A stretch of 55,317 nucleotides of DNA from Dehalococcoidia bacterium (GTDB lineage: Bacteria; Chloroflexota; Dehalococcoidia; SM23-28-2; HRBIN24): NCBI GenBank assembly GCA_032249735.1, contig JAVVHA010000015.1, forward strand, positions 1-55,317, read 5' to 3'. The notes under the pieces are model-generated. The model was not told where the DNA came from, searched no databases, and saw nothing but the letters and a program-made list of their open reading frames with translations. Shown piece by piece: positions 1 through 55,317 of this stretch. Positions within the stretch are counted from its first letter, which is position 1. Each line of letters opens with the position of its first letter. Position numbers and translations under genes: made by a program.

Positions 1-85
1 CGGACAGCACCATCAGGTGCTCGTGCATGAGGGTGATGCCCAGCTCAGATGTGTCCACCTCGCCTGTAAGGGTCGGTAGCTTCAT
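1..85 (-). CDS. Phosphotriesterase-family hydrolase, N-terminus only (runs off window)
   Basis: Only the first 28 codons are present. The peptide starts MKLPTLTGEV and contains GITLMHEHLMV, the signature of the phosphotriesterase (aryldialkylphosphatase) family, where the H-x-H pair on the first beta strand binds the metal centre. The ATG at 85 is preceded by a strong ribosome binding site (GGAGGAGG). It has its own promoter and lies downstream of the LLM oxidoreductase in the same direction. Members of this family in catabolic loci often act as lactonases or amidohydrolases, so the substrate cannot be named. The rest of the protein lies outside the window. Confidence 0.75.
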   Translation of the reverse strand, partial: MKLPTLTGEVDTSELGITLMHEHLMVLS

Positions 86-123
86 GGCCTCCTCCTTCAA
101 AGCTTTCCTCGGGCGCATGCGTT

Positions 124-152
124 TAACTAGCACGCGGCATAGGGGATGTCAA
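124..152 (-). promoter_or_regulatory. Promoter of the phosphotriesterase-family gene
   Basis: The minus strand carries a perfect TTGACA -35 box (147-152), 17 bases, then TAGTTA as a weak -10 (124-129). The leader to the ATG would be about 32 bases and includes the GGAGG site. The rest of 86-190 holds no gene; CTCATAATGAG just upstream is a short palindrome near the end of the preceding operon. Confidence 0.55.
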
Positions 153-190
153 GGGGACAGGCTCATTATGAGGGGTGGGGGGTTGAGGGG

Positions 191-1183
191 CTAAGAGCGG
201 GCGGCCTTTACCTTGGGCCACACCTCCCGGCCCAGCAGCATCATGGAGTCCCGCACCGCCTCCAGGGGCATGCCCCGATAGCGCATGCGAACGTAGAAGT
301 GGTGGGCCCCCGTTACCTCTAGAAAGGTGAGGATCTGGTCCACGCACTCCTCCGGGCTCCCCATGACGAAGCGGCCGCGGGCCAGCTGGCTGAAGGGCTG
401 GGAGAGGTCGAAGGGCATGGCCCCCACCCGCTGCTGATATTCCTGGAACTTGTCCCGCAGGTAGGGCTCCACCGCTCGTTGGGCGTCTTGGAAGCTGCGG
501 GCCACGAACGCCTCTCGCATGAGGGCCACTTGGTAATCGGTGCGGCCCGCCTCAGCCAAGGCCTCCCGCAGGGCCGATACCTGCCTCTGCAGGACGTGTA
601 TGTCGGTGAAAGAGCCGGCTATCCATCCGTCCCCGAGAAGGGCCACTCGCCTTATGGCCTTGGGGGAGTGGACCCCCACCCAGATGGGCGGGCCACCAGG
701 GCGCAAGGGCCTGGGGTAGAGGGAGACGCCCTCCAGGCGGAAATGACGGCCATGGAAATGGGCTTCCTCATCCCGCCACAGCCTCCTTATGACCTGTACC
801 CCCTCCACATAACGGGAGAAGCGGCGGCGGAAGTCCACTCCGGCAGCGGCGAACTCCTCCTCCCGCCACCCCTGTCCCACCCCCAGGACACACTGCCCGC
901 CAGTGAGGATATCCACCAAGGCAAAGGTCTGGGCCACATGCACGGGGTTGTAAAGGGGGAGGATGATGACGGCCGAGCCCACCCCTAGACCCGTCCTCAA
1001 GGCGGCCACAGCCACCACAGAAGAGAGGGCGTCGAACCTTCTCCACCCGATCTCGGTGGCCGTCCACACCCAGTCGAACCCCGCCTCCTTAGCCAGGCGC
1101 ACTTGGGCCTCCACATCTTCCCATGCCTGATGTGGGGAAACCTCCGGCCCAAAGTCCATATGTAGTATGATGCCCAGCTCCAT
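191..1183 (-). CDS. LLM-class flavin/F420-dependent oxidoreductase
   Basis: The 330-residue protein has the TIM-barrel layout of the bacterial luciferase-like monooxygenase superfamily: MELGIILHMDFGP start, GFDWVWTATE after the second strand, a TGLGVGSAV segment near residue 65 and a GRFVMGSPEECVDQI segment near the C-terminus typical of F420-using branches. It begins two bases after the stop of the thioesterase gene, so it is co-translated and is the last gene of the aryl-CoA reductase operon. The physiological substrate is unknown. In this setting it could oxidise or reduce a CoA-pathway intermediate, but that is inference. FMN rather than F420 as cofactor cannot be excluded. Confidence 0.85.
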   Translation of the reverse strand: MELGIILHMDFGPEVSPHQAWEDVEAQVRLAKEAGFDWVWTATEIGWRRFDALSSVVAVAALRTGLGVGSAVIILPLYNPVHVAQTFALVDILTGGQCVLGVGQGWREEEFAAAGVDFRRRFSRYVEGVQVIRRLWRDEEAHFHGRHFRLEGVSLYPRPLRPGGPPIWVGVHSPKAIRRVALLGDGWIAGSFTDIHVLQRQVSALREALAEAGRTDYQVALMREAFVARSFQDAQRAVEPYLRDKFQEYQQRVGAMPFDLSQPFSQLARGRFVMGSPEECVDQILTFLEVTGAHHFYVRMRYRGMPLEAVRDSMMLLGREVWPKVKAARS

Positions 1184-1185
1184 CC

Positions 1186-1689
1186 TTACCCCCTCTGATG
1201 ATCCTCGGGACTCGCCAAGGGATCCGACCTACTGCGGGATGAGGTGGGGGCCGCGGGATGGGGGAAATCGGGCACCTGCGCCGTCTCCCGGGCCAACTCT
1301 AGGAACCTCTCGTAGAGGTCATCGGGCAGCTCGATGCCCCTAAAGGCCCCATTATCGATGAAGCGGCGGGTCACCTGCCCGCTGGCAAGGAGGATCCCCG
1401 TATCTACGTGCCAGATGTGGAACACGAAGCGGCATCCCTTCTTGGTGAGGTCTTTAATGGCCAGCTCTATCTCCACCAGGTCTTGCAAGCGGCAGGGGCG
1501 GTAGTAACGGGTCTCCACATGAACCGCAGGCATCCCCAGCTGGCGCTCCGCTACAAACTCTTGCCAACGGATCCCCCTGGCCAGCATCCACTCTCCGATG
1601 GCGTGCTCCACATACTCGAAGTACCTGGGCCAGAAGATAACACGGGCGAAGTCGATGTCACCCCAGCCGATGCGCACCCGATATCTCAT
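1186..1689 (-). CDS. Acyl-CoA thioesterase, 4-hydroxybenzoyl-CoA thioesterase family
   Basis: A 167-residue hotdog protein. The N-terminus reads RVRIGWGDIDFARVIFWPRYFEYVEHA, with the Asp of the GDID motif in the position of the catalytic Asp of 4HBT enzymes and the usual aromatic-rich helix behind it. The last 25 residues are low complexity and rich in Ser, Pro and Arg. It would hydrolyse an acyl- or aryl-CoA to the free acid, possibly as a release valve to recover CoA. It lies 42 bases after the acyl-CoA dehydrogenase and just before the LLM gene. Substrate is inferred only from the neighbours. Confidence 0.82.
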   Translation of the reverse strand: MRYRVRIGWGDIDFARVIFWPRYFEYVEHAIGEWMLARGIRWQEFVAERQLGMPAVHVETRYYRPCRLQDLVEIELAIKDLTKKGCRFVFHIWHVDTGILLASGQVTRRFIDNGAFRGIELPDDLYERFLELARETAQVPDFPHPAAPTSSRSRSDPLASPEDHQRG

Positions 1690-1731
1690 GGGAGCCCTTA
1701 GACCGCCGCGGTGGCGATCCCTCCAACCTCC

Positions 1732-2919
1732 TCAGCCTCGGGGCAGGCCCAGCCCGCGCACGGCTATGACGTTGCGCTGAATCTCCGATGTGCCTCCGCC
1801 GATGGTCTCCGCCACGCTGGTGAGGTAATAGCGCTCCACACGCCCCCGCAGCTTGGCCCACCTGCTCTTGGGCTGCAGCTGCCCATATAGACCCAGGACA
1901 TCCATCCCCACGCGGGCTAGCCTTTGGGCCAGCTCCGAGGCATAGAGCTTGGCGATGGAGGCCTCGTAGTTGGGTACCCTCCCCTGCTGTTGTAGGGAGG
2001 CCACCCGGTAGGACAGGTAGCGTCCCACCTCGATTTCGATGCCTACCTCCGCCAGACGGAGACGCGCCGCCTCCCGACCCGTCGCCGAAAGGAGGTGGCG
2101 CTCCTCCCGCACCAGCCCTAGGATAGCCTCATAGTAGCCCTCGGAGCGGGCCACCCCTGATATGGAGGAGCGCTCGAAGTCTAGGGTCACCGCCACCTGG
2201 TACCAGCCCCGGTTCACCTCCCCCACCAGGTAGTCCTTGGGGATGCGCACATTCTCAAAGAACACCTGGTTGAAGCCGTGGTGGCCGGCCATGTTGATGA
2301 GGGGGCGGATGATGATGCCCGGGGCCTTCATGGGCACCAAGAAGGTGCTGATGCCCTTGTGCTTGGGTGCGTCGGGGTCGGTGCGGGCCGCCAGGTAGCC
2401 CCAGTCGGCCCGGTGGGCCATAGAGGACCATATCTTCTGGCCATTTATGACCCACTCGTCTCCCTCCAGGACGGCACGGGTCTGGAGGCTAGCCAGGTCG
2501 GAGCCGGCTCCTGGCTCGGAGTATAGGGTGCACCACACCTCCTCGCCGGAGGCGATCTTGGGCAGGAAGCGCTCCTTTTGCCAGGGGGAGCCATAAAGCA
2601 TGATGGCAGGGCCCACCCAGTAGACGCCCATGTTGAGGCCCAGGAGGGGTGCCCGCCTCCGCCCCATCTCCTCATTAAAGATGACCTGGTGCATGATGGG
2701 GGCCCCCAGGCCGCCGTGCTCGGGAGGCCAGGCCAGGGCCAGCCAGCGCCGCTGCCCCAGCTTGCGCTGGAGCTGACGTGCAAACTCCCACAGGGCATCC
2801 ACCCCGGCCTCCGTCTCCATATCAAACTCCTCGTCCCAGCCGGGGGGAAGCTCTCGGTCCAGGAACTGCCGCACCTCCTCGCGGAACCGTTCCTCCTCAG
2901 CCGTGAAGCGAAAGTCCAT
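1732..2919 (-). CDS. Acyl-CoA dehydrogenase
   Basis: At 395 residues this is normal length. It starts MDFRFTAEEERFREEVRQFL, has the mid-domain flavin/substrate segment (WCTLYSEPGAGSDLASLQTRA) and ends with ETIGGGTSEIQRNVIA. The residue aligned with Glu376 of medium-chain dehydrogenase is Gly in GGGT, so the catalytic base must sit elsewhere, as in the long-chain/isovaleryl branch. It would oxidise a CoA thioester to the 2,3-enoyl form and pass electrons to ETF. The ATG follows GGAGGGCGACC. It overlaps the end of the upstream small gene and may also be read from a promoter inside that gene. Confidence 0.9.
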   Translation of the reverse strand: MDFRFTAEEERFREEVRQFLDRELPPGWDEEFDMETEAGVDALWEFARQLQRKLGQRRWLALAWPPEHGGLGAPIMHQVIFNEEMGRRRAPLLGLNMGVYWVGPAIMLYGSPWQKERFLPKIASGEEVWCTLYSEPGAGSDLASLQTRAVLEGDEWVINGQKIWSSMAHRADWGYLAARTDPDAPKHKGISTFLVPMKAPGIIIRPLINMAGHHGFNQVFFENVRIPKDYLVGEVNRGWYQVAVTLDFERSSISGVARSEGYYEAILGLVREERHLLSATGREAARLRLAEVGIEIEVGRYLSYRVASLQQQGRVPNYEASIAKLYASELAQRLARVGMDVLGLYGQLQPKSRWAKLRGRVERYYLTSVAETIGGGTSEIQRNVIAVRGLGLPRG

Positions 2920-3226
2920 GGTCGCCCTCCTCCCTTGTCTGCCCTCCCATTGTGACCCTCATGGACGCCCCGGTCAACGAGACCTTAGGACGGGTGTAAA
3001 TGACCCTGAGGAGGTGCCGGGCTAAAAAGCAGTCCTGGCATCCGTCATAAGGGAGATCATCCGCCGTTAATGGGCGCAATAATACCTCGTAACCTAAAGA
3101 TTCGTACAGCTCTTGCCACTCGCGAGCTCTACTAACATCAGTGATAAAGCGACGCCTCCATCCCCGCGCCTGAAGTTGTCCTATGCTATCCGTTCCCCCT
3201 TCCCCTCTCTGGCCAGGTAGCACCAC
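2897..3226 (-). CDS. Small conserved-looking protein in the aryl-CoA reductase operon
   Basis: I do not recognise a named family. The 109-residue frame has a recognisable core, RRFITDVSRAREWQELY and GYEVLLRPLTADDLP, then GCQDCFLARH with a C-x2-C pair, and IYTRP. The C-x2-C could bind metal or be redox active, but nothing proves it. The start is a GTG with a poor ribosome site; residues before the RRFITD core may be untranslated. It begins about 20 bases after the ATPase gene and overlaps the acyl-CoA dehydrogenase start. Codon use is less GC-rich (TTA, ATA) than in neighbouring genes. The position suggests an accessory role for the reductase. Confidence 0.6.
   Translation of the reverse strand: MVLPGQRGEGGTDSIGQLQARGWRRRFITDVSRAREWQELYESLGYEVLLRPLTADDLPYDGCQDCFLARHLLRVIYTRPKVSLTGASMRVTMGGQTREEGDHGLSLHG
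2949..2977 (-). promoter_or_regulatory. Possible internal promoter before the acyl-CoA dehydrogenase
   Basis: TTGACC (2972-2977), 17 bases, CACAAT (2949-2954) on the minus strand lie inside the end of the small gene, about 30 bases before the dehydrogenase ATG. This would let the dehydrogenase, thioesterase and LLM genes be expressed apart from the reductase. Confidence 0.35.
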
Positions 3227-3247
3227 CTCTACGCCCCCTATAAGGCT

Positions 3248-4066
3248 TCAACTAGCCAGCCGTCTCGCACCAAGTCCCAGCCGCTGAAGGCGACGATGGC
3301 CCAACATGGCAGCTCCCAGGGCGGTGGTGAACTGCACGGCACCGTCGGGCAAAAAATTCACCTGTAAGCCCAACTTCTCTTCCAAGACCTTGCGCATGCT
3401 TGTGAAGCGCATGATCCCCCCAGATACGGTCACTTGGGGTACAAGCCCAACGCGCTTCAGCAGCTGAATGGATCGATCCACCAAGGAGAGGATGGCGCCT
3501 TGCATGATGTCAGCCGGGGCCACGCCTGCGGTAACGTGGTTTATCACCTCTGCCTCAGCGAAGACGGCGCACACACTGGAGATAGTGACCGGATTGGTAG
3601 ACGTCGTAGCGAGCTCCCCTAGCTCTTGGATATCGTATCCCATGTAGTAGGCTGTCTTCTCCAGGAAAGCACCCGTCCCGGCGGCACACTTGTCGTTCAG
3701 CCGAAAGCCCAGCACCCGTCCATCCTCGCTGAGCTTGATGGCCTTCATGCTCTGACCTCCCACATCCAGGACAGTTCGCGTCTCGGGGTAGAAGAACCAG
3801 GCCCCATAGGCGCAAGCCGTTAGGTCGGTACAATGTGCGTCCCGGAAGGAGACCTGAGCCCGGCCATTACCTGTGGAAACGATGTAAGAGACGTCCTCCC
3901 TCTGTAGACCAGCCTCCTCAAGGGCCAGGGAGAAGGCCTCATAGGCCGCCTCGTCCAGGCGAAAGCCCGTGCGTACCATGGCCCTGCTTGCGACGTGGCC
4001 CTCATCGTCAGCGATGACCACCTTGGTATAGGAGGCGCCAACATCGATGCCTGCTACCCATACCAT
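3248..4066 (-). CDS. ATPase/electron activator subunit of aryl-CoA reductase (BadF/BadG/BcrA/HgdC family), copy 2
   Basis: A 272-residue ASKHA-fold ATPase. It opens VAGIDVGASYTKVVIADDEG (phosphate-1 loop) and has LNDKCAAGTGAFLE and SSVCAVFAEAEV, the two Cys segments that in this family hold the [4Fe-4S] cluster shared across a dimer. ATP hydrolysis drives low-potential electron transfer to the reductase core. The ATG at 4066 is preferred because AGGAGG lies 7 bases before it; a GTG at 4075 overlaps the previous stop. The phosphate loop reads GASYTK rather than GSTXTK, so the two ATPases are not identical and may form a heterodimer as in class I benzoyl-CoA reductase. Confidence 0.88.
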   Translation of the reverse strand: MVWVAGIDVGASYTKVVIADDEGHVASRAMVRTGFRLDEAAYEAFSLALEEAGLQREDVSYIVSTGNGRAQVSFRDAHCTDLTACAYGAWFFYPETRTVLDVGGQSMKAIKLSEDGRVLGFRLNDKCAAGTGAFLEKTAYYMGYDIQELGELATTSTNPVTISSVCAVFAEAEVINHVTAGVAPADIMQGAILSLVDRSIQLLKRVGLVPQVTVSGGIMRFTSMRKVLEEKLGLQVNFLPDGAVQFTTALGAAMLGHRRLQRLGLGARRLAS

Positions 4067-4071
4067 ACTCT

Positions 4072-4878
4072 TCACCTCCTACTCCGGGCCCCGGCCAAGG
4101 CGAACTCACGCGCGAAGAGGGCTGCCCCTAGAGCCCCCATGTAGTGAGATTCCTCGCTCACGTTAACGGGGATCCCCAACATCTCCCTAACAGCCACCAC
4201 CATGGCCGGATTGCGGCTCACCCCACCAGTGAAGGTCACCTCTTCCTCAATGCCTACTCGTCGCAAGAGGGCAATAGAGCGGGAGGCGATGGACCTGTGG
4301 ACACCTAACAGGATGTCCTCCACCTTGCGGCCTCGAGCGAGCCAGGAGAGGACCTCGCTTTCGGCGAACACGGTACAAGTGGTGCTTATCGGCACCGCCT
4401 TCTCCGCCCGAAGGGCCATGGGCCCCAGCTCTTCCAAGGGGATGCCAAGAGCCCTAGCCGCCCCTTGCAGGAAACGACCTGTCCCCGCCGAGCATTTGTC
4501 GTTCATGGTGAAGTTTTCCACATCTCCCCGCTCGTTGACCCGGATGGCCTTAGTATCCTGGCCACCTATGTCCAGCACGGTGCGAGTGCGAGGGAAGAGA
4601 TGGACAGCCCCCCGGGCATGGCAGGAGATCTCGGTGACCTGAGCATTGCCGAAAGTCACCTTGTAGCGACCGTACCCAGTTCCCACCGTGAACACCACCT
4701 GCTCCGGAGAGAGGCCGGCATCTTGTAAGGCCAAGGCGAAGACCCTTTCAGCGGCCATCGTCACGTTGGCCCCTGTATCGATGAGGGCCCGGCCTACGAT
4801 ACGCCCTTCCTCGTCGATGATGACGCCCTTGGTCTGAGTGGAGCCCACATCTACACCAGCCACGAATATCATGGCCAT
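4072..4878 (-). CDS. ATPase/electron activator subunit of aryl-CoA reductase (BadF/BadG/BcrA/HgdC family), copy 1
   Basis: A 268-residue paralogue of the next gene with a canonical [15 protein letters not shown] loop, [14 protein letters not shown] and CTVFAESEV cluster-ligand segments and a C-terminal [11 protein letters not shown] nucleotide-binding segment. Two such ATPases followed by no other activator fits the four-subunit layout of ATP-dependent class I benzoyl-CoA reductases (Bcr/Bad/Bzd) better than the single homodimeric activator usual for 2-hydroxyacyl-CoA dehydratases. It starts 8 bases after the stop of the large subunit gene and its stop overlaps the region of the next start. 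Confidence 0.9.
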
Positions 4879-4885
4879 CCCCCGC

Positions 4886-6172
4886 TCACTGCACCTTGGC
4901 TAACTTGCGAACAGCCATCGCCTCGAAGAAGGCATCGATGCGGTTCTTCATCTGGGCTTCGGCTACCACGCGCCGATCCATATGGTCCGAGTCCAGATAC
5001 AAGGTGACCACCTGTGGCAGCTCATGGGTCATCACCAGGCGAGTCTCCGCCAGCCCAGTGGTGATGGTGCGGCAGCTCTTAATGGCGTGGAACACCACCC
5101 CATCCACCTGATAATCCTGGGCCACCTTGTGGAGGTACTGGGGTTGGGCCAATAAACGACTCAGGCCGAAGCGTACCTCCCGCATGATCCCTTCGGCCAT
5201 GCTCTCTACTGGCCGCTCGACATCGAAATCATAGTCCACATCACTGCCTCCAGAAGCGAAGGCCATATAGGTGCAGTAGACAAAGTTGCCCCCTTTCTCG
5301 TTAAACATCTCGCCAAACCGCCGCCATATGGGATAGCAGGGAACACCGGTCATGAAGAGCCGGAACTTCTCCTCTGGCAGGGCGCCCATCCCATGGGCCA
5401 CCTTGTATTCCATCTCCTCCACTGTCCGCCGGAAATACTCGGCTCCCTCCTTGGTCCCCCTCAGGACGTTCATGATGCCCAAAAAGGCCGTACCGTGCGA
5501 AAGGGCGTCGAAGGGGGCAGGACAGCTCTTGTTAAGCTCCATAAGGCGACGGTAGTAGCGCTTCATCTCATTCTCGTAATAGAGGTGCTCCTGCAAACGA
5601 CCCTCATCGAACTTGCGCCCGCTCACTTTCTCACACAATCGGATGAGCTCCCACACCTGGTCCACCACATAGCGGCGGTAGAGGGCTTCATTCTTCGGTT
5701 CGCCACCATAGGGCTCGCCCGGATAGTATGGATCAGGTATCTCGAGCACCATGACGGGCACCCGATAGAAGCGCTCCCAAATTTCCGCCCACTTGATGTA
5801 GGTGTTGCATGCGTTGGTGATGACAGCCATAGAGGGCCGTGGTATGCGGCCCATAGGATGGTCGCCATCTTTGAAATAGAGGCCCACGTCTGCTTTAACG
5901 TAGCCACAGACGTCGGGCGAGTACCCATAATCCTCAGCCAGGGCGATGTACTCGTGGGCAACCTTGCGCACGGCGGTATTGAGGGCTACCACCTCCGAGA
6001 ACACTGGTAGGATGCCGAAAGAACGCAGCAGCGAGGCAAAGCTGCCCATAACGTATACATAACAGGTGGGCCTTCCCTCCTCCCGCGCTTGGGCCAGCTC
6101 TCCGAAGTAATGCCGCATCAGGGCCGCCGCCTCTCTGGTGCTACGGCCCACGATGTCGCCGTTCTCACCCAT
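4886..6172 (-). CDS. Aryl-CoA reductase / 2-hydroxyacyl-CoA dehydratase core subunit (BcrB/BadE/HgdB-like)
   Basis: The 428-residue protein matches the size of BcrB-type subunits (about 430). Conserved Cys occur in [19 protein letters not shown] and [11 protein letters not shown], the pattern of three Cys ligands of the family's [4Fe-4S] cluster. [22 protein letters not shown] near the C-terminus is a family feature. With the next subunit it would form the dimer that takes single electrons from the ATPase pair to reduce an aromatic ring, or dehydrate a 2-hydroxyacyl-CoA. The ATG follows GGAGGCGAGCGAG. Which of the two reactions it carries out cannot be settled from sequence by eye. Confidence 0.88.
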
Positions 6173-6184
6173 CTCGCTCGCCTC

Positions 6185-7348
6185 CTACACGAACATAATG
6201 CTCTCCACAAACGTCTCTATCTGTAATTGAATCTGCTCGAAGCTTGTCATCGCCTCCTCAAAATCGAAGACAAAGTATCGGATGCCCGCTTCATCCAAGG
6301 CCTTTGCGTAGGCCACTTGCTCGTCCAGGCCGGGCTCACACATCTTAGCCGCTCCGATGATGGCCGCCTCTGCTCCGCTCTGGCGGACGAAGCGTAGTAT
6401 CATCTCCTCCTTAGGGCGCCGGGGGTCGTGTTGGACTGGGCTGAAGGAGTCGCTCTCCAGGTAGGCCTGGGCCAGGTTGCGCACCGGGTCCCCTTGGGTA
6501 GGCACATCATAGGTGATCCACCGCAGGCCGATGAGAAGGTCATCGTCCACCACGTAACAGGACTCGCCGATGATGCGCAGCAGCTCCAGGGGGAGCTGCT
6601 CACAAAAGCCCCCCAACAGCACGACTCGCAACTTGTCCTGAGGTCTGGCCTTCCGCTCGTAGATAAGCGGGATAGCATATCGCAGCAACTCGTTATGCTC
6701 TCGGCGCGGGAGGAGGGTGCCCACAGCCATAAGGACGTACGCTTCCTCCACCGATAGTAGCCAGGGGTGCTCCCTCTTTATGCGGTAGAGCTCTCGCAGC
6801 AGGTGGCGATTCTCGTTGAACACTTCTATCGAGCCCCGGAGGTCGTCATCGGTCACCTCCTTACCCGTGATTTCCTCCATCTGGGATAGGAGGCTCCGAT
6901 ATTCGTGCTCCAGGAAGTCTAAGGCCAGACGGGCGGTAGGGTTTTGGGGCAGGCGTAACAGGAGGCATGGGAACTGGAAGTTGGGACGCCATACCGAAGG
7001 CAGGTTACGGGCCACATCGCATATGGGATGGCTGACAAACAGGTCTAGGGGAAGCCTCTTTGTCAGGGCCACCTCTAGGTTACTGCGCACGATGCTGCAG
7101 ATATAAGACCCAAAGTGAGAATCGGCTGCCTTGCGCTCGATGGGGAATCCCCGCAGCTTCACCGGCAGCATGCCCACCGCATGCGCCAACTCCTCAGGAA
7201 AATAGACCTGGAAATGCCCCACCACCTTGCCCCCTCCCTCCCGCCAACGGTGCACGGTGGGGAAGCTCATGTCTTCCAACAGCTCACGGCACTCCTGAAG
7301 GACACCCTCCAACCCCTTGCCACTCCATGCACTCCATACCTTAGTCAT
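6185..7348 (-). CDS. Aryl-CoA reductase / 2-hydroxyacyl-CoA dehydratase core subunit (BcrC/BadD/BzdN/HgdA-like), operon lead gene
   Basis: From the ATG at 7348 the protein has 387 residues, close to BcrC (about 385). It carries HPICDVARN, GGFCEQLPLE and AKMCEPGLDEQ, Cys positions shared by the family, and ends in an amphipathic EEAMTSFEQIQLQIETF helix. An upstream in-frame extension to 7441 exists but runs through a consensus promoter (TTGACC-17-TATAAT at 7358-7386). The -10 hexamer ends 10 bases before this ATG, so the message probably has almost no leader. The four genes down to 3248 form one unit: two core subunits followed by two ATPases. Confidence 0.87.
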   Translation of the reverse strand: MTKVWSAWSGKGLEGVLQECRELLEDMSFPTVHRWREGGGKVVGHFQVYFPEELAHAVGMLPVKLRGFPIERKAADSHFGSYICSIVRSNLEVALTKRLPLDLFVSHPICDVARNLPSVWRPNFQFPCLLLRLPQNPTARLALDFLEHEYRSLLSQMEEITGKEVTDDDLRGSIEVFNENRHLLRELYRIKREHPWLLSVEEAYVLMAVGTLLPRREHNELLRYAIPLIYERKARPQDKLRVVLLGGFCEQLPLELLRIIGESCYVVDDDLLIGLRWITYDVPTQGDPVRNLAQAYLESDSFSPVQHDPRRPKEEMILRFVRQSGAEAAIIGAAKMCEPGLDEQVAYAKALDEAGIRYFVFDFEEAMTSFEQIQLQIETFVESIMFV

Positions 7349-7357
7349 GGCACCCAT

Positions 7358-7386
7358 ATTATACTTTTGACCTACCAGACGGTCAA
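7358..7386 (-). promoter_or_regulatory. Consensus promoter of the aryl-CoA reductase operon
   Basis: TTGACC (7381-7386), exactly 17 bases, TATAAT (7358-7363). Transcription should begin near 7351, only about 3 bases before the ATG at 7348, so translation is probably leaderless. The stretch 7387-7608 contains no gene that I can support. GGCGT and ACGCC arms flanking about 20 bases near 7520-7552 are too weak to call a terminator. Confidence 0.8.
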
Positions 7387-7608
7387 TACCTTGCCCCTTA
7401 CCTTGAGAAAATGTGCGGGGCCACGCTGGGGGGTGGCCCACTTTATAAGCCTAGCAATAACAGAGTGTTGCCCCATTTTCGGCAGAGGTTGAGCTAGCCC
7501 CTAACTCTTTGGCGTATAGCCCTTGGCCACGCCTTTACGCCTTACCTATCCCCCTCCCCCAACAGCTCCGGGCTCCTTTACACCGCCCCATCCGGCTGGG
7601 CACCCTTC

Positions 7609-8832
7609 TTAGCGTATAGACGTCCAGTCCTGGGCGATGGCCAGCCTACCCTGCGCCCTATCCCACGCGTAGAAGCGATAGAGAGGCTGCCCTACATGGT
7701 CTGTCGGTGTAAAGGCTATCGGGGCACCAGTTATGCCTTTTGTGTCCACCGACAGCGTCTGCATCACCTCCGTGAGTTGCTGCGGTGTGCAGGGCCAGCC
7801 GCAGCGCTCAAAGGCTGCAGCGGCCATCATGCCTGCCACCCACCCCCAGATAAGCCTATCGGGCGGGAAAGTGGCGCCGAAGCGCTGATAGGCATCCTTG
7901 AGGTCGCGCATGCCCGGCACGTCGTCAAAGCTCATGACCACATGCCGCCCGGTAAACATCTTGTCATCCTTCATGCGAGCCATCTCCGACTCGGCTATGG
8001 AAAGCGGCGGGGCTACGAAGCCTCCCTGCCATCCCTGCCGGCGCAAGGCCTCCAGCAGAGGCCCACCGGTGTGCTCCCAAGTGCCCCAGCCGAAGACCCA
8101 GTCGGCACCCTTAGATATGATCCGGCTAGCGATGGCATTGTGGTCGTAACCCCGTACCGGTACAACTATCTGGTCCACTACTTCCAGGCCCAGCTCTTGC
8201 GCGCGCCTTATCCCGTACTCGACGCCAGAGCGAGAGGAGGGGACATCGTATGCGACGCCGACGACCTTGACCGGCCGCCCCAGCTTGTCGGCCTGAGCCT
8301 TGATGAATCGAACGAATGCCTCGTTGTCGTATTGCGGCGCCAGCAGGGGACAGAACACGTTCCGCTGCGGGTTGGGCGGGAACGCTGGAGGCGTGCAGCC
8401 CACCTCCACGATGACGAAGGGCAATCCCGCAGACTGGGCCTGCTCGATGACCGGCTGCTGCGTTACCGAAGCCGAGCTCTGCAAGATGATATGCACCCTG
8501 TCCGACTCGATGAACTTCTTGGCCTGGGCTGCAGCCAGGGAGGCATCGCTCCTGTTATCGGCGGACACGAGCTGGATGGGGTGGCCATTGATGCCGCCTC
8601 GCGCGTTGATGTACTGCACATAGAGGCGGAACCCCTCCAAAGTGGGGGCCCAGGTGTTGGCCCCGGGCCCGGTTACGTCGGCCATGTAGCCCACCTTATA
8701 CGGCTCGCCCCTCGGAGCCGTAGCTTGAGGGGTGACCGATGGACCAGCCTCTTCCCCGCAGGCCGAAAGGACGCCCATAAGGATTGCTACCATAATCCAG
8801 ATCACTCGACTCACTCGACGGGCTCTGATCAT
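7609..8832 (-). CDS. Liv-type ABC transporter substrate-binding lipoprotein (first paralogue)
   Basis: A 407-residue periplasmic-binding-fold lipoprotein. The ATG at 8832 follows AAGGAGGTGGGCAGC; the signal peptide ends at GVLSACGEEAG, a lipobox with the acylated Cys. After a Thr/Pro linker the domain begins YKVGYMADVTGPGANTW and has the ARGGINGHPIQLVSADNRSD segment of type I amide/branched-chain amino acid receptors. It is the last gene of the import operon, directly after the ATPase gene. The ligand is unknown; with an acyl-CoA ligase in the operon an aromatic or aliphatic acid is more likely than an amino acid. Confidence 0.9.
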   Translation of the reverse strand: MIRARRVSRVIWIMVAILMGVLSACGEEAGPSVTPQATAPRGEPYKVGYMADVTGPGANTWAPTLEGFRLYVQYINARGGINGHPIQLVSADNRSDASLAAAQAKKFIESDRVHIILQSSASVTQQPVIEQAQSAGLPFVIVEVGCTPPAFPPNPQRNVFCPLLAPQYDNEAFVRFIKAQADKLGRPVKVVGVAYDVPSSRSGVEYGIRRAQELGLEVVDQIVVPVRGYDHNAIASRIISKGADWVFGWGTWEHTGGPLLEALRRQGWQGGFVAPPLSIAESEMARMKDDKMFTGRHVVMSFDDVPGMRDLKDAYQRFGATFPPDRLIWGWVAGMMAAAAFERCGWPCTPQQLTEVMQTLSVDTKGITGAPIAFTPTDHVGQPLYRFYAWDRAQGRLAIAQDWTSIR

Positions 8833-8845
8833 GCTGCCCACCTCC

Positions 8846-9643
8846 TTAGCTTTGGCTTTGACTACCATCACCGGGGGTGATCGTCTCTTTGCCTATGAAG
8901 ATGGTGGCGACCTCAGGACGGACCAGCACCTCTTCTGGTAGCCCTTCCGCCACCTTCTGCCCAAAGTTCAGCACCACCAAGCGGTCGCACAAATCCCTCA
9001 ACATCTGCACGTCGTGCTCGATCCAAACCATCGGGACACCCAGCTCGTACTTGATCCGCAGCAGGAAGCGGCTAAGGTCCTCCTTCTCCTGTCGGTTCAT
9101 GCCGGAAGCGGGCTCGTCGAGAAGCAACAGCTTGGGCTCTCCGGCCAGGGCCCGGGCCAGGCCCACCAGCTTCTGGATCCCATAGGGCAAGGAGCTGACA
9201 GGGGCATCGCGAAAGCGCGATATCTCCAAGAAGTCCAGCACTTCTTCAGCCCTATGGCGCTGCCGAGCTTCATCTTCCAACGCTGGCCCCAACCAGAACA
9301 TGGCCGTCAGCACGTTGGCCCTCCCGAATGGGTGCCTCCCCACCAAGACGTTGTCCATTACGGTGCCGTGGCGGAAAAGCTCTATCCCCTGGAAGACCCT
9401 GGTAATGCCCATGCGCGCCACCTGGCTTGGCGGCAGGCCAGTGATGTCGCGACCCATAAATAGGACACGCCCGCGCCGAGGGCGGTAGTAGCCATTTATG
9501 ACATTCAACAGCGTTGTTTTGCCGGAGCCGTTGGGCCCGGCGATGCCTAAGATCTCGCCCTGGGCCACATTAATGCTCACGTCCTCCAAAGCCACGAGGC
9601 CGCCAAATGTTACCGTTACTGCCTGTACCTCTAGAATATCCAT
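8846..9643 (-). CDS. livG: ABC transporter ATP-binding protein, LivG type
   Basis: A 265-residue nucleotide-binding subunit: GPNGSGKTTLLNVI Walker A, VSSLPYGIQKLVGLARALA signature region (LPYG instead of the usual LSYG), LLLLDEPASGMN Walker B and VWIEHDVQML switch His. The insert and C-terminus are of the LivG/BraF branch. ATG at 9643 is chosen because TAGGA precedes it; an upstream ATG at 9655 lies inside the end of the livF-like gene. Works as a heterodimer with the LivF protein on the cytoplasmic face. Confidence 0.9.
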   Translation of the reverse strand: MDILEVQAVTVTFGGLVALEDVSINVAQGEILGIAGPNGSGKTTLLNVINGYYRPRRGRVLFMGRDITGLPPSQVARMGITRVFQGIELFRHGTVMDNVLVGRHPFGRANVLTAMFWLGPALEDEARQRHRAEEVLDFLEISRFRDAPVSSLPYGIQKLVGLARALAGEPKLLLLDEPASGMNRQEKEDLSRFLLRIKYELGVPMVWIEHDVQMLRDLCDRLVVLNFGQKVAEGLPEEVLVRPEVATIFIGKETITPGDGSQSQS

Positions 9644-9647
9644 AGTC

Positions 9648-10469
9648 CTAACCATACCAGCGTCGCCGGCGGCGGTACTGCTTCACCTCGCGATAACTCT
9701 TGACTCCCTGGGCTGAGTCGCTCATGCCCAGGTAGAACTCCCGCACGTCCTCGTGAGCGAGCAGCCTCTCAGGTGGGCCATCAAAGACGATTCCCCCGTT
9801 TTCCATGACGTAGCAATAATCGGATATGCGTATGACCATGCTGGCGAACTGATCCACCAGCAGCACCGTAAGCCCCATCTCCTCTCTTATCGCCCTCAAC
9901 CTGTCCTCGAGGTGCGCCAGGACCGAGGGAGCCAGACCAAGGGACATCTCGTCGACGAGAAGCAAAGAGGGGTTGTTCAGCAGGGCCATGGCGATGGCAA
10001 GCATCTGGCGCTCCCCACCCGAGAGGTACCCAGCTACTTGTCTTCGCCGTTCGGCAAGTAGGGGGAACCATTCGAATATTTGCTCGAGAACCCTGCGCTG
10101 GCTCTTCCCGTCACTGGAGCCACCCCGCCATCGTGCAACGGCTAAATTCTCCTCCACTGTAAGGGTCAAGAACACCTTGTCTCTTTCGGGCACGAGGGCA
10201 ATGCCCAAGGAGGTTGTCTCGTGGGGTTGCAGCCCTTTGATGCTACGCCCCTGATATACGATGTCGCCCTCGGTGATCTGAGCATCCTCGCCAGGCAGGA
10301 AGCCGGATATGGCCCGCAGCAACGTGGTCTTGCCAGCTCCGTTGATGCCTATGACCCCTACCATGGCCCCAGCTGGCACGACTAGCGATACATTCCGGAT
10401 AGCCACTAACTTGCGGTGGTAGGTCACCTCCAGGTTATGGACACGGAGCAAAGGTTGAGGGGTGGACAT
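9648..10469 (-). CDS. livF: ABC transporter ATP-binding protein, LivF type
   Basis: The 273-residue protein has GINGAGKTTLLRAIS Walker A, YLSGGERQMLAIAMALL signature and LLLVDEMSLGLAP Walker B, the E-M-S-L-G-L-A-P form being characteristic of LivF/BraG. It begins 2 bases after the permease stop with AAGG before the ATG. The C-terminal 30 residues are basic (YRRRRRWYG). Second ATPase of the importer. Confidence 0.92.
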   Translation of the reverse strand: MSTPQPLLRVHNLEVTYHRKLVAIRNVSLVVPAGAMVGVIGINGAGKTTLLRAISGFLPGEDAQITEGDIVYQGRSIKGLQPHETTSLGIALVPERDKVFLTLTVEENLAVARWRGGSSDGKSQRRVLEQIFEWFPLLAERRRQVAGYLSGGERQMLAIAMALLNNPSLLLVDEMSLGLAPSVLAHLEDRLRAIREEMGLTVLLVDQFASMVIRISDYCYVMENGGIVFDGPPERLLAHEDVREFYLGMSDSAQGVKSYREVKQYRRRRRWYG

Positions 10470-10471
10470 GT

Positions 10472-11539
10472 TTACCTTAGCCCGCTAACCATAAACTTGA
10501 AAGGCCACAGCTGGAAGAAGGACTTCACTCTCTCCCACAGGGCCACCAGCCCCCGCGGCTCTAGCAGGAATACGGCAACTATGACCCCTCCGAAAGCTAT
10601 GCGCTGGAGCTGAAGAATGTTGATCACCAGCCGCTCGGGCGTGGGAAAGATGTGAACGATGAAGTCGATGACAAATGGCAACAGAGTGATAACAAAAGCA
10701 CCCAGCAGCGATCCTAAAATGGACCCTAAGCCACCCACCACAATCATGGCCAAATACTGTACCGTGAGCAGGAAGGAGTACTTCTCTACCGAGACGAACC
10801 CAGCGTGGTAGGCATCTATTGCACCAGCCATGGCTGCCAAAGCCGAACTTACCGTGAAGGCCAGGAGCTTATAGCGCACGAGAGGAATGCCGCAAGCCTC
10901 GGCAACGATGTCCCGGTCCCGTATAGCTTGCCACGCCCTCCCCACCCGGCTCCGGACGAGGTTGATGCACGCTAGCGTCGTAAGGGCAGCCACGACACCT
11001 AGCAGATAGTACCATTCACGGTCGCTGTCGATAATCAGAGGGCCGAAAGAGGGCTTGGGTATAACGATGCCCGCCGAGCCACCGAGCCTGTGCTGATACT
11101 CGCTGGCACCATAGACGATCACGGCATGCAGCGCCAGTGTGGATACCGCCAAATAAAGGCCCTTCACCCTCAGGGAGGGCAGCCCCACCAGCACACCCAA
11201 CACCGCACCCACTGCCGACGCCGCAGCCACCACCGGTATGAAGGCAGAGAACTCCAGCTCCTTCACCATGAGGGCAGCTGTGAAGCCGCCGGCGGCAAAA
11301 AGCCCAGCAAAACCCAGCGACACCTGCCCCGCATAACCAATGAGCAGGTTCTGCGAAAGTGCGCCAAGCACCGCGATAAAACACAGGTTGACAAGGTGAA
11401 CCTGGAAGTTAGAGCCCACCAGTGGGAAGAGGGCCACCGCTATGGCTAGGGCAAACAGCGCCTGCTTCTTAAAGGCTGTGTCGAAGACGGCCAGAGCCTG
11501 GCGGTAGGAGGTGTAGAAGTAGCCACTGCCGCTGGCCAT
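10472..11539 (-). CDS. livM: ABC transporter permease, LivM type
   Basis: From the ATG at 11539 (GGAGCGGGTGTGAGC before it) the protein is 355 residues. It shows about ten hydrophobic segments, LSQNLLIGYAGQVSLGFAGLFAAGG near the start and AWQAIRDRDIVAEACGIPL, the EAA-like loop contacted by the ATPases. GGLGSILGSLLGAFV follows in the last third. The start lies 3 bases after the LivH stop. Inner-membrane half of the translocation channel. Confidence 0.9.
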   Translation of the reverse strand: MASGSGYFYTSYRQALAVFDTAFKKQALFALAIAVALFPLVGSNFQVHLVNLCFIAVLGALSQNLLIGYAGQVSLGFAGLFAAGGFTAALMVKELEFSAFIPVVAAASAVGAVLGVLVGLPSLRVKGLYLAVSTLALHAVIVYGASEYQHRLGGSAGIVIPKPSFGPLIIDSDREWYYLLGVVAALTTLACINLVRSRVGRAWQAIRDRDIVAEACGIPLVRYKLLAFTVSSALAAMAGAIDAYHAGFVSVEKYSFLLTVQYLAMIVVGGLGSILGSLLGAFVITLLPFVIDFIVHIFPTPERLVINILQLQRIAFGGVIVAVFLLEPRGLVALWERVKSFFQLWPFKFMVSGLR

Positions 11540-11541
11540 GC

Positions 11542-12420
11542 TCACACCCGCTCCAGCTCCTCTTCCTCTCCCAGAAGGCCCCAAGGCCTCAGGATGATGA
11601 AAGCGAGGATGATGAAGTAGGGCACCACGCCGGCCAGCAAGGGGTCGGCGTAGCGCACCGCCAGGTTCTCGCTCATGGCCACCATCAGGGAGGCGATGAC
11701 CGTCCCAAGGATGCTGGTCAGCCCGCCAGCCAAGGGTACCGCCAGGGCGCGCAGGCCCTGCTCAGCTATGTTAGGCTCGAGTCTAACGTTGGCGGCAAAG
11801 GCCAGCCCCGCTATCCCTGCCCCTATAGCCGCTAACGCCCATGACAGAGCGAATGCCAAGTGAATGTTAACACCCCGCTGAGATGCTAGTACGGGATGCT
11901 CTGCCGAAGCCCTCATCTGCATACCTATCCGGGCGAGACGTAGGAAGGCGATGACGCCACCAATAAAGAGAACCGCCGCAGCCACCGCCCCCGCCTCTAC
12001 TACTGTAACGGCAGCACCAGCCGGCAGATGCAGCGTCTTGTTGGTGATACCTAGCACCTCCAGCGGGTACCGGGCCTGGGCCGTCCATACCAGCTCCGAT
12101 ACCCCTCTCAGCACGATGGCTAGGCCCACAGTCATCAGGACGATGGAGAACACCGGGTGCCCTGTCATGGGTCGGATGGTTGCCCAGTAGATCACTCCTG
12201 CTACCACCGCCACAAGGACTAGGGCCAACAGCACCATCAGGGGCAGAAGGCCTCGACCCAATACGGTAAGGGCGAACAAGAAGTAGGCACACAGCATCAA
12301 GAGCTCGCCATTGGCCAAATTCAACACTCGAGACGCCCGATAGACCAGGACATAGCCTGTGCCCACCAAGCTGTAGAACGCCGCCAGGACCACCACCTGC
12401 GCCACCAGTTGGGCATCCAT
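11542..12420 (-). CDS. livH: ABC transporter permease, LivH type
   Basis: The 292-residue membrane protein begins MDAQLVAQVVVLAAFYSLVGTGYVLVYRASRVLNLANGELLML, the usual LivH first helices with the conserved G-x-x-L/N-x-A-x-G-x-L/M pattern, and ends with LRPWGLLGEEEE. The loop MRASAEHPVLASQRGVN replaces the RAxAxNxxxAxxxGI ATPase-contact motif. It starts 11 bases after the second binding protein. Forms the channel with LivM. Confidence 0.9.
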   Translation of the reverse strand: MDAQLVAQVVVLAAFYSLVGTGYVLVYRASRVLNLANGELLMLCAYFLFALTVLGRGLLPLMVLLALVLVAVVAGVIYWATIRPMTGHPVFSIVLMTVGLAIVLRGVSELVWTAQARYPLEVLGITNKTLHLPAGAAVTVVEAGAVAAAVLFIGGVIAFLRLARIGMQMRASAEHPVLASQRGVNIHLAFALSWALAAIGAGIAGLAFAANVRLEPNIAEQGLRALAVPLAGGLTSILGTVIASLMVAMSENLAVRYADPLLAGVVPYFIILAFIILRPWGLLGEEEELERV

Positions 12421-12431
12421 CGCTACGCCCT

Positions 12432-13685
12432 CTACTGTTGGCTCACAACTGTTACTGACACCTCCCGCTTGCCCGTGTGTTCGACCCGATACCAGGGGCC
12501 CACCGGCACGATCCGGTTGCTGGCGCTGTCCCACTTGTACAGACGCTGGTACCGCTGGCCGATATGGTCCGTGGGGGTAAACTTGAGCTTGGCCCCCGCT
12601 GGCCAGATCCCGCTAGCACCGTAGTCCACCTCGAGGTTGTTCATCGCCTGCTGGAATTTGGCCCGGTCGCAGGGCCAGCCGCACTGACGCAAAGCGCTTT
12701 CCACCATGACCCCCAGTGCCCACCCGTACATGAGCCGGGGGACGGGGAACGCCGAACCGAACTCGCGCGCCGCCGCCTCCAGCTCAGCGTGGAAGGGCTT
12801 ACGCTCTGCCAGTGGGTATACTCCGAAGGAGATAATGAGCTGGTCCGACTTGAACCGCTCCAGGATGTCGTCATAGCCCAGGGGCGGGTCGCCCACCCAT
12901 GTCCCCCGCCATCCCTGGCGCAGGAGGGCCTGGAACAGGGCCAGCGTCGCCTCCTCAGGGGCCCCGCCCGTGCCCCATTGAGCGCCGAAGTCGATGCCCT
13001 GGCGGGCGATGGGCCCCAGGTCGGCCGGCGGTGGGTTGGGCACCACCACCATACGCGCCTCTAGCCCTTTCCCCTGCAGTCGCTTGGTAGCGTCATCGAC
13101 GATGGCCCGAGAGGCGGGGATGTCCAGTGCGGACAGGAAGACTTTCGCCCCCGGCCCGCCTTGCTGAGCGATGTATTCGACTACCGGTGCCAGATGGGAA
13201 CCTATCCCCCCGGCCAGCAGGGGAGTGCAAAAGAGCAGGGGGTCCGGGTCGGGAGGCGCCTGCTGATCGATACATCCGGTGGAAGATAGAACCGCCGCCC
13301 CGAGCGGCTTCGCCTGCTCCAGCACCGGCAAGATATTGGATGAAGGGCCCAGCATGACTACGGTTAGGGCGTTATTGGATTCGAACAGCTCCTTGGCTAA
13401 GGCACCGGCCACCGATGGGTTGGCCTGGCTGTCTTTGACCACGAGGTTGACCGGGTGACCGTTTATGCCGCCGCGGGCGTTAAGGTGGCGGATGTATAGC
13501 CGGAACCCCTCGGTGAACGGAGCATAGGTGCTGGCGACCGGCCCGGTGATAGCTGCCACCGCCCCTACGTTGTAGGGCTCACCGGCAGCAGCAGGAGAGG
13601 CGGTGGGCGTGCCCGGTTGCTTTTCAGCACGGCAGGCGGCAAGTAATATGCTGACCACAAAGAGGATCACCATCGTCCGGCGCAT
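12432..13685 (-). CDS. Liv-type ABC transporter substrate-binding lipoprotein (second paralogue)
   Basis: This 417-residue paralogue of the protein at 7609 has a short lipoprotein signal (MRRTMVILFVVSILLAACRAE), AAITGPVASTYAPFTEGFRLYIR and ARGGINGHPVNLVVKD. AAGGAGG lies before the ATG. It is the first transporter gene of the operon, while the other receptor is the last, so one channel may be fed by two receptors with different ligands. Both share the C-terminal TPTDHIGQ/TPTDHVGQ segment, showing recent common ancestry. Confidence 0.9.
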   Translation of the reverse strand: MRRTMVILFVVSILLAACRAEKQPGTPTASPAAAGEPYNVGAVAAITGPVASTYAPFTEGFRLYIRHLNARGGINGHPVNLVVKDSQANPSVAGALAKELFESNNALTVVMLGPSSNILPVLEQAKPLGAAVLSSTGCIDQQAPPDPDPLLFCTPLLAGGIGSHLAPVVEYIAQQGGPGAKVFLSALDIPASRAIVDDATKRLQGKGLEARMVVVPNPPPADLGPIARQGIDFGAQWGTGGAPEEATLALFQALLRQGWRGTWVGDPPLGYDDILERFKSDQLIISFGVYPLAERKPFHAELEAAAREFGSAFPVPRLMYGWALGVMVESALRQCGWPCDRAKFQQAMNNLEVDYGASGIWPAGAKLKFTPTDHIGQRYQRLYKWDSASNRIVPVGPWYRVEHTGKREVSVTVVSQQ

Positions 13686-13696
13686 GGCCTACCTCC

Positions 13697-15592
13697 TTAA
13701 ACCTCTCTAGGACGTGCCGGTTCCTGGTACATGGACTCCACCAGTTCACGGAACTTCTCGTACATCAGCCGTCGCTTCACCTTGCGAGTGGGGGTGATCG
13801 GCTCCCCCTCTTCCTCCGGGTCCAGCTCCTTGGGAATGATGCGGAAGTACTTGACCTGCTCCACCCGCGCTAGGTGCGCGTTGGCCCGGTCTATCTCCTG
13901 CTGGATGAGCTTTTGCAGCTCCGGTCTGGCTATCAAGCTGCTGAAGCCCGTAAACGGGATCCCTTGTTGTCTGGCCCACTCAGCGCAGTTGTCGTAATCG
14001 ATCTCGATGAGCGCCGTCAGGTATTTGCGTCCTTCGCCGAAAACCACCGCCTCGCTGATGTAGGGGCTGGCCTTGATGAGGGTCTCGATCTCGGTGGGGC
14101 TAATGTTCTTGCCGCCAGCGGTGACGATGATATCTTTCTTGCGGTCTACCAGCCTGAGCTCGCCCTCGCTCGTCCACTCGCCCACGTCGCCGGTATGCAC
14201 CCATCCCTCCTCGTCCAGCACCTCAGCCGTCTTGACCGGGTCCTGCCAATAGCCCGAGAAGACCGACGGGCCCCGGAAGAGGACCTCGCCGTCCTCGGCA
14301 AGACGGACCTCGGTTCCTGGCACCGGCCTGCCGGCGGTTCCGGGTTTCGGGAACCGTCGTTCCTGGGCCGTCAGGAGTCCTCCACATTCGGTCTGACCGT
14401 AGCCGTTGCGGAGGTCCACCCCCCACATCTGCCACAGGGCCTGCACGCGGTCCGGGATGGGCGCGCCGCCGGTGAGGGCCACCCTGACGCGCATGAGGCC
14501 AAGCTTGTCCAAGATGGGGCGGAACACCAGCAGCCACCCGATACGGTGCAGGAGGGCTAGCAGTATCGAGTCGCGTCCGTCCCATCGGCGCTCGAGCCGC
14601 CGCCACGCCACCGCCATCGCCAGCTCGTACGCCCACCTCTTTACTAGGGACGAATTCTCGATGCCGATGAGGACCTGGGAGGCGAACTTCTCCCAGTATC
14701 GTGGCACTGTGCCGATGAACGTTGGGGATACCTCGAAGAGGGTCTGGGCGTACTCCTCAATCCCCTCACCGATGTGTACCTCCAGATCTATGAGCAGGGG
14801 CAGGCCGATGGTCATCAGACGTTCGAAGATGTGAGCCAGAGGCAAGACGGACACGCTTCGGTGGCGGCCGCGCAGCAGCTCCGGTAGGGCGAGGCAGAGC
14901 CCGGCAGCCCCGCTGAGCAGGGCGCTGTGCGATATCATGGCACCCTTGGGCGGGCCGGTGGTGCCCGACGTGTAGACGATGATAGCCGGGTCGGTGGGCT
15001 TCACCTCCTTCACCAGCGAGGCGAACATGTCTGGGTGTTGGCGCCTGGCCTGTGCTCCCAGCTGCTCAAGCTGGCTAAAGGTCATGATGCGTGGGTCCCT
15101 GTACATGAATAGGGCCCTTGTGTCGGCCACCACGATGCGCTCGAGGCCCGGCAGCCGGTCGGCCACCGCCAGCACCTTGTCCAGGTGCTCCTGGTTCTCG
15201 GCCACAAACACCCTGGCCCCGCCGTTCTCCACCAGGTACAAGACCTCGCTGGGGGAACTGGTGGGATACACGCCGTAGACGATGGCGCCCAACGCCTGGG
15301 CTCCCAGGTCGGCCAACACCCACTCGATGCACGTGTCGCCCATAATGGCCACGCGGTCGCCCTTCCTAAGGCCCAGTTGCGCCAGTCCGAGGCAAACGTT
15401 TTCCACTCTCTCCCGTAGGCCGGACCAGGTCAGCTCATGGTAGATCCCCAGCTCTTTGTATCGGTAGGCGACCCTGCTCGAGCGTTCCTGAGCCCGGTGC
15501 ACCAGCAGCCCCGGGATGGTGCTGCTGCGGGCCCTCCGTAGTAGCTCATCGGGGGACGGAACTTGGGGTCGGGCACGCGGCACAGCCACCAT
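13697..15592 (-). CDS. AMP-forming acyl-CoA synthetase (long-chain FACS type)
   Basis: A 631-residue adenylate-forming ligase. The P-loop reads IIVYTSGTTGPPKGAMISH, the A5 motif NGYGQTECGG, A7 VHTGDVGE, and the A10 lysine region RKKDIIVTAGGKNISPTEIE, followed by the long-chain-type C-terminus. It converts an acid, ATP and CoA to the acyl-CoA in two steps. The ATG at 15592 is used; a TTG further up is less likely. It lies between the crotonase and the importer genes, so it probably activates the imported acid. Aromatic versus fatty acid specificity cannot be decided. Confidence 0.9.
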   Translation of the reverse strand: MVAVPRARPQVPSPDELLRRARSSTIPGLLVHRAQERSSRVAYRYKELGIYHELTWSGLRERVENVCLGLAQLGLRKGDRVAIMGDTCIEWVLADLGAQALGAIVYGVYPTSSPSEVLYLVENGGARVFVAENQEHLDKVLAVADRLPGLERIVVADTRALFMYRDPRIMTFSQLEQLGAQARRQHPDMFASLVKEVKPTDPAIIVYTSGTTGPPKGAMISHSALLSGAAGLCLALPELLRGRHRSVSVLPLAHIFERLMTIGLPLLIDLEVHIGEGIEEYAQTLFEVSPTFIGTVPRYWEKFASQVLIGIENSSLVKRWAYELAMAVAWRRLERRWDGRDSILLALLHRIGWLLVFRPILDKLGLMRVRVALTGGAPIPDRVQALWQMWGVDLRNGYGQTECGGLLTAQERRFPKPGTAGRPVPGTEVRLAEDGEVLFRGPSVFSGYWQDPVKTAEVLDEEGWVHTGDVGEWTSEGELRLVDRKKDIIVTAGGKNISPTEIETLIKASPYISEAVVFGEGRKYLTALIEIDYDNCAEWARQQGIPFTGFSSLIARPELQKLIQQEIDRANAHLARVEQVKYFRIIPKELDPEEEGEPITPTRKVKRRLMYEKFRELVESMYQEPARPREV

Positions 15593-15616
15593 GGCCTCAC
15601 CCCCATCCAGCAACCT

Positions 15617-16414
15617 TCACGCCCCCTGGAACTGGGGTTGTCGCTTCTCGCGGAAAGCCTGTACGCCTTCCTGATAGTCCCGTGTGCGCATCAGGAAGGC
15701 CTGGGCTAGCATCTCGGTGAGATGGGCAGCCTGGACGGAGGAGTCGGCGGCAGCGTGAAGGACGACCTTGGCCATCCCTAGGGCTAGGGGGGCCTTGGCC
15801 TTGAGGCTTCGTGCCAGGGCTAGCGCCTCGTCCATGAGCTGCTCATGGGGCACCACCTTCGTCACCAGGCCCATCTGATAGGCCTCCTGGGCAGTAAGTA
15901 GGTTGCCCCCCAGCACCAGCTCCTTGGCGCGCAGCAGCCCAAGCAACTTCACCAGGCGGGAACTGCCTTCGCTGGCGGGTATCAAACCGATGTTGGCCTC
16001 CACGAATCCTAGGCGCGCCCGCTCAGAGGCGATGCGGAAATCGCAGCCCAAGGCTAGCTCTATGCCCTCGCCCACCGCAACGCCATTTATGGCCGCGATG
16101 ACTGGTTTGGGTAGCGTCTCTAGGTTGGAAACAAACCCGAAGCGGTTCCTAACCCATTCGAAGGGCAATACCCTTCCGGGGGCCGTCCATACCTGACGCT
16201 CGAACATTTCGATGTCAGCACCAGCAGAGAATGCACGCCCAGCGCCTGTGAAGATAAGCACCCGGTACCGGTCCTCGGACTTCACGGCATCGATGACATC
16301 ATTGATCTCGCGGAGGGTTTGCTGGTTGAATGCGTTGAGCTTGTCTTCGCGGTTGAACGTAACCACCACGATGCCGTCCTCCGGCTCATCCCACCTGAGG
16401 TGTTGTAGCTCCAT
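15617..16414 (-). CDS. Enoyl-CoA hydratase/isomerase (crotonase family), operon lead gene
   Basis: The 265-residue protein has FSAGADIEMF (oxyanion-hole strand), AINGVAVGEGIELALGCD and FVEANIGLIPASEGSSRL; both Glu corresponding to the two catalytic Glu of rat crotonase are present (EGIEL and FVEA). It would hydrate an enoyl-CoA. The ATG at 16414 has GGGAGG five bases upstream; a GTG at 16420 is possible. First gene after the consensus promoter at 16477-16505. Confidence 0.88.
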   Translation of the reverse strand: MELQHLRWDEPEDGIVVVTFNREDKLNAFNQQTLREINDVIDAVKSEDRYRVLIFTGAGRAFSAGADIEMFERQVWTAPGRVLPFEWVRNRFGFVSNLETLPKPVIAAINGVAVGEGIELALGCDFRIASERARLGFVEANIGLIPASEGSSRLVKLLGLLRAKELVLGGNLLTAQEAYQMGLVTKVVPHEQLMDEALALARSLKAKAPLALGMAKVVLHAAADSSVQAAHLTEMLAQAFLMRTRDYQEGVQAFREKRQPQFQGA

Positions 16415-16476
16415 CGTCACCTCCCAAGGCTAGATTTAATTGGCCAACCCGCCGGTAGAATCAAAGCTCGCAGGCG

Positions 16477-16505
16477 ATTATATAGGCCATCCCAGGTGGT
16501 GTCAA
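16477..16505 (-). promoter_or_regulatory. Perfect consensus promoter of the crotonase-ligase-importer operon
   Basis: TTGACA (16500-16505), 17 bases, TATAAT (16477-16482) on the minus strand; both hexamers match the consensus fully. The leader would be about 56 bases. The -35 box lies inside a 12-bp sequence that recurs on the far side of the transposase remnant. Confidence 0.85.
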
Positions 16506-16509
16506 CCTC
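16498..16509. repeat. 12-bp direct repeat, left copy, flanking the transposase remnant
   Basis: GGTGTCAACCTC occurs here and at 17236-17247 on the same strand, with unrelated flanks. It may be a target-site duplication from insertion of the element whose transposase remnant lies between. Confidence 0.45.
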
Positions 16510-16554
16510 TGGCGGCCTTGTCTTGCAAAAAGGCGAGGGTAGACTGGTGATGCT

Positions 16555-17054
16555 ATGGGTAGGGATGGGGAGCGGTTGCCACGTGCGTTCCAGCTCTGTC
16601 TGGAGGTGGCCTAGGCCCATCGCCAGGGCAGGGTCCCTGAGCGCAAGCGGGGCCACCCCTGCGTCTACGGCTGGGACCTCTATCTGGCCCTCCTCCTCTT
16701 CCGGGCCTACCTGCGGGCCACCTATCGGGAGACGGTGGCTATCCATCAGGCCCTCTTCCCCGACCGCCCTTGCCCCTCCTGGAAAGTCCTTGCACCACTC
16801 AAGGGCACCTCCGCCAAGAAGGGCAGGCCCCTCCATCTACCTACCGGCCGCGGGCGGTGGTGGGGGGCCTGTTGGGGGTTATTAAGAGCAGACTCGTCAG
16901 TGGCTACCTCGTCACCCTCAGCTAGCACCGCTATCTGCAAGACAAGCCCACCCGTGGCGCTTTTACCCAGCGCGGGTGGCGCTTTTCCAGGCAACGCCGG
17001 GCTCAGACATCGCGAGGGGGACCTCAGGGCTGGAACGAGAGGCCCTTGCTATGA
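16555..17054 (+). pseudogene. Decayed insertion-sequence transposase
   Basis: Reading from ATG 16555 gives an N-terminus with LPRAFQLCLEVA, an in-frame TAG, then CVYGWDLYLALLLFRAYLRATYRETVAIHQ in the same frame, a pattern of helical DNA-binding starts of DDE transposases. After a frameshift the remainder reads YRPRAVVGGLLGVIKSRLVSG and, past another stop, HRYLQDKPTR and RGWRFSRQRRAQ, the style of a transposase C-terminus. The catalytic core between is missing, so it is dead by stop, frameshift and deletion. The family (possibly IS4/IS5-like) is a guess. The remaining bases to 17279 hold nothing I can support. Confidence 0.6.
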
Positions 17055-17235
17055 AGAAGGAGCGAGATGGCCAACCGAAGAGCCTGCACCAGCAGCCCCC
17101 TCTCGGGCACCCTGCAGACCATGAGTCCCCGACCTGCTGGCAACTGCTACTGGAAATAGGTGACCCCAATCACGTAACGGCTGGAGCGGCAGCGTACACA
17201 AAGACTACCCACCACCAGCCAGCAGCACCCCTACC

Positions 17236-17247
17236 GGTGTCAACCTC
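17236..17247. repeat. 12-bp direct repeat, right copy
   Basis: Identical to 16498-16509 (GGTGTCAACCTC). Spacing between copies is about 740 bases, enough for a shrunken insertion sequence. No clear terminal inverted repeats are visible next to either copy. Confidence 0.45.
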
Positions 17248-17279
17248 GTATTTCACGTCATACCTCGGCGCCTATATCC

Positions 17280-18167
17280 TCATCCCTGAAGAAAGTCCAG
17301 CACCATCTCGGCCACCAGTTCAGGGCGCTCCATGGGCAAGAAGTGGCTGGCTCCCTCCACTACTCGCAGTCGCGCCCGGCCCAGCCTCCGGGCGAGTTCA
17401 GAGGCGGCGAACGAATAGATGGGCTCAGTTTCGCTGCCCGTCAGCACTAGCGCTTCGGCCTTTACGTAAGGTGCCAGCGACCAAGCATCGAGCTCCAGAT
17501 AGCCTTCAAACACTTGTGCCTCGATCTCAGGAGGGCACTTCAGCTCCACCTCACCTTCCCCGACCTGGCGTGTCCCTCTCTCCACGTACAGCCTGAGCAC
17601 TTCGGCGTTCCACCGGTTGAAGGGCGCCCGAGAGCTATAAGATCCGAGCATGGCGTCTCGGCTGGGCCAACGACTCCGGCGCCGGCGCGCGGCGGCCGCT
17701 ATCTCCATCACTCGCTCCAATGAGTGTACGGCCATCAGGGTATAGCGCTGTGCATCCACGCCGCCGATCCCCTCGTAGCGCGTCGTTGGCAGGGGGAGGA
17801 TGCTCGGCTCGATGAATACCAGCTTCTGCACCCTATCGGGATGGCGGGCCGCGAACGCCAGGGCAGCTGCGCAGCCTACCGAGTGGGCCACCGGCAGGAC
17901 GGCGCCAAGGCCGAGCGCCTCCACCAGCCCGGCGTAGTCGGCAGCGAGGACAGACCAGCTATAGCCCTGGGGAGGCTTGTCCGAGTCCCCGTGTCCGCGG
18001 GCGTCGTAGGCATAGACGTGGAAGTGGCGGGCCAGATAGCGCGCCACCGGCTCCCAGAGCCAGGCTAGGAATCCAGTAGCATGGCCAAGGGTGACTACTG
18101 GACCAGGCCCAGGCCACTCAAGGTAGTGGAGTCGCAGTCCGTTAACGACTACAAAACCCTCTTGCAT
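17280..18167 (-). CDS. Alpha/beta hydrolase
   Basis: The 295-residue protein has the fold's order: HYLEWPGPGPVVTLGHATG (oxyanion region), YAYDARGHGDSDKP, the nucleophile elbow PVAHSVGCAAAL (A-H-S-V-G, first Gly replaced by Ala), and a C-terminal GASHFLPMERPE with the catalytic His. The acid residue position (TGSETEPIYS) lacks the usual Asp. It follows the TetR gene by about 108 bases with no obvious promoter and may be the last gene of the paa unit. In related loci such proteins hydrolyse esters, lactones or ring-fission products; the substrate here is unknown. Confidence 0.82.
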   Translation of the reverse strand: MQEGFVVVNGLRLHYLEWPGPGPVVTLGHATGFLAWLWEPVARYLARHFHVYAYDARGHGDSDKPPQGYSWSVLAADYAGLVEALGLGAVLPVAHSVGCAAALAFAARHPDRVQKLVFIEPSILPLPTTRYEGIGGVDAQRYTLMAVHSLERVMEIAAAARRRRSRWPSRDAMLGSYSSRAPFNRWNAEVLRLYVERGTRQVGEGEVELKCPPEIEAQVFEGYLELDAWSLAPYVKAEALVLTGSETEPIYSFAASELARRLGRARLRVVEGASHFLPMERPELVAEMVLDFLQG

Positions 18168-18275
18168 AGCACAACCAACAGATGCTCGCCCATCAGTTAT
18201 TGCCCCAGAGGGCCTCGTGGTTTATAAGCGCCAACTTTGGCTGCCACGGCGGGGCCTGGCCACGCCCCCCGGTAT

Positions 18276-18947
18276 TCAGCGCTTGATTACGAGGGCGAGG
18301 CATGCTTCCAAGAACTCATCGACATTGTCCCTCTCTGGCTCATACCACTTGTACAGCCAGGAGGTCATGCCCATAATGGCATGGGCAGCATAACGGGGGT
18401 TGATATGCGTAGGGAGATATCCCGCCTCGATGCACGCCTTTATTGCTTCGATGAATACCTTGAGATAACGCCGCTCCTTGATCTTCAACTGCTCTCGATA
18501 CTGCTCGTCCAGGTACTGCTTCTGGTCAAAGAAGACATTGAATAGCCAAGGCTCAGCCGCAATCGTGTAGACCTGGTGCCGGATCAGCTCCTTCAACCTC
18601 TCCATGGGGTCGGGGATCTCGGCCACCCCTTCCATCTTTTCCAGCGCCCGACTCATAGCCCGGTCAGCGATCATGGCCAAGAGCACAGCCTTCGAGGGTA
18701 TGTAATAGTAAACCGTGGCTTTGCTCATGTCCAAGTCACGGGCCACATCCTCGATGGAGGTGCCAGCAAACCCGTTTTCCCGGAACAAAGCGGCGGCCCG
18801 TTCCAGGATGGCCTCTCGCCGTTCCAGATAATAATCGGAGGGCTCAGTATGCCTACGCCGTCCTCGTCGCTTCCCCGGCTCCGCCTGCGCCACTGGCCCC
18901 ATGGTCAACTGAACGACGAGGGATATCTCCTTCCCTGATGCTACCAT
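18276..18947 (-). CDS. TetR/AcrR-family transcriptional regulator
   Basis: Up to 223 residues. After a basic stretch (KRRGRRRHTE) the helix-turn-helix reads TSIEDVARDLDMSKATVYYYIPSKAVLLAMI, the TetR hallmark. The ligand domain is alpha-helical and of normal size. Start is uncertain: ATG 18947 has no ribosome site, and ATG 18902 would shorten it to 208 residues with the same domains. It lies just after the hotdog genes of the paa cluster, so it is a good candidate for a PaaR-like repressor released by an aryl-CoA, but that role is inference. Confidence 0.85.
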   Translation of the reverse strand: MVASGKEISLVVQLTMGPVAQAEPGKRRGRRRHTEPSDYYLERREAILERAAALFRENGFAGTSIEDVARDLDMSKATVYYYIPSKAVLLAMIADRAMSRALEKMEGVAEIPDPMERLKELIRHQVYTIAAEPWLFNVFFDQKQYLDEQYREQLKIKERRYLKVFIEAIKACIEAGYLPTHINPRYAAHAIMGMTSWLYKWYEPERDNVDEFLEACLALVIKR

Positions 18948-18975
18948 AATGGAGTGGGGAGAGGCAACAAATCCC

Positions 18976-19317
18976 TCAGGACCTCAGATGGACTTTAGCC
19001 ACCAGCACGACTTGCCCTTGGCCATTGCGAGCCTCCACTCCACCCTCCGTGGGTACCACCTCCAGCTCGTCCCCCGGCAGCACAGGCGCTGTGAAGCGGG
19101 CCTCGAAGCCTCTCAGGCGGTCTAGCCCTACCTGGGCTACTATGCCGTCCAGGACAAGGCTGGCTGTTAGAGGCCCGTGCGCGATCACTGATGGCAGCCC
19201 CGCGCTGCGAGCAAACTCGTCGTCGAAATGGATAGGGTTGAAGTCACGGACCGCACATCCGAAACGGGCGATCTGTAATCGATTGATAGGGCCCACCTTG
19301 AAGGGTTTCAGCTCCAT
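18976..19317 (-). CDS. MaoC-like hydratase domain protein
   Basis: A 113-residue single hotdog. It contains RFGCAVRDFNPIHFDDEFARSAGLPSVIAHG, with the D-x-N-P-I-H catalytic Asp/His pair of (R)-specific enoyl-CoA hydratases. It pairs with the next gene upstream, a hotdog lacking that motif, and the two would form a double-hotdog heterodimer. Starts four bases after the partner's stop. Probable role is hydration of an enoyl-CoA made from ring cleavage. Confidence 0.85.
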   Translation of the reverse strand: MELKPFKVGPINRLQIARFGCAVRDFNPIHFDDEFARSAGLPSVIAHGPLTASLVLDGIVAQVGLDRLRGFEARFTAPVLPGDELEVVPTEGGVEARNGQGQVVLVAKVHLRS

Positions 19318-19320
19318 CGC

Positions 19321-19707
19321 TTAGTCCCCCCTTTCGATGAACACGGTGCGCTGACGGCATATCAGTTCGCTCTGTTCGTCTTTGAACTCGCTCACCACCA
19401 CGGCGAAGCGAAGGTTGCCCTTGGTATAGGCGTCGTCGACGTATACCCTGATGCGCACCCTCTCCCCAGGCTGGAACGGGCGAGCCCATTCATAGGACTG
19501 GGTCCCCAACAGGGCCTTCCTGAGGTCGATGTTCAAGGCGTCCACCAGGGCCCGCTCGCCAGCTATCGCTGGGCCAAAGTACGACACTAGGCTAGCTGTC
19601 TCCTTACTCGTCGAGCTGCCGATAGCTGCGGCCAGGGTCTCCATTTGCCGGGACGAGAGGACCTCCTCAACTTCGAACAGCACTTTCCCTTTCACAGATT
19701 CGTCCAT
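19321..19707 (-). CDS. FAS1-like/MaoC N-terminal hotdog partner
   Basis: The 128-residue protein starts MDESVKGKVLFEVEEVLSSR with AAAGGAGGTCAGGAT before the ATG at 19707. It has the FAS1-like dehydratase features: SYEWARPFQPGERVRIRVYVDD and an LICRQRTVFIERG end, but no D-x-N-P-x-H motif, so it is the non-catalytic partner of the MaoC protein that follows. It overlaps the end of paaD by 16 bases, implying translational coupling. Confidence 0.8.
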   Translation of the reverse strand: MDESVKGKVLFEVEEVLSSRQMETLAAAIGSSTSKETASLVSYFGPAIAGERALVDALNIDLRKALLGTQSYEWARPFQPGERVRIRVYVDDAYTKGNLRFAVVVSEFKDEQSELICRQRTVFIERGD

Positions 19708-20234
19708 ATCCTGACCTCCTTTTGAAGAGAATGTCTCTCGGTGCCCTCCTCCAACCATCGCATCTCTTCGAATGGGTTGTGGCACGAGTTACAGTACCAT
19801 ATAGCCCGACATACCGAGGCCCCGAAGGGCGACTCTTGGCGCACATTCACCGAGTCACAGTAGGGACAACGCAGCCATCGGCGGCCCTCGCTATCTAGCT
19901 CCGGAATCGCGATCCCGTACTCACGCAAGCGACGTCGGCCCTCTGGACTGATAAGCCCCGTGGACCAGGCGGCAGCGTCCAGCCAGCGACAGCGTATATC
20001 ACGATCGCCAAAGGCGACCTTCAAGCGCTTTTCCACAAGCAAGCGGATGAGCTCGCGGGCGGGGCACCCCGCCCGGGTAGGGATAAGCTCCACCTCTATG
20101 ACTCCGTCCGCCGCCGTCCCACAGTTCGCCACCAGCCCCAGGTCGACGATGCTCACCGGAGCCTCAGGATCCTCCACATCACGCAGCACCGCCAGAATCT
20201 GCTCGCTGGAGAGTGGTTCGTTATCGGCACCCAT
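19692..20234 (-). CDS. paaD: Phenylacetyl-CoA epoxidase accessory subunit PaaD
   Basis: A 180-residue MIP18/DUF59-type protein. The N-terminal domain has LRDVEDPEAPVSIVDLGLV and PTRAGCPARELI; the C-terminal zinc module has RCPYCDSVNV and WYCNSCHNPFEE, two C-x2-C pairs exactly as in PaaD. It helps assemble the iron centre of the oxygenase. ATG 20234 follows GGGGAGGGCGGGTCT. Contiguous with paaC upstream. The last ~20 residues extend past the usual end. Confidence 0.9.
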   Translation of the reverse strand: MGADNEPLSSEQILAVLRDVEDPEAPVSIVDLGLVANCGTAADGVIEVELIPTRAGCPARELIRLLVEKRLKVAFGDRDIRCRWLDAAAWSTGLISPEGRRRLREYGIAIPELDSEGRRWLRCPYCDSVNVRQESPFGASVCRAIWYCNSCHNPFEEMRWLEEGTERHSLQKEVRIWTNL

Positions 20235-20250
20235 AGACCCGCCCTCCCCT

Positions 20251-20997
20251 TCAGCCCCAGGTAATGGCTTCCGGATCTGACCGGTAGATGCGCTGCTGCT
20301 CACGCACGAACTCCCAGAAGGACGAGACATCTGGCCCAGGCGTGGGCTCGCTAGCCATCTCAGATAGCAAACTGTCGGCGTGCGGGAGCGATAACGGCGC
20401 CAAGACCTTAGCTACGGACTCAGCCCACTGGCGGCGGAGAGTGGCCGGATCCCACCACGTTGGAGCATCCTTTACCCAGAACGTATCAGTCACGTAAGGG
20501 AGCAATAGCTCTATGGCGGACCCCAGTCGCTGGCGTGCCTCAGGGTGACGACCAAGGGAGGTCATCCACCAGCGCCAGTAACGTCGGTGTTCCTCTTCCT
20601 CTCGTTCCATGATAGCGACGATGCCTGCTAAATCTTCCACCTCCGATAGTCGCCCCACCCGCACGCTTTCCGCTTCCTCGTACAAAAAGGCCCTGACGAC
20701 GAAGGCCGCCCAGTCGTCCAGAAGTTCCAGCTTGAGCAGGCTAGAGTTTCGGAAATCTGAGGGTTCCCGCTCGAAGAAGTACCGCTCCTTGTCTCGCCGT
20801 CGCTCGACATCTGGGCCCGGGAATAAAAGGCCCAGCAATAGCTCGGCATGGCCGAATTCGTCTTGACCGATGCTGGCCATGGCAAGGATCTTCTCCAGAT
20901 CTGGGCTAGCCCCACAGGAGCGGCCCAGCAAATAGGTCGCGAAGAAGATCTCGTCGTCCGCCCAGGCACGCACGATGGGCTCGAGGTCTGCTCTCAT
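20251..20997 (-). CDS. paaC: Phenylacetyl-CoA epoxidase structural subunit PaaC
   Basis: A 248-residue ferritin-like protein: IVRAWADDEIFFATYLLGR, IGQDEFGHAELLLGLL and EREEEEHRRYWRWW keep the four-helix-bundle motif positions of the PaaA/PaaC family. PaaC is the structural partner of the catalytic PaaA. The ATG lies 9 bases after paaB. Its size matches E. coli PaaC (248). Confidence 0.92.
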   Translation of the reverse strand: MRADLEPIVRAWADDEIFFATYLLGRSCGASPDLEKILAMASIGQDEFGHAELLLGLLFPGPDVERRRDKERYFFEREPSDFRNSSLLKLELLDDWAAFVVRAFLYEEAESVRVGRLSEVEDLAGIVAIMEREEEEHRRYWRWWMTSLGRHPEARQRLGSAIELLLPYVTDTFWVKDAPTWWDPATLRRQWAESVAKVLAPLSLPHADSLLSEMASEPTPGPDVSSFWEFVREQQRIYRSDPEAITWG

Positions 20998-21006
20998 GGT
21001 ACCGCC

Positions 21007-21300
21007 TCACCCCGTGGACAACTTGGGTGGCGTATAGCCAGCGGCCGCCAGCTTACGGACGTAGAACGATGGCCGCCGAAACTCTGTCTCCTGGATGCGC
21101 CTTCGGTCCCACTCGGCATCAGGGATCATCTCCGCTATAAACCGACGGTCTACAACCCACAGCCGCTCGAAAGTGTCGAGACGGAGGAAGATGTGGTATG
21201 CCGCTTCTAGAGCCGACTCAGGATCGGGTGCCCGCACGCTCCCTACGTGCTGCAATGGCTCCCCCTTCCTGAATCTCACAAATGCTTCGTATTCTTGCAC
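21007..21300 (-). CDS. paaB: Phenylacetyl-CoA epoxidase subunit PaaB
   Basis: The 97-residue protein has the family pattern EYEAFVRFRKGEPLQHVGSVRAPDPESAL and LRLDTFERLWVVDRRFI. PaaB bridges PaaAC dimers in the complex. It lies 12 bases after paaA and keeps the canonical A-B-C-D order. Confidence 0.92.
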   Translation of the reverse strand: MQEYEAFVRFRKGEPLQHVGSVRAPDPESALEAAYHIFLRLDTFERLWVVDRRFIAEMIPDAEWDRRRIQETEFRRPSFYVRKLAAAGYTPPKLSTG

Positions 21301-21312
21301 CGCTTACACCCC

Positions 21313-22257
21313 CTAAGCCGCCAAGGGCAGCTCCTTTAGAGCTTTCAGCGCCCATTGGTCATTCTCGTAGCTTCTCTTGAACTCCTCCACGTACCACTCT
21401 TCAAGCGGCGTTCGCTGGCGTATGAGGTGGAAAAATCGGTCCCAGTCCAGAGGCGAGTAGCGCCACTCTCCTGTATCCGGGTCACGCTCCAGGTTCGGGT
21501 CGGGCTCCACCCCCAAGCTGCGGACGATGGGGTACAGCATGCTGATCCATTGCTGCCGCAACGTCTCGTTTTCATCCACCTTCACCCGCCATTTGCGCCA
21601 GTCCCTGCCTTTGGTAAGGTGCTCAGGAGGCCCGAACTGATAGATGGCGATATGCCACCACTTAGCGAGCCCCTCCTGCACCTGAGAGCGCTGACGTGGG
21701 GTACCCTCGGTCACCAGCTCGTGGCAAAGTTGAAGGGCATGATAGAAATGGAATGACTCTTCCCTCATGATCTTTTTCATCACGCGACAATAAGGCAAAT
21801 AGCTACCGTGAGCCAAAGAACGGAACTGAACGACGGCGGCAGAATTGGTTAACAAGAGGAAGGCGGGCAGCTCGCCCCAGCTATCTACGGGGAACTTGAA
21901 CGGGTAATTAAGGTGTATACGGCCTTCTAAGTAATCGCTGAACAGTTCCTCGCGGCTCTTACCAAGATCTTCCAGCATCCGCGCGGTGATGTGGCAGTGG
22001 CCTACCTCGTCCTGGATCTTGCCGAGGAGAGGGCGCCGACGCCATAAGGTGGGCGCCATGTACATCCATCTCCGGAAAAGAGGCATGGGCACGACCTCAA
22101 GGATAGCTTGGAAGCTCGCTATCTTTATGACTTCGTTCTTGTACTCTTCTGGCATCCAATCCCCTGCCTCTACTTTGCCGCCGGCCTGGATGTAGGCCAC
22201 AAACCCATCCACGTCCTCCATGGAGGGAGGGAGCCTATGAACCGGTTCACCCATCAT
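21313..22257 (-). CDS. paaA: Phenylacetyl-CoA epoxidase catalytic subunit PaaA
   Basis: The 314-residue protein matches PaaA in length (E. coli 309) and in the motifs KIQDEVGHCHITARML and REESFHFYHAL, the E-x2-H pairs of its diiron site. YPFKFPVDSWGELPAFLLLTNSAAV is also typical. It would insert oxygen into the aromatic ring of a CoA thioester, giving the 1,2-epoxide. Two adjacent ATGs (22257, 22254) are possible. No PaaE reductase, PaaG isomerase or PaaZ is in the window, so electrons and the next steps come from elsewhere. Confidence 0.92.
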   Translation of the reverse strand: MMGEPVHRLPPSMEDVDGFVAYIQAGGKVEAGDWMPEEYKNEVIKIASFQAILEVVPMPLFRRWMYMAPTLWRRRPLLGKIQDEVGHCHITARMLEDLGKSREELFSDYLEGRIHLNYPFKFPVDSWGELPAFLLLTNSAAVVQFRSLAHGSYLPYCRVMKKIMREESFHFYHALQLCHELVTEGTPRQRSQVQEGLAKWWHIAIYQFGPPEHLTKGRDWRKWRVKVDENETLRQQWISMLYPIVRSLGVEPDPNLERDPDTGEWRYSPLDWDRFFHLIRQRTPLEEWYVEEFKRSYENDQWALKALKELPLAA

Positions 22258-22275
22258 TACACCCCCTGTTTGTAA

Positions 22276-22287
22276 CCATTCGGTCTA
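22276..22287. promoter_or_regulatory. Possible regulator site in the paaA leader
   Basis: CCATTCGGTCTA lies about 20 bases from paaA; ACC-N4-GGT (22275-22284) is a short imperfect palindrome and ATTCG recurs 12 bases on (22278 and 22290). It lies between the start of transcription and the ATG, where a TetR-type repressor such as the one in this cluster could bind. Weak evidence. Confidence 0.25.
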
Positions 22288-22303
22288 CTATTCGTTTGAA
22301 AAC

Positions 22304-22331
22304 ATTATAGAGCGGCTACCCAGTTTGTCAA
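22304..22331 (-). promoter_or_regulatory. Perfect-hexamer promoter of the paa operon
   Basis: TTGACA (22326-22331), 16 bases, TATAAT (22304-22309). The leader is about 40 bases. Upstream, 22332-22614 has no gene that I can support; it holds the perfect inverted repeat at 22477-22493. Confidence 0.8.
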
Positions 22332-22476
22332 CCCCGTAAGGGAAGGCTTTTACCACTCCAGGCATGCTATAGGTGGTGGGGTGACGGGAGAGGGTGGTGG
22401 CCAGGGAAGGCAACACTGCCTCGACCATTGGCAAGGTAAGGGTTTTAGGGTCTGTGGTTTAGGGCCCTCTCTTCGC

Positions 22477-22493
22477 CGAGACTTGGTGTCTCG
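22477..22493. repeat. Perfect 6-bp inverted repeat with 5-base loop
   Basis: CGAGAC-TTGGT-GTCTCG lies between the SDR stop and the paa promoter. No T-tract follows on either strand, so it is not a classic terminator; it might be a protein site or a mild hairpin. Confidence 0.35.
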
Positions 22494-22614
22494 CCGTTCC
22501 CAGGGGCTGGGGTTGCATGATAGCCACTTGCCTGTCCGTCGCAGGTCAACAATACCCGAGCACCCGAGGGGGCTACCCAATGGCCTGTCACGTTTTGGGT
22601 GGTGGGGCACCTTC

Positions 22615-23415
22615 TCACATCATGGTATATCCACCGCTGACGGATAGGGTCTGGCCCGTGATGAAGCTGGCAGCGTCGGAGGCCAGGAAGACCACGGCGT
22701 TGGCCACCTCCTGGGCAGTCCCCAGCCGCCGCATGGGGTAGGCGCGGGCGATGCGCTCCCGCATCTCAGGGCTGGTCCAAGCGTCCAGCCCAGAGCCTGC
22801 CCGCCACATGCTCTGGGACCCTACTTCCTCGGCGCTTTGGGGGATGGTGGTGCCAGGGCAGACGCAGTTGACCCGCACGTTGTAGCGGCCATACTCCCGC
22901 GCCAGGGCCTTGGTGAGGGAGATGATGCCCCCCTTGCATGCCGAATACACCGCCTCCCGGTACTCGCCCATGCGCCCAGCATCGGAGCCGATGTTGACGA
23001 TGGCCCCTCCACCGCGCTCTATCATGTGGGGAAGGACAGCCCGGCACCCATAGATGACCGACCAGAGGTTGATGCGCACCTTCTTCTCCATATCCTCCCA
23101 CGTGTCGTCCAGGAAGAGGCAAAGGCGGTCCCAGCCTACGTTGTTGACCAACGCGTGCACACCGCCCAGCTCCTCTATGGCCCGCTGCACCATGGCCTCC
23201 ACCTGGGCCCGGTCGGTGACGTCGCAATGGATGGGAAGAGCCACTTCCGCCCCCAGGTCCTGGGCCTGATGGGCCACCCGCTCCGCTCCCTGGTCGTCGA
23301 TCTCCGCTATGGCGATGCGCGCCCCCTCACGGGCGAAGGTGAGGACGATGGCGCGCCCGATGTTGGATGCTCCGCCGGTAACGATGACCCCCTTGCCCTT
23401 AAGCCCCAGATCCAT
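22615..23415 (-). CDS. Short-chain dehydrogenase/reductase, BadH-like
   Basis: A classical SDR of 266 residues: VTGGASNIGRAI nucleotide loop, CDVTDRAQV, NNVGW, the catalytic YSACKGG (Y-x3-K) and Ser in NIGSDAG. The Asp after the second strand (AEIDDQG) favours NAD. It follows an acyl-CoA dehydrogenase and a crotonase in one unit, the order expected for dehydrogenation, hydration and oxidation of a ring acyl-CoA, as by 2-hydroxycyclohexanecarboxyl-CoA dehydrogenase. The specific substrate is inference. Confidence 0.87.
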   Translation of the reverse strand: MDLGLKGKGVIVTGGASNIGRAIVLTFAREGARIAIAEIDDQGAERVAHQAQDLGAEVALPIHCDVTDRAQVEAMVQRAIEELGGVHALVNNVGWDRLCLFLDDTWEDMEKKVRINLWSVIYGCRAVLPHMIERGGGAIVNIGSDAGRMGEYREAVYSACKGGIISLTKALAREYGRYNVRVNCVCPGTTIPQSAEEVGSQSMWRAGSGLDAWTSPEMRERIARAYPMRRLGTAQEVANAVVFLASDAASFITGQTLSVSGGYTMM

Positions 23416-23428
23416 GGCTTCACCCCCT

Positions 23429-24208
23429 TTAGAACTGCGGCGTCCGCTTCTCCAGGAAGGCTTGCACCCCTCGCATGGCGTGGTCAGAGGAGGCCACGTA
23501 TTCCAGGAAGGTCATCTCCTCCGCTCGGATGGCCTCCCGCAGGGGGAGGTCCCTACCGCGACGCACCGCTCGCTTGATGGCACCTATGGCCTGGCGGCTC
23601 TTGGGCCGCAGCTGGGAGAGGAGCTCCTCTAAGGCCCCGTCCAGCTCCGCCGCCGGCACCGCCCGGTAGGCCAGCCCCCACGCCTCCGCCTCCCGCCCCG
23701 AGAGCCAGCGCCCCGTCAGCAACAGGTCCATGGCCCGGAAGTGGCCCAAGCGACGGTATAGACGTTGCGTGTTGCCTCCACCGGGCATGAGGGCAAAGTT
23801 GATGTGCTGGTCGCCGATGCGGGCGTCCTCGGCAGCCAAGATGAAGTCGCAACACATGGCCAGCTCCAATCCCCCTGCCAGACAGTGGCCATGGACGACG
23901 GCCACGGTGGCTGCCGGCAGGGCCTCCAGAGCGATGAACACATCGTTCAGTCGCTCTATGTAGGTGGTAAGTAGTCGCAGGTCCTGGAAGGCCTGGCTGA
24001 TAAACTTGAGATCGGCCCCGCTGCAGAAGGAGCGCCCCGCCCCTCTGATGACCAGGGCCTTAATGCCCTCATCCTCCCTTACCTCTTCCACCACCTGGCC
24101 CATCTCCTCCACCAGCTCGGGGCTGAGGGAGTTAAGGGCGTGAGGGCGGTTGAGGGTCAGGTATCCCACCCCTTCCTTCTTCTCCCATAGGATGTTCTGG
24201 TAACCCAT
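23429..24208 (-). CDS. Enoyl-CoA hydratase/isomerase family protein with one altered catalytic position
   Basis: A 259-residue crotonase-fold protein with NRPHALNSLS, FCSGADLKFI and HCLAGGLELAMCCD. Glu115 matches the first catalytic Glu of rat crotonase, but the second (FGQPEI in rat) is replaced: IGDQHINFALMPGG has His135 at that position. So it may not be a simple hydratase. It lies between the acyl-CoA dehydrogenase and the SDR, 10-14 bases from each. Confidence 0.86.
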   Translation of the reverse strand: MGYQNILWEKKEGVGYLTLNRPHALNSLSPELVEEMGQVVEEVREDEGIKALVIRGAGRSFCSGADLKFISQAFQDLRLLTTYIERLNDVFIALEALPAATVAVVHGHCLAGGLELAMCCDFILAAEDARIGDQHINFALMPGGGNTQRLYRRLGHFRAMDLLLTGRWLSGREAEAWGLAYRAVPAAELDGALEELLSQLRPKSRQAIGAIKRAVRRGRDLPLREAIRAEEMTFLEYVASSDHAMRGVQAFLEKRTPQF

Positions 24209-24217
24209 GTCTCCCCC

Positions 24218-25363
24218 CTAATATGGGAGATATTCACGGCCCAGGACCTCGCGGGCGATGATGAGCTTCATGATCTCCGGTGTGCCGTCTCCTATTTCCA
24301 GGCCCAGCACATCTCGCAGCCTCTGCTCCAGGGGCAGGTCCTGGCTGTAGCCGTAGTGGCCGTGGAGGATGATGCACGCCCGGATGGCGTCCACCGCCAC
24401 CTGGGGGGCCATCCACTTGGCCATGGCCATCTCCTTGGTGTGAGGCAGGCCTTGGTCGCGCAGCCAGAGGGCCTTATAGCAAAGGAGTCTGGCCGCCTCG
24501 AGACGGGTCAGGTGCTCGGCGATCTGGAACGAGACCCCCTCGAACTTGGCGATGGGACGCCCAAAGGCCCGCCTCTGCTTCACGTACTCGATGGTCTCCT
24601 CTAGGGACTGCTGGGCAGCCCCCAGGCAGCAGAGGCCAATGATGGCCCGGTTGAAGTCGAAGGCCGTCATGGCCTGCCGGAATCCCTCTCCCTCAGCACC
24701 GATGCGATAGGAGGCAGGCACCCTTACCTGGTCGAAGAAGAGGGACCCCCGCTGAGTGAGCTTCTCCCCAGGGCTGTGGTATACGGAACGGGATACCCCC
24801 GGCAGGTCAAGGGGGACGATGAAGCTGGAGATGCCCCGCGCCCCCTCGCCACCGGTGCGGGCGAAGACCACGGCCACATCAGCCATGCCGGCGAAGGTGA
24901 TGCTGCTCTTCTCCCCATCCAAGACGTAAAAGTCCCCGTCCCGTGTGGCCCGTGTGCGCAGGTGGGCCGCATCGGACCCCACCTCCGGCTCGGTGAGGGC
25001 AAAGGCGAACACCTTTTCCCCCCGCACCAAGGGCGGGAACCATTCCTCCTGTACCCCCTCATCGGCCATCTTCAGCAGCTCGGCCCAGATGGCGGTGAGC
25101 TGGATGAAAAGGGTGCAGTTGAAATCTCCCCGCCCTATCTCCTCCGCGGCGATGCCGCATTGGACATAGGAGGCCTCCATACCCCCATAGCGGGCGGGGG
25201 CCCGCAGGCCTAGGAGGCCCACCTCGGCCAGGGCCTTCACCTCCTCCCGTGGGAAGGGCTCCCCACGGTCCCAACGGGCATAGTTGGGAAGGAGATGGCG
25301 CAAGGCGAAGCGGCGTAAGACGCCTCTAAAGCTCTCTTCCTCCGGACTGAAGGCGAACTCCAT
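24218..25363 (-). CDS. Acyl-CoA dehydrogenase with Asp at the catalytic-base position
   Basis: A 381-residue protein: MEFAFSPEEESFRGVLRRF start, FALTEPEVGSDAAHLRTRA in the middle, and LEIGDGTPEIMKLIIARE at the end. Asp359 in IGDGT stands where medium-chain dehydrogenase has its catalytic Glu (YEGT). From memory, Asp at this place is reported for cyclohexanecarboxyl-CoA dehydrogenases of benzoate degraders, which would suit this cluster. The ATG at 25363 has no clear ribosome site. First gene of a three-gene unit. Confidence 0.88.
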   Translation of the reverse strand: MEFAFSPEEESFRGVLRRFALRHLLPNYARWDRGEPFPREEVKALAEVGLLGLRAPARYGGMEASYVQCGIAAEEIGRGDFNCTLFIQLTAIWAELLKMADEGVQEEWFPPLVRGEKVFAFALTEPEVGSDAAHLRTRATRDGDFYVLDGEKSSITFAGMADVAVVFARTGGEGARGISSFIVPLDLPGVSRSVYHSPGEKLTQRGSLFFDQVRVPASYRIGAEGEGFRQAMTAFDFNRAIIGLCCLGAAQQSLEETIEYVKQRRAFGRPIAKFEGVSFQIAEHLTRLEAARLLCYKALWLRDQGLPHTKEMAMAKWMAPQVAVDAIRACIILHGHYGYSQDLPLEQRLRDVLGLEIGDGTPEIMKLIIAREVLGREYLPY

Positions 25364-25407
25364 AGCTGAAGAAAGGGGCGCCCCGTCTCCCCGATTTGCT
25401 CGCCCAT

Positions 25408-25436
25408 AGTTAAGCAACCATCCTTACCGCTGTCAA
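25408..25436 (-). promoter_or_regulatory. Promoter of the dehydrogenase-crotonase-SDR unit
   Basis: TTGACA (25431-25436), 17 bases, TTAACT (25408-25413); TAACTA one base further is an alternative -10. It lies between the amidase stop and the dehydrogenase start. Confidence 0.55.
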
Positions 25437-25452
25437 CCCCCAGGCCAGGGCA

Positions 25453-26853
25453 TCAGCGGGGATGGGTCGGAGGGAGGCGCCGGTGCCAGGAAGTGGCCTG
25501 CTGATAAGCGTGGGCCGCCCTGAGGACGGTCCCCTCCTCCCACCACCGCCCCACCAGTTGCAGGCCCACAGGCAGGCCGGCGCTGGTGAAACCACAGGGG
25601 ACCGATATGGCTGGCTGGCCTGTCAGATTGAAGGGATTGGTGTTGCGAATGAGGGTGAGGGTAGCCTCCAGGTCCCCCTCCTCTATGCGGGGCGCCACTA
25701 TAGGCGTGGTAGGAGTGGCCAGAAGGTCCACCTCCCTGAACACCTCCTTCCAGGCAGCCACGATGGCCTTTCTCGCCCGTTGGGCCTGGACGTACTGGAC
25801 AGCCGGCATGAGGGCACCCATCTCCAGGCGCAGACGCACATCCTCACCATAGGCCTCGGGACGTTGACGGAGGCGAGGGAGGTGATAGGCCGCGGCCTCC
25901 GGCAGCATGATGGAGACCACAGCGTGAGGTATCACGTCCACATACGGCAGGGACACCTCCCGCACCTGGGCGCCCAGGGCGGCCAGGACGTCCACCGCCT
26001 GGCGCACCAAGTTCACCACCTCCCCGTCCACCCCCTCCCAGAAGTGTTCACGGGGCAGGCCGATGCGCAACCCCCGCACTCCCTCCTCCAGCTGATGGCT
26101 GTATCGGGGCACGGGGAAGGGGGCGCAGGATGCATCCCTCTCGTCGGGCCCACCGATAACCTCCAGCATCAAAGCGCAGTCCTCGGCCGTGCGGCACATG
26201 GGCCCCACGTGGTCCAGGGACCAGGAGAGGGGCACCACGCCATGCAGGCTCACCCGTCCGTAGGTGGGCTTAAGGCCAGTGATGCCGCATAGGGAGGAAG
26301 GGATGCGGATGGAGCCTCCCGTATCGGTCCCCAAAGCGGCCAAGCACTCGCCAACGGCCACGGCCGCCCCCGAGCCGCCCGAGGATCCCCCGGCCACCCG
26401 CGATAAGTCCCAAGGGTTACGCACCGGGCCAAAGTGGGGGTTCTTGCTGGTGGCCCCCAAGGCGAACTCGTGGAGGTTGAGCTTGCCCACCACCACCGCC
26501 CCAGCCTGTCGCAGGCGGGCTACAACGGTGGCGTCCTCCTCGGATATGTGGTGGGCCAACAACGGCGAGCCGGCCGTGGTAGGGAAGCCCTTGGTGGAGA
26601 ACAGGTCTTTGACCCCCACAGGGATGCCATGCAAGGGGCTCCGGAACTCCCCCCGCGCCGCCTCCTCCTCCAAAAGGCGGGCGGCGGTCATCGCTTCCTC
26701 CGCCATGACGGTGATGAAAGCGTTAACTTGGGGGTCAAGGGTGCTTATGCGAGCTAGGCACGCCTCTGTCAGCTCCGTAGGCGATATCTCCCGCCTGCGC
26801 ATGAGGCGGGACGCCTCAGCCAAGGTAAGGCCCGTCAGCTCCTGCCCTTTCAC
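25453..26853 (-). CDS. Amidase-signature hydrolase (GatA/AtzE-like)
   Basis: A 466-residue amidase-signature enzyme with the Ser-Ser-Lys triad in IPVGVKDLF, GGSSGGSGAAVA and GTDTGGSIRIP. GTG 26853 is chosen because it overlaps the stop of the preceding 57-residue gene (GTGA) and gives the normal start GQELTGLTLAEAS; the frame is open further up but reads as low-complexity shadow. The AtzG-like partner argues for an AtzE/biuret-type or other amide hydrolase rather than tRNA-dependent GatA, which has GatB/GatC. No GatB is nearby. Cytoplasmic; substrate unknown. Confidence 0.87.
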   Translation of the reverse strand: MKGQELTGLTLAEASRLMRRREISPTELTEACLARISTLDPQVNAFITVMAEEAMTAARLLEEEAARGEFRSPLHGIPVGVKDLFSTKGFPTTAGSPLLAHHISEEDATVVARLRQAGAVVVGKLNLHEFALGATSKNPHFGPVRNPWDLSRVAGGSSGGSGAAVAVGECLAALGTDTGGSIRIPSSLCGITGLKPTYGRVSLHGVVPLSWSLDHVGPMCRTAEDCALMLEVIGGPDERDASCAPFPVPRYSHQLEEGVRGLRIGLPREHFWEGVDGEVVNLVRQAVDVLAALGAQVREVSLPYVDVIPHAVVSIMLPEAAAYHLPRLRQRPEAYGEDVRLRLEMGALMPAVQYVQAQRARKAIVAAWKEVFREVDLLATPTTPIVAPRIEEGDLEATLTLIRNTNPFNLTGQPAISVPCGFTSAGLPVGLQLVGRWWEEGTVLRAAHAYQQATSWHRRLPPTHPR

Positions 26854-27023
26854 GTCGTGGCTGGGGCCTTGAAAACGGCCGCCGGTCCCTCTTCCCCTAG
26901 GGGCAGGGAGAGGAGGATGTCCCGTCCCAGCCAAAGCATAGGCAGGGAGGCAGCAAGGAGCGGGGCCCTCTCTTGGGGCAGGGGCAAGCCCGCCGCCTGG
27001 GCCAAGGCCCGCACCTCCTCCAT
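26850..27023 (-). CDS. Small AtzG/GatC-like amidase partner subunit
   Basis: This 57-residue protein is easily missed. It starts MEEVRALAQAAGLPLPQER, continues LAASLPMLWLGRDILLSLPL and ends AAVFKAP, the pattern of AtzG-like chaperone subunits (helix, short linker, x-V-F-x-x/P tail). The ATG at 27023 overlaps the TGA of the JAMM gene by one base (TGATG), and its own stop overlaps the amidase GTG, so all three are translationally coupled. It probably stabilises the amidase by wrapping around it as GatC does GatA. Confidence 0.72.
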   Translation of the reverse strand: MEEVRALAQAAGLPLPQERAPLLAASLPMLWLGRDILLSLPLGEEGPAAVFKAPATT

Positions 27024-27427
27024 CACTCCTCCACCTCCATCTCCACCTCCTGCACCTGCCCCTCACGGATACGGAAGGCCCGCACCACCGGCCGCTGCGG
27101 GTCCTTCAGGGAGATGACCAGGTAGTACGTCTCTGGCCAGAAGGCCAGGCGCACGTCGGTGGGCGATGGCACGGCCTCGGAGGCGGTATGGGAGTGGTAT
27201 ATGGCCAAGAACTCCCACCCCTTCTCCTCGCACTCCCGGTAGACGCGGAACAGGTCCTGGGGGTCCACCTGATACCGATAAGGGCTCTGCTCGGCGTTGC
27301 GGCACTTGTAAAGCTTCACCGCCCGCCCATCGTGTCCAGCCACGATGCCACAACACTCGATGGGGGCCTCAGCCTGGGCGTGGGCTATCATCTCCTCCAG
27401 GAAGGAGCGAGGAAGGCGCAGGGCCAT
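27023..27427 (-). CDS. JAMM/MPN+ metalloprotease (Mov34/M67 family)
   Basis: The 134-residue protein carries the full JAMM set: Glu in PIECCGIVAG, then YHSHTASEAVPSPTD, which fits H-x-H-x7-S-x2-D exactly. Stand-alone bacterial members remove C-terminal peptides or act on sulfur-carrier/ubiquitin-like proteins or cysteine derivatives. Here no ubiquitin-like or ThiS-like gene is nearby; instead it is coupled to an amidase and its small subunit. The role is therefore open. ATG 27427 lies about 45 bases after lgt. Confidence 0.88.
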   Translation of the reverse strand: MALRLPRSFLEEMIAHAQAEAPIECCGIVAGHDGRAVKLYKCRNAEQSPYRYQVDPQDLFRVYRECEEKGWEFLAIYHSHTASEAVPSPTDVRLAFWPETYYLVISLKDPQRPVVRAFRIREGQVQEVEMEVEE

Positions 27428-27472
27428 CTTCTTAGCCTCCTGGGCCGATGCTACGAGCCGGGAAAGCTATCG

Positions 27473-28342
27473 TCAAGCCTCGCTGCGCTTGGCCAAGCGA
27501 CGCCGCTCCAGGCGCAACATGCGCCTTCTCTCCGCTCGCGGCCGCGGCCTCTCCTGTCGCAGCCACAGATAGAGCAGGGCGGGGAGGCTTATGGCCAGCA
27601 CGGCGATGGCGATGATCTGGGCCGTACGCAGCCCCGCCCACACGATGTCATCCAACCGTAGGAAGCTGATGCCCAGGCGCATGGCCGAATAGAGGGCGGC
27701 CCAGGCGAAGAAGGTGATCCCAGGCCTAGCTCGCCGGAATATCCATATCAGGACGAGGAAGATGGCCAGGTCGCTCAGCATCTCATAGGCCACCGCCGGA
27801 TGCTGCACATATTGCGGCCCGAAGCGTGCGAAGCTGGGGCTCTCGGGGTGAGTGTAGCGCACACCCCAGGGAAGGCTTGTGGGCTCGGCGAAGTGTTCGC
27901 CATTGATGATATCGCCCACCCTGCCTATGGCCATGCCCACGATGGCCCCCAGGGAGGCCACGTCCGCCCCTCGCAGCTTGTTGGGGATGCGGGCCCAGAA
28001 GCCGTAGGCCAGGGCTCCCAAGGTGCCGCCGATGAGAGCTCCATATATGGAGATGCCCCCTGCGTTGATGGCGAAGATATCCAGGGGGTCATCCCGGAAG
28101 GACTCCAGGTGCTCCAGCACGTAGAGGGCCCGCGCCCCCACGATCCCCCCCACCACCAGGGCCACCGCCGTGTTGTATATCTGGTCTTCAGTGTAACCTT
28201 CCCGGCGGGCGAAGCGGGCGGCCACCGTCACCCCGATAACCACCCCTAAGGCAGCTAGAATCCCGTGCCAGGATATCTCCAGGCCCCCTATGTGGAAGGG
28301 GACGGGGTCTATAGGGATTCGGATGGATAAGAGCTCAATCAT
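27473..28342 (-). CDS. lgt: Prolipoprotein diacylglyceryl transferase
   Basis: The 289-residue polytopic membrane protein has ISWHGILAALGVVIG at the start and the signature AIGRVGDIINGEHFAEPTSLPWG, close to the Lgt consensus G-R-x-G-N-F-x-N-x-E. It transfers diacylglycerol to the lipobox Cys of the lipoproteins seen in this window. ATG 28342 follows GGAGGTGGAAGAAG and overlaps the end of the ResB gene. The C-terminus is a basic tail. Confidence 0.92.
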   Translation of the reverse strand: MIELLSIRIPIDPVPFHIGGLEISWHGILAALGVVIGVTVAARFARREGYTEDQIYNTAVALVVGGIVGARALYVLEHLESFRDDPLDIFAINAGGISIYGALIGGTLGALAYGFWARIPNKLRGADVASLGAIVGMAIGRVGDIINGEHFAEPTSLPWGVRYTHPESPSFARFGPQYVQHPAVAYEMLSDLAIFLVLIWIFRRARPGITFFAWAALYSAMRLGISFLRLDDIVWAGLRTAQIIAIAVLAISLPALLYLWLRQERPRPRAERRRMLRLERRRLAKRSEA

Positions 28343-30014
28343 CTTCTTCCACCTCCTGCCGGAGGGAGACGCCAGCACGTCGGAGCAGGGGCCCCAGCTC
28401 CCGCCTGAGGTCCATGCCCGTCCCCCCTTGCTCCACTATACATACCTCTTCTCCTTTGAGGCGAGCCCACAACCGGCGCCGGGGCAACCAGAAGGTGAAC
28501 ACAAGGCTCAGGACGAGAAGGGCAGCCCCAGCCCACACCAAGTGGACGGAGGGGTCGCGACGCACCTCGATGCCCACGAACGCCCTCTGGCCCAAGAAGA
28601 TGTATTCATATTGGCCTACGCGGGCCACCTCCCCGCCCTGTAGCGCAATGGGCCTATCGCCCAACCCCAGGAGGATGAGGATGGGCGGCCCCTCCCCCCC
28701 TACCACGGCCACCCTGCCCCCTTGGGAGACGTTGCCCGTGCCATAGGCCACATTGCTCATCTGCAGGAGGAGCCCCTCCCCCTGCCCAAGAGGGGTGGGC
28801 ATATCGGCCACCACCGCCGCTGGGGCCTTCTGGATGGCCACCAGTTCCCAGCGCACCCCTCCTAGGGAAGCGCCCTCCCCAGGGGCTAAGGCCACGGCCC
28901 GGGAGAGGTCATGGGCATCGGCGATGAGAAGGGTGGCCTCCCCTTTGCCCTCGCGGAGGACCAGCGCCCAGTCCCTCCCAGCCACAGAGAGGAGGGCCAG
29001 GGAAGAGGTGAGGCCCTGGCCGGTGGCGATGGGATTACCCAGGGCTACCGCCCCTTCATGGGCCAGGCGCCCCGTCCCCTCCTCCCAAGCCCTTAGATAA
29101 GGAGCGGGGCGCTGCATCTGGAGAGCCACCGTCTCATGATAGATGGCGCGGCCCGAGGAGGCCTCCTTCACCACCACCTCGGCACCGAAACCGAAGTAGG
29201 CTGCCAAATGGAAGCGGTATCCCCCATATTGGCAGGGGGAGTTGACGGTGACGCGGCAGCGGGCCACCTCCTCCCCCCGCCGGAAGATGGCCAGCTCCGC
29301 AGCATACTGCAGGGGCAGGCCCTGGGCATCGAAGCGGGCCCATGCCCTCGTCACCTCCACCTCCATCTGCCGCGGATGGGCGGGGGTGGGGAACACAGGC
29401 CTCACCTGCCCTTCAGCCACCATGAGGGGGATGGAGAAGGCCTCCGCCCGCCCCACGGCCGCTGCCAGCACCAGTACCACCACTGCCACGTGGGCCAAAA
29501 GGGTGCCAGCGTGGGCCCAGGGAAAACGGTCGGCAAAGAGATAGGTGACGGCCTCATCCCCTAGCACCTCCACCCGGTAGAGGCGGCGCCGCAGGCCTTG
29601 AACCAGCACCCTCACATCGGCGTGTCCCCGTCCCTCCAACCTCTGAGGAGCCGTATCGAAATAGACGTCAGGAGGCCACTTACGAGGCCGGAAGATAAAG
29701 GCATAAAGACCCGGCAGACGGCTGAAGGAGTAGGCCAGGAGGGAGGCCACCATGAGCCCCAGACCAGCGGCGAACCAGGGGGCACGGAAGACGTCCAAAA
29801 GGCCCAGGCGCCACAACCAAGGGGTGGCCGGCCCCAGCCTCCTTTCCTGCTCCCCCAACCATGCTCGCACCGATGCAGGGTCTCCTGCCGCCCAAGGGGG
29901 TAACTGGGGCAACACCACCCCCACTAAGGCTATAGCGGCCATCACGGCGGTGATGATGACTGCCCACCGCGGCCCCACCAGGAAAGAGAAAAGGTCCCGC
30001 CCCCAGCGACGCAC
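28335..30014 (-). CDS. resB: ResB-like (Ccs1) cytochrome c maturation protein
   Basis: About 559 residues from GTG 30014, which lies 8 bases from a GGGAGG site. It begins with SFLVGPRWAVIITAVMAAIALVGVVLPQ and has four membrane segments (two near the N-terminus, one about residue 170, one near the C-terminus LVWAGAALLVLSLVFTF) with a large extracytoplasmic domain, the ResB layout. With CcsA it carries heme outward and attaches it to apocytochrome c (System II). Overlaps the lgt start. Confidence 0.88.
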   Translation of the reverse strand: MRRWGRDLFSFLVGPRWAVIITAVMAAIALVGVVLPQLPPWAAGDPASVRAWLGEQERRLGPATPWLWRLGLLDVFRAPWFAAGLGLMVASLLAYSFSRLPGLYAFIFRPRKWPPDVYFDTAPQRLEGRGHADVRVLVQGLRRRLYRVEVLGDEAVTYLFADRFPWAHAGTLLAHVAVVVLVLAAAVGRAEAFSIPLMVAEGQVRPVFPTPAHPRQMEVEVTRAWARFDAQGLPLQYAAELAIFRRGEEVARCRVTVNSPCQYGGYRFHLAAYFGFGAEVVVKEASSGRAIYHETVALQMQRPAPYLRAWEEGTGRLAHEGAVALGNPIATGQGLTSSLALLSVAGRDWALVLREGKGEATLLIADAHDLSRAVALAPGEGASLGGVRWELVAIQKAPAAVVADMPTPLGQGEGLLLQMSNVAYGTGNVSQGGRVAVVGGEGPPILILLGLGDRPIALQGGEVARVGQYEYIFLGQRAFVGIEVRRDPSVHLVWAGAALLVLSLVFTFWLPRRRLWARLKGEEVCIVEQGGTGMDLRRELGPLLRRAGVSLRQEVEEDD

Positions 30015-30039
30015 ATACGCCACCTCCCGCCGGGGCGCC

Positions 30040-30690
30040 TCAACGGAGGATCTGAAGGATGCCCTCCTCCAACTCGCTGGCACCGATGGCCTCCTGCACC
30101 CCTAGCCCCTCCTTCTGCTCCTTAAAGGCCCCTGCATGGACCATGCGTATGACCCCTTGTCTGTCCACAAAAAATGTAGTGGGCAGACCTAAGAGGCTAT
30201 AGGCCCTGGCCACGGCCCCTATCTTGTCCAGGGCCACGGTGAACTCCATGCCGAATTCCTCGGCGAACTGCCTCACTCTGTCCTCCGGCTCTCCCACGTT
30301 GACGGCCACCACCTCCAGCCCCTCCTTTCGGTAGCGCTGGTATGCGGCCACCAGTTGGGGCATCTCCTTACGGCAGGGAGGACACCAGGTGGCCCAGAAG
30401 TTGATGACGACGCCCTTGCCCCGCAAATCGCTCAAGCGCACCGCCTTTCCCTCTAGGGTGGGGAGGAGGAAGTCGGGGGCGAGGGCCCCCTCCCGGGGGG
30501 CCACCTCCCTGTCCGGCGTCGCCAGGGACGGGGGCAGATCCACGGGGCCATAAGCGTCCAGGGCCTGTTCCCCACCGCCGCGGGGCCTGTACTCCAGCCA
30601 CCAGATGGTGAAGGCGATGGCCGCTACCGTCAGCAGAGGGATCATGGCCCGTCGCACCAGATCCCCCTTCAAGGCCCTAGACCCCCGCAT
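30040..30690 (-). CDS. TlpA/ResA-type membrane-anchored thiol-disulfide oxidoreductase
   Basis: A 216-residue protein: one N-terminal membrane anchor (MIPLLTVAAIAFTIWWLEY), then a thioredoxin fold with NFWATWCPPCRKEMPQLV (C-P-P-C) and the cis-Pro loop LLGLPTTFFVD. In System II it keeps the CXXCH heme-binding Cys of apocytochrome c reduced. It overlaps the end of ccsA, and resB follows. C-terminal extension of about 25 residues is acidic. Confidence 0.9.
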   Translation of the reverse strand: MRGSRALKGDLVRRAMIPLLTVAAIAFTIWWLEYRPRGGGEQALDAYGPVDLPPSLATPDREVAPREGALAPDFLLPTLEGKAVRLSDLRGKGVVINFWATWCPPCRKEMPQLVAAYQRYRKEGLEVVAVNVGEPEDRVRQFAEEFGMEFTVALDKIGAVARAYSLLGLPTTFFVDRQGVIRMVHAGAFKEQKEGLGVQEAIGASELEEGILQILR

Positions 30691-31552
30691 AGCTATGGAG
30701 GCCGGAGATGGCCAGGTTGACGCCGAAGTATGTGAATAGGACGCTCAAATAGGCCACCACCAGTACCCATGCCCCTGACATGCCCCGCCAGCCCCGCACC
30801 GCCCGCAGGTGCAGATAGACGCCATAGATGAGCCACGTCACCAGGGAGGACGTCTCCTTGGGGTCCCATCCCCAGTAACGGCCCCAGGCCATGTTCCCCC
30901 AATAGGCCCCGATGGCGATGCCCACGGTCAGAAGGGGGAACCCCACCGCCACCGAGCGAAAGGCCACCACGTCCAGAGCGGCGGCTTGCGGGAGCCACGA
31001 GAATCTCCTCCCCTCCCCCTGCAGCAGCTGGAGGACGGCCGCCCCAAACGAGACGGTGAAGGCGCCATAGGCCAGCACCATGATGCCCACATGGGCCGCC
31101 AGCACCCCCCGGCTCTGCAAGGCCGGCACCAGGGGCTCCACCCGCCAGGGGAAGAAGGCCACGTTGACGGCCAGCAGGGCCAGCACCAGGGGCTGGACCA
31201 CCGCCCCCACCACTCTCATCCTTTGCCCATATGCCCTCTCGAAGAGGACGTGGAAGGCCATGACGGCCCCCGTGAAGGCCGCTGTGAACTCCCACATGTT
31301 GGCCCAAGGCGGACGCTGGCTGGCCAGCCACCGACACAGCAGCGAGGCGACCATGGCACCCAGGGCTAGCCAGGTACAGGAGGTGCCTATCATCCCCAGA
31401 GGGGGACGCCAACGACCTAAAACCGCTCCATTGCCCACCCTCAAGAGCAGGCCCCTTGCGGACAGAAGGTGCCCCCAATAGGCCACAGCAGCCCCAGCCG
31501 TCAGCGCCAGGGCCACCCACAAGGCAGCCACTGATGCCTTCTCTAGGCTCAT
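30677..31552 (-). CDS. ccsA: CcsA/CcsB-type heme-handling cytochrome c assembly protein
   Basis: The 291-residue membrane protein has eight or so hydrophobic segments and the tryptophan-rich heme motif AWGRYWGWDPKETSSLVTWLIYG (WWD). Conserved His flank it (AHVGIMVLAYG). With ResB and the TlpA protein it forms a complete System II set for cytochrome c maturation, indicating respiratory c-type cytochromes in this organism. Upstream lies the LytM gene by about 35 bases. Confidence 0.92.
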   Translation of the reverse strand: MSLEKASVAALWVALALTAGAAVAYWGHLLSARGLLLRVGNGAVLGRWRPPLGMIGTSCTWLALGAMVASLLCRWLASQRPPWANMWEFTAAFTGAVMAFHVLFERAYGQRMRVVGAVVQPLVLALLAVNVAFFPWRVEPLVPALQSRGVLAAHVGIMVLAYGAFTVSFGAAVLQLLQGEGRRFSWLPQAAALDVVAFRSVAVGFPLLTVGIAIGAYWGNMAWGRYWGWDPKETSSLVTWLIYGVYLHLRAVRGWRGMSGAWVLVVAYLSVLFTYFGVNLAISGLHSYAGV

Positions 31553-31586
31553 GGCCTTATCAACACCTTAGCCTATGCTGCTCCCC

Positions 31587-32345
31587 CTATGGCGAGGAGA
31601 GGGCCCTTCGGTATAGCGCCATGGCCTCCTGAGGAGATAAGCCCTGGCCCAAGTAGCCATCCCCCACGCGGATCTCGAAGTGGAGGTGGAACTCGGTCTC
31701 AGGCGCCGTCACCTCCTCGGGCGTCCCTGTGTTGCCCACATAGCCGATGACCTCCCCCGCCTCCACCCAGACCCCCACCCTTACGGCTGGTGCGATGGCG
31801 TCCAGATGGGCATACCGAGTGGTCACCCCTCCACCGTGGTCGATCCAGACCTGACGCCCCCGAAAGCGGTCCAGGGCCTCAGCGTCGGTGTAGCCTTGGG
31901 CCGCCGTACGGGCCAAGAGCTCCTGCAGCTCGGTAGCAGTGAGAGGCACATAGTCCAGGTCGGCCCGCACCACCACCCCTCTTGCTGCCGCCCGCACCGG
32001 CGTCCCCCGCCCGATGGGGACGCAGGAATATCCAGGGTAGAAGTCCACCCCTTCATGGACGCCGTAGCGGTAGGGTCGGGGGGCCCCCGGCCAGAGGGTG
32101 GGCAGCTCGGGCAGGCATGCCCCCTCTATGGGCATAACCATTCCCTGCAGGGGCGAGGGTGCGGCCGTAGAGGAGGGAGGGGGCATCGGCGCTGCCACCA
32201 CTGGCTCCACAGTAGGCGATGGGGGCGTTACAGACGGGGTAGCGGTCACAGCTGGGACGGTAGCCACGTGCACCGCCACATCTCCCTGCCCACGACAGGC
32301 CAAGGCCACTAGGGCCAGGACCAGAACCGCCCTAGCCAGCCACAG
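31587..32345 (-). CDS. LytM/M23 metallopeptidase-domain lipoprotein, probably with a CTG start
   Basis: The C-terminal domain has VHEGVDFYPG (H-x3-D) and EFHLHFEIRVG (H-x-H), the zinc sites of M23 endopeptidases, so it may cut peptidoglycan cross-links. Upstream of the first GTG (32309) the same frame encodes WLARAVLVLALVALAC, a complete lipoprotein signal, but offers no ATG, GTG or TTG. A CTG at 32345, five bases after GGAGGAGGG, gives exactly that signal (M-W-L-A-R-A). Then comes a Thr/Pro/Ala-rich linker of about 45 residues. It overlaps the upstream metal-binding gene. Confidence 0.82.
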   Translation of the reverse strand: MWLARAVLVLALVALACRGQGDVAVHVATVPAVTATPSVTPPSPTVEPVVAAPMPPPSSTAAPSPLQGMVMPIEGACLPELPTLWPGAPRPYRYGVHEGVDFYPGYSCVPIGRGTPVRAAARGVVVRADLDYVPLTATELQELLARTAAQGYTDAEALDRFRGRQVWIDHGGGVTTRYAHLDAIAPAVRVGVWVEAGEVIGYVGNTGTPEEVTAPETEFHLHFEIRVGDGYLGQGLSPQEAMALYRRALSSP

Positions 32346-32541
32346 GGTAGCCCTCCTCCTCCATGGCCCTCCTGATGTCCGCCAGGGAGGACAAAGAGGG
32401 GTCGTAGCGGATGGTCACCTGTTTGGCGTCAGGATCGCCACCCACCCACTCCACCCCCGGTAGGGCCGTCAAAGCCTTACGGATGGCCTGGATGCAGTGG
32501 TCGCAGGAGATGTCGGGGGAGACGAGGGTCACCTCTTCCAT
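32332..32541 (-). CDS. Heavy-metal-associated (HMA) domain protein, copper-chaperone-like
   Basis: A 69-residue single-domain protein starting MEEVTLVSPDISCDHCIQAIRKAL; S-C-D-H-C is the metal-binding C-x2-C of the fold. VTIRYDPSLSS and IRRAMEEEGYPV complete the beta-alpha-beta-beta-alpha-beta pattern. It may deliver copper, for example to heme-copper oxidase or to a cupredoxin, but no copper ATPase is in the window. The start overlaps the end of gatD. Confidence 0.87.
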   Translation of the reverse strand: MEEVTLVSPDISCDHCIQAIRKALTALPGVEWVGGDPDAKQVTIRYDPSLSSLADIRRAMEEEGYPVAG

Positions 32542-33314
32542 AGGCGCTCCCATGCCTGTCGGACAGGGTTCCTGAAGGAGAGTATACGGGGGCGGTAGGC
32601 CCTGAGCAAGGCATGGTGATGGGCCTGCACCTCTAGGGCATCGTCCAGGGGGGCGAGGAAGAGATGGCCATGACGCCGGGCCAGGGCTAGGTAGATGAGG
32701 TGGTCAGCCAGGTGGGGGTTCTTAGGCAGGAGAGGCCCGTGGAGGTAGGTGCCAAAGACGTTCTTGTAGGTGGCGCCCTCAGTGCCGTCCTGGCCGTTGT
32801 TGCCGAACCCCCGCAGGACACGGCCCAGGGGCTGGACACCAGGACCCAGATAGGTGCGCCCCCCATGGTTCTCGAAGCCCACCACCGTCTGCCCATGCCA
32901 GTCCACCACGGCGTTGCCGATAAGACGCGGTGCCCCGGGGCCCGGGTGGACAGTCCAGATATCCAGTAGGCCAATGCCCGGCAGCTCCTCTCCCTCCGCT
33001 GTACGATAATAGTGGCCCAGGAGCTGGTATCCTCCGCACACCGCCAGCACCACAAGCCCCTCCTCCACCCCTTGGCGGAGGCTGAGGGCCTTCTCCTGCA
33101 GGTCGGCGCTGACAAGCCTCTGCTCCCTGTCCTGGGCTCCTCCGATGAAGACCATGTCATACCGCTGAGCATGGAAGGGCTCCCCCACCTCCACCTCCTC
33201 CACCACTAGGGAGATGCCACGGGCCCGACAGCGATAGGCGAGGGCCATGATGTTGCCCCGGTCACCATAGAGATTCATATGGCGGGGGTACAGGTGGGCA
33301 AGGCGCAGCTCCAA
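32529..33314 (-). CDS. gatD: Lipid II isoglutaminyl synthase, glutaminase subunit GatD
   Basis: The 261-residue CobB/CobQ-like class I amidotransferase has LYPRHMNLYGDRGNIMAL at the start, the nucleophile in LVLAVCGGYQLLGHYY and the catalytic His in GTYLHGPLLPKNP. Directly coupled to MurT (3-base gap). Supplies ammonia to MurT to amidate the D-Glu of lipid II. Confidence 0.93.
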   Translation of the reverse strand: MELRLAHLYPRHMNLYGDRGNIMALAYRCRARGISLVVEEVEVGEPFHAQRYDMVFIGGAQDREQRLVSADLQEKALSLRQGVEEGLVVLAVCGGYQLLGHYYRTAEGEELPGIGLLDIWTVHPGPGAPRLIGNAVVDWHGQTVVGFENHGGRTYLGPGVQPLGRVLRGFGNNGQDGTEGATYKNVFGTYLHGPLLPKNPHLADHLIYLALARRHGHLFLAPLDDALEVQAHHHALLRAYRPRILSFRNPVRQAWERLWKR

Positions 33315-33317
33315 GGC

Positions 33318-34670
33318 CTATCCCTCCCAGAAATGGGGGCGACCCGCCCACCGCGCCAGGATCTCCCGCACCTCCAATAGAGCGGTGTAGGTGGGCACCA
33401 CATGAAGGATCCTCCCTTGGGGGGTGGCGGCCAGGGCACGCTCGAGAGCTGGCTTGGGCCGCCTCTCCACATCTTGCGGTTGGAGGGAGGCGTATTTCAG
33501 GCGCAGAGCCAGGTCATAGGCCCGGTCGCCACCGGCCAGCAGATAGGCCACCCGCCCCTGCAACAGCTCGAAGTCTACATCCCATATCCAGGAGACATCG
33601 CGGCCATCGGCCAGGCGGTCGTTCAGGAAGATGGCTAGGTAAAGGGGCGCGGCATCGGCCAAGGTGCGCAACACCTGATTGAGGCCTGCCGGGTTCTTGG
33701 CCAGCACCACCCGCACCCGCCGTCCTCGCACAGCGATCTCCTCCTGCCGGCCAAAGGGGCCATGGCTTGCTAGGCCGCGGCGGGCCTCATGCCAGGGGAG
33801 GCCCAGGGCTAGGGTAGCAGCAGTGGCGGCCAGGACGTTATAGGCGCTGTAGAGGCCTTGGAGAGGGGTGACCACCTCCTCACAGCGTCCGTCGGGAAGG
33901 GACATCTTCAGGACGAGGCCGCCGTCCTGGGCCACCCTCGTTGCCGCCACTTGAGGGTGACGGCGGGCCAGCCCGCAGGTGGGGCAACGCCACCACCCCA
34001 GGTGGGCATAGTAGACCCGCTCATACTCCAGGTCATGTCCGCAGCGGGGACAGAGGCGGGCATCGGCAGCGTGCTCCAGAGAGGACCGTGCGGGCCCGGC
34101 GTCCTCCAGCCCATAAAGGAGGACAGGCCCGCGGGCGTAAGGCGCCAGGGAGGCCACCAGAGGGTCATCGGCGTTCAGGACGATGGTGGCATCCGGAGTT
34201 AGGGAGGACACCGCTTGCTGCCAGATGGCTACTACCCTGTCCACCTCTCCGTAGCGGTCCAGCTGGTCGCGGAAGAGGTTGGTGAAGACCACCGCCCGTG
34301 GGCTCAGGGCGGCTATCGCCTCCGGTAGGGTGGCCTCGTCCACCTCGAAGACGCCCATAGAGCGGGGGACATGGGGGCTCAGGGCCAGGGCGGTAGCCAC
34401 CCCCCGCATGAGGTTCGAGCCAGCCCGGTTGGCCACCACCGGGAGTCCACAGGCGGCCACCGCCCCAGACAGGAGACGGGCGGTAGTGGACTTGCCGTTG
34501 GTACCTGTCACTAGGGCACACCCCAGGCCCAGGCGTCGGCCCCTGCGCTCCACCAGCTTGGGACAGATGGAGAGGGCCACCAGGCCAGGGAAGGCGGTGC
34601 CCCCACCGAGCCCCAGCCCGCGGAGGAGGAGGGCCACAGTCCGCGCCGCTGCCACCGCCACCCTCTCCAT
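33318..34670 (-). CDS. murT: Lipid II isoglutaminyl synthase, ligase subunit MurT
   Basis: A 450-residue Mur-ligase-like protein with VTGTNGKSTTARLL (P-loop), FTNLFRDQLDRYGE and a Cys4 ribbon insertion (LCPRCGHDLEY...RCPTCG) that marks MurT. The C-terminal DUF1727 domain is present. Presence of the pair means the organism makes peptidoglycan with amidated D-Glu. 34671-34798 contains no gene I can support. Confidence 0.93.
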   Translation of the reverse strand: MERVAVAAARTVALLLRGLGLGGGTAFPGLVALSICPKLVERRGRRLGLGCALVTGTNGKSTTARLLSGAVAACGLPVVANRAGSNLMRGVATALALSPHVPRSMGVFEVDEATLPEAIAALSPRAVVFTNLFRDQLDRYGEVDRVVAIWQQAVSSLTPDATIVLNADDPLVASLAPYARGPVLLYGLEDAGPARSSLEHAADARLCPRCGHDLEYERVYYAHLGWWRCPTCGLARRHPQVAATRVAQDGGLVLKMSLPDGRCEEVVTPLQGLYSAYNVLAATAATLALGLPWHEARRGLASHGPFGRQEEIAVRGRRVRVVLAKNPAGLNQVLRTLADAAPLYLAIFLNDRLADGRDVSWIWDVDFELLQGRVAYLLAGGDRAYDLALRLKYASLQPQDVERRPKPALERALAATPQGRILHVVPTYTALLEVREILARWAGRPHFWEG

Positions 34671-34798
34671 GGTGCCCTCACCTCTTGGCCAGGGTATCGA
34701 CGTCCACTGGCTCCTCCATCACCTGGCCCTCCCGTCGGCTGCCCCTGGGGGGAAGGTCCCAGGCCCAGTATGTGCTCGGGAGGGTGAGGCCAGCAACG

Positions 34799-35833
34799 CT
34801 AGGGCTTGAGGAGCACCTTTATGCATCCCTCACGTCGGTGTGCGAACAGGTCGTACCCCAGGGGTGCCTCGTCCAGGGGGAGGACGTGGGTCACCACCAC
34901 CGAGGGGTCCAGACGCCCATCGGCGATGAGGCCCAGAAGGGGGGCCATGAAGTTGCGGGAGGGGCAGACGCCGATGTGGAAGGAGATGTCCCGCAAGAAG
35001 GCCTGGAACATGGGGAAGGGGAACTGGGGCTCCGAGAACACCCCCACCACCGATATGGTGCCCCCGCCCCGCACATATGTGAAACAGGAGCTGATGGACT
35101 CCACGCTGCCTACGGCCTCTATGACCACATCGGCGCCCCGCCCCTCGGTGTGCTCCCGCACCACCTGAAGGGGGTCGGCACGCGACATGTCCACGGCCAC
35201 AGCCCCCAGCTGAGAGGCCAGCTCCAATCGCTCAGGCACGGAGTCGATGGCGATGACGGCCTTGGGGGAGAAGAGGCGGGCGCACATTTGGGCCATGAGC
35301 CCCACCGGCCCACACCCTATCACCACCACCACATCCCCAGGCTTTATCCCGCCGCGCAGGGCGGCGAAGTAGCCAGTGGCCAGGACGTCGCCCACGAAAA
35401 TGGCCTTCTCATCGGGCACATCCTGTGGCACCTTCTCCAGGGTGAAGTGGGCGAAGGGGACGCGCATACGCTGGGCCTGAGCCCCCGGCCCCACTCCGAA
35501 GCCCAAGACCTTCTGGCTAGGGCACTGGCTGGGCCAGCCCCGCAAGCAATAGAAGCAGCGCCCGCAGCTGGCCAAAAATGCCCCCACCACCCGGTCGCCG
35601 GGGCGCAGGTTGGGCACTCTCTCCCCCACCGCCTCCACCACCCCTACGTACTCGTGGCCCAACACCCAACCAGTCAGGGGCATGGGCATGCGCCCCGTAT
35701 AGACGTGGAGGTCGGAGCCGCAGATGGCTGCTGTAGTCACCCTGATGATGGCATCGGTGGGCTCCTCCAGTTGGGGCTCGGGCACCTCCCGCACCTCCAC
35801 CTGGTAAGGGCCCTGAAAAGTGACCGCTTTCAT
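34799..35833 (-). CDS. Zinc-dependent medium-chain alcohol dehydrogenase
   Basis: The 344-residue MDR enzyme has catalytic-zinc residues in ICGSDLHVYTG and GHEYVGVVEA, a structural zinc loop CGRCFYCLRGWPSQC, and VVVIGCGPVGLMAQM nucleotide loop. An Asp after the second strand (AIDSVPERL) suggests NAD. ATG 35833 follows GGGAGGG and overlaps the stop of the glycerophosphodiesterase gene (ATGA). Physiological alcohol unknown; it resembles threonine/glutathione-independent formaldehyde-type branches. Confidence 0.88.
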   Translation of the reverse strand: MKAVTFQGPYQVEVREVPEPQLEEPTDAIIRVTTAAICGSDLHVYTGRMPMPLTGWVLGHEYVGVVEAVGERVPNLRPGDRVVGAFLASCGRCFYCLRGWPSQCPSQKVLGFGVGPGAQAQRMRVPFAHFTLEKVPQDVPDEKAIFVGDVLATGYFAALRGGIKPGDVVVVIGCGPVGLMAQMCARLFSPKAVIAIDSVPERLELASQLGAVAVDMSRADPLQVVREHTEGRGADVVIEAVGSVESISSCFTYVRGGGTISVVGVFSEPQFPFPMFQAFLRDISFHIGVCPSRNFMAPLLGLIADGRLDPSVVVTHVLPLDEAPLGYDLFAHRREGCIKVLLKP

Positions 35834-36561
35834 GATCCCTCCCTTCCCACCGACGGCCCTAATAGGGCCATGGCGTGCTCTGGATAGTTGGAGACGATGC
35901 CGTCCACCCCCAGGGCCAAGACGCGCTCCAGGTCCTGCGGGGCGTCCACCGTCCAAGCGTAGACCCGGAGGCCGTATCGGTGGGCCTCCGCCACATGGCG
36001 CTGCCCCAAGGCCTCATGCTGGACGGCGATGCCGTCCGCTCCCAGGCCCAAGGCGACCGCCAAGGGCCGGGGCCAGGTGGCAGCCTTTTGGGCATCCAGC
36101 AGCAAGACCCGCGGCACGCGGGGAGCAGCCTGCATCATGCCCAACAGGGCCCGGGGATGGAAGCTCCATACCTGGGCCCCCTCCTCTCCCACCGTGGCAG
36201 CGATGGCCCTCGCCACCGCCTCCTCGCCGCCGGGCACCTTCACCTCCGCCACCAGGAGGGCGTGGCCCTTTAAGGCCCGTGCCGCCTCCTCCAGGGATGG
36301 CACCCTCTCCCCGCCAGCGATGCGCAGGGACCGCACTTGGGCCCACGTAAGAAAGGCCAGGGGCCCGTGGCCATCAGTGGTGCGGTCCACCGTCTCGTCG
36401 TGCATAAGCACCGGCACGCCGTCGGCCGTGAAGCGCACGTCCACCTCCACGGCGTCCACGCCCAGGGATAGGGCGCAGGCGATGCTGAGAAGCGTGTTTT
36501 CAGGACCGTGGCCAGCACAGCCAGCATGGGCTATCACCAAGGGCCGCAGACGCCTATTCAC
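35830..36561 (-). CDS. Glycerophosphodiester phosphodiesterase
   Basis: A 243-residue GDPD TIM barrel: PLVIAHAGCAGHGPENTLLS, VDAVEVDVRFTADGVPVLMHD and VDRTTDGHG carry the metal-binding His, Glu and Asp. The first motif is H-A-G rather than H-R-G. GTG 36561 is chosen since a TATAAT box lies six bases before it, so a longer frame (to 36684) would cross the promoter. Releases glycerol-3-phosphate from deacylated phospholipids. First gene of the envelope/respiration operon. Confidence 0.88.
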   Translation of the reverse strand: MNRRLRPLVIAHAGCAGHGPENTLLSIACALSLGVDAVEVDVRFTADGVPVLMHDETVDRTTDGHGPLAFLTWAQVRSLRIAGGERVPSLEEAARALKGHALLVAEVKVPGGEEAVARAIAATVGEEGAQVWSFHPRALLGMMQAAPRVPRVLLLDAQKAATWPRPLAVALGLGADGIAVQHEALGQRHVAEAHRYGLRVYAWTVDAPQDLERVLALGVDGIVSNYPEHAMALLGPSVGREGS

Positions 36562-36567
36562 CCCTCC

Positions 36568-36573
36568 ATTATA
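36568..36573 (-). promoter_or_regulatory. -10 box of the 36.6-25.4 kb operon, leaderless configuration
   Basis: TATAAT on the minus strand ends 7 bases before the GTG at 36561. No good -35 is seen 16-18 bases upstream. The intergenic region to the divergent esterase (36574-36682) holds only the promoters. Confidence 0.5.
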
Positions 36574-36641
36574 GGGAGAGAACCAAGACCCCGCCCCCTC
36601 CGCGCCATACATCCCAGCCCGCGGAGGGAGGGCCGTCCCTA

Positions 36642-36671
36642 TTGGTGGCCCCCATTCCCGAGGTGTATAAC
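36642..36671 (+). promoter_or_regulatory. Promoter of the esterase lipoprotein gene
   Basis: TTGGTG (36642-36647), 18 bases, TATAAC (36666-36671). Only 11 bases separate the -10 from the ATG, so the leader is about 5 bases and has no ribosome site. Confidence 0.45.
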
Positions 36672-36682
36672 TAAATGTAGCC

Positions 36683-37645
36683 ATGCAGATGCTCCGTGCA
36701 CTGGCCTTGGCCCTGGTGCTAGGGCTTGTGGCCTGCCGAGGAGGAGGCCCATCCCTCCCCAGCCCCCCACTACCAACCCTGGCCGCGGTGCGTCCAAGCC
36801 CCGGATGCTCCTCACCTGATGCCAGCTTCTATAGCCGGGTAGGGACATCGCAGGTTCGGGAGGTAACGGTGGATGGGGGGGCGCGAAGCTATAGGGTATA
36901 TGTCCCTTCATCTGCTTCCCCACAGGTGCCGGCGCCCATTGTCTACAACTTTCATGGCCTCGGGTCCAATGCCCTGGAGCAGGAGCTCTACTCCGGACTT
37001 GTGCCGTTGGCGGAAACGGAAGGGTTTGTGTTGGTGAGCCCCGAGGGCGCGGGCTTGGTAAAGGGGTGGCACCTACCGGGGCTGCCTGGGGAAGACCCGG
37101 AGCGAGACCTGCGGTTCTTCGACGCCCTTCACGCCCACCTGCTGCAGTCCCTCTGCCTGGACGAGGACCGTGTGTACGCCGCGGGGATGTCCAACGGCGC
37201 CTTCTTCGCCTCCGCCCTGGCCTGCCGAAGGTGGCGGGTGGTGGCGGCCATCGCCCCCGTCGCTGGCGTCTTCCACCCCGGCGAGGGGTGTGAAGGCCCG
37301 GTGCCCGTCTTGGCCTTCCACGGCACCCAGGACACCATCGTGCCCTATGGGCCTGGCCTCATATTCAACATCATCCCCTACGAGGGGGCAGAGGCGTATG
37401 TGGAGAGATGGGCCCACACCAACGGCTGTCAAGGCTCCCCACGCCAAGAGCGCCTGGGCCAAGAGGTAGTGCGCCTCTCCTATGAAGGGTGTAAGGCCGC
37501 CACCGGGCTGATAGTGGTGGAAGGAGGGGGCCACACCTGGCCTGGGGCGGTGGATGTGCCCCGCCTAGGCCACACCACCCATGAGGTCTCGGCCGCCCGC
37601 CTCATGTGGGACTTCTTCGCCCCGCGGCGGTCCCAGGGCCCTTGA
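36683..37645 (+). CDS. Secreted esterase lipoprotein (PHB depolymerase / LpqC-like)
   Basis: A 320-residue alpha/beta hydrolase with a lipoprotein signal (LALALVLGLVACRGG) and a Ser/Pro-rich linker. The triad is visible: nucleophile in AAGMSNGAFFAS (G-M-S-N-G), acid in HGTQDTIVPYG, His in EGGGHTWPGA. These features match the esterase_phb/feruloyl esterase branch, acting on polyesters or aryl esters outside the cell. ATG 36689 is an alternative start. A small terminator-like GC-rich stretch follows, without a T-run. Confidence 0.87.
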   Translation: MQMLRALALALVLGLVACRGGGPSLPSPPLPTLAAVRPSPGCSSPDASFYSRVGTSQVREVTVDGGARSYRVYVPSSASPQVPAPIVYNFHGLGSNALEQELYSGLVPLAETEGFVLVSPEGAGLVKGWHLPGLPGEDPERDLRFFDALHAHLLQSLCLDEDRVYAAGMSNGAFFASALACRRWRVVAAIAPVAGVFHPGEGCEGPVPVLAFHGTQDTIVPYGPGLIFNIIPYEGAEAYVERWAHTNGCQGSPRQERLGQEVVRLSYEGCKAATGLIVVEGGGHTWPGAVDVPRLGHTTHEVSAARLMWDFFAPRRSQGP

Positions 37646-37736
37646 GGCCCACGGGCCCACCGCCCATGCTCTGGGGCTGAGCTCACAGCTGTGCTATCTA
37701 TCCCCCCGCCTGATGGACGCCAGACCTCTGCTAAGG

Positions 37737-37765
37737 TGGCCAGGGCTGAGATAAAGGTGTATAAT
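37737..37765 (+). promoter_or_regulatory. Promoter of the FtsH-like gene
   Basis: TGGCCA (37737-37742), 17 bases, TATAAT (37760-37765). Start of transcription near 37772, leader about 30 bases with a GGGGGT stretch before the GTG at 37803. Confidence 0.5.
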
Positions 37766-37802
37766 TCAGCCATCTGGGAGGGAGCCTTATTGGGGGTGTG
37801 AC

Positions 37803-40454
37803 GTGGCGGATGCGAGCCCTTCTGGCGGGTCGGCTTCAAAGCTCTATGTGGCCCTCGCCCGCCTCTTGACCATCCCCTTTGTCATCTCGGTGGGGCTGGG
37901 CGCTTTCCTCATCACCTACTACGCCTTCCATGTCTCCCTCTTCGGAGCGGCCATCTACGGCCTCATATCCTTCTTGCTGACGTGCGCCTTCCTCTTCAGC
38001 TTGGGCATCCTATACCAGCGGGCCGATCTAGACCCCCTGCTGCGGCGGGGGCCCATCCTCAGCCCTGAGGAGCGCAGGGCTGCCCTTGAGCGGTCGCTGG
38101 AGGAGGTAAGGCGCCACGCTGCCCAGGCCCAGTGCTGGAAGAATCGTCGCGTCTTTTACCAGAACGCCGCCATGGTGGCCCTGGTGCTGGTGGGCATAGC
38201 CGCCATGGGGCGGCACTTCTTCGGCCTGTTCCCACATGAGGTGTTCATCGTCCCTCTGCCCGTGCTGGTGGGCATGGGGGCGCTGGCGGCCCTCCTTCTG
38301 CCACGTTTCCTGCTGGTGGTGCTGCTACTGGCAGGGGTGGCCGTGGCCATGATGGCCCTGGGGCTAGGGCCTGAGTTCGTCCTGTTCCTGGTGCCATACT
38401 TGCTCACCTTCCCCCTGCTGCTGGTCATCAACTTCCTCATCCTCTTCGGGCCCCTGGCCATCTTCAACCTGATGCAGATCAAGATCATCCGCCCGGGGGA
38501 GGCCACCTGGGGCGTCTCCCTGGACGATGTACGTGGGCAGGAAGAGGCCAAGAGGCAGATCATCACCGCCCTGCGCATCTTCGCCTCGGCCGAGGGACAG
38601 AAGCTGGTGGAGTTGGGGGGGCGGCCTGAGCGAGGCATCCTGATGGTGGGGCCGCCGGGCACAGGCAAGACCCTCATCGCCAAGGCCATCGCCAGCACTC
38701 TGAGCGCCCCCATCATCATCACCAACGGCTCGGCCTTCCTCTCCACCTTCCTGGCCATCGACGTGCTGGTGATGATGTACATGCGGCTGCGGGCCGAGGC
38801 CCTGGCCAAAGAGTTCGGCCGGGTGGTGGTGTTTATCGACGAGGCGGAGATGCTGCTGCAGCGTCGGGGTGGGATGGTGCCGGCCCCCACCCAGGGTGCA
38901 GCCGGTCGGTGGGCCAGCATCTGGCGCATCTTTGACTACGACGACATGGGGTGCATCTCCCCCTGTGGGCTCATGTTCGACCATCCGGAGGCGCGGGAGT
39001 CCTTCTGGGAGCGCAAGTTCCCGCCGCGGCAGCAAACGGCGCCTCAGGTGATACCTTTCCCCTTCTTCGGCGGCGCGGGCGGGTTCTCCATGGCCATCTT
39101 CCCCTTCCTGGTGTGGTTGGACGGCATGGACTCGCCACCCCTCCTCGCGCGGCTGGTGCGCAGCAAGGTCAACGAGTTGCTGGACGTGCTGTTCGTTCCC
39201 CCATACATTCGGCTGGGCAACACCACCATCTACCTGCGATTGCCGCCGGCACGTCCCCCCACCCACCACATCTACTTCTTCGCTGCCACCAACCGCCCCC
39301 ACCTGATAGACCCGGCCATGCGCCGGCCGGGGCGCTTCGGCAAGACAGTGGTGTTCACCACCCCCGGCGAGGCCGAGAGGGAGGACATTGCCGACCTCTA
39401 CTTCTCCAAGGTAGCCCATCACCCAAGTCTGGACGACCCTGAGCGCCGCAAGGAGTTCGCCCGCGTCACCGTGGGGCTGAGCCCGGCCGAGATCGAGCAA
39501 GTTATACGCGACGCCGTCAACTATCGGCACGACCATATCCAGCGCCTAATGGAGGTGAAGGCGGCGGTGGAGGCGGGCCGCCCCCTAGACAGGGACGCCC
39601 AGAAGTTCTGGGAGCGCTACCGCCACGAGTTGGAGCAGCCCGATTGGGATAGGCCGTGGGTCACCTGGGACGCCCTCATGGAGTCCCTGGCAGCCCTGCG
39701 CCACGGCATGGCCAAGCCCACCCGCACTACCGAGCGCAACCGGGAGCGCACGGCTTACCACGAGTTCGCCGGCCACTTCCTCCCCCTGCGCTACTTCTGT
39801 GGGGAGTGGTATAGGCCGGTGGTCCTCTCCATCATGCCGCGGGGCGAGGCCCTGGGCATGGTGGCCCACGTGCCCATCGAAGAGCACGACCCCCAGCCCC
39901 AACATGTGCTGGAAGGGCTGCTGAGGGTGAGCGTAGGCTCCATCGTGGCCGAGCGCCTTTTCTTCAAGGACAACGACCCTGGCGTCTCCAAGGACCTGGA
40001 GAACGCCACCCGCATCGCCGCAGCCATGGTGGGGCTCTTCGGTATGGTGCCCCGCCGCTGCACGGCTGAGGAGTACCGGCGATACCAACGCATCGGCGAG
40101 TCCATCCTATCGGTGGCCAACAGCCATCCGCTGCTGCCAATGGACGGCCAAAGCTTCGTGGCGTCCACCCTGAGCTCCCCCCGCAAGCGGGAGCACGTAT
40201 GTGTCCTGCTGGGGCAAGCATTCGTGGACGTCTACCGGCTGCTACGAAAGAACCGCCACCTGGTGCCGCCGGTGGTCCAGGAGCTGCTGCTCAAGGACGA
40301 ACTGGTGGGACGCGACCTAGAGCGGCTCTGGGAGATGCAGGAGATCCGTCCTCTCCTCCCCGAGGACAAGGCCATCTGGCCCGAGGAGGAGGTGGCCCCC
40401 GAGAACCCCTTCTATCGCAACCCCGATGGCGCCCAGGCCTTGGGCATCACGTAA
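37803..40454 (+). CDS. FtsH-like membrane AAA protein with altered protease motif
   Basis: An 883-residue protein. Residues ~13-215 hold about six membrane helices, where FtsH has two. The AAA module follows: GPPGTGKT (283-290), VVVFIDEAE Walker B (D346-E347), AATNRPHLID and RRPGRFGK second-region motifs. Between Walker B and AATNR lie about 150 residues against about 50 in FtsH, an insertion rich in Pro and aromatics. The C-terminal M41-like domain reads AYHEFAGHFLP (H653, E654, H658): one residue too many for H-E-x2-H. The third ligand Asp731 (KDLENATRIAAAMVGLFGM) is kept. Membrane protein quality control is likely, but proteolysis is doubtful. Followed 9 bases later by a lipoprotein gene. 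Confidence 0.85.
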   Translation: MADASPSGGSASKLYVALARLLTIPFVISVGLGAFLITYYAFHVSLFGAAIYGLISFLLTCAFLFSLGILYQRADLDPLLRRGPILSPEERRAALERSLEEVRRHAAQAQCWKNRRVFYQNAAMVALVLVGIAAMGRHFFGLFPHEVFIVPLPVLVGMGALAALLLPRFLLVVLLLAGVAVAMMALGLGPEFVLFLVPYLLTFPLLLVINFLILFGPLAIFNLMQIKIIRPGEATWGVSLDDVRGQEEAKRQIITALRIFASAEGQKLVELGGRPERGILMVGPPGTGKTLIAKAIASTLSAPIIITNGSAFLSTFLAIDVLVMMYMRLRAEALAKEFGRVVVFIDEAEMLLQRRGGMVPAPTQGAAGRWASIWRIFDYDDMGCISPCGLMFDHPEARESFWERKFPPRQQTAPQVIPFPFFGGAGGFSMAIFPFLVWLDGMDSPPLLARLVRSKVNELLDVLFVPPYIRLGNTTIYLRLPPARPPTHHIYFFAATNRPHLIDPAMRRPGRFGKTVVFTTPGEAEREDIADLYFSKVAHHPSLDDPERRKEFARVTVGLSPAEIEQVIRDAVNYRHDHIQRLMEVKAAVEAGRPLDRDAQKFWERYRHELEQPDWDRPWVTWDALMESLAALRHGMAKPTRTTERNRERTAYHEFAGHFLPLRYFCGEWYRPVVLSIMPRGEALGMVAHVPIEEHDPQPQHVLEGLLRVSVGSIVAERLFFKDNDPGVSKDLENATRIAAAMVGLFGMVPRRCTAEEYRRYQRIGESILSVANSHPLLPMDGQSFVASTLSSPRKREHVCVLLGQAFVDVYRLLRKNRHLVPPVVQELLLKDELVGRDLERLWEMQEIRPLLPEDKAIWPEEEVAPENPFYRNPDGAQALGIT

Positions 40455-40463
40455 GGGAGGGGG

Positions 40464-41075
40464 GTGGAGGTGTTGAGACGTCTAGCAACCCTCATAGCCC
40501 TGGGGCTGGCCTTTTTGGCATCGGGGTGCGCACGGGATCTATCCTACGACCGCCCTGAGCTGAGCATCCGCGGTGACGACAACCGTGAGCGTGTCCGCTC
40601 CATCGCCTCGGTGGTCCACCGCGAGTTCAGCGATACCCTGGCCGTCCCCACTGGGGAGATGGTGACGGACGATGAGGGGACACACGCCCAGTACCTGGTC
40701 CTCGTCACCGTACCTCACGACACCTTCTTCCGCTCACCCTCCAACCCGCGCCGGCTGCAGGCCCAGCAGAGGGCCTACGCCCAGCTCAACTCGGCCATCG
40801 CCGCCCTCATGCGGCTCAGCATGAAGTATCTAGTGCCACAGGACACGAGCATCACCTCCATCATCGTGCTGCTGGTCTTGCCCAACAGCGAGGTGTGGCA
40901 GGTGGAGGGGCAGGTGGACCAGTTGAAGGACATACCTCCGGATGCCTCAACGGAGCAGTGGCTGGAGCGGGTCTCCGCAGACCGGCAGGTGATCGTGCCC
41001 GAGTCGGTGCTACAGGAGATCTTGGGCGCCCTCAACTGGGGCGCCGAGGGGGTTACACCCATCCCCCGCCGCTAG
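40464..41075 (+). CDS. Lipoprotein of unknown function, co-transcribed with the FtsH-like gene
   Basis: I do not recognise the family. The 203-residue protein has a lipoprotein signal (LIALGLAFLASGCARD) and a compact soluble domain with no Cys. It contains YLVLVTVPHDTFFRS, an Ala/Gln-rich helix QAQQRAYAQLNSAIAALM and TSIIVLLVLPNSEVWQVEG, probably alpha/beta. Start GTG 40464 or GTG 40470 (after GGAGGGGGGTGGAG). Its 3' end overlaps the convergent gene by 23 bases. The pairing suggests it works with, or is a substrate or cofactor of, the AAA protein. Confidence 0.75.
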   Translation: MEVLRRLATLIALGLAFLASGCARDLSYDRPELSIRGDDNRERVRSIASVVHREFSDTLAVPTGEMVTDDEGTHAQYLVLVTVPHDTFFRSPSNPRRLQAQQRAYAQLNSAIAALMRLSMKYLVPQDTSITSIIVLLVLPNSEVWQVEGQVDQLKDIPPDASTEQWLERVSADRQVIVPESVLQEILGALNWGAEGVTPIPRR

Positions 41076-41466
41076 AGGGGCCCTTTGCCGCCAGCCAGCT
41101 CCGGAAGCGGCGCTCCAGCTCATAGGCCTCCGCCTCTAGAGGAAGCTTTTGCGAATAACGAAACCCGTGACGTGCCAGGTCCCACCAATACTTGAGCAAG
41201 AAGCCCACATAACCATAGCGGCGGAACTGCTCCACATGCTTTATCTCGTGGGCCAGAAGCGCCAAGAAGTCCGGGTCACCAGGGTCCCGCCGGCGCGAGC
41301 CCAGGAAGACGAAGGGACCCACCGTCATGGCGCTCTTTTGTAGCACAGCCCGCACCAACCAGCACACCGGCCCTCCCACCACCACACGCACCTGCGCCAC
41401 GTCCAGCCCCGGGAACCAGGGCCGCAGCACCTCCGCCTCCCTGGGCGATATCCTCACACCTATCAT
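41053..41466 (-). CDS. DUF4157-like putative metallopeptidase
   Basis: The 137-residue protein has LLAHEIKHVEQFRRYGYVGFLLKYW, an H-E-x2-H zinc motif followed by V-E-Q and an aromatic stretch, as in DUF4157-type domains. No signal peptide; a hydrophobic segment occurs at GPVCWLVRAVL. A third ligand could be the Glu in LPLEAEAYELERR. Function unknown. Divergent from the DUF488 gene with only 35 bases between starts; the 3' end overlaps the plus-strand lipoprotein gene. Confidence 0.75.
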   Translation of the reverse strand: MIGVRISPREAEVLRPWFPGLDVAQVRVVVGGPVCWLVRAVLQKSAMTVGPFVFLGSRRRDPGDPDFLALLAHEIKHVEQFRRYGYVGFLLKYWWDLARHGFRYSQKLPLEAEAYELERRFRSWLAAKGPSSGGGWV

Positions 41467-41489
41467 CTTCCGCCCGCAGGCACCAGCGA

Positions 41490-41496
41490 TATAATA
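41490..41496. promoter_or_regulatory. Overlapping divergent -10 boxes (possible bidirectional promoter)
   Basis: The plus strand reads TATAATA; TATAAT serves the DUF488 gene, whose ATG begins 7 bases after the hexamer, and the minus strand reads TATTAT (41491-41496) for the DUF4157-like gene. Six of the seven bases serve both directions. -35 boxes are weak. Confidence 0.5.
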
Positions 41497-41501
41497 CTGG
41501 T

Positions 41502-41864
41502 ATGGTAAGGCTCAAAAGGGTCTATGACCCTCCTTCACCGGAAGACGGCCATCGCTATCTGGTGGACCGGCTCTGGCCCCGGGGGATAACTAAGGAGGCC
41601 CTGCAGATCAAGGGCTGGCTGCGCGACCTCGCCCCCAGCCACTCCCTCCGCCGCTGGTTCGGCCATGACCCAGCTAAGTGGCCCCAGTTCCAGGCCCGCT
41701 ATCGCCAGGAGCTGGCCACCCCCCAACGCCAGGCGGTGCTGCAGCAGCTGGCGCAAGAGGCCCGTAGGGGCACCGTCACCCTGGTGTATGGTGCCCAGGA
41801 CAGGGAGCACAACAACGCTGTGGTCATCAAGGCCGTCCTGGAAGAGATGATGGAGGAGTCATGA
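41502..41864 (+). CDS. DUF488 family protein (YeaO-like)
   Basis: The 120-residue protein has the family start RLKRVYDPPSPEDGHRYLVDRLWPRGITKE and KGWLRDLAPSHSLRRWFGHDPAKWPQFQARYRQEL, ending TLVYGAQDREHNNAVVIKAVL. Function is not known; members occur in stress-related loci. No ribosome site: the ATG lies just six bases after the -10, so leaderless. Overlaps the PAS gene by 4 bases. Confidence 0.88.
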   Translation: MVRLKRVYDPPSPEDGHRYLVDRLWPRGITKEALQIKGWLRDLAPSHSLRRWFGHDPAKWPQFQARYRQELATPQRQAVLQQLAQEARRGTVTLVYGAQDREHNNAVVIKAVLEEMMEES

Positions 41865-42316
41865 GTGCCCAGCCCTTCCCCATAGAGGAGCTGGCTCAGC
41901 GCATCGTCGAGGAGATGGGGGACGCGCTCATAGTGGCCGACCGCCAGGGCATGGTGCGGTTCTGGAACCAACGCGCCGAGGAGATCTTCGGATATTCAGC
42001 CCAGGAGGCGTTAGGCCAGAGCCTGGACATCATCATCCCTGAGCGGTTCCGCCAGCGCCATTGGGATGGGTATCACCGGGCCATGGCCAGCGGACAGACG
42101 AAGTACGGACGAGGGGAACTCCTTGCGGTGCCCGCCCTGCGCAAGGACGGCTCCCGTATCTCCATCGAGTTGACCATCGCCATGCTTAAAGACCGTCATG
42201 GCCACGTGGAGGCTGTAGTCGCCGTCATACGCGACGTGACCCGCCGCTGGCAGGAGGAGAAGGCCCTGCGGGATAGACTTGCCCAGCTAGAGGCCCGCGT
42301 GCGGGAATCTGCCTAG
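41861..42316 (+). CDS. Stand-alone PAS-domain protein
   Basis: A 151-residue protein holding one PAS fold: EEMGDALIVADRQGMVRFWNQRAEEIFGYSAQEALGQ, the full S-box start, and VEAVVAVIRDVTRRWQEEKALRDRLAQLE, the PAC end with a short coiled coil. No kinase or other output domain. It could sense a ligand or redox state by dimerising with a partner. Directly precedes the ribonucleotide reductase; its TAG overlaps a GTG at 42316. Coupling to the reductase may be accidental. Confidence 0.87.
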   Translation: MSAQPFPIEELAQRIVEEMGDALIVADRQGMVRFWNQRAEEIFGYSAQEALGQSLDIIIPERFRQRHWDGYHRAMASGQTKYGRGELLAVPALRKDGSRISIELTIAMLKDRHGHVEAVVAVIRDVTRRWQEEKALRDRLAQLEARVRESA

Positions 42317-42342
42317 TGCTATACTTGCCATTGGCCGGGACT

Positions 42343-45300
42343 ATGGATGGCATCCCCCTTACCGAGAACGCCCGCATCGTCCTCGAGCGCCGTTACCTGG
42401 CCAAGGACGAGAGGGGACAGCCCGTGGAGACGCCGGAGGGGCTGTTCCGACGGGTGGCCCACAACATCGCCCAGGCTGAGCGTCTCTACCAGCCCCTAGA
42501 GGACGAGCGACAGGTGGCCTACTGGGAGGAGGAGTTCTACCGCCTCATGGCCAGCCTGGACTTTCTCCCCAACTCTCCCACCCTTATGAACGCCGGGCGC
42601 GAACTACAGCAGTTGGCCGCCTGCTTCGTCCTGCCGGTGGAGGACTCCATCGAAAGCATCTTCGAGACCATCAAGCACACCGCCCTCATCCACAAGACGG
42701 GAGGAGGCACCGGCTTCTCCTTCTCCCGCCTGCGACCAGAGGGGGACAGGGTGCGCACCACCATGGGGGTGGCCTCCGGGCCGGTCTCCTTCATTAAGGT
42801 GTTCGACGCCGCCACCGAGGCCATAAAGCAGGGAGGGACTCGCCGCGGGGCCAACATGGGGATCCTCCACATCTCCCACCCCGACATCGAGAAGTTCATA
42901 ACCTTGAAAGTAGACGGCCGCACCCTGCCCAACTTCAACATCTCTGTGGCTGTCTCCGACGCGTTCATGCAGGCGGTGGAGGAGGACAGGGAATGGGAGC
43001 TCATAAACCCCCGCACGGGGCAGGCGGTAGGTAGGCGGCGCGCTCGCCAGCTCTTCGACCTCATAGTGGACAGCGCCTGGCGCTGCGGCGACCCCGGCCT
43101 GGTGTTCATCGACCGTATCAACGCTGACAACCCCACACCCCACCTGGGCCATATAGAGGCCACCAATCCCTGCGTCCCTGGCGACACCTGGGTCATGACC
43201 AAGGAGGGGCCGCGCCAGGTGAGGGAGCTGCTGGGAAGGCGGTGTCACCTGCTGATCCATGGCCAGCCCTTTGAGACCACCTCGGCAGGCTTCTTCTTCA
43301 CCGGCAGACGCCCCCTGGTGCGGGTCAGCACCTATGAGGGCTATAGCCTCCGCCTCACCCCGGATCACTTGGTGCTGCGGGTAAGACGGCTGGCCGGCCG
43401 CATCATCAAGGAGTGGGTGCCGGCAAGTCGCCTCCGCCCTGGGGACCGCATCGCCCTCAACGACCACCGCGCCTTGGCTGGCTGGCCGGGGCCGCATGGC
43501 GAGCAGGAGGGGTATCAGATGGGCCTCCTCCTTGGCCACATGAGGGCCCAGCAGGCAGGGCTCCCCTTGGGGCACCGGCAGGGCCATGGAGGGATTATGG
43601 CTGCTGTCAGCCAGGGGGCCAGGGCCGGTGCTAGCCCGCGGCACGCCCGCACACGGGCAGGGGCCTGGGCTGAGGAGAGGGGCCTCTCCCGGGGCCATTG
43701 GGGGAACCTGGCCACCGCCCTGCCCTCGCCTACCACTGCTAATGCTAAAGCGATCCTGCCTGCCCTGGAGAGGAGATCCTCCGCCTTCTACAGGGGGTTT
43801 TTGCGCGGGCTCTTCGACGCTGCGGGTTATGTGCGGTGCCATCCCCGCCAGGGGGTGAGGATTGGCCTGGCCCTAGAGGACCGGCGGTGGCTGCAAGCAG
43901 TGCAGCGCATGCTCCTCCGCTTGGGCATCGTCAGCACCATCCGCCTTGGCCGAGATGGGGGCGCGGCCATGTTATGGCGGGCCCGCGGCGGCCAGGGCCG
44001 CCGCCAGCCCCGGCACGAGCTAGTCATAGGCGGCCAAGGGGCGTGGCGCTACGCTGAGCTTATAGGCTTTGCCGATGCCCATAAGGGGAGGAACCTGGCA
44101 AGGCTCCTCTCCCTGGGCCATGGTCTCCCCCGCCAGCGCTTCGTGGCCAGAGTGAAGGCGGTGACCCCCGCCGGTGAGGAGCCCGTCTACGACGTGCAGG
44201 TCCCGGGGGCCCACGCCTTCGATGCCAACGGCTTTCTGGTCCATAACTGTGGCGAACAGCCCCTGTTGCCCTACGAGTCATGCACCTTGGGCTCCATCAA
44301 CCTCCTGCGCTTCGTGCGCACCGACGGCGACAAGCCCCGCGTGGACTGGGAGCGCCTGGCGCGGGTGATCCCCATCTGCGTGCGTTTCTTGGACAACGTG
44401 GTGGACATGAACCGCTATCCCATACCCCAGATCGAGGAGGCCACCAAGCGGACACGCAAGATCGGTCTGGGGGTCATGGGCTGGCACGACATGCTGCTGC
44501 GCCTGGGCATCCCATATGACTCTGAAGAGGCCCTCTCCTTGGCCGAGGAGCTGATGCGCTTCCTACAGGAGAAAGCCAACGAGGCGTCGCTGGCCCTGGG
44601 GGAGGAGAGGGGGCCTTACCCGGCGTGGGAAGGCTCTCGCCACTATCCCCACCTTCCCTACCGCAACGCCACCCGCACCACCATCGCCCCCACAGGCACC
44701 ATCTCCATCATCGCTGGCTGTTCCTCGGGCATTGAGCCCCTTTTCTCCCTGGCCTTTTACCGGCACCACTATCTGGATCCCCATGACCCTTCCAAGGTGA
44801 CCCGCCTGCGGGAGGTGAATCCCTACTTCGTGGAGGTGGCCCAGAGGGAGGGGTTCTACTCCGAGGAGCTCCTGGACTACCTGGCGGCCGGGGGCAGGTT
44901 GCAGGACCGCCCGGAGGTGCCCGATTGGGCCAAGAGGCTTTTCGTCACCGCCCTGGACATCGACCCGTCATGGCACATACGCATGCAGGCCGCCTTCCAA
45001 CGCCATGTGGATAACGCCGTCTCCAAGACCATCAACATGCCCCGCACCGCCACCAGGGAGGACGTGGCCCGGGCCTTCTGGCTGGCCTATAAGGAGGGGG
45101 TAAAGGGCATCACCGTGTTTCGTGAGGGGTCCCGCCCCATGGCCGTCCTCTCCCACGCCACGGCCAACCTTCGGGGCCCCGAACAAGAGACGGCGGAGGC
45201 GGCACGGGACATGGGGGCCAGCGCCACCCGCCCCCTCCCCTATCGGGAGCGCCTCCCCGATGAGCGGCGGTCCATCACCCATAAGTTCCAGGTGGGGGAC

Positions 45301-45738
45301 CAGGAGGGCTACATCACTGTGGGCCTCTATGAGGATGGGCGGCCAGGGGAGATCTTCATCAAGATGGCCAAGGAGGGCTCCACCGTCTCCGGGCTCATGG
45401 ATGCCGTGGCCCTCCTCACGTCCGTGGCCCTCCAGTATGGTGTGCCGCTGGGAGACCTGGCCCGCAAGCTCAAGAACACCCGCTTTGAGCCCTACGGGCC
45501 CACCAACAACCCCCGCATCCCCTGGGCTACCTCTGTCCTGGACTATATCTTCCGCTGGCTGGAGATGAAGTTCGCTCCAACAGGGGAGGTAGTAAGCCCC
45601 CATCTGGGCGAGCCCCTGAACCCAGCCATGCACCCCGATGAGCAGACGGGCATGACCTGCCCCGAGTGCGGGGCCCTGCTAGTCTATCAGGAGGGATGCC
45701 TCGTCTGCCGCAGCTGCGGCTACACTAAGTGTGGATAA
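42343..45738 (+). CDS. nrdJ: Adenosylcobalamin-dependent (class II) ribonucleotide reductase interrupted by an intein
   Basis: The precursor is 1131 residues from ATG 42343; removal of the 359-residue intein leaves 772. Extein motifs: PLTENARIVLERRYL start, GGTGFSFSRLRP, LPNFNISVAVSDAFM, the radical Cys segment NP|CGEQPLLPYESCTLGSINL, and a Cys-rich tail (MTCPECGALLVY...CRSCGYTKCG) of NrdJ-type enzymes. It reduces NTPs or NDPs using a cobalamin radical, so works with and without oxygen. A GTG at 42316 is an alternative start that adds nine residues. Confidence 0.93.
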   Translation: MDGIPLTENARIVLERRYLAKDERGQPVETPEGLFRRVAHNIAQAERLYQPLEDERQVAYWEEEFYRLMASLDFLPNSPTLMNAGRELQQLAACFVLPVEDSIESIFETIKHTALIHKTGGGTGFSFSRLRPEGDRVRTTMGVASGPVSFIKVFDAATEAIKQGGTRRGANMGILHISHPDIEKFITLKVDGRTLPNFNISVAVSDAFMQAVEEDREWELINPRTGQAVGRRRARQLFDLIVDSAWRCGDPGLVFIDRINADNPTPHLGHIEATNPCVPGDTWVMTKEGPRQVRELLGRRCHLLIHGQPFETTSAGFFFTGRRPLVRVSTYEGYSLRLTPDHLVLRVRRLAGRIIKEWVPASRLRPGDRIALNDHRALAGWPGPHGEQEGYQMGLLLGHMRAQQAGLPLGHRQGHGGIMAAVSQGARAGASPRHARTRAGAWAEERGLSRGHWGNLATALPSPTTANAKAILPALERRSSAFYRGFLRGLFDAAGYVRCHPRQGVRIGLALEDRRWLQAVQRMLLRLGIVSTIRLGRDGGAAMLWRARGGQGRRQPRHELVIGGQGAWRYAELIGFADAHKGRNLARLLSLGHGLPRQRFVARVKAVTPAGEEPVYDVQVPGAHAFDANGFLVHNCGEQPLLPYESCTLGSINLLRFVRTDGDKPRVDWERLARVIPICVRFLDNVVDMNRYPIPQIEEATKRTRKIGLGVMGWHDMLLRLGIPYDSEEALSLAEELMRFLQEKANEASLALGEERGPYPAWEGSRHYPHLPYRNATRTTIAPTGTISIIAGCSSGIEPLFSLAFYRHHYLDPHDPSKVTRLREVNPYFVEVAQREGFYSEELLDYLAAGGRLQDRPEVPDWAKRLFVTALDIDPSWHIRMQAAFQRHVDNAVSKTINMPRTATREDVARAFWLAYKEGVKGITVFREGSRPMAVLSHATANLRGPEQETAEAARDMGASATRPLPYRERLPDERRSITHKFQVGDQEGYITVGLYEDGRPGEIFIKMAKEGSTVSGLMDAVALLTSVALQYGVPLGDLARKLKNTRFEPYGPTNNPRIPWATSVLDYIFRWLEMKFAPTGEVVSPHLGEPLNPAMHPDEQTGMTCPECGALLVYQEGCLVCRSCGYTKCG
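43171..44247 (+). other. Intein within nrdJ (359 residues), homing endonuclease decayed
   Basis: The insertion starts with Cys in CVPGDTWVMTKEGPRQV (block A), has block B LRLTPDHLVLRV with the T-x2-H, and ends VYDVQVPGAHAFDANGFLVHN (blocks F and G) followed by Cys+1 of the extein. All splicing residues are present. The endonuclease part is degraded: block C reads GLLLGHMRAQ (His399 for Asp), block E GLFDAAGYV (Ala494 for Asp). The region between has a low-complexity Arg/Gly/Ala-rich stretch. It sits exactly before the radical Cys of the reductase, a known RIR1 intein site. Confidence 0.92.
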
Positions 45739-45743
45739 GGGCC

Positions 45744-46580
45744 GTGGCCACAAAGGCTCGTCTGCCCAAGTACCACTTCCTGCGTTGGCGAACCCTGTGG
45801 GACCTCTTGTCTTTTGGAGTCTGCCTCTTGATAGGCAGGAGGCGTTCCTTCGCCAGGGATGGCCTGCGGCTAATGCAGGTGAACCCTTTCCCACGCAGGG
45901 TGTGGGGCCTGGAGAACGTGCCCCAGCACGGGAGCTTTGTGGCTGTTATGAACCATTACGACCGAGACGGCCTTCACCCCTACCACTGCGCCATGATGGT
46001 GAACGCCCTGGTGCAGCCAAGACGCCACGGGAACCCGGAGATACGGTGGGCCTTCACCAGCGAGCTGTGGGGGCGCAAGGTGGGCCCCTTCCCCATCCCC
46101 TTGCCCCTCATCAGGTGGGTATTTCGGCGCATCGCCAAGGTCTACGGCTTCGTGGTCATCCCGCGGCGGGAGGAGCTGGTGATGGGGAGGGCGGCGGCCA
46201 TACGCACCTTCTTGGAGGCCATCGATGCCGGGCCTGTGGGCCTCACACCTGAGGCCGCGGGCTCCGGCCGCCTGATAGAGCCCCCGGTGGGCAGCGGCCT
46301 TTTCATGCTGGCCTTGGCCCGACGTGGCCACCCCTTCCTGCCCATCGCCGTATGGGAAGACGAGGGGGTGCTGAACATCGTCTTCGGCCAGCCCTTCCAT
46401 TTGGAGGTGGACGAGTCCCTGCCTCGTCAGGAGCGAGACCGCCAGGCGCGAGAGAAGGTGATGGTGGCTATCGGCAAGCTCTTACCTCCTGCTTATAGAG
46501 GGGCGTATGCCGAGGCCATCGCACACGCCCTGGCGGCCCAGGCTAGCTCCCCTGAGGCAGGGAAGGGCGATATGGGGTGA
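45744..46580 (+). CDS. PlsC-like acyltransferase-fold protein with degenerate motifs
   Basis: A 278-residue protein from GTG 45744 (AAGG upstream); a GTG at 45729 overlaps nrdJ. It follows the order of the glycerophosphate acyltransferase fold: GLENVPQHGSFVAVMNHYDRDG (H-x3-D, not H-x4-D) and LTPEAAGSGRLIEPP where PEGTRS is expected. The later VGSGLFMLALARRGHPFLPIAVW fits the acyl-binding helix. Whether it is active is unclear; it may bind or transfer an unusual acyl group. Coupled to the flippase-like gene. Confidence 0.72.
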   Translation: MATKARLPKYHFLRWRTLWDLLSFGVCLLIGRRRSFARDGLRLMQVNPFPRRVWGLENVPQHGSFVAVMNHYDRDGLHPYHCAMMVNALVQPRRHGNPEIRWAFTSELWGRKVGPFPIPLPLIRWVFRRIAKVYGFVVIPRREELVMGRAAAIRTFLEAIDAGPVGLTPEAAGSGRLIEPPVGSGLFMLALARRGHPFLPIAVWEDEGVLNIVFGQPFHLEVDESLPRQERDRQAREKVMVAIGKLLPPAYRGAYAEAIAHALAAQASSPEAGKGDMG

Positions 46581-47617
46581 GGCCCAGGCCCCGCTTCTCC
46601 ATAAGACAGCTGCCCACGTCTTGGGCATTCCAGCTGTTGGCCACTGGCCTCTTTGCCTTCCTGGCTGTGTGGCGGGTGGATCTCTCCCAGGTGGCCAACG
46701 CTCTGCAAGGTGCCAACTACCTGTGGGCCGTAGCGGCTGTAGTCTTCTCCACCTCCACCAAGTTCATCGATACCGTGCGGTGGCGGGTCTATTTGGCCAA
46801 GGTGGGGCACCCGCCCCTGCTGGGCCTATTTGGGGCCTTCCTCATCGGCAACCTGGGGAACAACCTCTTGCCCATGCGAGTGGGGGACATGGCCAAGATC
46901 CAGATCGTGGCCAACAGATATGGGCTATCCAGGGCGGGGCTGGCCTCCTCGGTGTTCGTGGTGGAGTCGGTGATGGACGGGGTGACTTTCCTTATCCTGC
47001 TGGTGGGAGGGCTGGCCTTCCTGGATGTGGGGTTCGTGCCCCCTGGTCTGCTGTGGAGCCTGGCGGTGATGGCAGGTGGAGGGTTCCTTGCCACCATGGC
47101 CGTAAGCCATCTCTTCCCCCGCACGCCGCCCCGGTGGCGGTGGCTAGGCCGACTACCGCCCCGGCTGCAAGATGGGCTGCGCGAAGGGTGGTCCCGCTTC
47201 CTGGACGGCATGGAGACCATGCGGGACAAGGCCTTGCTGGCTCAGGCCGTCGCCCTCAACTTCGCTGGGTGGTTCTCGCATGTGGTGGTCTTCTGGCTCT
47301 TCGGCCTGGCCTTCGGGCTGGACCTCCCCCTGGCCTCCTACATCGTCATCATGGTGGCTGCCAACCTGGTGTCCGCTTTTCCCATCACCTTCCAGAACAT
47401 CGGCACATATGAGTTCGTGCTCCTGGAGGTGATGGCCGCTTGGGGCGTGGAACGCGGCGAGGCCCTGGCCTATGCTGCCGCCACCCACCTCCTGACCAAC
47501 CTGTGGATCATCCTGGTAGGGATAACGGCCCTTTGGCTAATGCGCGTCCATCCGCGGGAGGTGTTCGGGTTGAGGCCAGCCATGGGAGGCTCTCTATCGG
47601 AGGGCAGGCGTTCGTGA
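46577..47617 (+). CDS. Flippase-like / lysylphosphatidylglycerol synthase transmembrane-region protein (UPF0104)
   Basis: The 346-residue polytopic membrane protein begins after a short basic stretch with about eight hydrophobic segments. The features of UPF0104/DUF2156-associated domains are visible: NLGNNLLPMRVGDMAKIQIVANR (L-P-x-R-x-G-D) and SAFPITFQNIGTYEFVLLE. The start GTG overlaps the previous stop (GTGA). May move a lipid or isoprenoid-linked head group across the membrane; it follows a PlsC-like protein, hinting at lipid work. Confidence 0.85.
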   Translation: MRPRPRFSIRQLPTSWAFQLLATGLFAFLAVWRVDLSQVANALQGANYLWAVAAVVFSTSTKFIDTVRWRVYLAKVGHPPLLGLFGAFLIGNLGNNLLPMRVGDMAKIQIVANRYGLSRAGLASSVFVVESVMDGVTFLILLVGGLAFLDVGFVPPGLLWSLAVMAGGGFLATMAVSHLFPRTPPRWRWLGRLPPRLQDGLREGWSRFLDGMETMRDKALLAQAVALNFAGWFSHVVVFWLFGLAFGLDLPLASYIVIMVAANLVSAFPITFQNIGTYEFVLLEVMAAWGVERGEALAYAAATHLLTNLWIILVGITALWLMRVHPREVFGLRPAMGGSLSEGRRS

Positions 47618-47910
47618 GGGAGGGGCCCGTGCTGGCTGTGGTGGCCGTACACTTGCGCACCATGTGGGCTATGCCCATCTTCTTCTGGCGCATGCGGCGC
47701 CTGGAGAGGGAGACAAAGGCCCTGCCAGAGCTGGTGCGGGTCCATAGGTGGATCTCCCGCCGCAGCCTCCTCCTTACCACCTGGTGGAGGGAGGAGGAGG
47801 GGGCACGGGCCTGGCTAGAGGGGCCCCAGGTGGGGCGCTTTCTGGCCCTGAGCGGCCGGGGCCCCGTTGTCATGGCCTGGGCAGGTATATACCGGGAGGC
47901 CGGCAGCTAA
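47614..47910 (+). CDS. Small ABM/DUF3291-like protein
   Basis: This 98-residue frame starts at a GTG that overlaps the previous stop (GTGA) and reads VAVVAVHLRTMWAMPIFFWRMRRLE, HRWISRRSLLLTTWWREEEGARAWLEG and SGRGPVVMAWAGIYRE. The pattern of a hydrophobic strand, RTM, then W-W and an x-A-W-L helix resembles small dimeric alpha/beta barrel proteins (antibiotic-biosynthesis monooxygenase or DUF3291). Substrate unknown. Its end overlaps the convergent subtilase by four bases. Confidence 0.65.
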   Translation: MREGPVLAVVAVHLRTMWAMPIFFWRMRRLERETKALPELVRVHRWISRRSLLLTTWWREEEGARAWLEGPQVGRFLALSGRGPVVMAWAGIYREAGS

Positions 47911-49709
47911 CGCGGCCAAGCTATCTGCTGGCCCACCTGGGGGCAGGGTCCCCTCACCGCTACGGGAAGGCCCGCTACCGCCCTCAAGATCATCAGGGCG
48001 TCTAGGGCGGAGATGGCGCCATCGCAGTCCACGTCCCCCCAACGGAGGGATGGAGCAGGCGGTGGCTCGCCCATCTGGAGGAGGCCCGCTCCATAGAGGT
48101 TGTCCTTGCCAGGCGGCCCCAGGTCCCTGGCTTTCCCCTCCAGGAACTGGCGCACCTGCTGGGCCGTCCAATCCGGGTGGGCCTGAAGGACGAGGGCTGC
48201 CGCCCCCGCCACGTGCGGGGAGGCGGCCGATGTCCCAAAGAAAGGGAAGCCATAATAGCCATAGCTAACGGTGGAGACGCCGTCCGGGGCCACGAGGTCG
48301 GGCTTGGTCCTGCCGTCCCAGGTGGGCCCACGGGAGCTGAAGTCCTCCAGGGTGGAGGGTCGAGAGTAGTGCACGGCCCCCACGGCCACCACGCTAGCCC
48401 GGTCGGCGGGGGGGAGGACGGAGCCCTCAGGCCGCGAGAACGCCAGCCCACCGTCGCTGACGACGAGAAGCTGGAGCCGGCGGGGCGGCGCCCCCCTGGG
48501 AACGCCAACGGCCACATATAGAGCGCCGTCGTAGGTCAAGATGGGCCCCTCCACCAGCACACTCTCCAGAGGCTGGGAGCCCGGGGAGCAGTCCTGGGTG
48601 TTATCGGGGATGGAGAGCACACGTGCCTGGCCGGAGGAGTCATAGTAACCGACTAGCAGGTGGTAGTCGGTGCAGGCCCCCTGCCATGGCTCGTCCCACT
48701 TAAGGAATATCCAGACACAGCTGATGGTGTTACGAGGGAACCGCACGGGGTTGAGCTCTACGCCGGGGGCGAACTCCATAAGGCCGTCTCCATCGGCATC
48801 GGTAGCCGTCCCTATCCAGTGGCGCTGGGCGTCGTTGCCAGCGGCGTTGGCCCAGAAGACCCCCGCCTGGGCCGCCCTGTCCACCGCCTGGCCTATGACG
48901 TCGCCAGGGGCCTGGGCCCCAGCCGGTGGGGCATCCGGGGAGCTAGCAGATAGGTTGACCACCTGCGCCCCTTGCTGCAGGGCCCAGTCCACCGCCTGGG
49001 CGAACTCCACATCGGTGGCGACGCGGGCCAATAGGAGCTGGGCCCCTGGCGCCATATCGTGGACGATCTCAGCCACCGCCGTGCCATGGACGTCTTCTTC
49101 CCCTGATGTGCATGGGCTCGGTGGTGTGGGGGAGGTAAAGTCGCGGAGGACGAAGTCGCTGGGCAGCTCGCGGCCCCGTAGCGCCTCAGCCCCTGCGAAC
49201 CCCACATCGATGATCGCCACCTTGACCCCCCGGCCGGTGAGGCCTGCCCGGTGCCAGGCCTCGGCCCCCACGACCGTCAGACCTTCGCTGACCACCGCCG
49301 CAGGAAGGAGCGCAAAGGGGGGGCGGAGGCGAAGGACGGTCCCGTCCTGCCACAGGTCCATGAGGCGGGCGACAGGCACCACTCCTTGCACCAAGTCGTG
49401 GTACCTCGCCTGCACCGTCCCTCCCAAGCGGACGATGGCCTGGGCAGCGGCATCCCCTGCCCCCTGCACTGCCTCCACCACCACCTGCACAGCGTCCGGC
49501 ACGGGGGTAGCAGGCTGGGCCTGGGGCAGCGCGGCGCCTTGGCTCTGTAGCCAGAGGTGGAGGAGATGGGAGTCCAGCCCGGGGGGCGCTTTGGGCATGT
49601 CAGCATAGGACAGCAGGCCTTGCAGCTCCACCTCAATGCCGCTACGCACGTCCTTGACGGTCATGCTCAGGGCTGTGATGAGGGCCAGAAAGAAGAGTAG
49701 AAGACGCAT
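47907..49709 (-). CDS. Secreted subtilisin-family (S8) peptidase with C-terminal dockerin-like domain
   Basis: A 600-residue exported protein: signal peptide MRLLLFFLALITALSMTVKD; a ~130-residue prodomain-like region; then the catalytic triad Asp168 (VAIIDVGFAG), His208 (DVHGTAVAEI) and Ser494 (FFGTSAASPHVAGAAAL). Residues ~557-585 read WGDVDCDGAISALDALMILRAVAG, the Ca-binding half of a type I dockerin. Only one dockerin repeat is clear and no cohesin is in the window, so cellulosome assembly is not implied; the tail may stabilise or anchor the enzyme. GAGGAGG precedes the ATG. Confidence 0.88.
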   Translation of the reverse strand: MRLLLFFLALITALSMTVKDVRSGIEVELQGLLSYADMPKAPPGLDSHLLHLWLQSQGAALPQAQPATPVPDAVQVVVEAVQGAGDAAAQAIVRLGGTVQARYHDLVQGVVPVARLMDLWQDGTVLRLRPPFALLPAAVVSEGLTVVGAEAWHRAGLTGRGVKVAIIDVGFAGAEALRGRELPSDFVLRDFTSPTPPSPCTSGEEDVHGTAVAEIVHDMAPGAQLLLARVATDVEFAQAVDWALQQGAQVVNLSASSPDAPPAGAQAPGDVIGQAVDRAAQAGVFWANAAGNDAQRHWIGTATDADGDGLMEFAPGVELNPVRFPRNTISCVWIFLKWDEPWQGACTDYHLLVGYYDSSGQARVLSIPDNTQDCSPGSQPLESVLVEGPILTYDGALYVAVGVPRGAPPRRLQLLVVSDGGLAFSRPEGSVLPPADRASVVAVGAVHYSRPSTLEDFSSRGPTWDGRTKPDLVAPDGVSTVSYGYYGFPFFGTSAASPHVAGAAALVLQAHPDWTAQQVRQFLEGKARDLGPPGKDNLYGAGLLQMGEPPPAPSLRWGDVDCDGAISALDALMILRAVAGLPVAVRGPCPQVGQQIAWPR

Positions 49710-49751
49710 GGTCGCCTCCTCATGGATGGCGCAACTCGAACGGACGAGGCG

Positions 49752-49757
49752 ATGATA
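49752..49757 (-). promoter_or_regulatory. Possible -10 box for the subtilase gene
   Basis: TATCAT on the minus strand about 45 bases before the ATG. No convincing -35 box. Confidence 0.3.
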
Positions 49758-49785
49758 CCACGGCCTAGGGAGCAGCGATACGTCC

Positions 49786-49815
49786 TTGACGGGAGGGCGC
49801 AGGTGTCCTTAGGTT
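49786..49815 (+). promoter_or_regulatory. Promoter of tRNA-Pro
   Basis: TTGACG (49786-49791), 18 bases, TAGGTT (49810-49815), ending 12 bases before the tRNA. Confidence 0.5.
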
Positions 49816-49827
49816 GAAAGGTGGGGT

Positions 49828-49904
49828 CGGGGTGTAGCTCAGCCTGGTAGAGCACCTGGTTTGGGGCCAGGAGGCCGCCGGTTCAAATCCGGCCACCCCG
49901 ACCA
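49828..49904 (+). tRNA. tRNA-Pro (anticodon TGG), CCA encoded
   Basis: Cloverleaf by eye: acceptor CGGGGTG (49828-49834) pairs with CACCCCG; D-arm GCTCAGCCTGGTAGAGC; anticodon stem CCTGG/CCAGG with loop TTTGGGG, giving TGG; T-arm GCCGG-TTCAAAT-CCGGC; discriminator A and CCA. 77 bases. Its 3' end adjoins an integrase remnant. Confidence 0.95.
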
Positions 49905-49962
49905 GCTCCCAGATACGGGACGCCCCCCTTTTAGGCCCCCGGTTCAGCCCCCCAACTGCGGC

Positions 49963-50400
49963 ATGGAGAGGCGCAGGGGCAACCACGAAAGCTCCCTCCG
50001 GCGCCGGGGCGGCACCTGGGAAGGCGCCATCGTGCTCTCGGGGCGCCGCTACTACGTCTACGCCCCCTCCAGGGCCGAGTGCCCGCAGAAGCTCCTGGCC
50101 CTCCTGGAGCGGCACCGCCGGGGCCAGCTCTCCCCACCCCCCGAGGCTCACCCTCCAGGACTGGGCCCAGCGGTGGCTGGAGGGTTGAGCAACGTCATGA
50201 GGGAGCTGTGCCAGAAGGCAGGGGTGCTCAGGAGGCCCGCCCACTACTTGAGGCATTGCCACGCCACCCTCCTTGCCGCCTTGGGGCTGGAGATAAAGAC
50301 CCTGCGACGGCGGCTAGGGCACAGCCGGGCATCGATAACCCTGGACGTCTACGCCCATGCTCTGGGGGAGATGGACAGGAAGGCGGCGGAGATGGTGGCT
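49963..50400 (+). pseudogene. Tyrosine recombinase (integrase) remnant at the tRNA-Pro 3' end
   Basis: From ATG 49963 the frame reads an arm-binding N-terminus (MERRRGNHESSLRRR, TWEGAIVLSGRRYYVYAPSR), then shifts: LTLQDWAQRWLEG lies in another frame and ends at a TGA. The C-terminal catalytic part resumes as NVMRELCQKAG, HYLRHCHATLLAALG, RRRLGHSRASITLDVYAHAL, with the H-x2-R, LGH and Tyr residues of the family. Around 200 core residues, including the first catalytic Arg, are missing. The position directly behind a tRNA is the usual integration site for such elements. Confidence 0.8.
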
Positions 50401-50691
50401 TCGCCCGTGGGGGTGAAGGTGACCGTCCGCTCCTCGCCGGGACGGAGCTCCACGTCCACCCCCAGGGCCTTGATGGTGAAGGTGTGAGACACCTTCCCAT
50501 CGTTCTTGATGCTCAGGGTCACGGGCTGCCCCGGCTGGGCCTTAATCTCCTGGGGCTTGAAGTAAAAGTCGTCCGCCTCCTATGTCCAGGACGCCGCCCT
50601 GCTTTTCGCCGCCGCCACGGCAGGCCAGGGCCAAGATGATGACCAGTCCTGCTAGAAGAGTCCCAAGGGCGGGCTTCAGCCTCGCTATCAT
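50395..50691 (-). pseudogene. Truncated, frameshifted cupredoxin lipoprotein gene
   Basis: ATG 50691, preceded by AAGGAGGTGTACGGCG, opens a lipoprotein signal (LLAGLVIILALACRGGG) that runs to an early TAA. One frame over, the sequence continues as DDFYFKPQEIKAQPGQPVTLSI and DGKVSHTFTIKALGVDVEL, RPGEERTVTFTPTGEATIS, a cupredoxin beta-barrel with its first His ligand. The reading frame changes near 50580-50590, and the C-terminal Cys-His ligand loop is lost where the integrase remnant begins. A sequencing error could explain the shift but not the missing end. Confidence 0.72.
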
Positions 50692-50889
50692 CGCCGTACA
50701 CCTCCTTGCCCCCTGTTCCGCAGCCTTGTGTGCAGGAGATGGCACAAGCGTAGGAGCCAGCTCTCATCCCTGTCAAGAGGCGATGGAGGGGCCTAGCCCG
50801 AGCGGGCCCCGAGCAGGGCAGATCCTAGCCCATCCACCCGGCCCGAGGCCCGCCCCGGAGCGCCAGCCAAAGGTGGGAGACGATCCCCC

Positions 50890-51486
50890 CTACCAGTCCC
50901 CCGGTGCTGCGTAGGGGCGGCTCCACAGCGCTACCTGCAGGACAACGGCCTTCAGCCAGGCCCAGTGCATCCGGTCTACGTCCTCCCTGGAGTGCCCTTT
51001 GGCCGCCAGGAAGTCGCGAATGGTGAGCGTTATGGGCGCTATGAAGGCAATGAGGTAACGCAAGGGAATGTGGGGAACCGAATTGACCTTGTCCGTCTGG
51101 TTCTTCTTGGTGCGGTGGTGGCGAAGGCCGATCTCCTCGGCATAGTCGAGCCAGGCGCGGTCGTGGGGGCGACGACAGGTGTCCAGGATCCACTGTCCGA
51201 ACCGCCGCCTCACCGCAGCCAGGTAGTTGGCGTCGGGCTGCCCGTCGGGGCCAGAGAAGTAGTAGACCAGGTGCGGGTGGGAACCCACGAACCCGTACCA
51301 GAGGTCCAGCACCTGCTCCACCTGGTCGGCCAAGACCTCCCCAGCCATCCTGAGATAGCGGGCGTCCTCCTCCGTGAAGAGGGTGGCCTCCTCCAGCTTT
51401 CTCAGGTCCTCATCGGAGACCGGGGAGCGAGCCACAGTGGCCTTGCCATAGTCGTAGCCCGGGATCTGCGCTGCCTCTTCGCCCAT
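50890..51486 (-). CDS. Protoglobin-domain heme protein
   Basis: A 198-residue single globin domain: IPGYDYGKATVARSPVS start, DLWYGFVGSHPHLVYYF, and GLRHHRTKKNQTDKVNSVPHIPLRYLIAFI, the segment with the proximal His of protoglobins and globin-coupled sensors. No output domain. It would bind O2, CO or NO. ATG follows AAGGAGGGACGAC; two 13-bp tandem copies lie just upstream. 50701-50889 has no gene I can support. Confidence 0.88.
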   Translation of the reverse strand: MGEEAAQIPGYDYGKATVARSPVSDEDLRKLEEATLFTEEDARYLRMAGEVLADQVEQVLDLWYGFVGSHPHLVYYFSGPDGQPDANYLAAVRRRFGQWILDTCRRPHDRAWLDYAEEIGLRHHRTKKNQTDKVNSVPHIPLRYLIAFIAPITLTIRDFLAAKGHSREDVDRMHWAWLKAVVLQVALWSRPYAAPGDW

Positions 51487-51498
51487 GTCGTCCCTCCT

Positions 51499-51524
51499 TA
51501 TCCATGAACTTTATCCATGAACTT
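51499..51524. repeat. Two tandem 13-bp repeats before the protoglobin gene
   Basis: TTATCCATGAACT occurs twice head to tail. On the minus strand it reads AGTTCATGGATAA, joining AAGGAGG. Either slippage or a protein-binding site. Confidence 0.6.
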
Positions 51525-51833
51525 TGCTTGAGCCTTTGGGTCTCCCTACAATCTTTTCACTCGACGAAGCACCACCCCCTTCCAATGCCGCAACTTCTCT
51601 TTAGAAAGTACCCTAGCGCACCTTTGATGCTCATGGTAGATGATTCGTTAGTAGCTGTCAAGACTCTAGCACACCATGGGAGGAGATGTCCCCGTGTGAC
51701 ACATGGGCTGCAGAAGAGGGTGGGGGGACAGCCTCGCTAAGCACATCGAGATGGCTTTCAACCCAGAGGCCATTGGATAGCCTCAGGTCTTTTATCCCCG
51801 CCGCAACGCGCTCCTAGAGGTGGGCGGCATTTC

Positions 51834-51867
51834 AGGCCCTTCTAGCCAGCTTTTAGCCCGAGGGCCT
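51834..51867. repeat. 7-bp inverted repeat upstream of tRNA-Sec
   Basis: AGGCCCT (51834-51840) and AGGGCCT (51861-51867) flank 20 bases. No T-tract follows. The whole 51525-51950 region has no gene I can support; TAAAAT at 51893-51898 is a possible -10 for the tRNA. Confidence 0.35.
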
Positions 51868-51950
51868 TCATGGGCTCTCTGCCGACAGAGGCTAAAATAT
51901 TGGATGGACCAGGGCAGCATACGCTCAGAGGTCCGACAGGGGCATCTGCG

Positions 51951-52046
51951 GGAGCGGCCGGGGCCCGGTGGCCCTCCCGGTCTTCAAAACCGTGGCGGGG
52001 CGGCGTGCCCGTCCCGGGTGGGTTCGACTCCCATACGCTCCCGCCA
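51951..52046 (+). tRNA. selC: Selenocysteine tRNA (anticodon TCA)
   Basis: A 96-base tRNA with acceptor GGAGCG/CGCTCC, G discriminator and CCA; anticodon arm CGGT-CTTCAAA-ACCG, giving TCA; a very long variable arm around GGGGCGGCGTGCCCGTCCC; and T-arm TGGG-TTCGACT-CCCA, much like E. coli tRNA-Sec. The outer six acceptor pairs are good; the next two do not pair by eye. It implies SelA/SelB and selenoproteins elsewhere; none is visible in this window. Confidence 0.9.
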
Positions 52047-52082
52047 CCCTTTCCTTCTGCTGGGCCTTCCTGGGGAGCGGTG

Positions 52083-53531
52083 CTACTTGGGTGGTGGCCG
52101 CACGGGCAGCGAGAACCCAGGCGGCGGCTCGGCCCGCAGGTGGAGGGCACGGCGGCTCCTGGTGGTCAGGGCGGCCCGCTCGTCCAGGCGCAGGCCCACT
52201 ACCCAGGCGATGCCCCATGGGCACCGCAATATAGGGATCCCGTCCCGTAGGAACGCGGGCACCTTGGCATCCACCAACAGGTCCTGAACCTTTTTCTCGC
52301 CCTTAAGGCCCAGGGGGCGAATACGGTCGCCTGGGCGACGAGAGGTGATGATGAGGGGCGAGCCCAGAGCATCCAGGTCGAGATAGGCCTCCAAGGGCCC
52401 GCCCACGGGAGGGCGAGGGGGAGGGACGACGATGGCGGACCGGAAGCGCCACCCCCCCACCTCTGTCACCCCAGGCACACGCAGAGGCGTCTCCGCCAGG
52501 GGCGGAAGGGTGGGGGGCGGCCTTCCCATCCATACCTCCTGCGGCCCCACCTGCAGCACCAGCCGCCCCGGCAAGTTGAGACGTCCCCTCCCGCGGCGGG
52601 CCAGGGCCAGCCCCCTCTGCCAGTGATAGGAGGAGAGGCCCTGGCCACCTGGCAGGAGCAGCCGGTGGGCCCGCACCAGGAGACGACCGGCCACTGCGGA
52701 GGGCAGGGCCAAAAGCCCTTCCCTATTTAGCGCCACACCCTCTGGGCGCACATGGGCTAGACGGCCCCAAGCCGCCTCCGCCTCTGCATCCAGCAGGTCC
52801 ACCATCTGGGCCGCAGCCCTGGCCACCCGGCATAAGGCCTCCTCCACCCGCGGATTGAGCTGGCGCAGGACGGGCATTACCCGGTGGCGAATGCGGTTGC
52901 GCAGTGGGGCTAGCTGCTCATTGGTAGGGTCACGGCGGGGGGAGAGCCCCGCTTCCCGACAATAGGCCTCGGTATCCTCCCTGCTCAAGACTAGGAGGGG
53001 GCGGACGAGGGCCGGCCCCTCCCCCAGGGGCCAGGGGGAGCGGGGACGCATAGCCGCCAGGCCATCTATCCCTGCCCCCCGCACCAAGTGGAGAAGCACG
53101 GTCTCCGCCTGGTCGGTGCGGGTGTGGCCCACGGCCACCACCTGTGCCCCCACGCGAACCGCCTCCTCCTTCAGGAACCGGTACCTCAGCTGACGTGCCG
53201 CCTCCTCCAGCGAGAGGCGATAGGCACGGGCATGGGCACGCACGTCCCCCTCCCCGGTGGCTAGAGGCACTGCCAAGGAGTGGCATAGGTCTCGGCAGTA
53301 GGCTATGTCATCGGCCACGTCCTGAGGCGGGCGCAGGCGGTGGTCGAAGTAGGCCGCCCATAAGGTGAGGCCCAAGGCCTGCCTTAAGGAGGAGAGGACG
53401 AGGAGGAGGGCGGTGGAATCGGGGCCGCCGGAGATGGCCACCAATACCCTTTCCTGCGGCAGGATGGCCCCTTCCTCCTGCACGAAGCGTAATACGCGGG
53501 ACTCTATGCGCCGCAGCAGGCTAGAGGCCAT
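52083..53531 (-). CDS. tilS: tRNA(Ile)-lysidine synthase
   Basis: The 482-residue protein has the PP-loop VLVAISGGPDSTALLLVLS, ATGEGDVRAHARAY, GHTRTDQAETVLLHLVRGAG (the H-x-x-x-D-x-x-E motif) and a C-terminal domain with SRRPGDRIRPLGLKGEKKVQDLLVDAKVP. It modifies C34 of the CAU-anticodon tRNA-Ile so AUA codons are read. Placed downstream of divIC-like and upstream of (convergent with) selC, similar to the divIC-tilS order in other bacteria. Confidence 0.93.
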   Translation of the reverse strand: MASSLLRRIESRVLRFVQEEGAILPQERVLVAISGGPDSTALLLVLSSLRQALGLTLWAAYFDHRLRPPQDVADDIAYCRDLCHSLAVPLATGEGDVRAHARAYRLSLEEAARQLRYRFLKEEAVRVGAQVVAVGHTRTDQAETVLLHLVRGAGIDGLAAMRPRSPWPLGEGPALVRPLLVLSREDTEAYCREAGLSPRRDPTNEQLAPLRNRIRHRVMPVLRQLNPRVEEALCRVARAAAQMVDLLDAEAEAAWGRLAHVRPEGVALNREGLLALPSAVAGRLLVRAHRLLLPGGQGLSSYHWQRGLALARRGRGRLNLPGRLVLQVGPQEVWMGRPPPTLPPLAETPLRVPGVTEVGGWRFRSAIVVPPPRPPVGGPLEAYLDLDALGSPLIITSRRPGDRIRPLGLKGEKKVQDLLVDAKVPAFLRDGIPILRCPWGIAWVVGLRLDERAALTTRSRRALHLRAEPPPGFSLPVRPPPK

Positions 53532-53535
53532 TCCA

Positions 53536-53886
53536 TCAACGAGGCAACAGTGCCTCCCACCAGGGCTCGGGGACAGCCGCCGGCGCCGGGGTGGGCGAGG
53601 GGGAGATGACGACGATGCCCCTTTCCCCCTTCCGCACTAGGCCCAAATAGCTACGAGCCATCATCTCTACAAATTCGTCCGATTCCATGAACTGGCGCAG
53701 GGACTCTAGGGCCTGCTGGCGCAACCGCAGCTCCTCCACCTCCGCCTCCCACTTTTTCACCTCCTGCCTGGCCTCATAGGCCCGCAGGGCGTCCACCACT
53801 CCCGTCACCAGGAAATAGACGGCCCCCACCGCCGCCAGCGCCAGGATGGCCCGCACCACCACACCTTCGGGGATAGCCCACCTCAT
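53536..53886 (-). CDS. divIC: DivIC/FtsB-like septum formation initiator
   Basis: A 116-residue bitopic protein: one membrane helix (AILALAAVGAVYFLVTGVVDAL), a coiled coil KKWEAEVEELRLRQQALESL and SDEFVEMMARSYLGLVRKGE, the signature end of FtsB/DivIC. C-terminus has a Pro-rich tail. It bridges the division complex. Overlaps the phosphatase gene by four bases. Confidence 0.88.
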   Translation of the reverse strand: MRWAIPEGVVVRAILALAAVGAVYFLVTGVVDALRAYEARQEVKKWEAEVEELRLRQQALESLRQFMESDEFVEMMARSYLGLVRKGERGIVVISPSPTPAPAAVPEPWWEALLPR

Positions 53887-54506
53887 GCGCCCCCCTCCTG
53901 GAGACGGAGATGGCAGGTATCGTTGAGGCGCACCAGGGTCATCACCTCCCCGTCTATCTCCAGCAAGGAGATGGCCCCCACCTCGTGCCGCAGGCGACGG
54001 AAGGAGGAGAGGGGCATCCCTAAAGCCCGAGTAAGGATGGAGAGGATGACAAAGTTATGTGTGACCACCACCACTGTGTCCTGTAGATGGCGCTCGGCCA
54101 AGGCCTGGATGGCCTGCCAGGCCCGCTCCTGCACCGCCACTAGCCCCTCGCCCCCAGGCATGGTAGCGGCGGTGGGGTCGGGCCCCAGCCACCTCTGCAG
54201 AAGGTCGGGGAACCGCTCCCGCACTTGGGCATAAGTGAGCCCCTCCGCCTCCCCAATGTCCATCTCAATGACGGCCGGCAGGGGCTCCACCGGGAGGCCA
54301 TGGCGGCGCGCGATCTCCTGGGCCGTGTCCAGACAGCGGCGTAGAGGGCTGGAGTAGACGGCCCGCACCGGCTCCCCCGCCAGGGCCTGAGCCAGCAGCA
54401 GCGCCTGGCGACGTCCCTGCTCGTTGAGGGGGACATCGGCACGACCCAAGGCCAAGCCCTGGCGGTTATAATCCGTCTCGCCGTGGCGCACCAGGAAGAG
54501 CCGCAC
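53883..54506 (-). CDS. Histidine phosphatase (phosphoglycerate mutase-like)
   Basis: The 207-residue protein starts RLFLVRHGETDYNRQGLALGR, the R-H-G phospho-His motif, has PLRRCLDTAQEIARRHG, EMDIGEAEGLTYAQV and VVVVTHNFVILSIL with the second catalytic His. Could be a cobalamin alpha-ribazole phosphatase, a PGM or another phosphatase. TATCCT lies seven bases before the GTG start. The 54507-54637 gap holds two divergent promoters and no gene. Confidence 0.87.
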   Translation of the reverse strand: MRLFLVRHGETDYNRQGLALGRADVPLNEQGRRQALLLAQALAGEPVRAVYSSPLRRCLDTAQEIARRHGLPVEPLPAVIEMDIGEAEGLTYAQVRERFPDLLQRWLGPDPTAATMPGGEGLVAVQERAWQAIQALAERHLQDTVVVVTHNFVILSILTRALGMPLSSFRRLRHEVGAISLLEIDGEVMTLVRLNDTCHLRLQEGGA

Positions 54507-54637
54507 GCTTTTAAGGATACCATCCCCCGAGGAGAGGGGGAGGCCATAAGTTGCCTACCGCGGCCAGTGGTGTGCAGCAGGGAGTTGCTGCCGTGAAGGG
54601 CTGGCCCAACGGAGCGCCAACGCTAAAATGAGGGGTG

Positions 54638-55317
54638 ATGAGCCGCCTGGCCCAGCTCATAAGGCGTGTTATGCGCCGCGAGTCCGTCCCCCTGGGCTTT
54701 GGCGTGGGGGCTCGTAGCACCTCTCCCCCCATGCTGGTGGTGGCCATGGTCAGCCATGAGCAAGAGGCGCAGAGGGCCATCGACCAAGGGGCCGATGCCA
54801 TCGTCCTATCCTTGGAGGCGGCCCAGGGCCTGGGGGAAGCCCTACGGGGGCTTAAGGCCCCTTGGGGAGTCTATGCTGCCCCCTCCTCCCCCACCCAGCT
54901 GGCCCACCTGCGGGAGGCCGGCCTCGACTTCCTGGTGCTTCGCCCCCAGGAGAGCGATGCCACCTTGCTCCTGGCCGAAGGGGTGGGCCTGGTGGTGGAG
55001 CCCTCCCCCGCCGCCTCCGACCTGGAGCTGCGCCTTCTGGGGGAGCTGCCCCTGGACGCCGTGCTGGTGCAGGCCCCACCCCCGCCTCTGACGGTGTCTC
55101 AGCTCATGTCCTTGCGCCGCATCACCTACCTCTGCCGGCTGCCCGCACTGGCCCTGGTGCCCCCTGAGACCCACCCTCCCTACCTGCGGTGCCTGGTGGA
55201 GATGGGGGTGGTAGGGGCCGTGACGGCTTCCCTGGGCCAAGTGGAGGCCCTGCGTAAGGCCATATCATCCATGCCCCCCGGCAAGCGGCGGGAGGAGAGG
55301 CCAGAGCCGGTGGTCCC
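54638..55317 (+). CDS. Conserved hypothetical protein, TIM-barrel-like, 3' end outside window
   Basis: The open frame from ATG 54638 runs off the window (226 codons). The protein begins MSRLAQLIRRVMRRESVPLGFG and has repeating beta/alpha pieces: PPMLVVAMVSHEQEAQRAIDQGA, PTQLAHLREAGLDFLVLRP and LGELPLDAVLVQAPPPP. No motif identifies an enzyme. TAAAAT lies eight bases before the ATG, and GAGGGGTG between them could be the ribosome site. Function unknown. Confidence 0.7.
   Translation, partial: MSRLAQLIRRVMRRESVPLGFGVGARSTSPPMLVVAMVSHEQEAQRAIDQGADAIVLSLEAAQGLGEALRGLKAPWGVYAAPSSPTQLAHLREAGLDFLVLRPQESDATLLLAEGVGLVVEPSPAASDLELRLLGELPLDAVLVQAPPPPLTVSQLMSLRRITYLCRLPALALVPPETHPPYLRCLVEMGVVGAVTASLGQVEALRKAISSMPPGKRREERPEPVV

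Follow-up and report, generated by a model that had tools for sequence, protein, structure and literature searches.

With reasonable confidence, we explain the M67/JAMM hydrolase gene of this DNA as encoding a hydrolase of the sulfur-carrier cysteine pathway that has been relocated beside an independent two-subunit amidase. The locus consists of known kinds of protein joined by a family-specific rearrangement. The DNA analysed (the window, 55,317 nucleotides in all) is contig C15 of genome G000, a 1.73 Mb assembly in 28 contigs with an estimated completeness of about 99%.

Three genes follow one another on the minus strand, namely the M67/JAMM (Prok-JAB) hydrolase at 27427–27023 (134 aa), a GatC/AtzG-like small subunit at 27023–26850 (57 aa) and an amidase-signature amidase at 26853–25453 (466 aa, GTG start). 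The prolipoprotein diacylglyceryl transferase gene lgt, identified by PF01790 (2.9e-51) and synteny, lies upstream of M67 at 27473–28378, also on the minus strand. The stop codon of M67 and the start of the small ORF share one base (TGATG), and the four bases GTGA are common to the small-ORF stop (which ends at 26850) and the GTG start of the amidase, so that the three ORFs and the one-base and four-base overlaps on which the original prediction was built are all present. Judged by their sequences these are genuine genes, since the M67 and amidase products match Pfam families and homologs of the small ORF precede the orthologous amidase in relatives.

Against Prok-JAB (PF14464), with its cut-off of 25 bits, the M67 protein scores 86.9 bits (1.2e-24), and its JAMM motif E...HxHx7SxxD is complete (Glu24, His78, His80, Ser88 and Asp91). 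The solved structures nearest to it by sequence are the uncharacterized protein 2kks (3.2e-27) and JAMM1 (5lda, 1.7e-14). Its gene context in relatives indicates that it is probably of the Mec+ type (a CysO-cysteine hydrolase), as a CysO-type carrier, an E1 and a cysteine synthase accompany it there; in G000 these partners are found on a separate contig. A second M67 that might serve the cys cluster of G000 was sought, and the sole other JAB match in this genome is a RadC-like ORF.

Of 61 related Dehalococcoidia genomes, 53 carry an ortholog of M67, as do 89 of the 149 genomes of the class that are at least 92% complete. We surveyed up to about 6 kb on each side of the gene in 40 genomes and the window (41 neighbourhoods), using the G000 proteins as queries; opposite-strand ORFs from a simple caller are partly spurious in GC-rich DNA, and the neighbourhood counts given here rest on later protein searches and intervals. 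CysM, CysK, a CysO-type carrier and/or a ThiS:MoeB (carrier:E1) fusion are contained in 29 of these neighbourhoods, and the other 12 have none of these cys genes. The fullest arrangement around M67 in relatives is Rrf2-CysK-ThiS:MoeB-CysO-CysM-M67, and in f4 and f5, two families of the same order as the window, M67 closes the cys cluster. Folate-synthesis genes (DHPS-like by sequence inspection) come after M67 in families f2 and f3, where the best amidase homolog is located elsewhere, at about 326 kb from M67 in the single contig of G004. Elsewhere in the class, M67 neighbourhoods lack this amidase. A second M67 copy, in three pieces, was seen in G015 (C40:90836–91703, in L035) and may reflect a degenerating duplicate or a misassembly.

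The cys genes of G000 itself are on contig C12, in the order ThrC-ThiS1-Grx-Rrf2-CysK-ThiS:MoeB-CysO-CysM (Grx being a glutaredoxin-like gene), and M67 is absent from the cluster. Essentially the same cluster, again lacking M67, is found in G001, the other member of the window's genus, and in G002 and G003 of its sister genus, in all of which M67 adjoins lgt and the amidase. M67 is therefore detached from the cys cluster in the family of G000–G003, which is also the only one that keeps lgt beside M67 by synteny. The fact that the G000 M67 does not stand beside cys genes counts against our explanation, as do the 12 neighbourhoods that have none of these genes. The ThiS:MoeB fusion is the only clear E1 in G000. 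The carriers ThiS1 and CysO, which end in AGGGA and AGGDVGG, exceed the NCBIfam cut-offs for both SAMP1 and MoaD_arch, with SAMP1 the best NCBIfam name for the carriers.

Two further features of this cluster were observed. In the E1 fusion of G000 (locus L128 of C12, 5161–6249), which has orthologs in relatives, the N-terminal ThiS domain is joined via Gly-Gly and then QVLTPEQ, and this fused domain may be either cut free or working in place. The pairing of a threonine synthase-like PLP gene with a Gly-Gly carrier of its own, ThiS1, recurs across the class (L128, 7973–9767; also L129–L131, L045, L058, L193, L194, L196, L198, L199, L152 and L154). By analogy with CysM/CysO, this pair could represent a carrier-dependent route from O-phosphohomoserine.

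The components seen in the relatives resemble known systems. Mec+ of Mycobacterium tuberculosis frees cysteine from a CysO-cysteine adduct (PMC3227635), and the JAMM hydrolase, Gly-Gly carrier, E1 and cysteine synthase of this Mec+/CysO/CysM/MoeZ pathway are all combined in the relatives' operon. The Dehalococcoidia differ from M. tuberculosis in that the E1 has a fused ThiS, most carriers continue past Gly-Gly and M67 is detached in the family of G000–G003. The relatives' cluster also has the same components as operon type 4c of Iyer et al. 2006 (ThiS/MoaD, E1, JAB and cysteine synthase; Chloroflexus included), although the E1 of type 4c is fused to a rhodanese domain rather than to an N-terminal ThiS domain, and that work mentions no amidase (PMC1779556).

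We infer the enzymatic roles as follows. The ThiS:MoeB fusion, as one E1, would activate and thiocarboxylate the carrier at its terminal Gly-Gly, and the CysM-type synthase would transfer the sulfur, still attached to the carrier, to an activated serine. M67 would then cut the carrier-cysteine bond, giving cysteine and free carrier, and would probably also strip the residues that are encoded past the Gly-Gly of the carriers.

Such residues are common. In most CysO-type carriers of these genomes Gly-Gly is followed by a tail of 1–8 residues that varies in sequence, and an internal Gly-Gly is present in the ThiS domain of the E1 fusion. All four standalone carriers examined in G000 are extended, with GGGA, GGDVGG, GGGHVLPGHP and an 18-residue run. 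Tails specific to the cysteine carriers can be discarded as an idea, given that the MoaD-like carrier and the ThiS-like carrier on C18 of G000 also continue past Gly-Gly. We set 11 M67-positive genomes, made up of G000 and 10 members of other families in the class, against 9 carrier-bearing genomes that are M67-negative. One or more carriers that continue beyond Gly-Gly, among them four MoaD:MoaE-like fusions in the positive set, are present in 11/11 of the former and 1/9 of the latter (Fisher p of 7e-5, with kinship ignored). Counted by carrier, with one uncertain carrier set aside, the values are 19/33 and 1/14 (p of 0.0014); in this comparison the positive genomes are richer in carriers, the loci are best matches and the negative genomes have no CysO, and with MoaD-like carriers alone p is 0.15. 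The correlation suggests that M67 also trims carriers, a prediction in line with the published JAMM cleavage of MoaD-MoaE in Deinococcus (PMC8832034) and with the cutting of mycobacterial MoaX, whose protease had yet to be identified in 2015 (PMC4326299).

The tails bear as well on a different account, which seems unlikely to us, in which M67 is mainly a general carrier maturase or desampylase that trims tailed CysO, MoaD and ThiS, perhaps also splits ThiS:E1 and removes carriers from proteins, and releases cysteine to a minor extent or not at all. The tailed carriers of G000 and the internal Gly-Gly of its E1 agree with this. So do the four MoaD:MoaE-like fusions with an internal Gly-Gly (L203, L206, L217 and L218, in G103, G162, G175 and G038), which are confined to the M67-positive genomes of the panel. 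The JAMM protein DRJAMM of Deinococcus radiodurans cleaves MoaD-MoaE (PMC8832034). DRJAMM is alike in being a bacterial JAMM that acts after the carrier Gly-Gly, as is predicted for M67, and in the MoaD:MoaE-like fusions of M67-positive Dehalococcoidia, whereas the G000 MoaD-like carrier has a short tail and is not a MoaE fusion. The best NCBIfam names also point this way, desampylase for M67 and SAMP1 for the carriers, but the 81.8 bits of M67 do not reach the curated cut-off of 130 bits for the haloarchaeal desampylase (NF041370). Moreover, the chief gene association of M67 is with cysteine synthase genes, and several carriers in M67-positive genomes stop exactly at Gly-Gly, which also counts against our own explanation.

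The other two genes of the locus form, in our explanation, a separate enzyme. The amidase matches PF01425 at 449 bits (2.2e-134) and has a complete Lys-cisSer-Ser triad, Lys82-Ser157-Ser181, spaced as in the GatA triad. The catalytic residues are intact in both enzymes, and the identities first given to the JAMM hydrolase and the amidase are borne out. The solved structures nearest to the amidase by sequence are GatA 4wj3 (5.9e-110) and biuret hydrolase 6c62 (5.7e-81). Its scores are below the curated cut-offs for AtzE (380 vs. 425.75 bits for TIGR02715 and 397 vs. 461 bits for NF006631) and for GatA (388 vs. 481 bits for TIGR00132). It is not the GatA of G000, as a GatC-GatA pair sits on C12 and a GatA stretch of about 20 residues is missing from the window amidase. 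Downstream of the amidase, at 19692–25417, are acyl-CoA dehydrogenase, enoyl-CoA hydratase, SDR, PaaA, PaaB, PaaC and PaaD-like genes, a catabolic cluster of the aromatic-CoA type that in G001 is not beside the amidase.

The 57-aa protein gave no match to Pfam or NCBIfam, the AtzG-like Pfam model (PF13318) matches neither it nor its homologs, and a PDB search with the small-subunit profile returned nothing significant. A profile of 16 homologs nevertheless aligns with a Dehalococcoidia GatC profile in hhalign (91%, E of 9e-7, 51 collinear columns), and a profile restricted to sequences of the order scores 25.8 against GatC, compared with a maximum of 15.1 among 150 column shuffles. Across the order the amidase gene is preceded by homologs of 57–70 residues, frequently with this four-base overlap, which rules out a chance ORF; in at least 15 related genomes the homolog is the gene immediately ahead of the orthologous amidase. 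Of the AtzG/GatC-like character first proposed, the GatC-type assignment stands at the profile level and the AtzG one fails the Pfam model. By profile comparison, then, the protein is a GatC-type subunit, and it probably works like AtzG with its amidase, a partnership backed by gene order and overlap.

In the known pairs AtzG-AtzE (1-carboxybiuret hydrolase) and GatCA, from which AtzG/AtzE is derived, a small GatC-type subunit is likewise encoded directly before an amidase-signature amidase, and AtzE is insoluble without AtzG (PMC6219798). The window differs from them in the Pfam and cut-off results above and in that no atz genes were noted nearby. The coupling of small subunit and amidase is old and conserved, and the pair would act as an independent amidohydrolase like GatC/AtzG-AtzE on some small amide.

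The association of M67 with the amidase is of another kind. The two lie within 3 kb of each other in 16 of 16 assessable genomes, from three families of the order. The one-base overlap of M67 and the small ORF is limited to G000 and G001, the sister genus (G002 and G003) has a 1-nt gap, and in families other than theirs the distance is at least about 250 bases. In f4 and f5 the small subunit-amidase pair is 0.6–2.7 kb beyond M67, and in 10 of 12 genomes opposite-strand membrane-protein genes (one type being Yip1, 2.4e-7) stand between; these are absent in G021 and, by spacing, in G019. Because of the intervening opposite-strand genes, M67 and the amidase are usually not co-transcribed in these sister families, and their proximity across three families is mostly synteny and not an operon. 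Co-translation of M67 with the small subunit and amidase is likely in the window's genus. The lack of any conserved association with M67, which the original prediction named as its refutation, was thus not what we found, although the association that is conserved is mostly one of position.

According to the original prediction, the M67 enzyme could belong to an amide-processing pathway with no known carrier protein. Spelled out for all three proteins, M67 would cut an isopeptide or a C-terminal amide bond and the amidase would take the product, with no carrier involved. The near-zero spacing or overlap in the four genomes of the window's family, and the neighbourhood kept in three families, agree with this reading, and given that proximity there may be some functional tie between M67 and the amidase. 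We nonetheless regard the reading as very improbable. Opposite-strand genes mostly intervene in the sister families, M67 neighbourhoods across the rest of the class lack this amidase, and the carrier-free part fails, as likely carriers and an E1 are present on another contig of G000 and class-wide M67 sits with them, not with the amidase. That M67 was captured into the amidase operon in this family, where it would free a carrier-bound amide or amino-acid adduct for the GatC-like/amidase pair to deamidate in a carrier-linked amide pathway, is likewise highly doubtful.

For the relocated cysteine-pathway hydrolase that we favour, the simplest history is that M67 moved together with the amidase unit and the intervening genes were lost, a direction that we infer because the cys arrangement is the more widespread. 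The move would have placed the two behind lgt and apart from the cys cluster in the ancestor of the family, and the young overlap would have arisen when the genes separating M67 from the amidase unit downstream of it disappeared.

An overlap in one genome can thus mimic a functional triad though it is the product of lineage-specific relocation and gene loss. In Dehalococcoidia, one M67 and one ThiS:E1 fusion may serve several carriers, with M67 responsible for maturing the carrier C-termini as well as for product release, and such a multi-carrier M67, if true, would extend the published roles of DRJAMM and Mec+.
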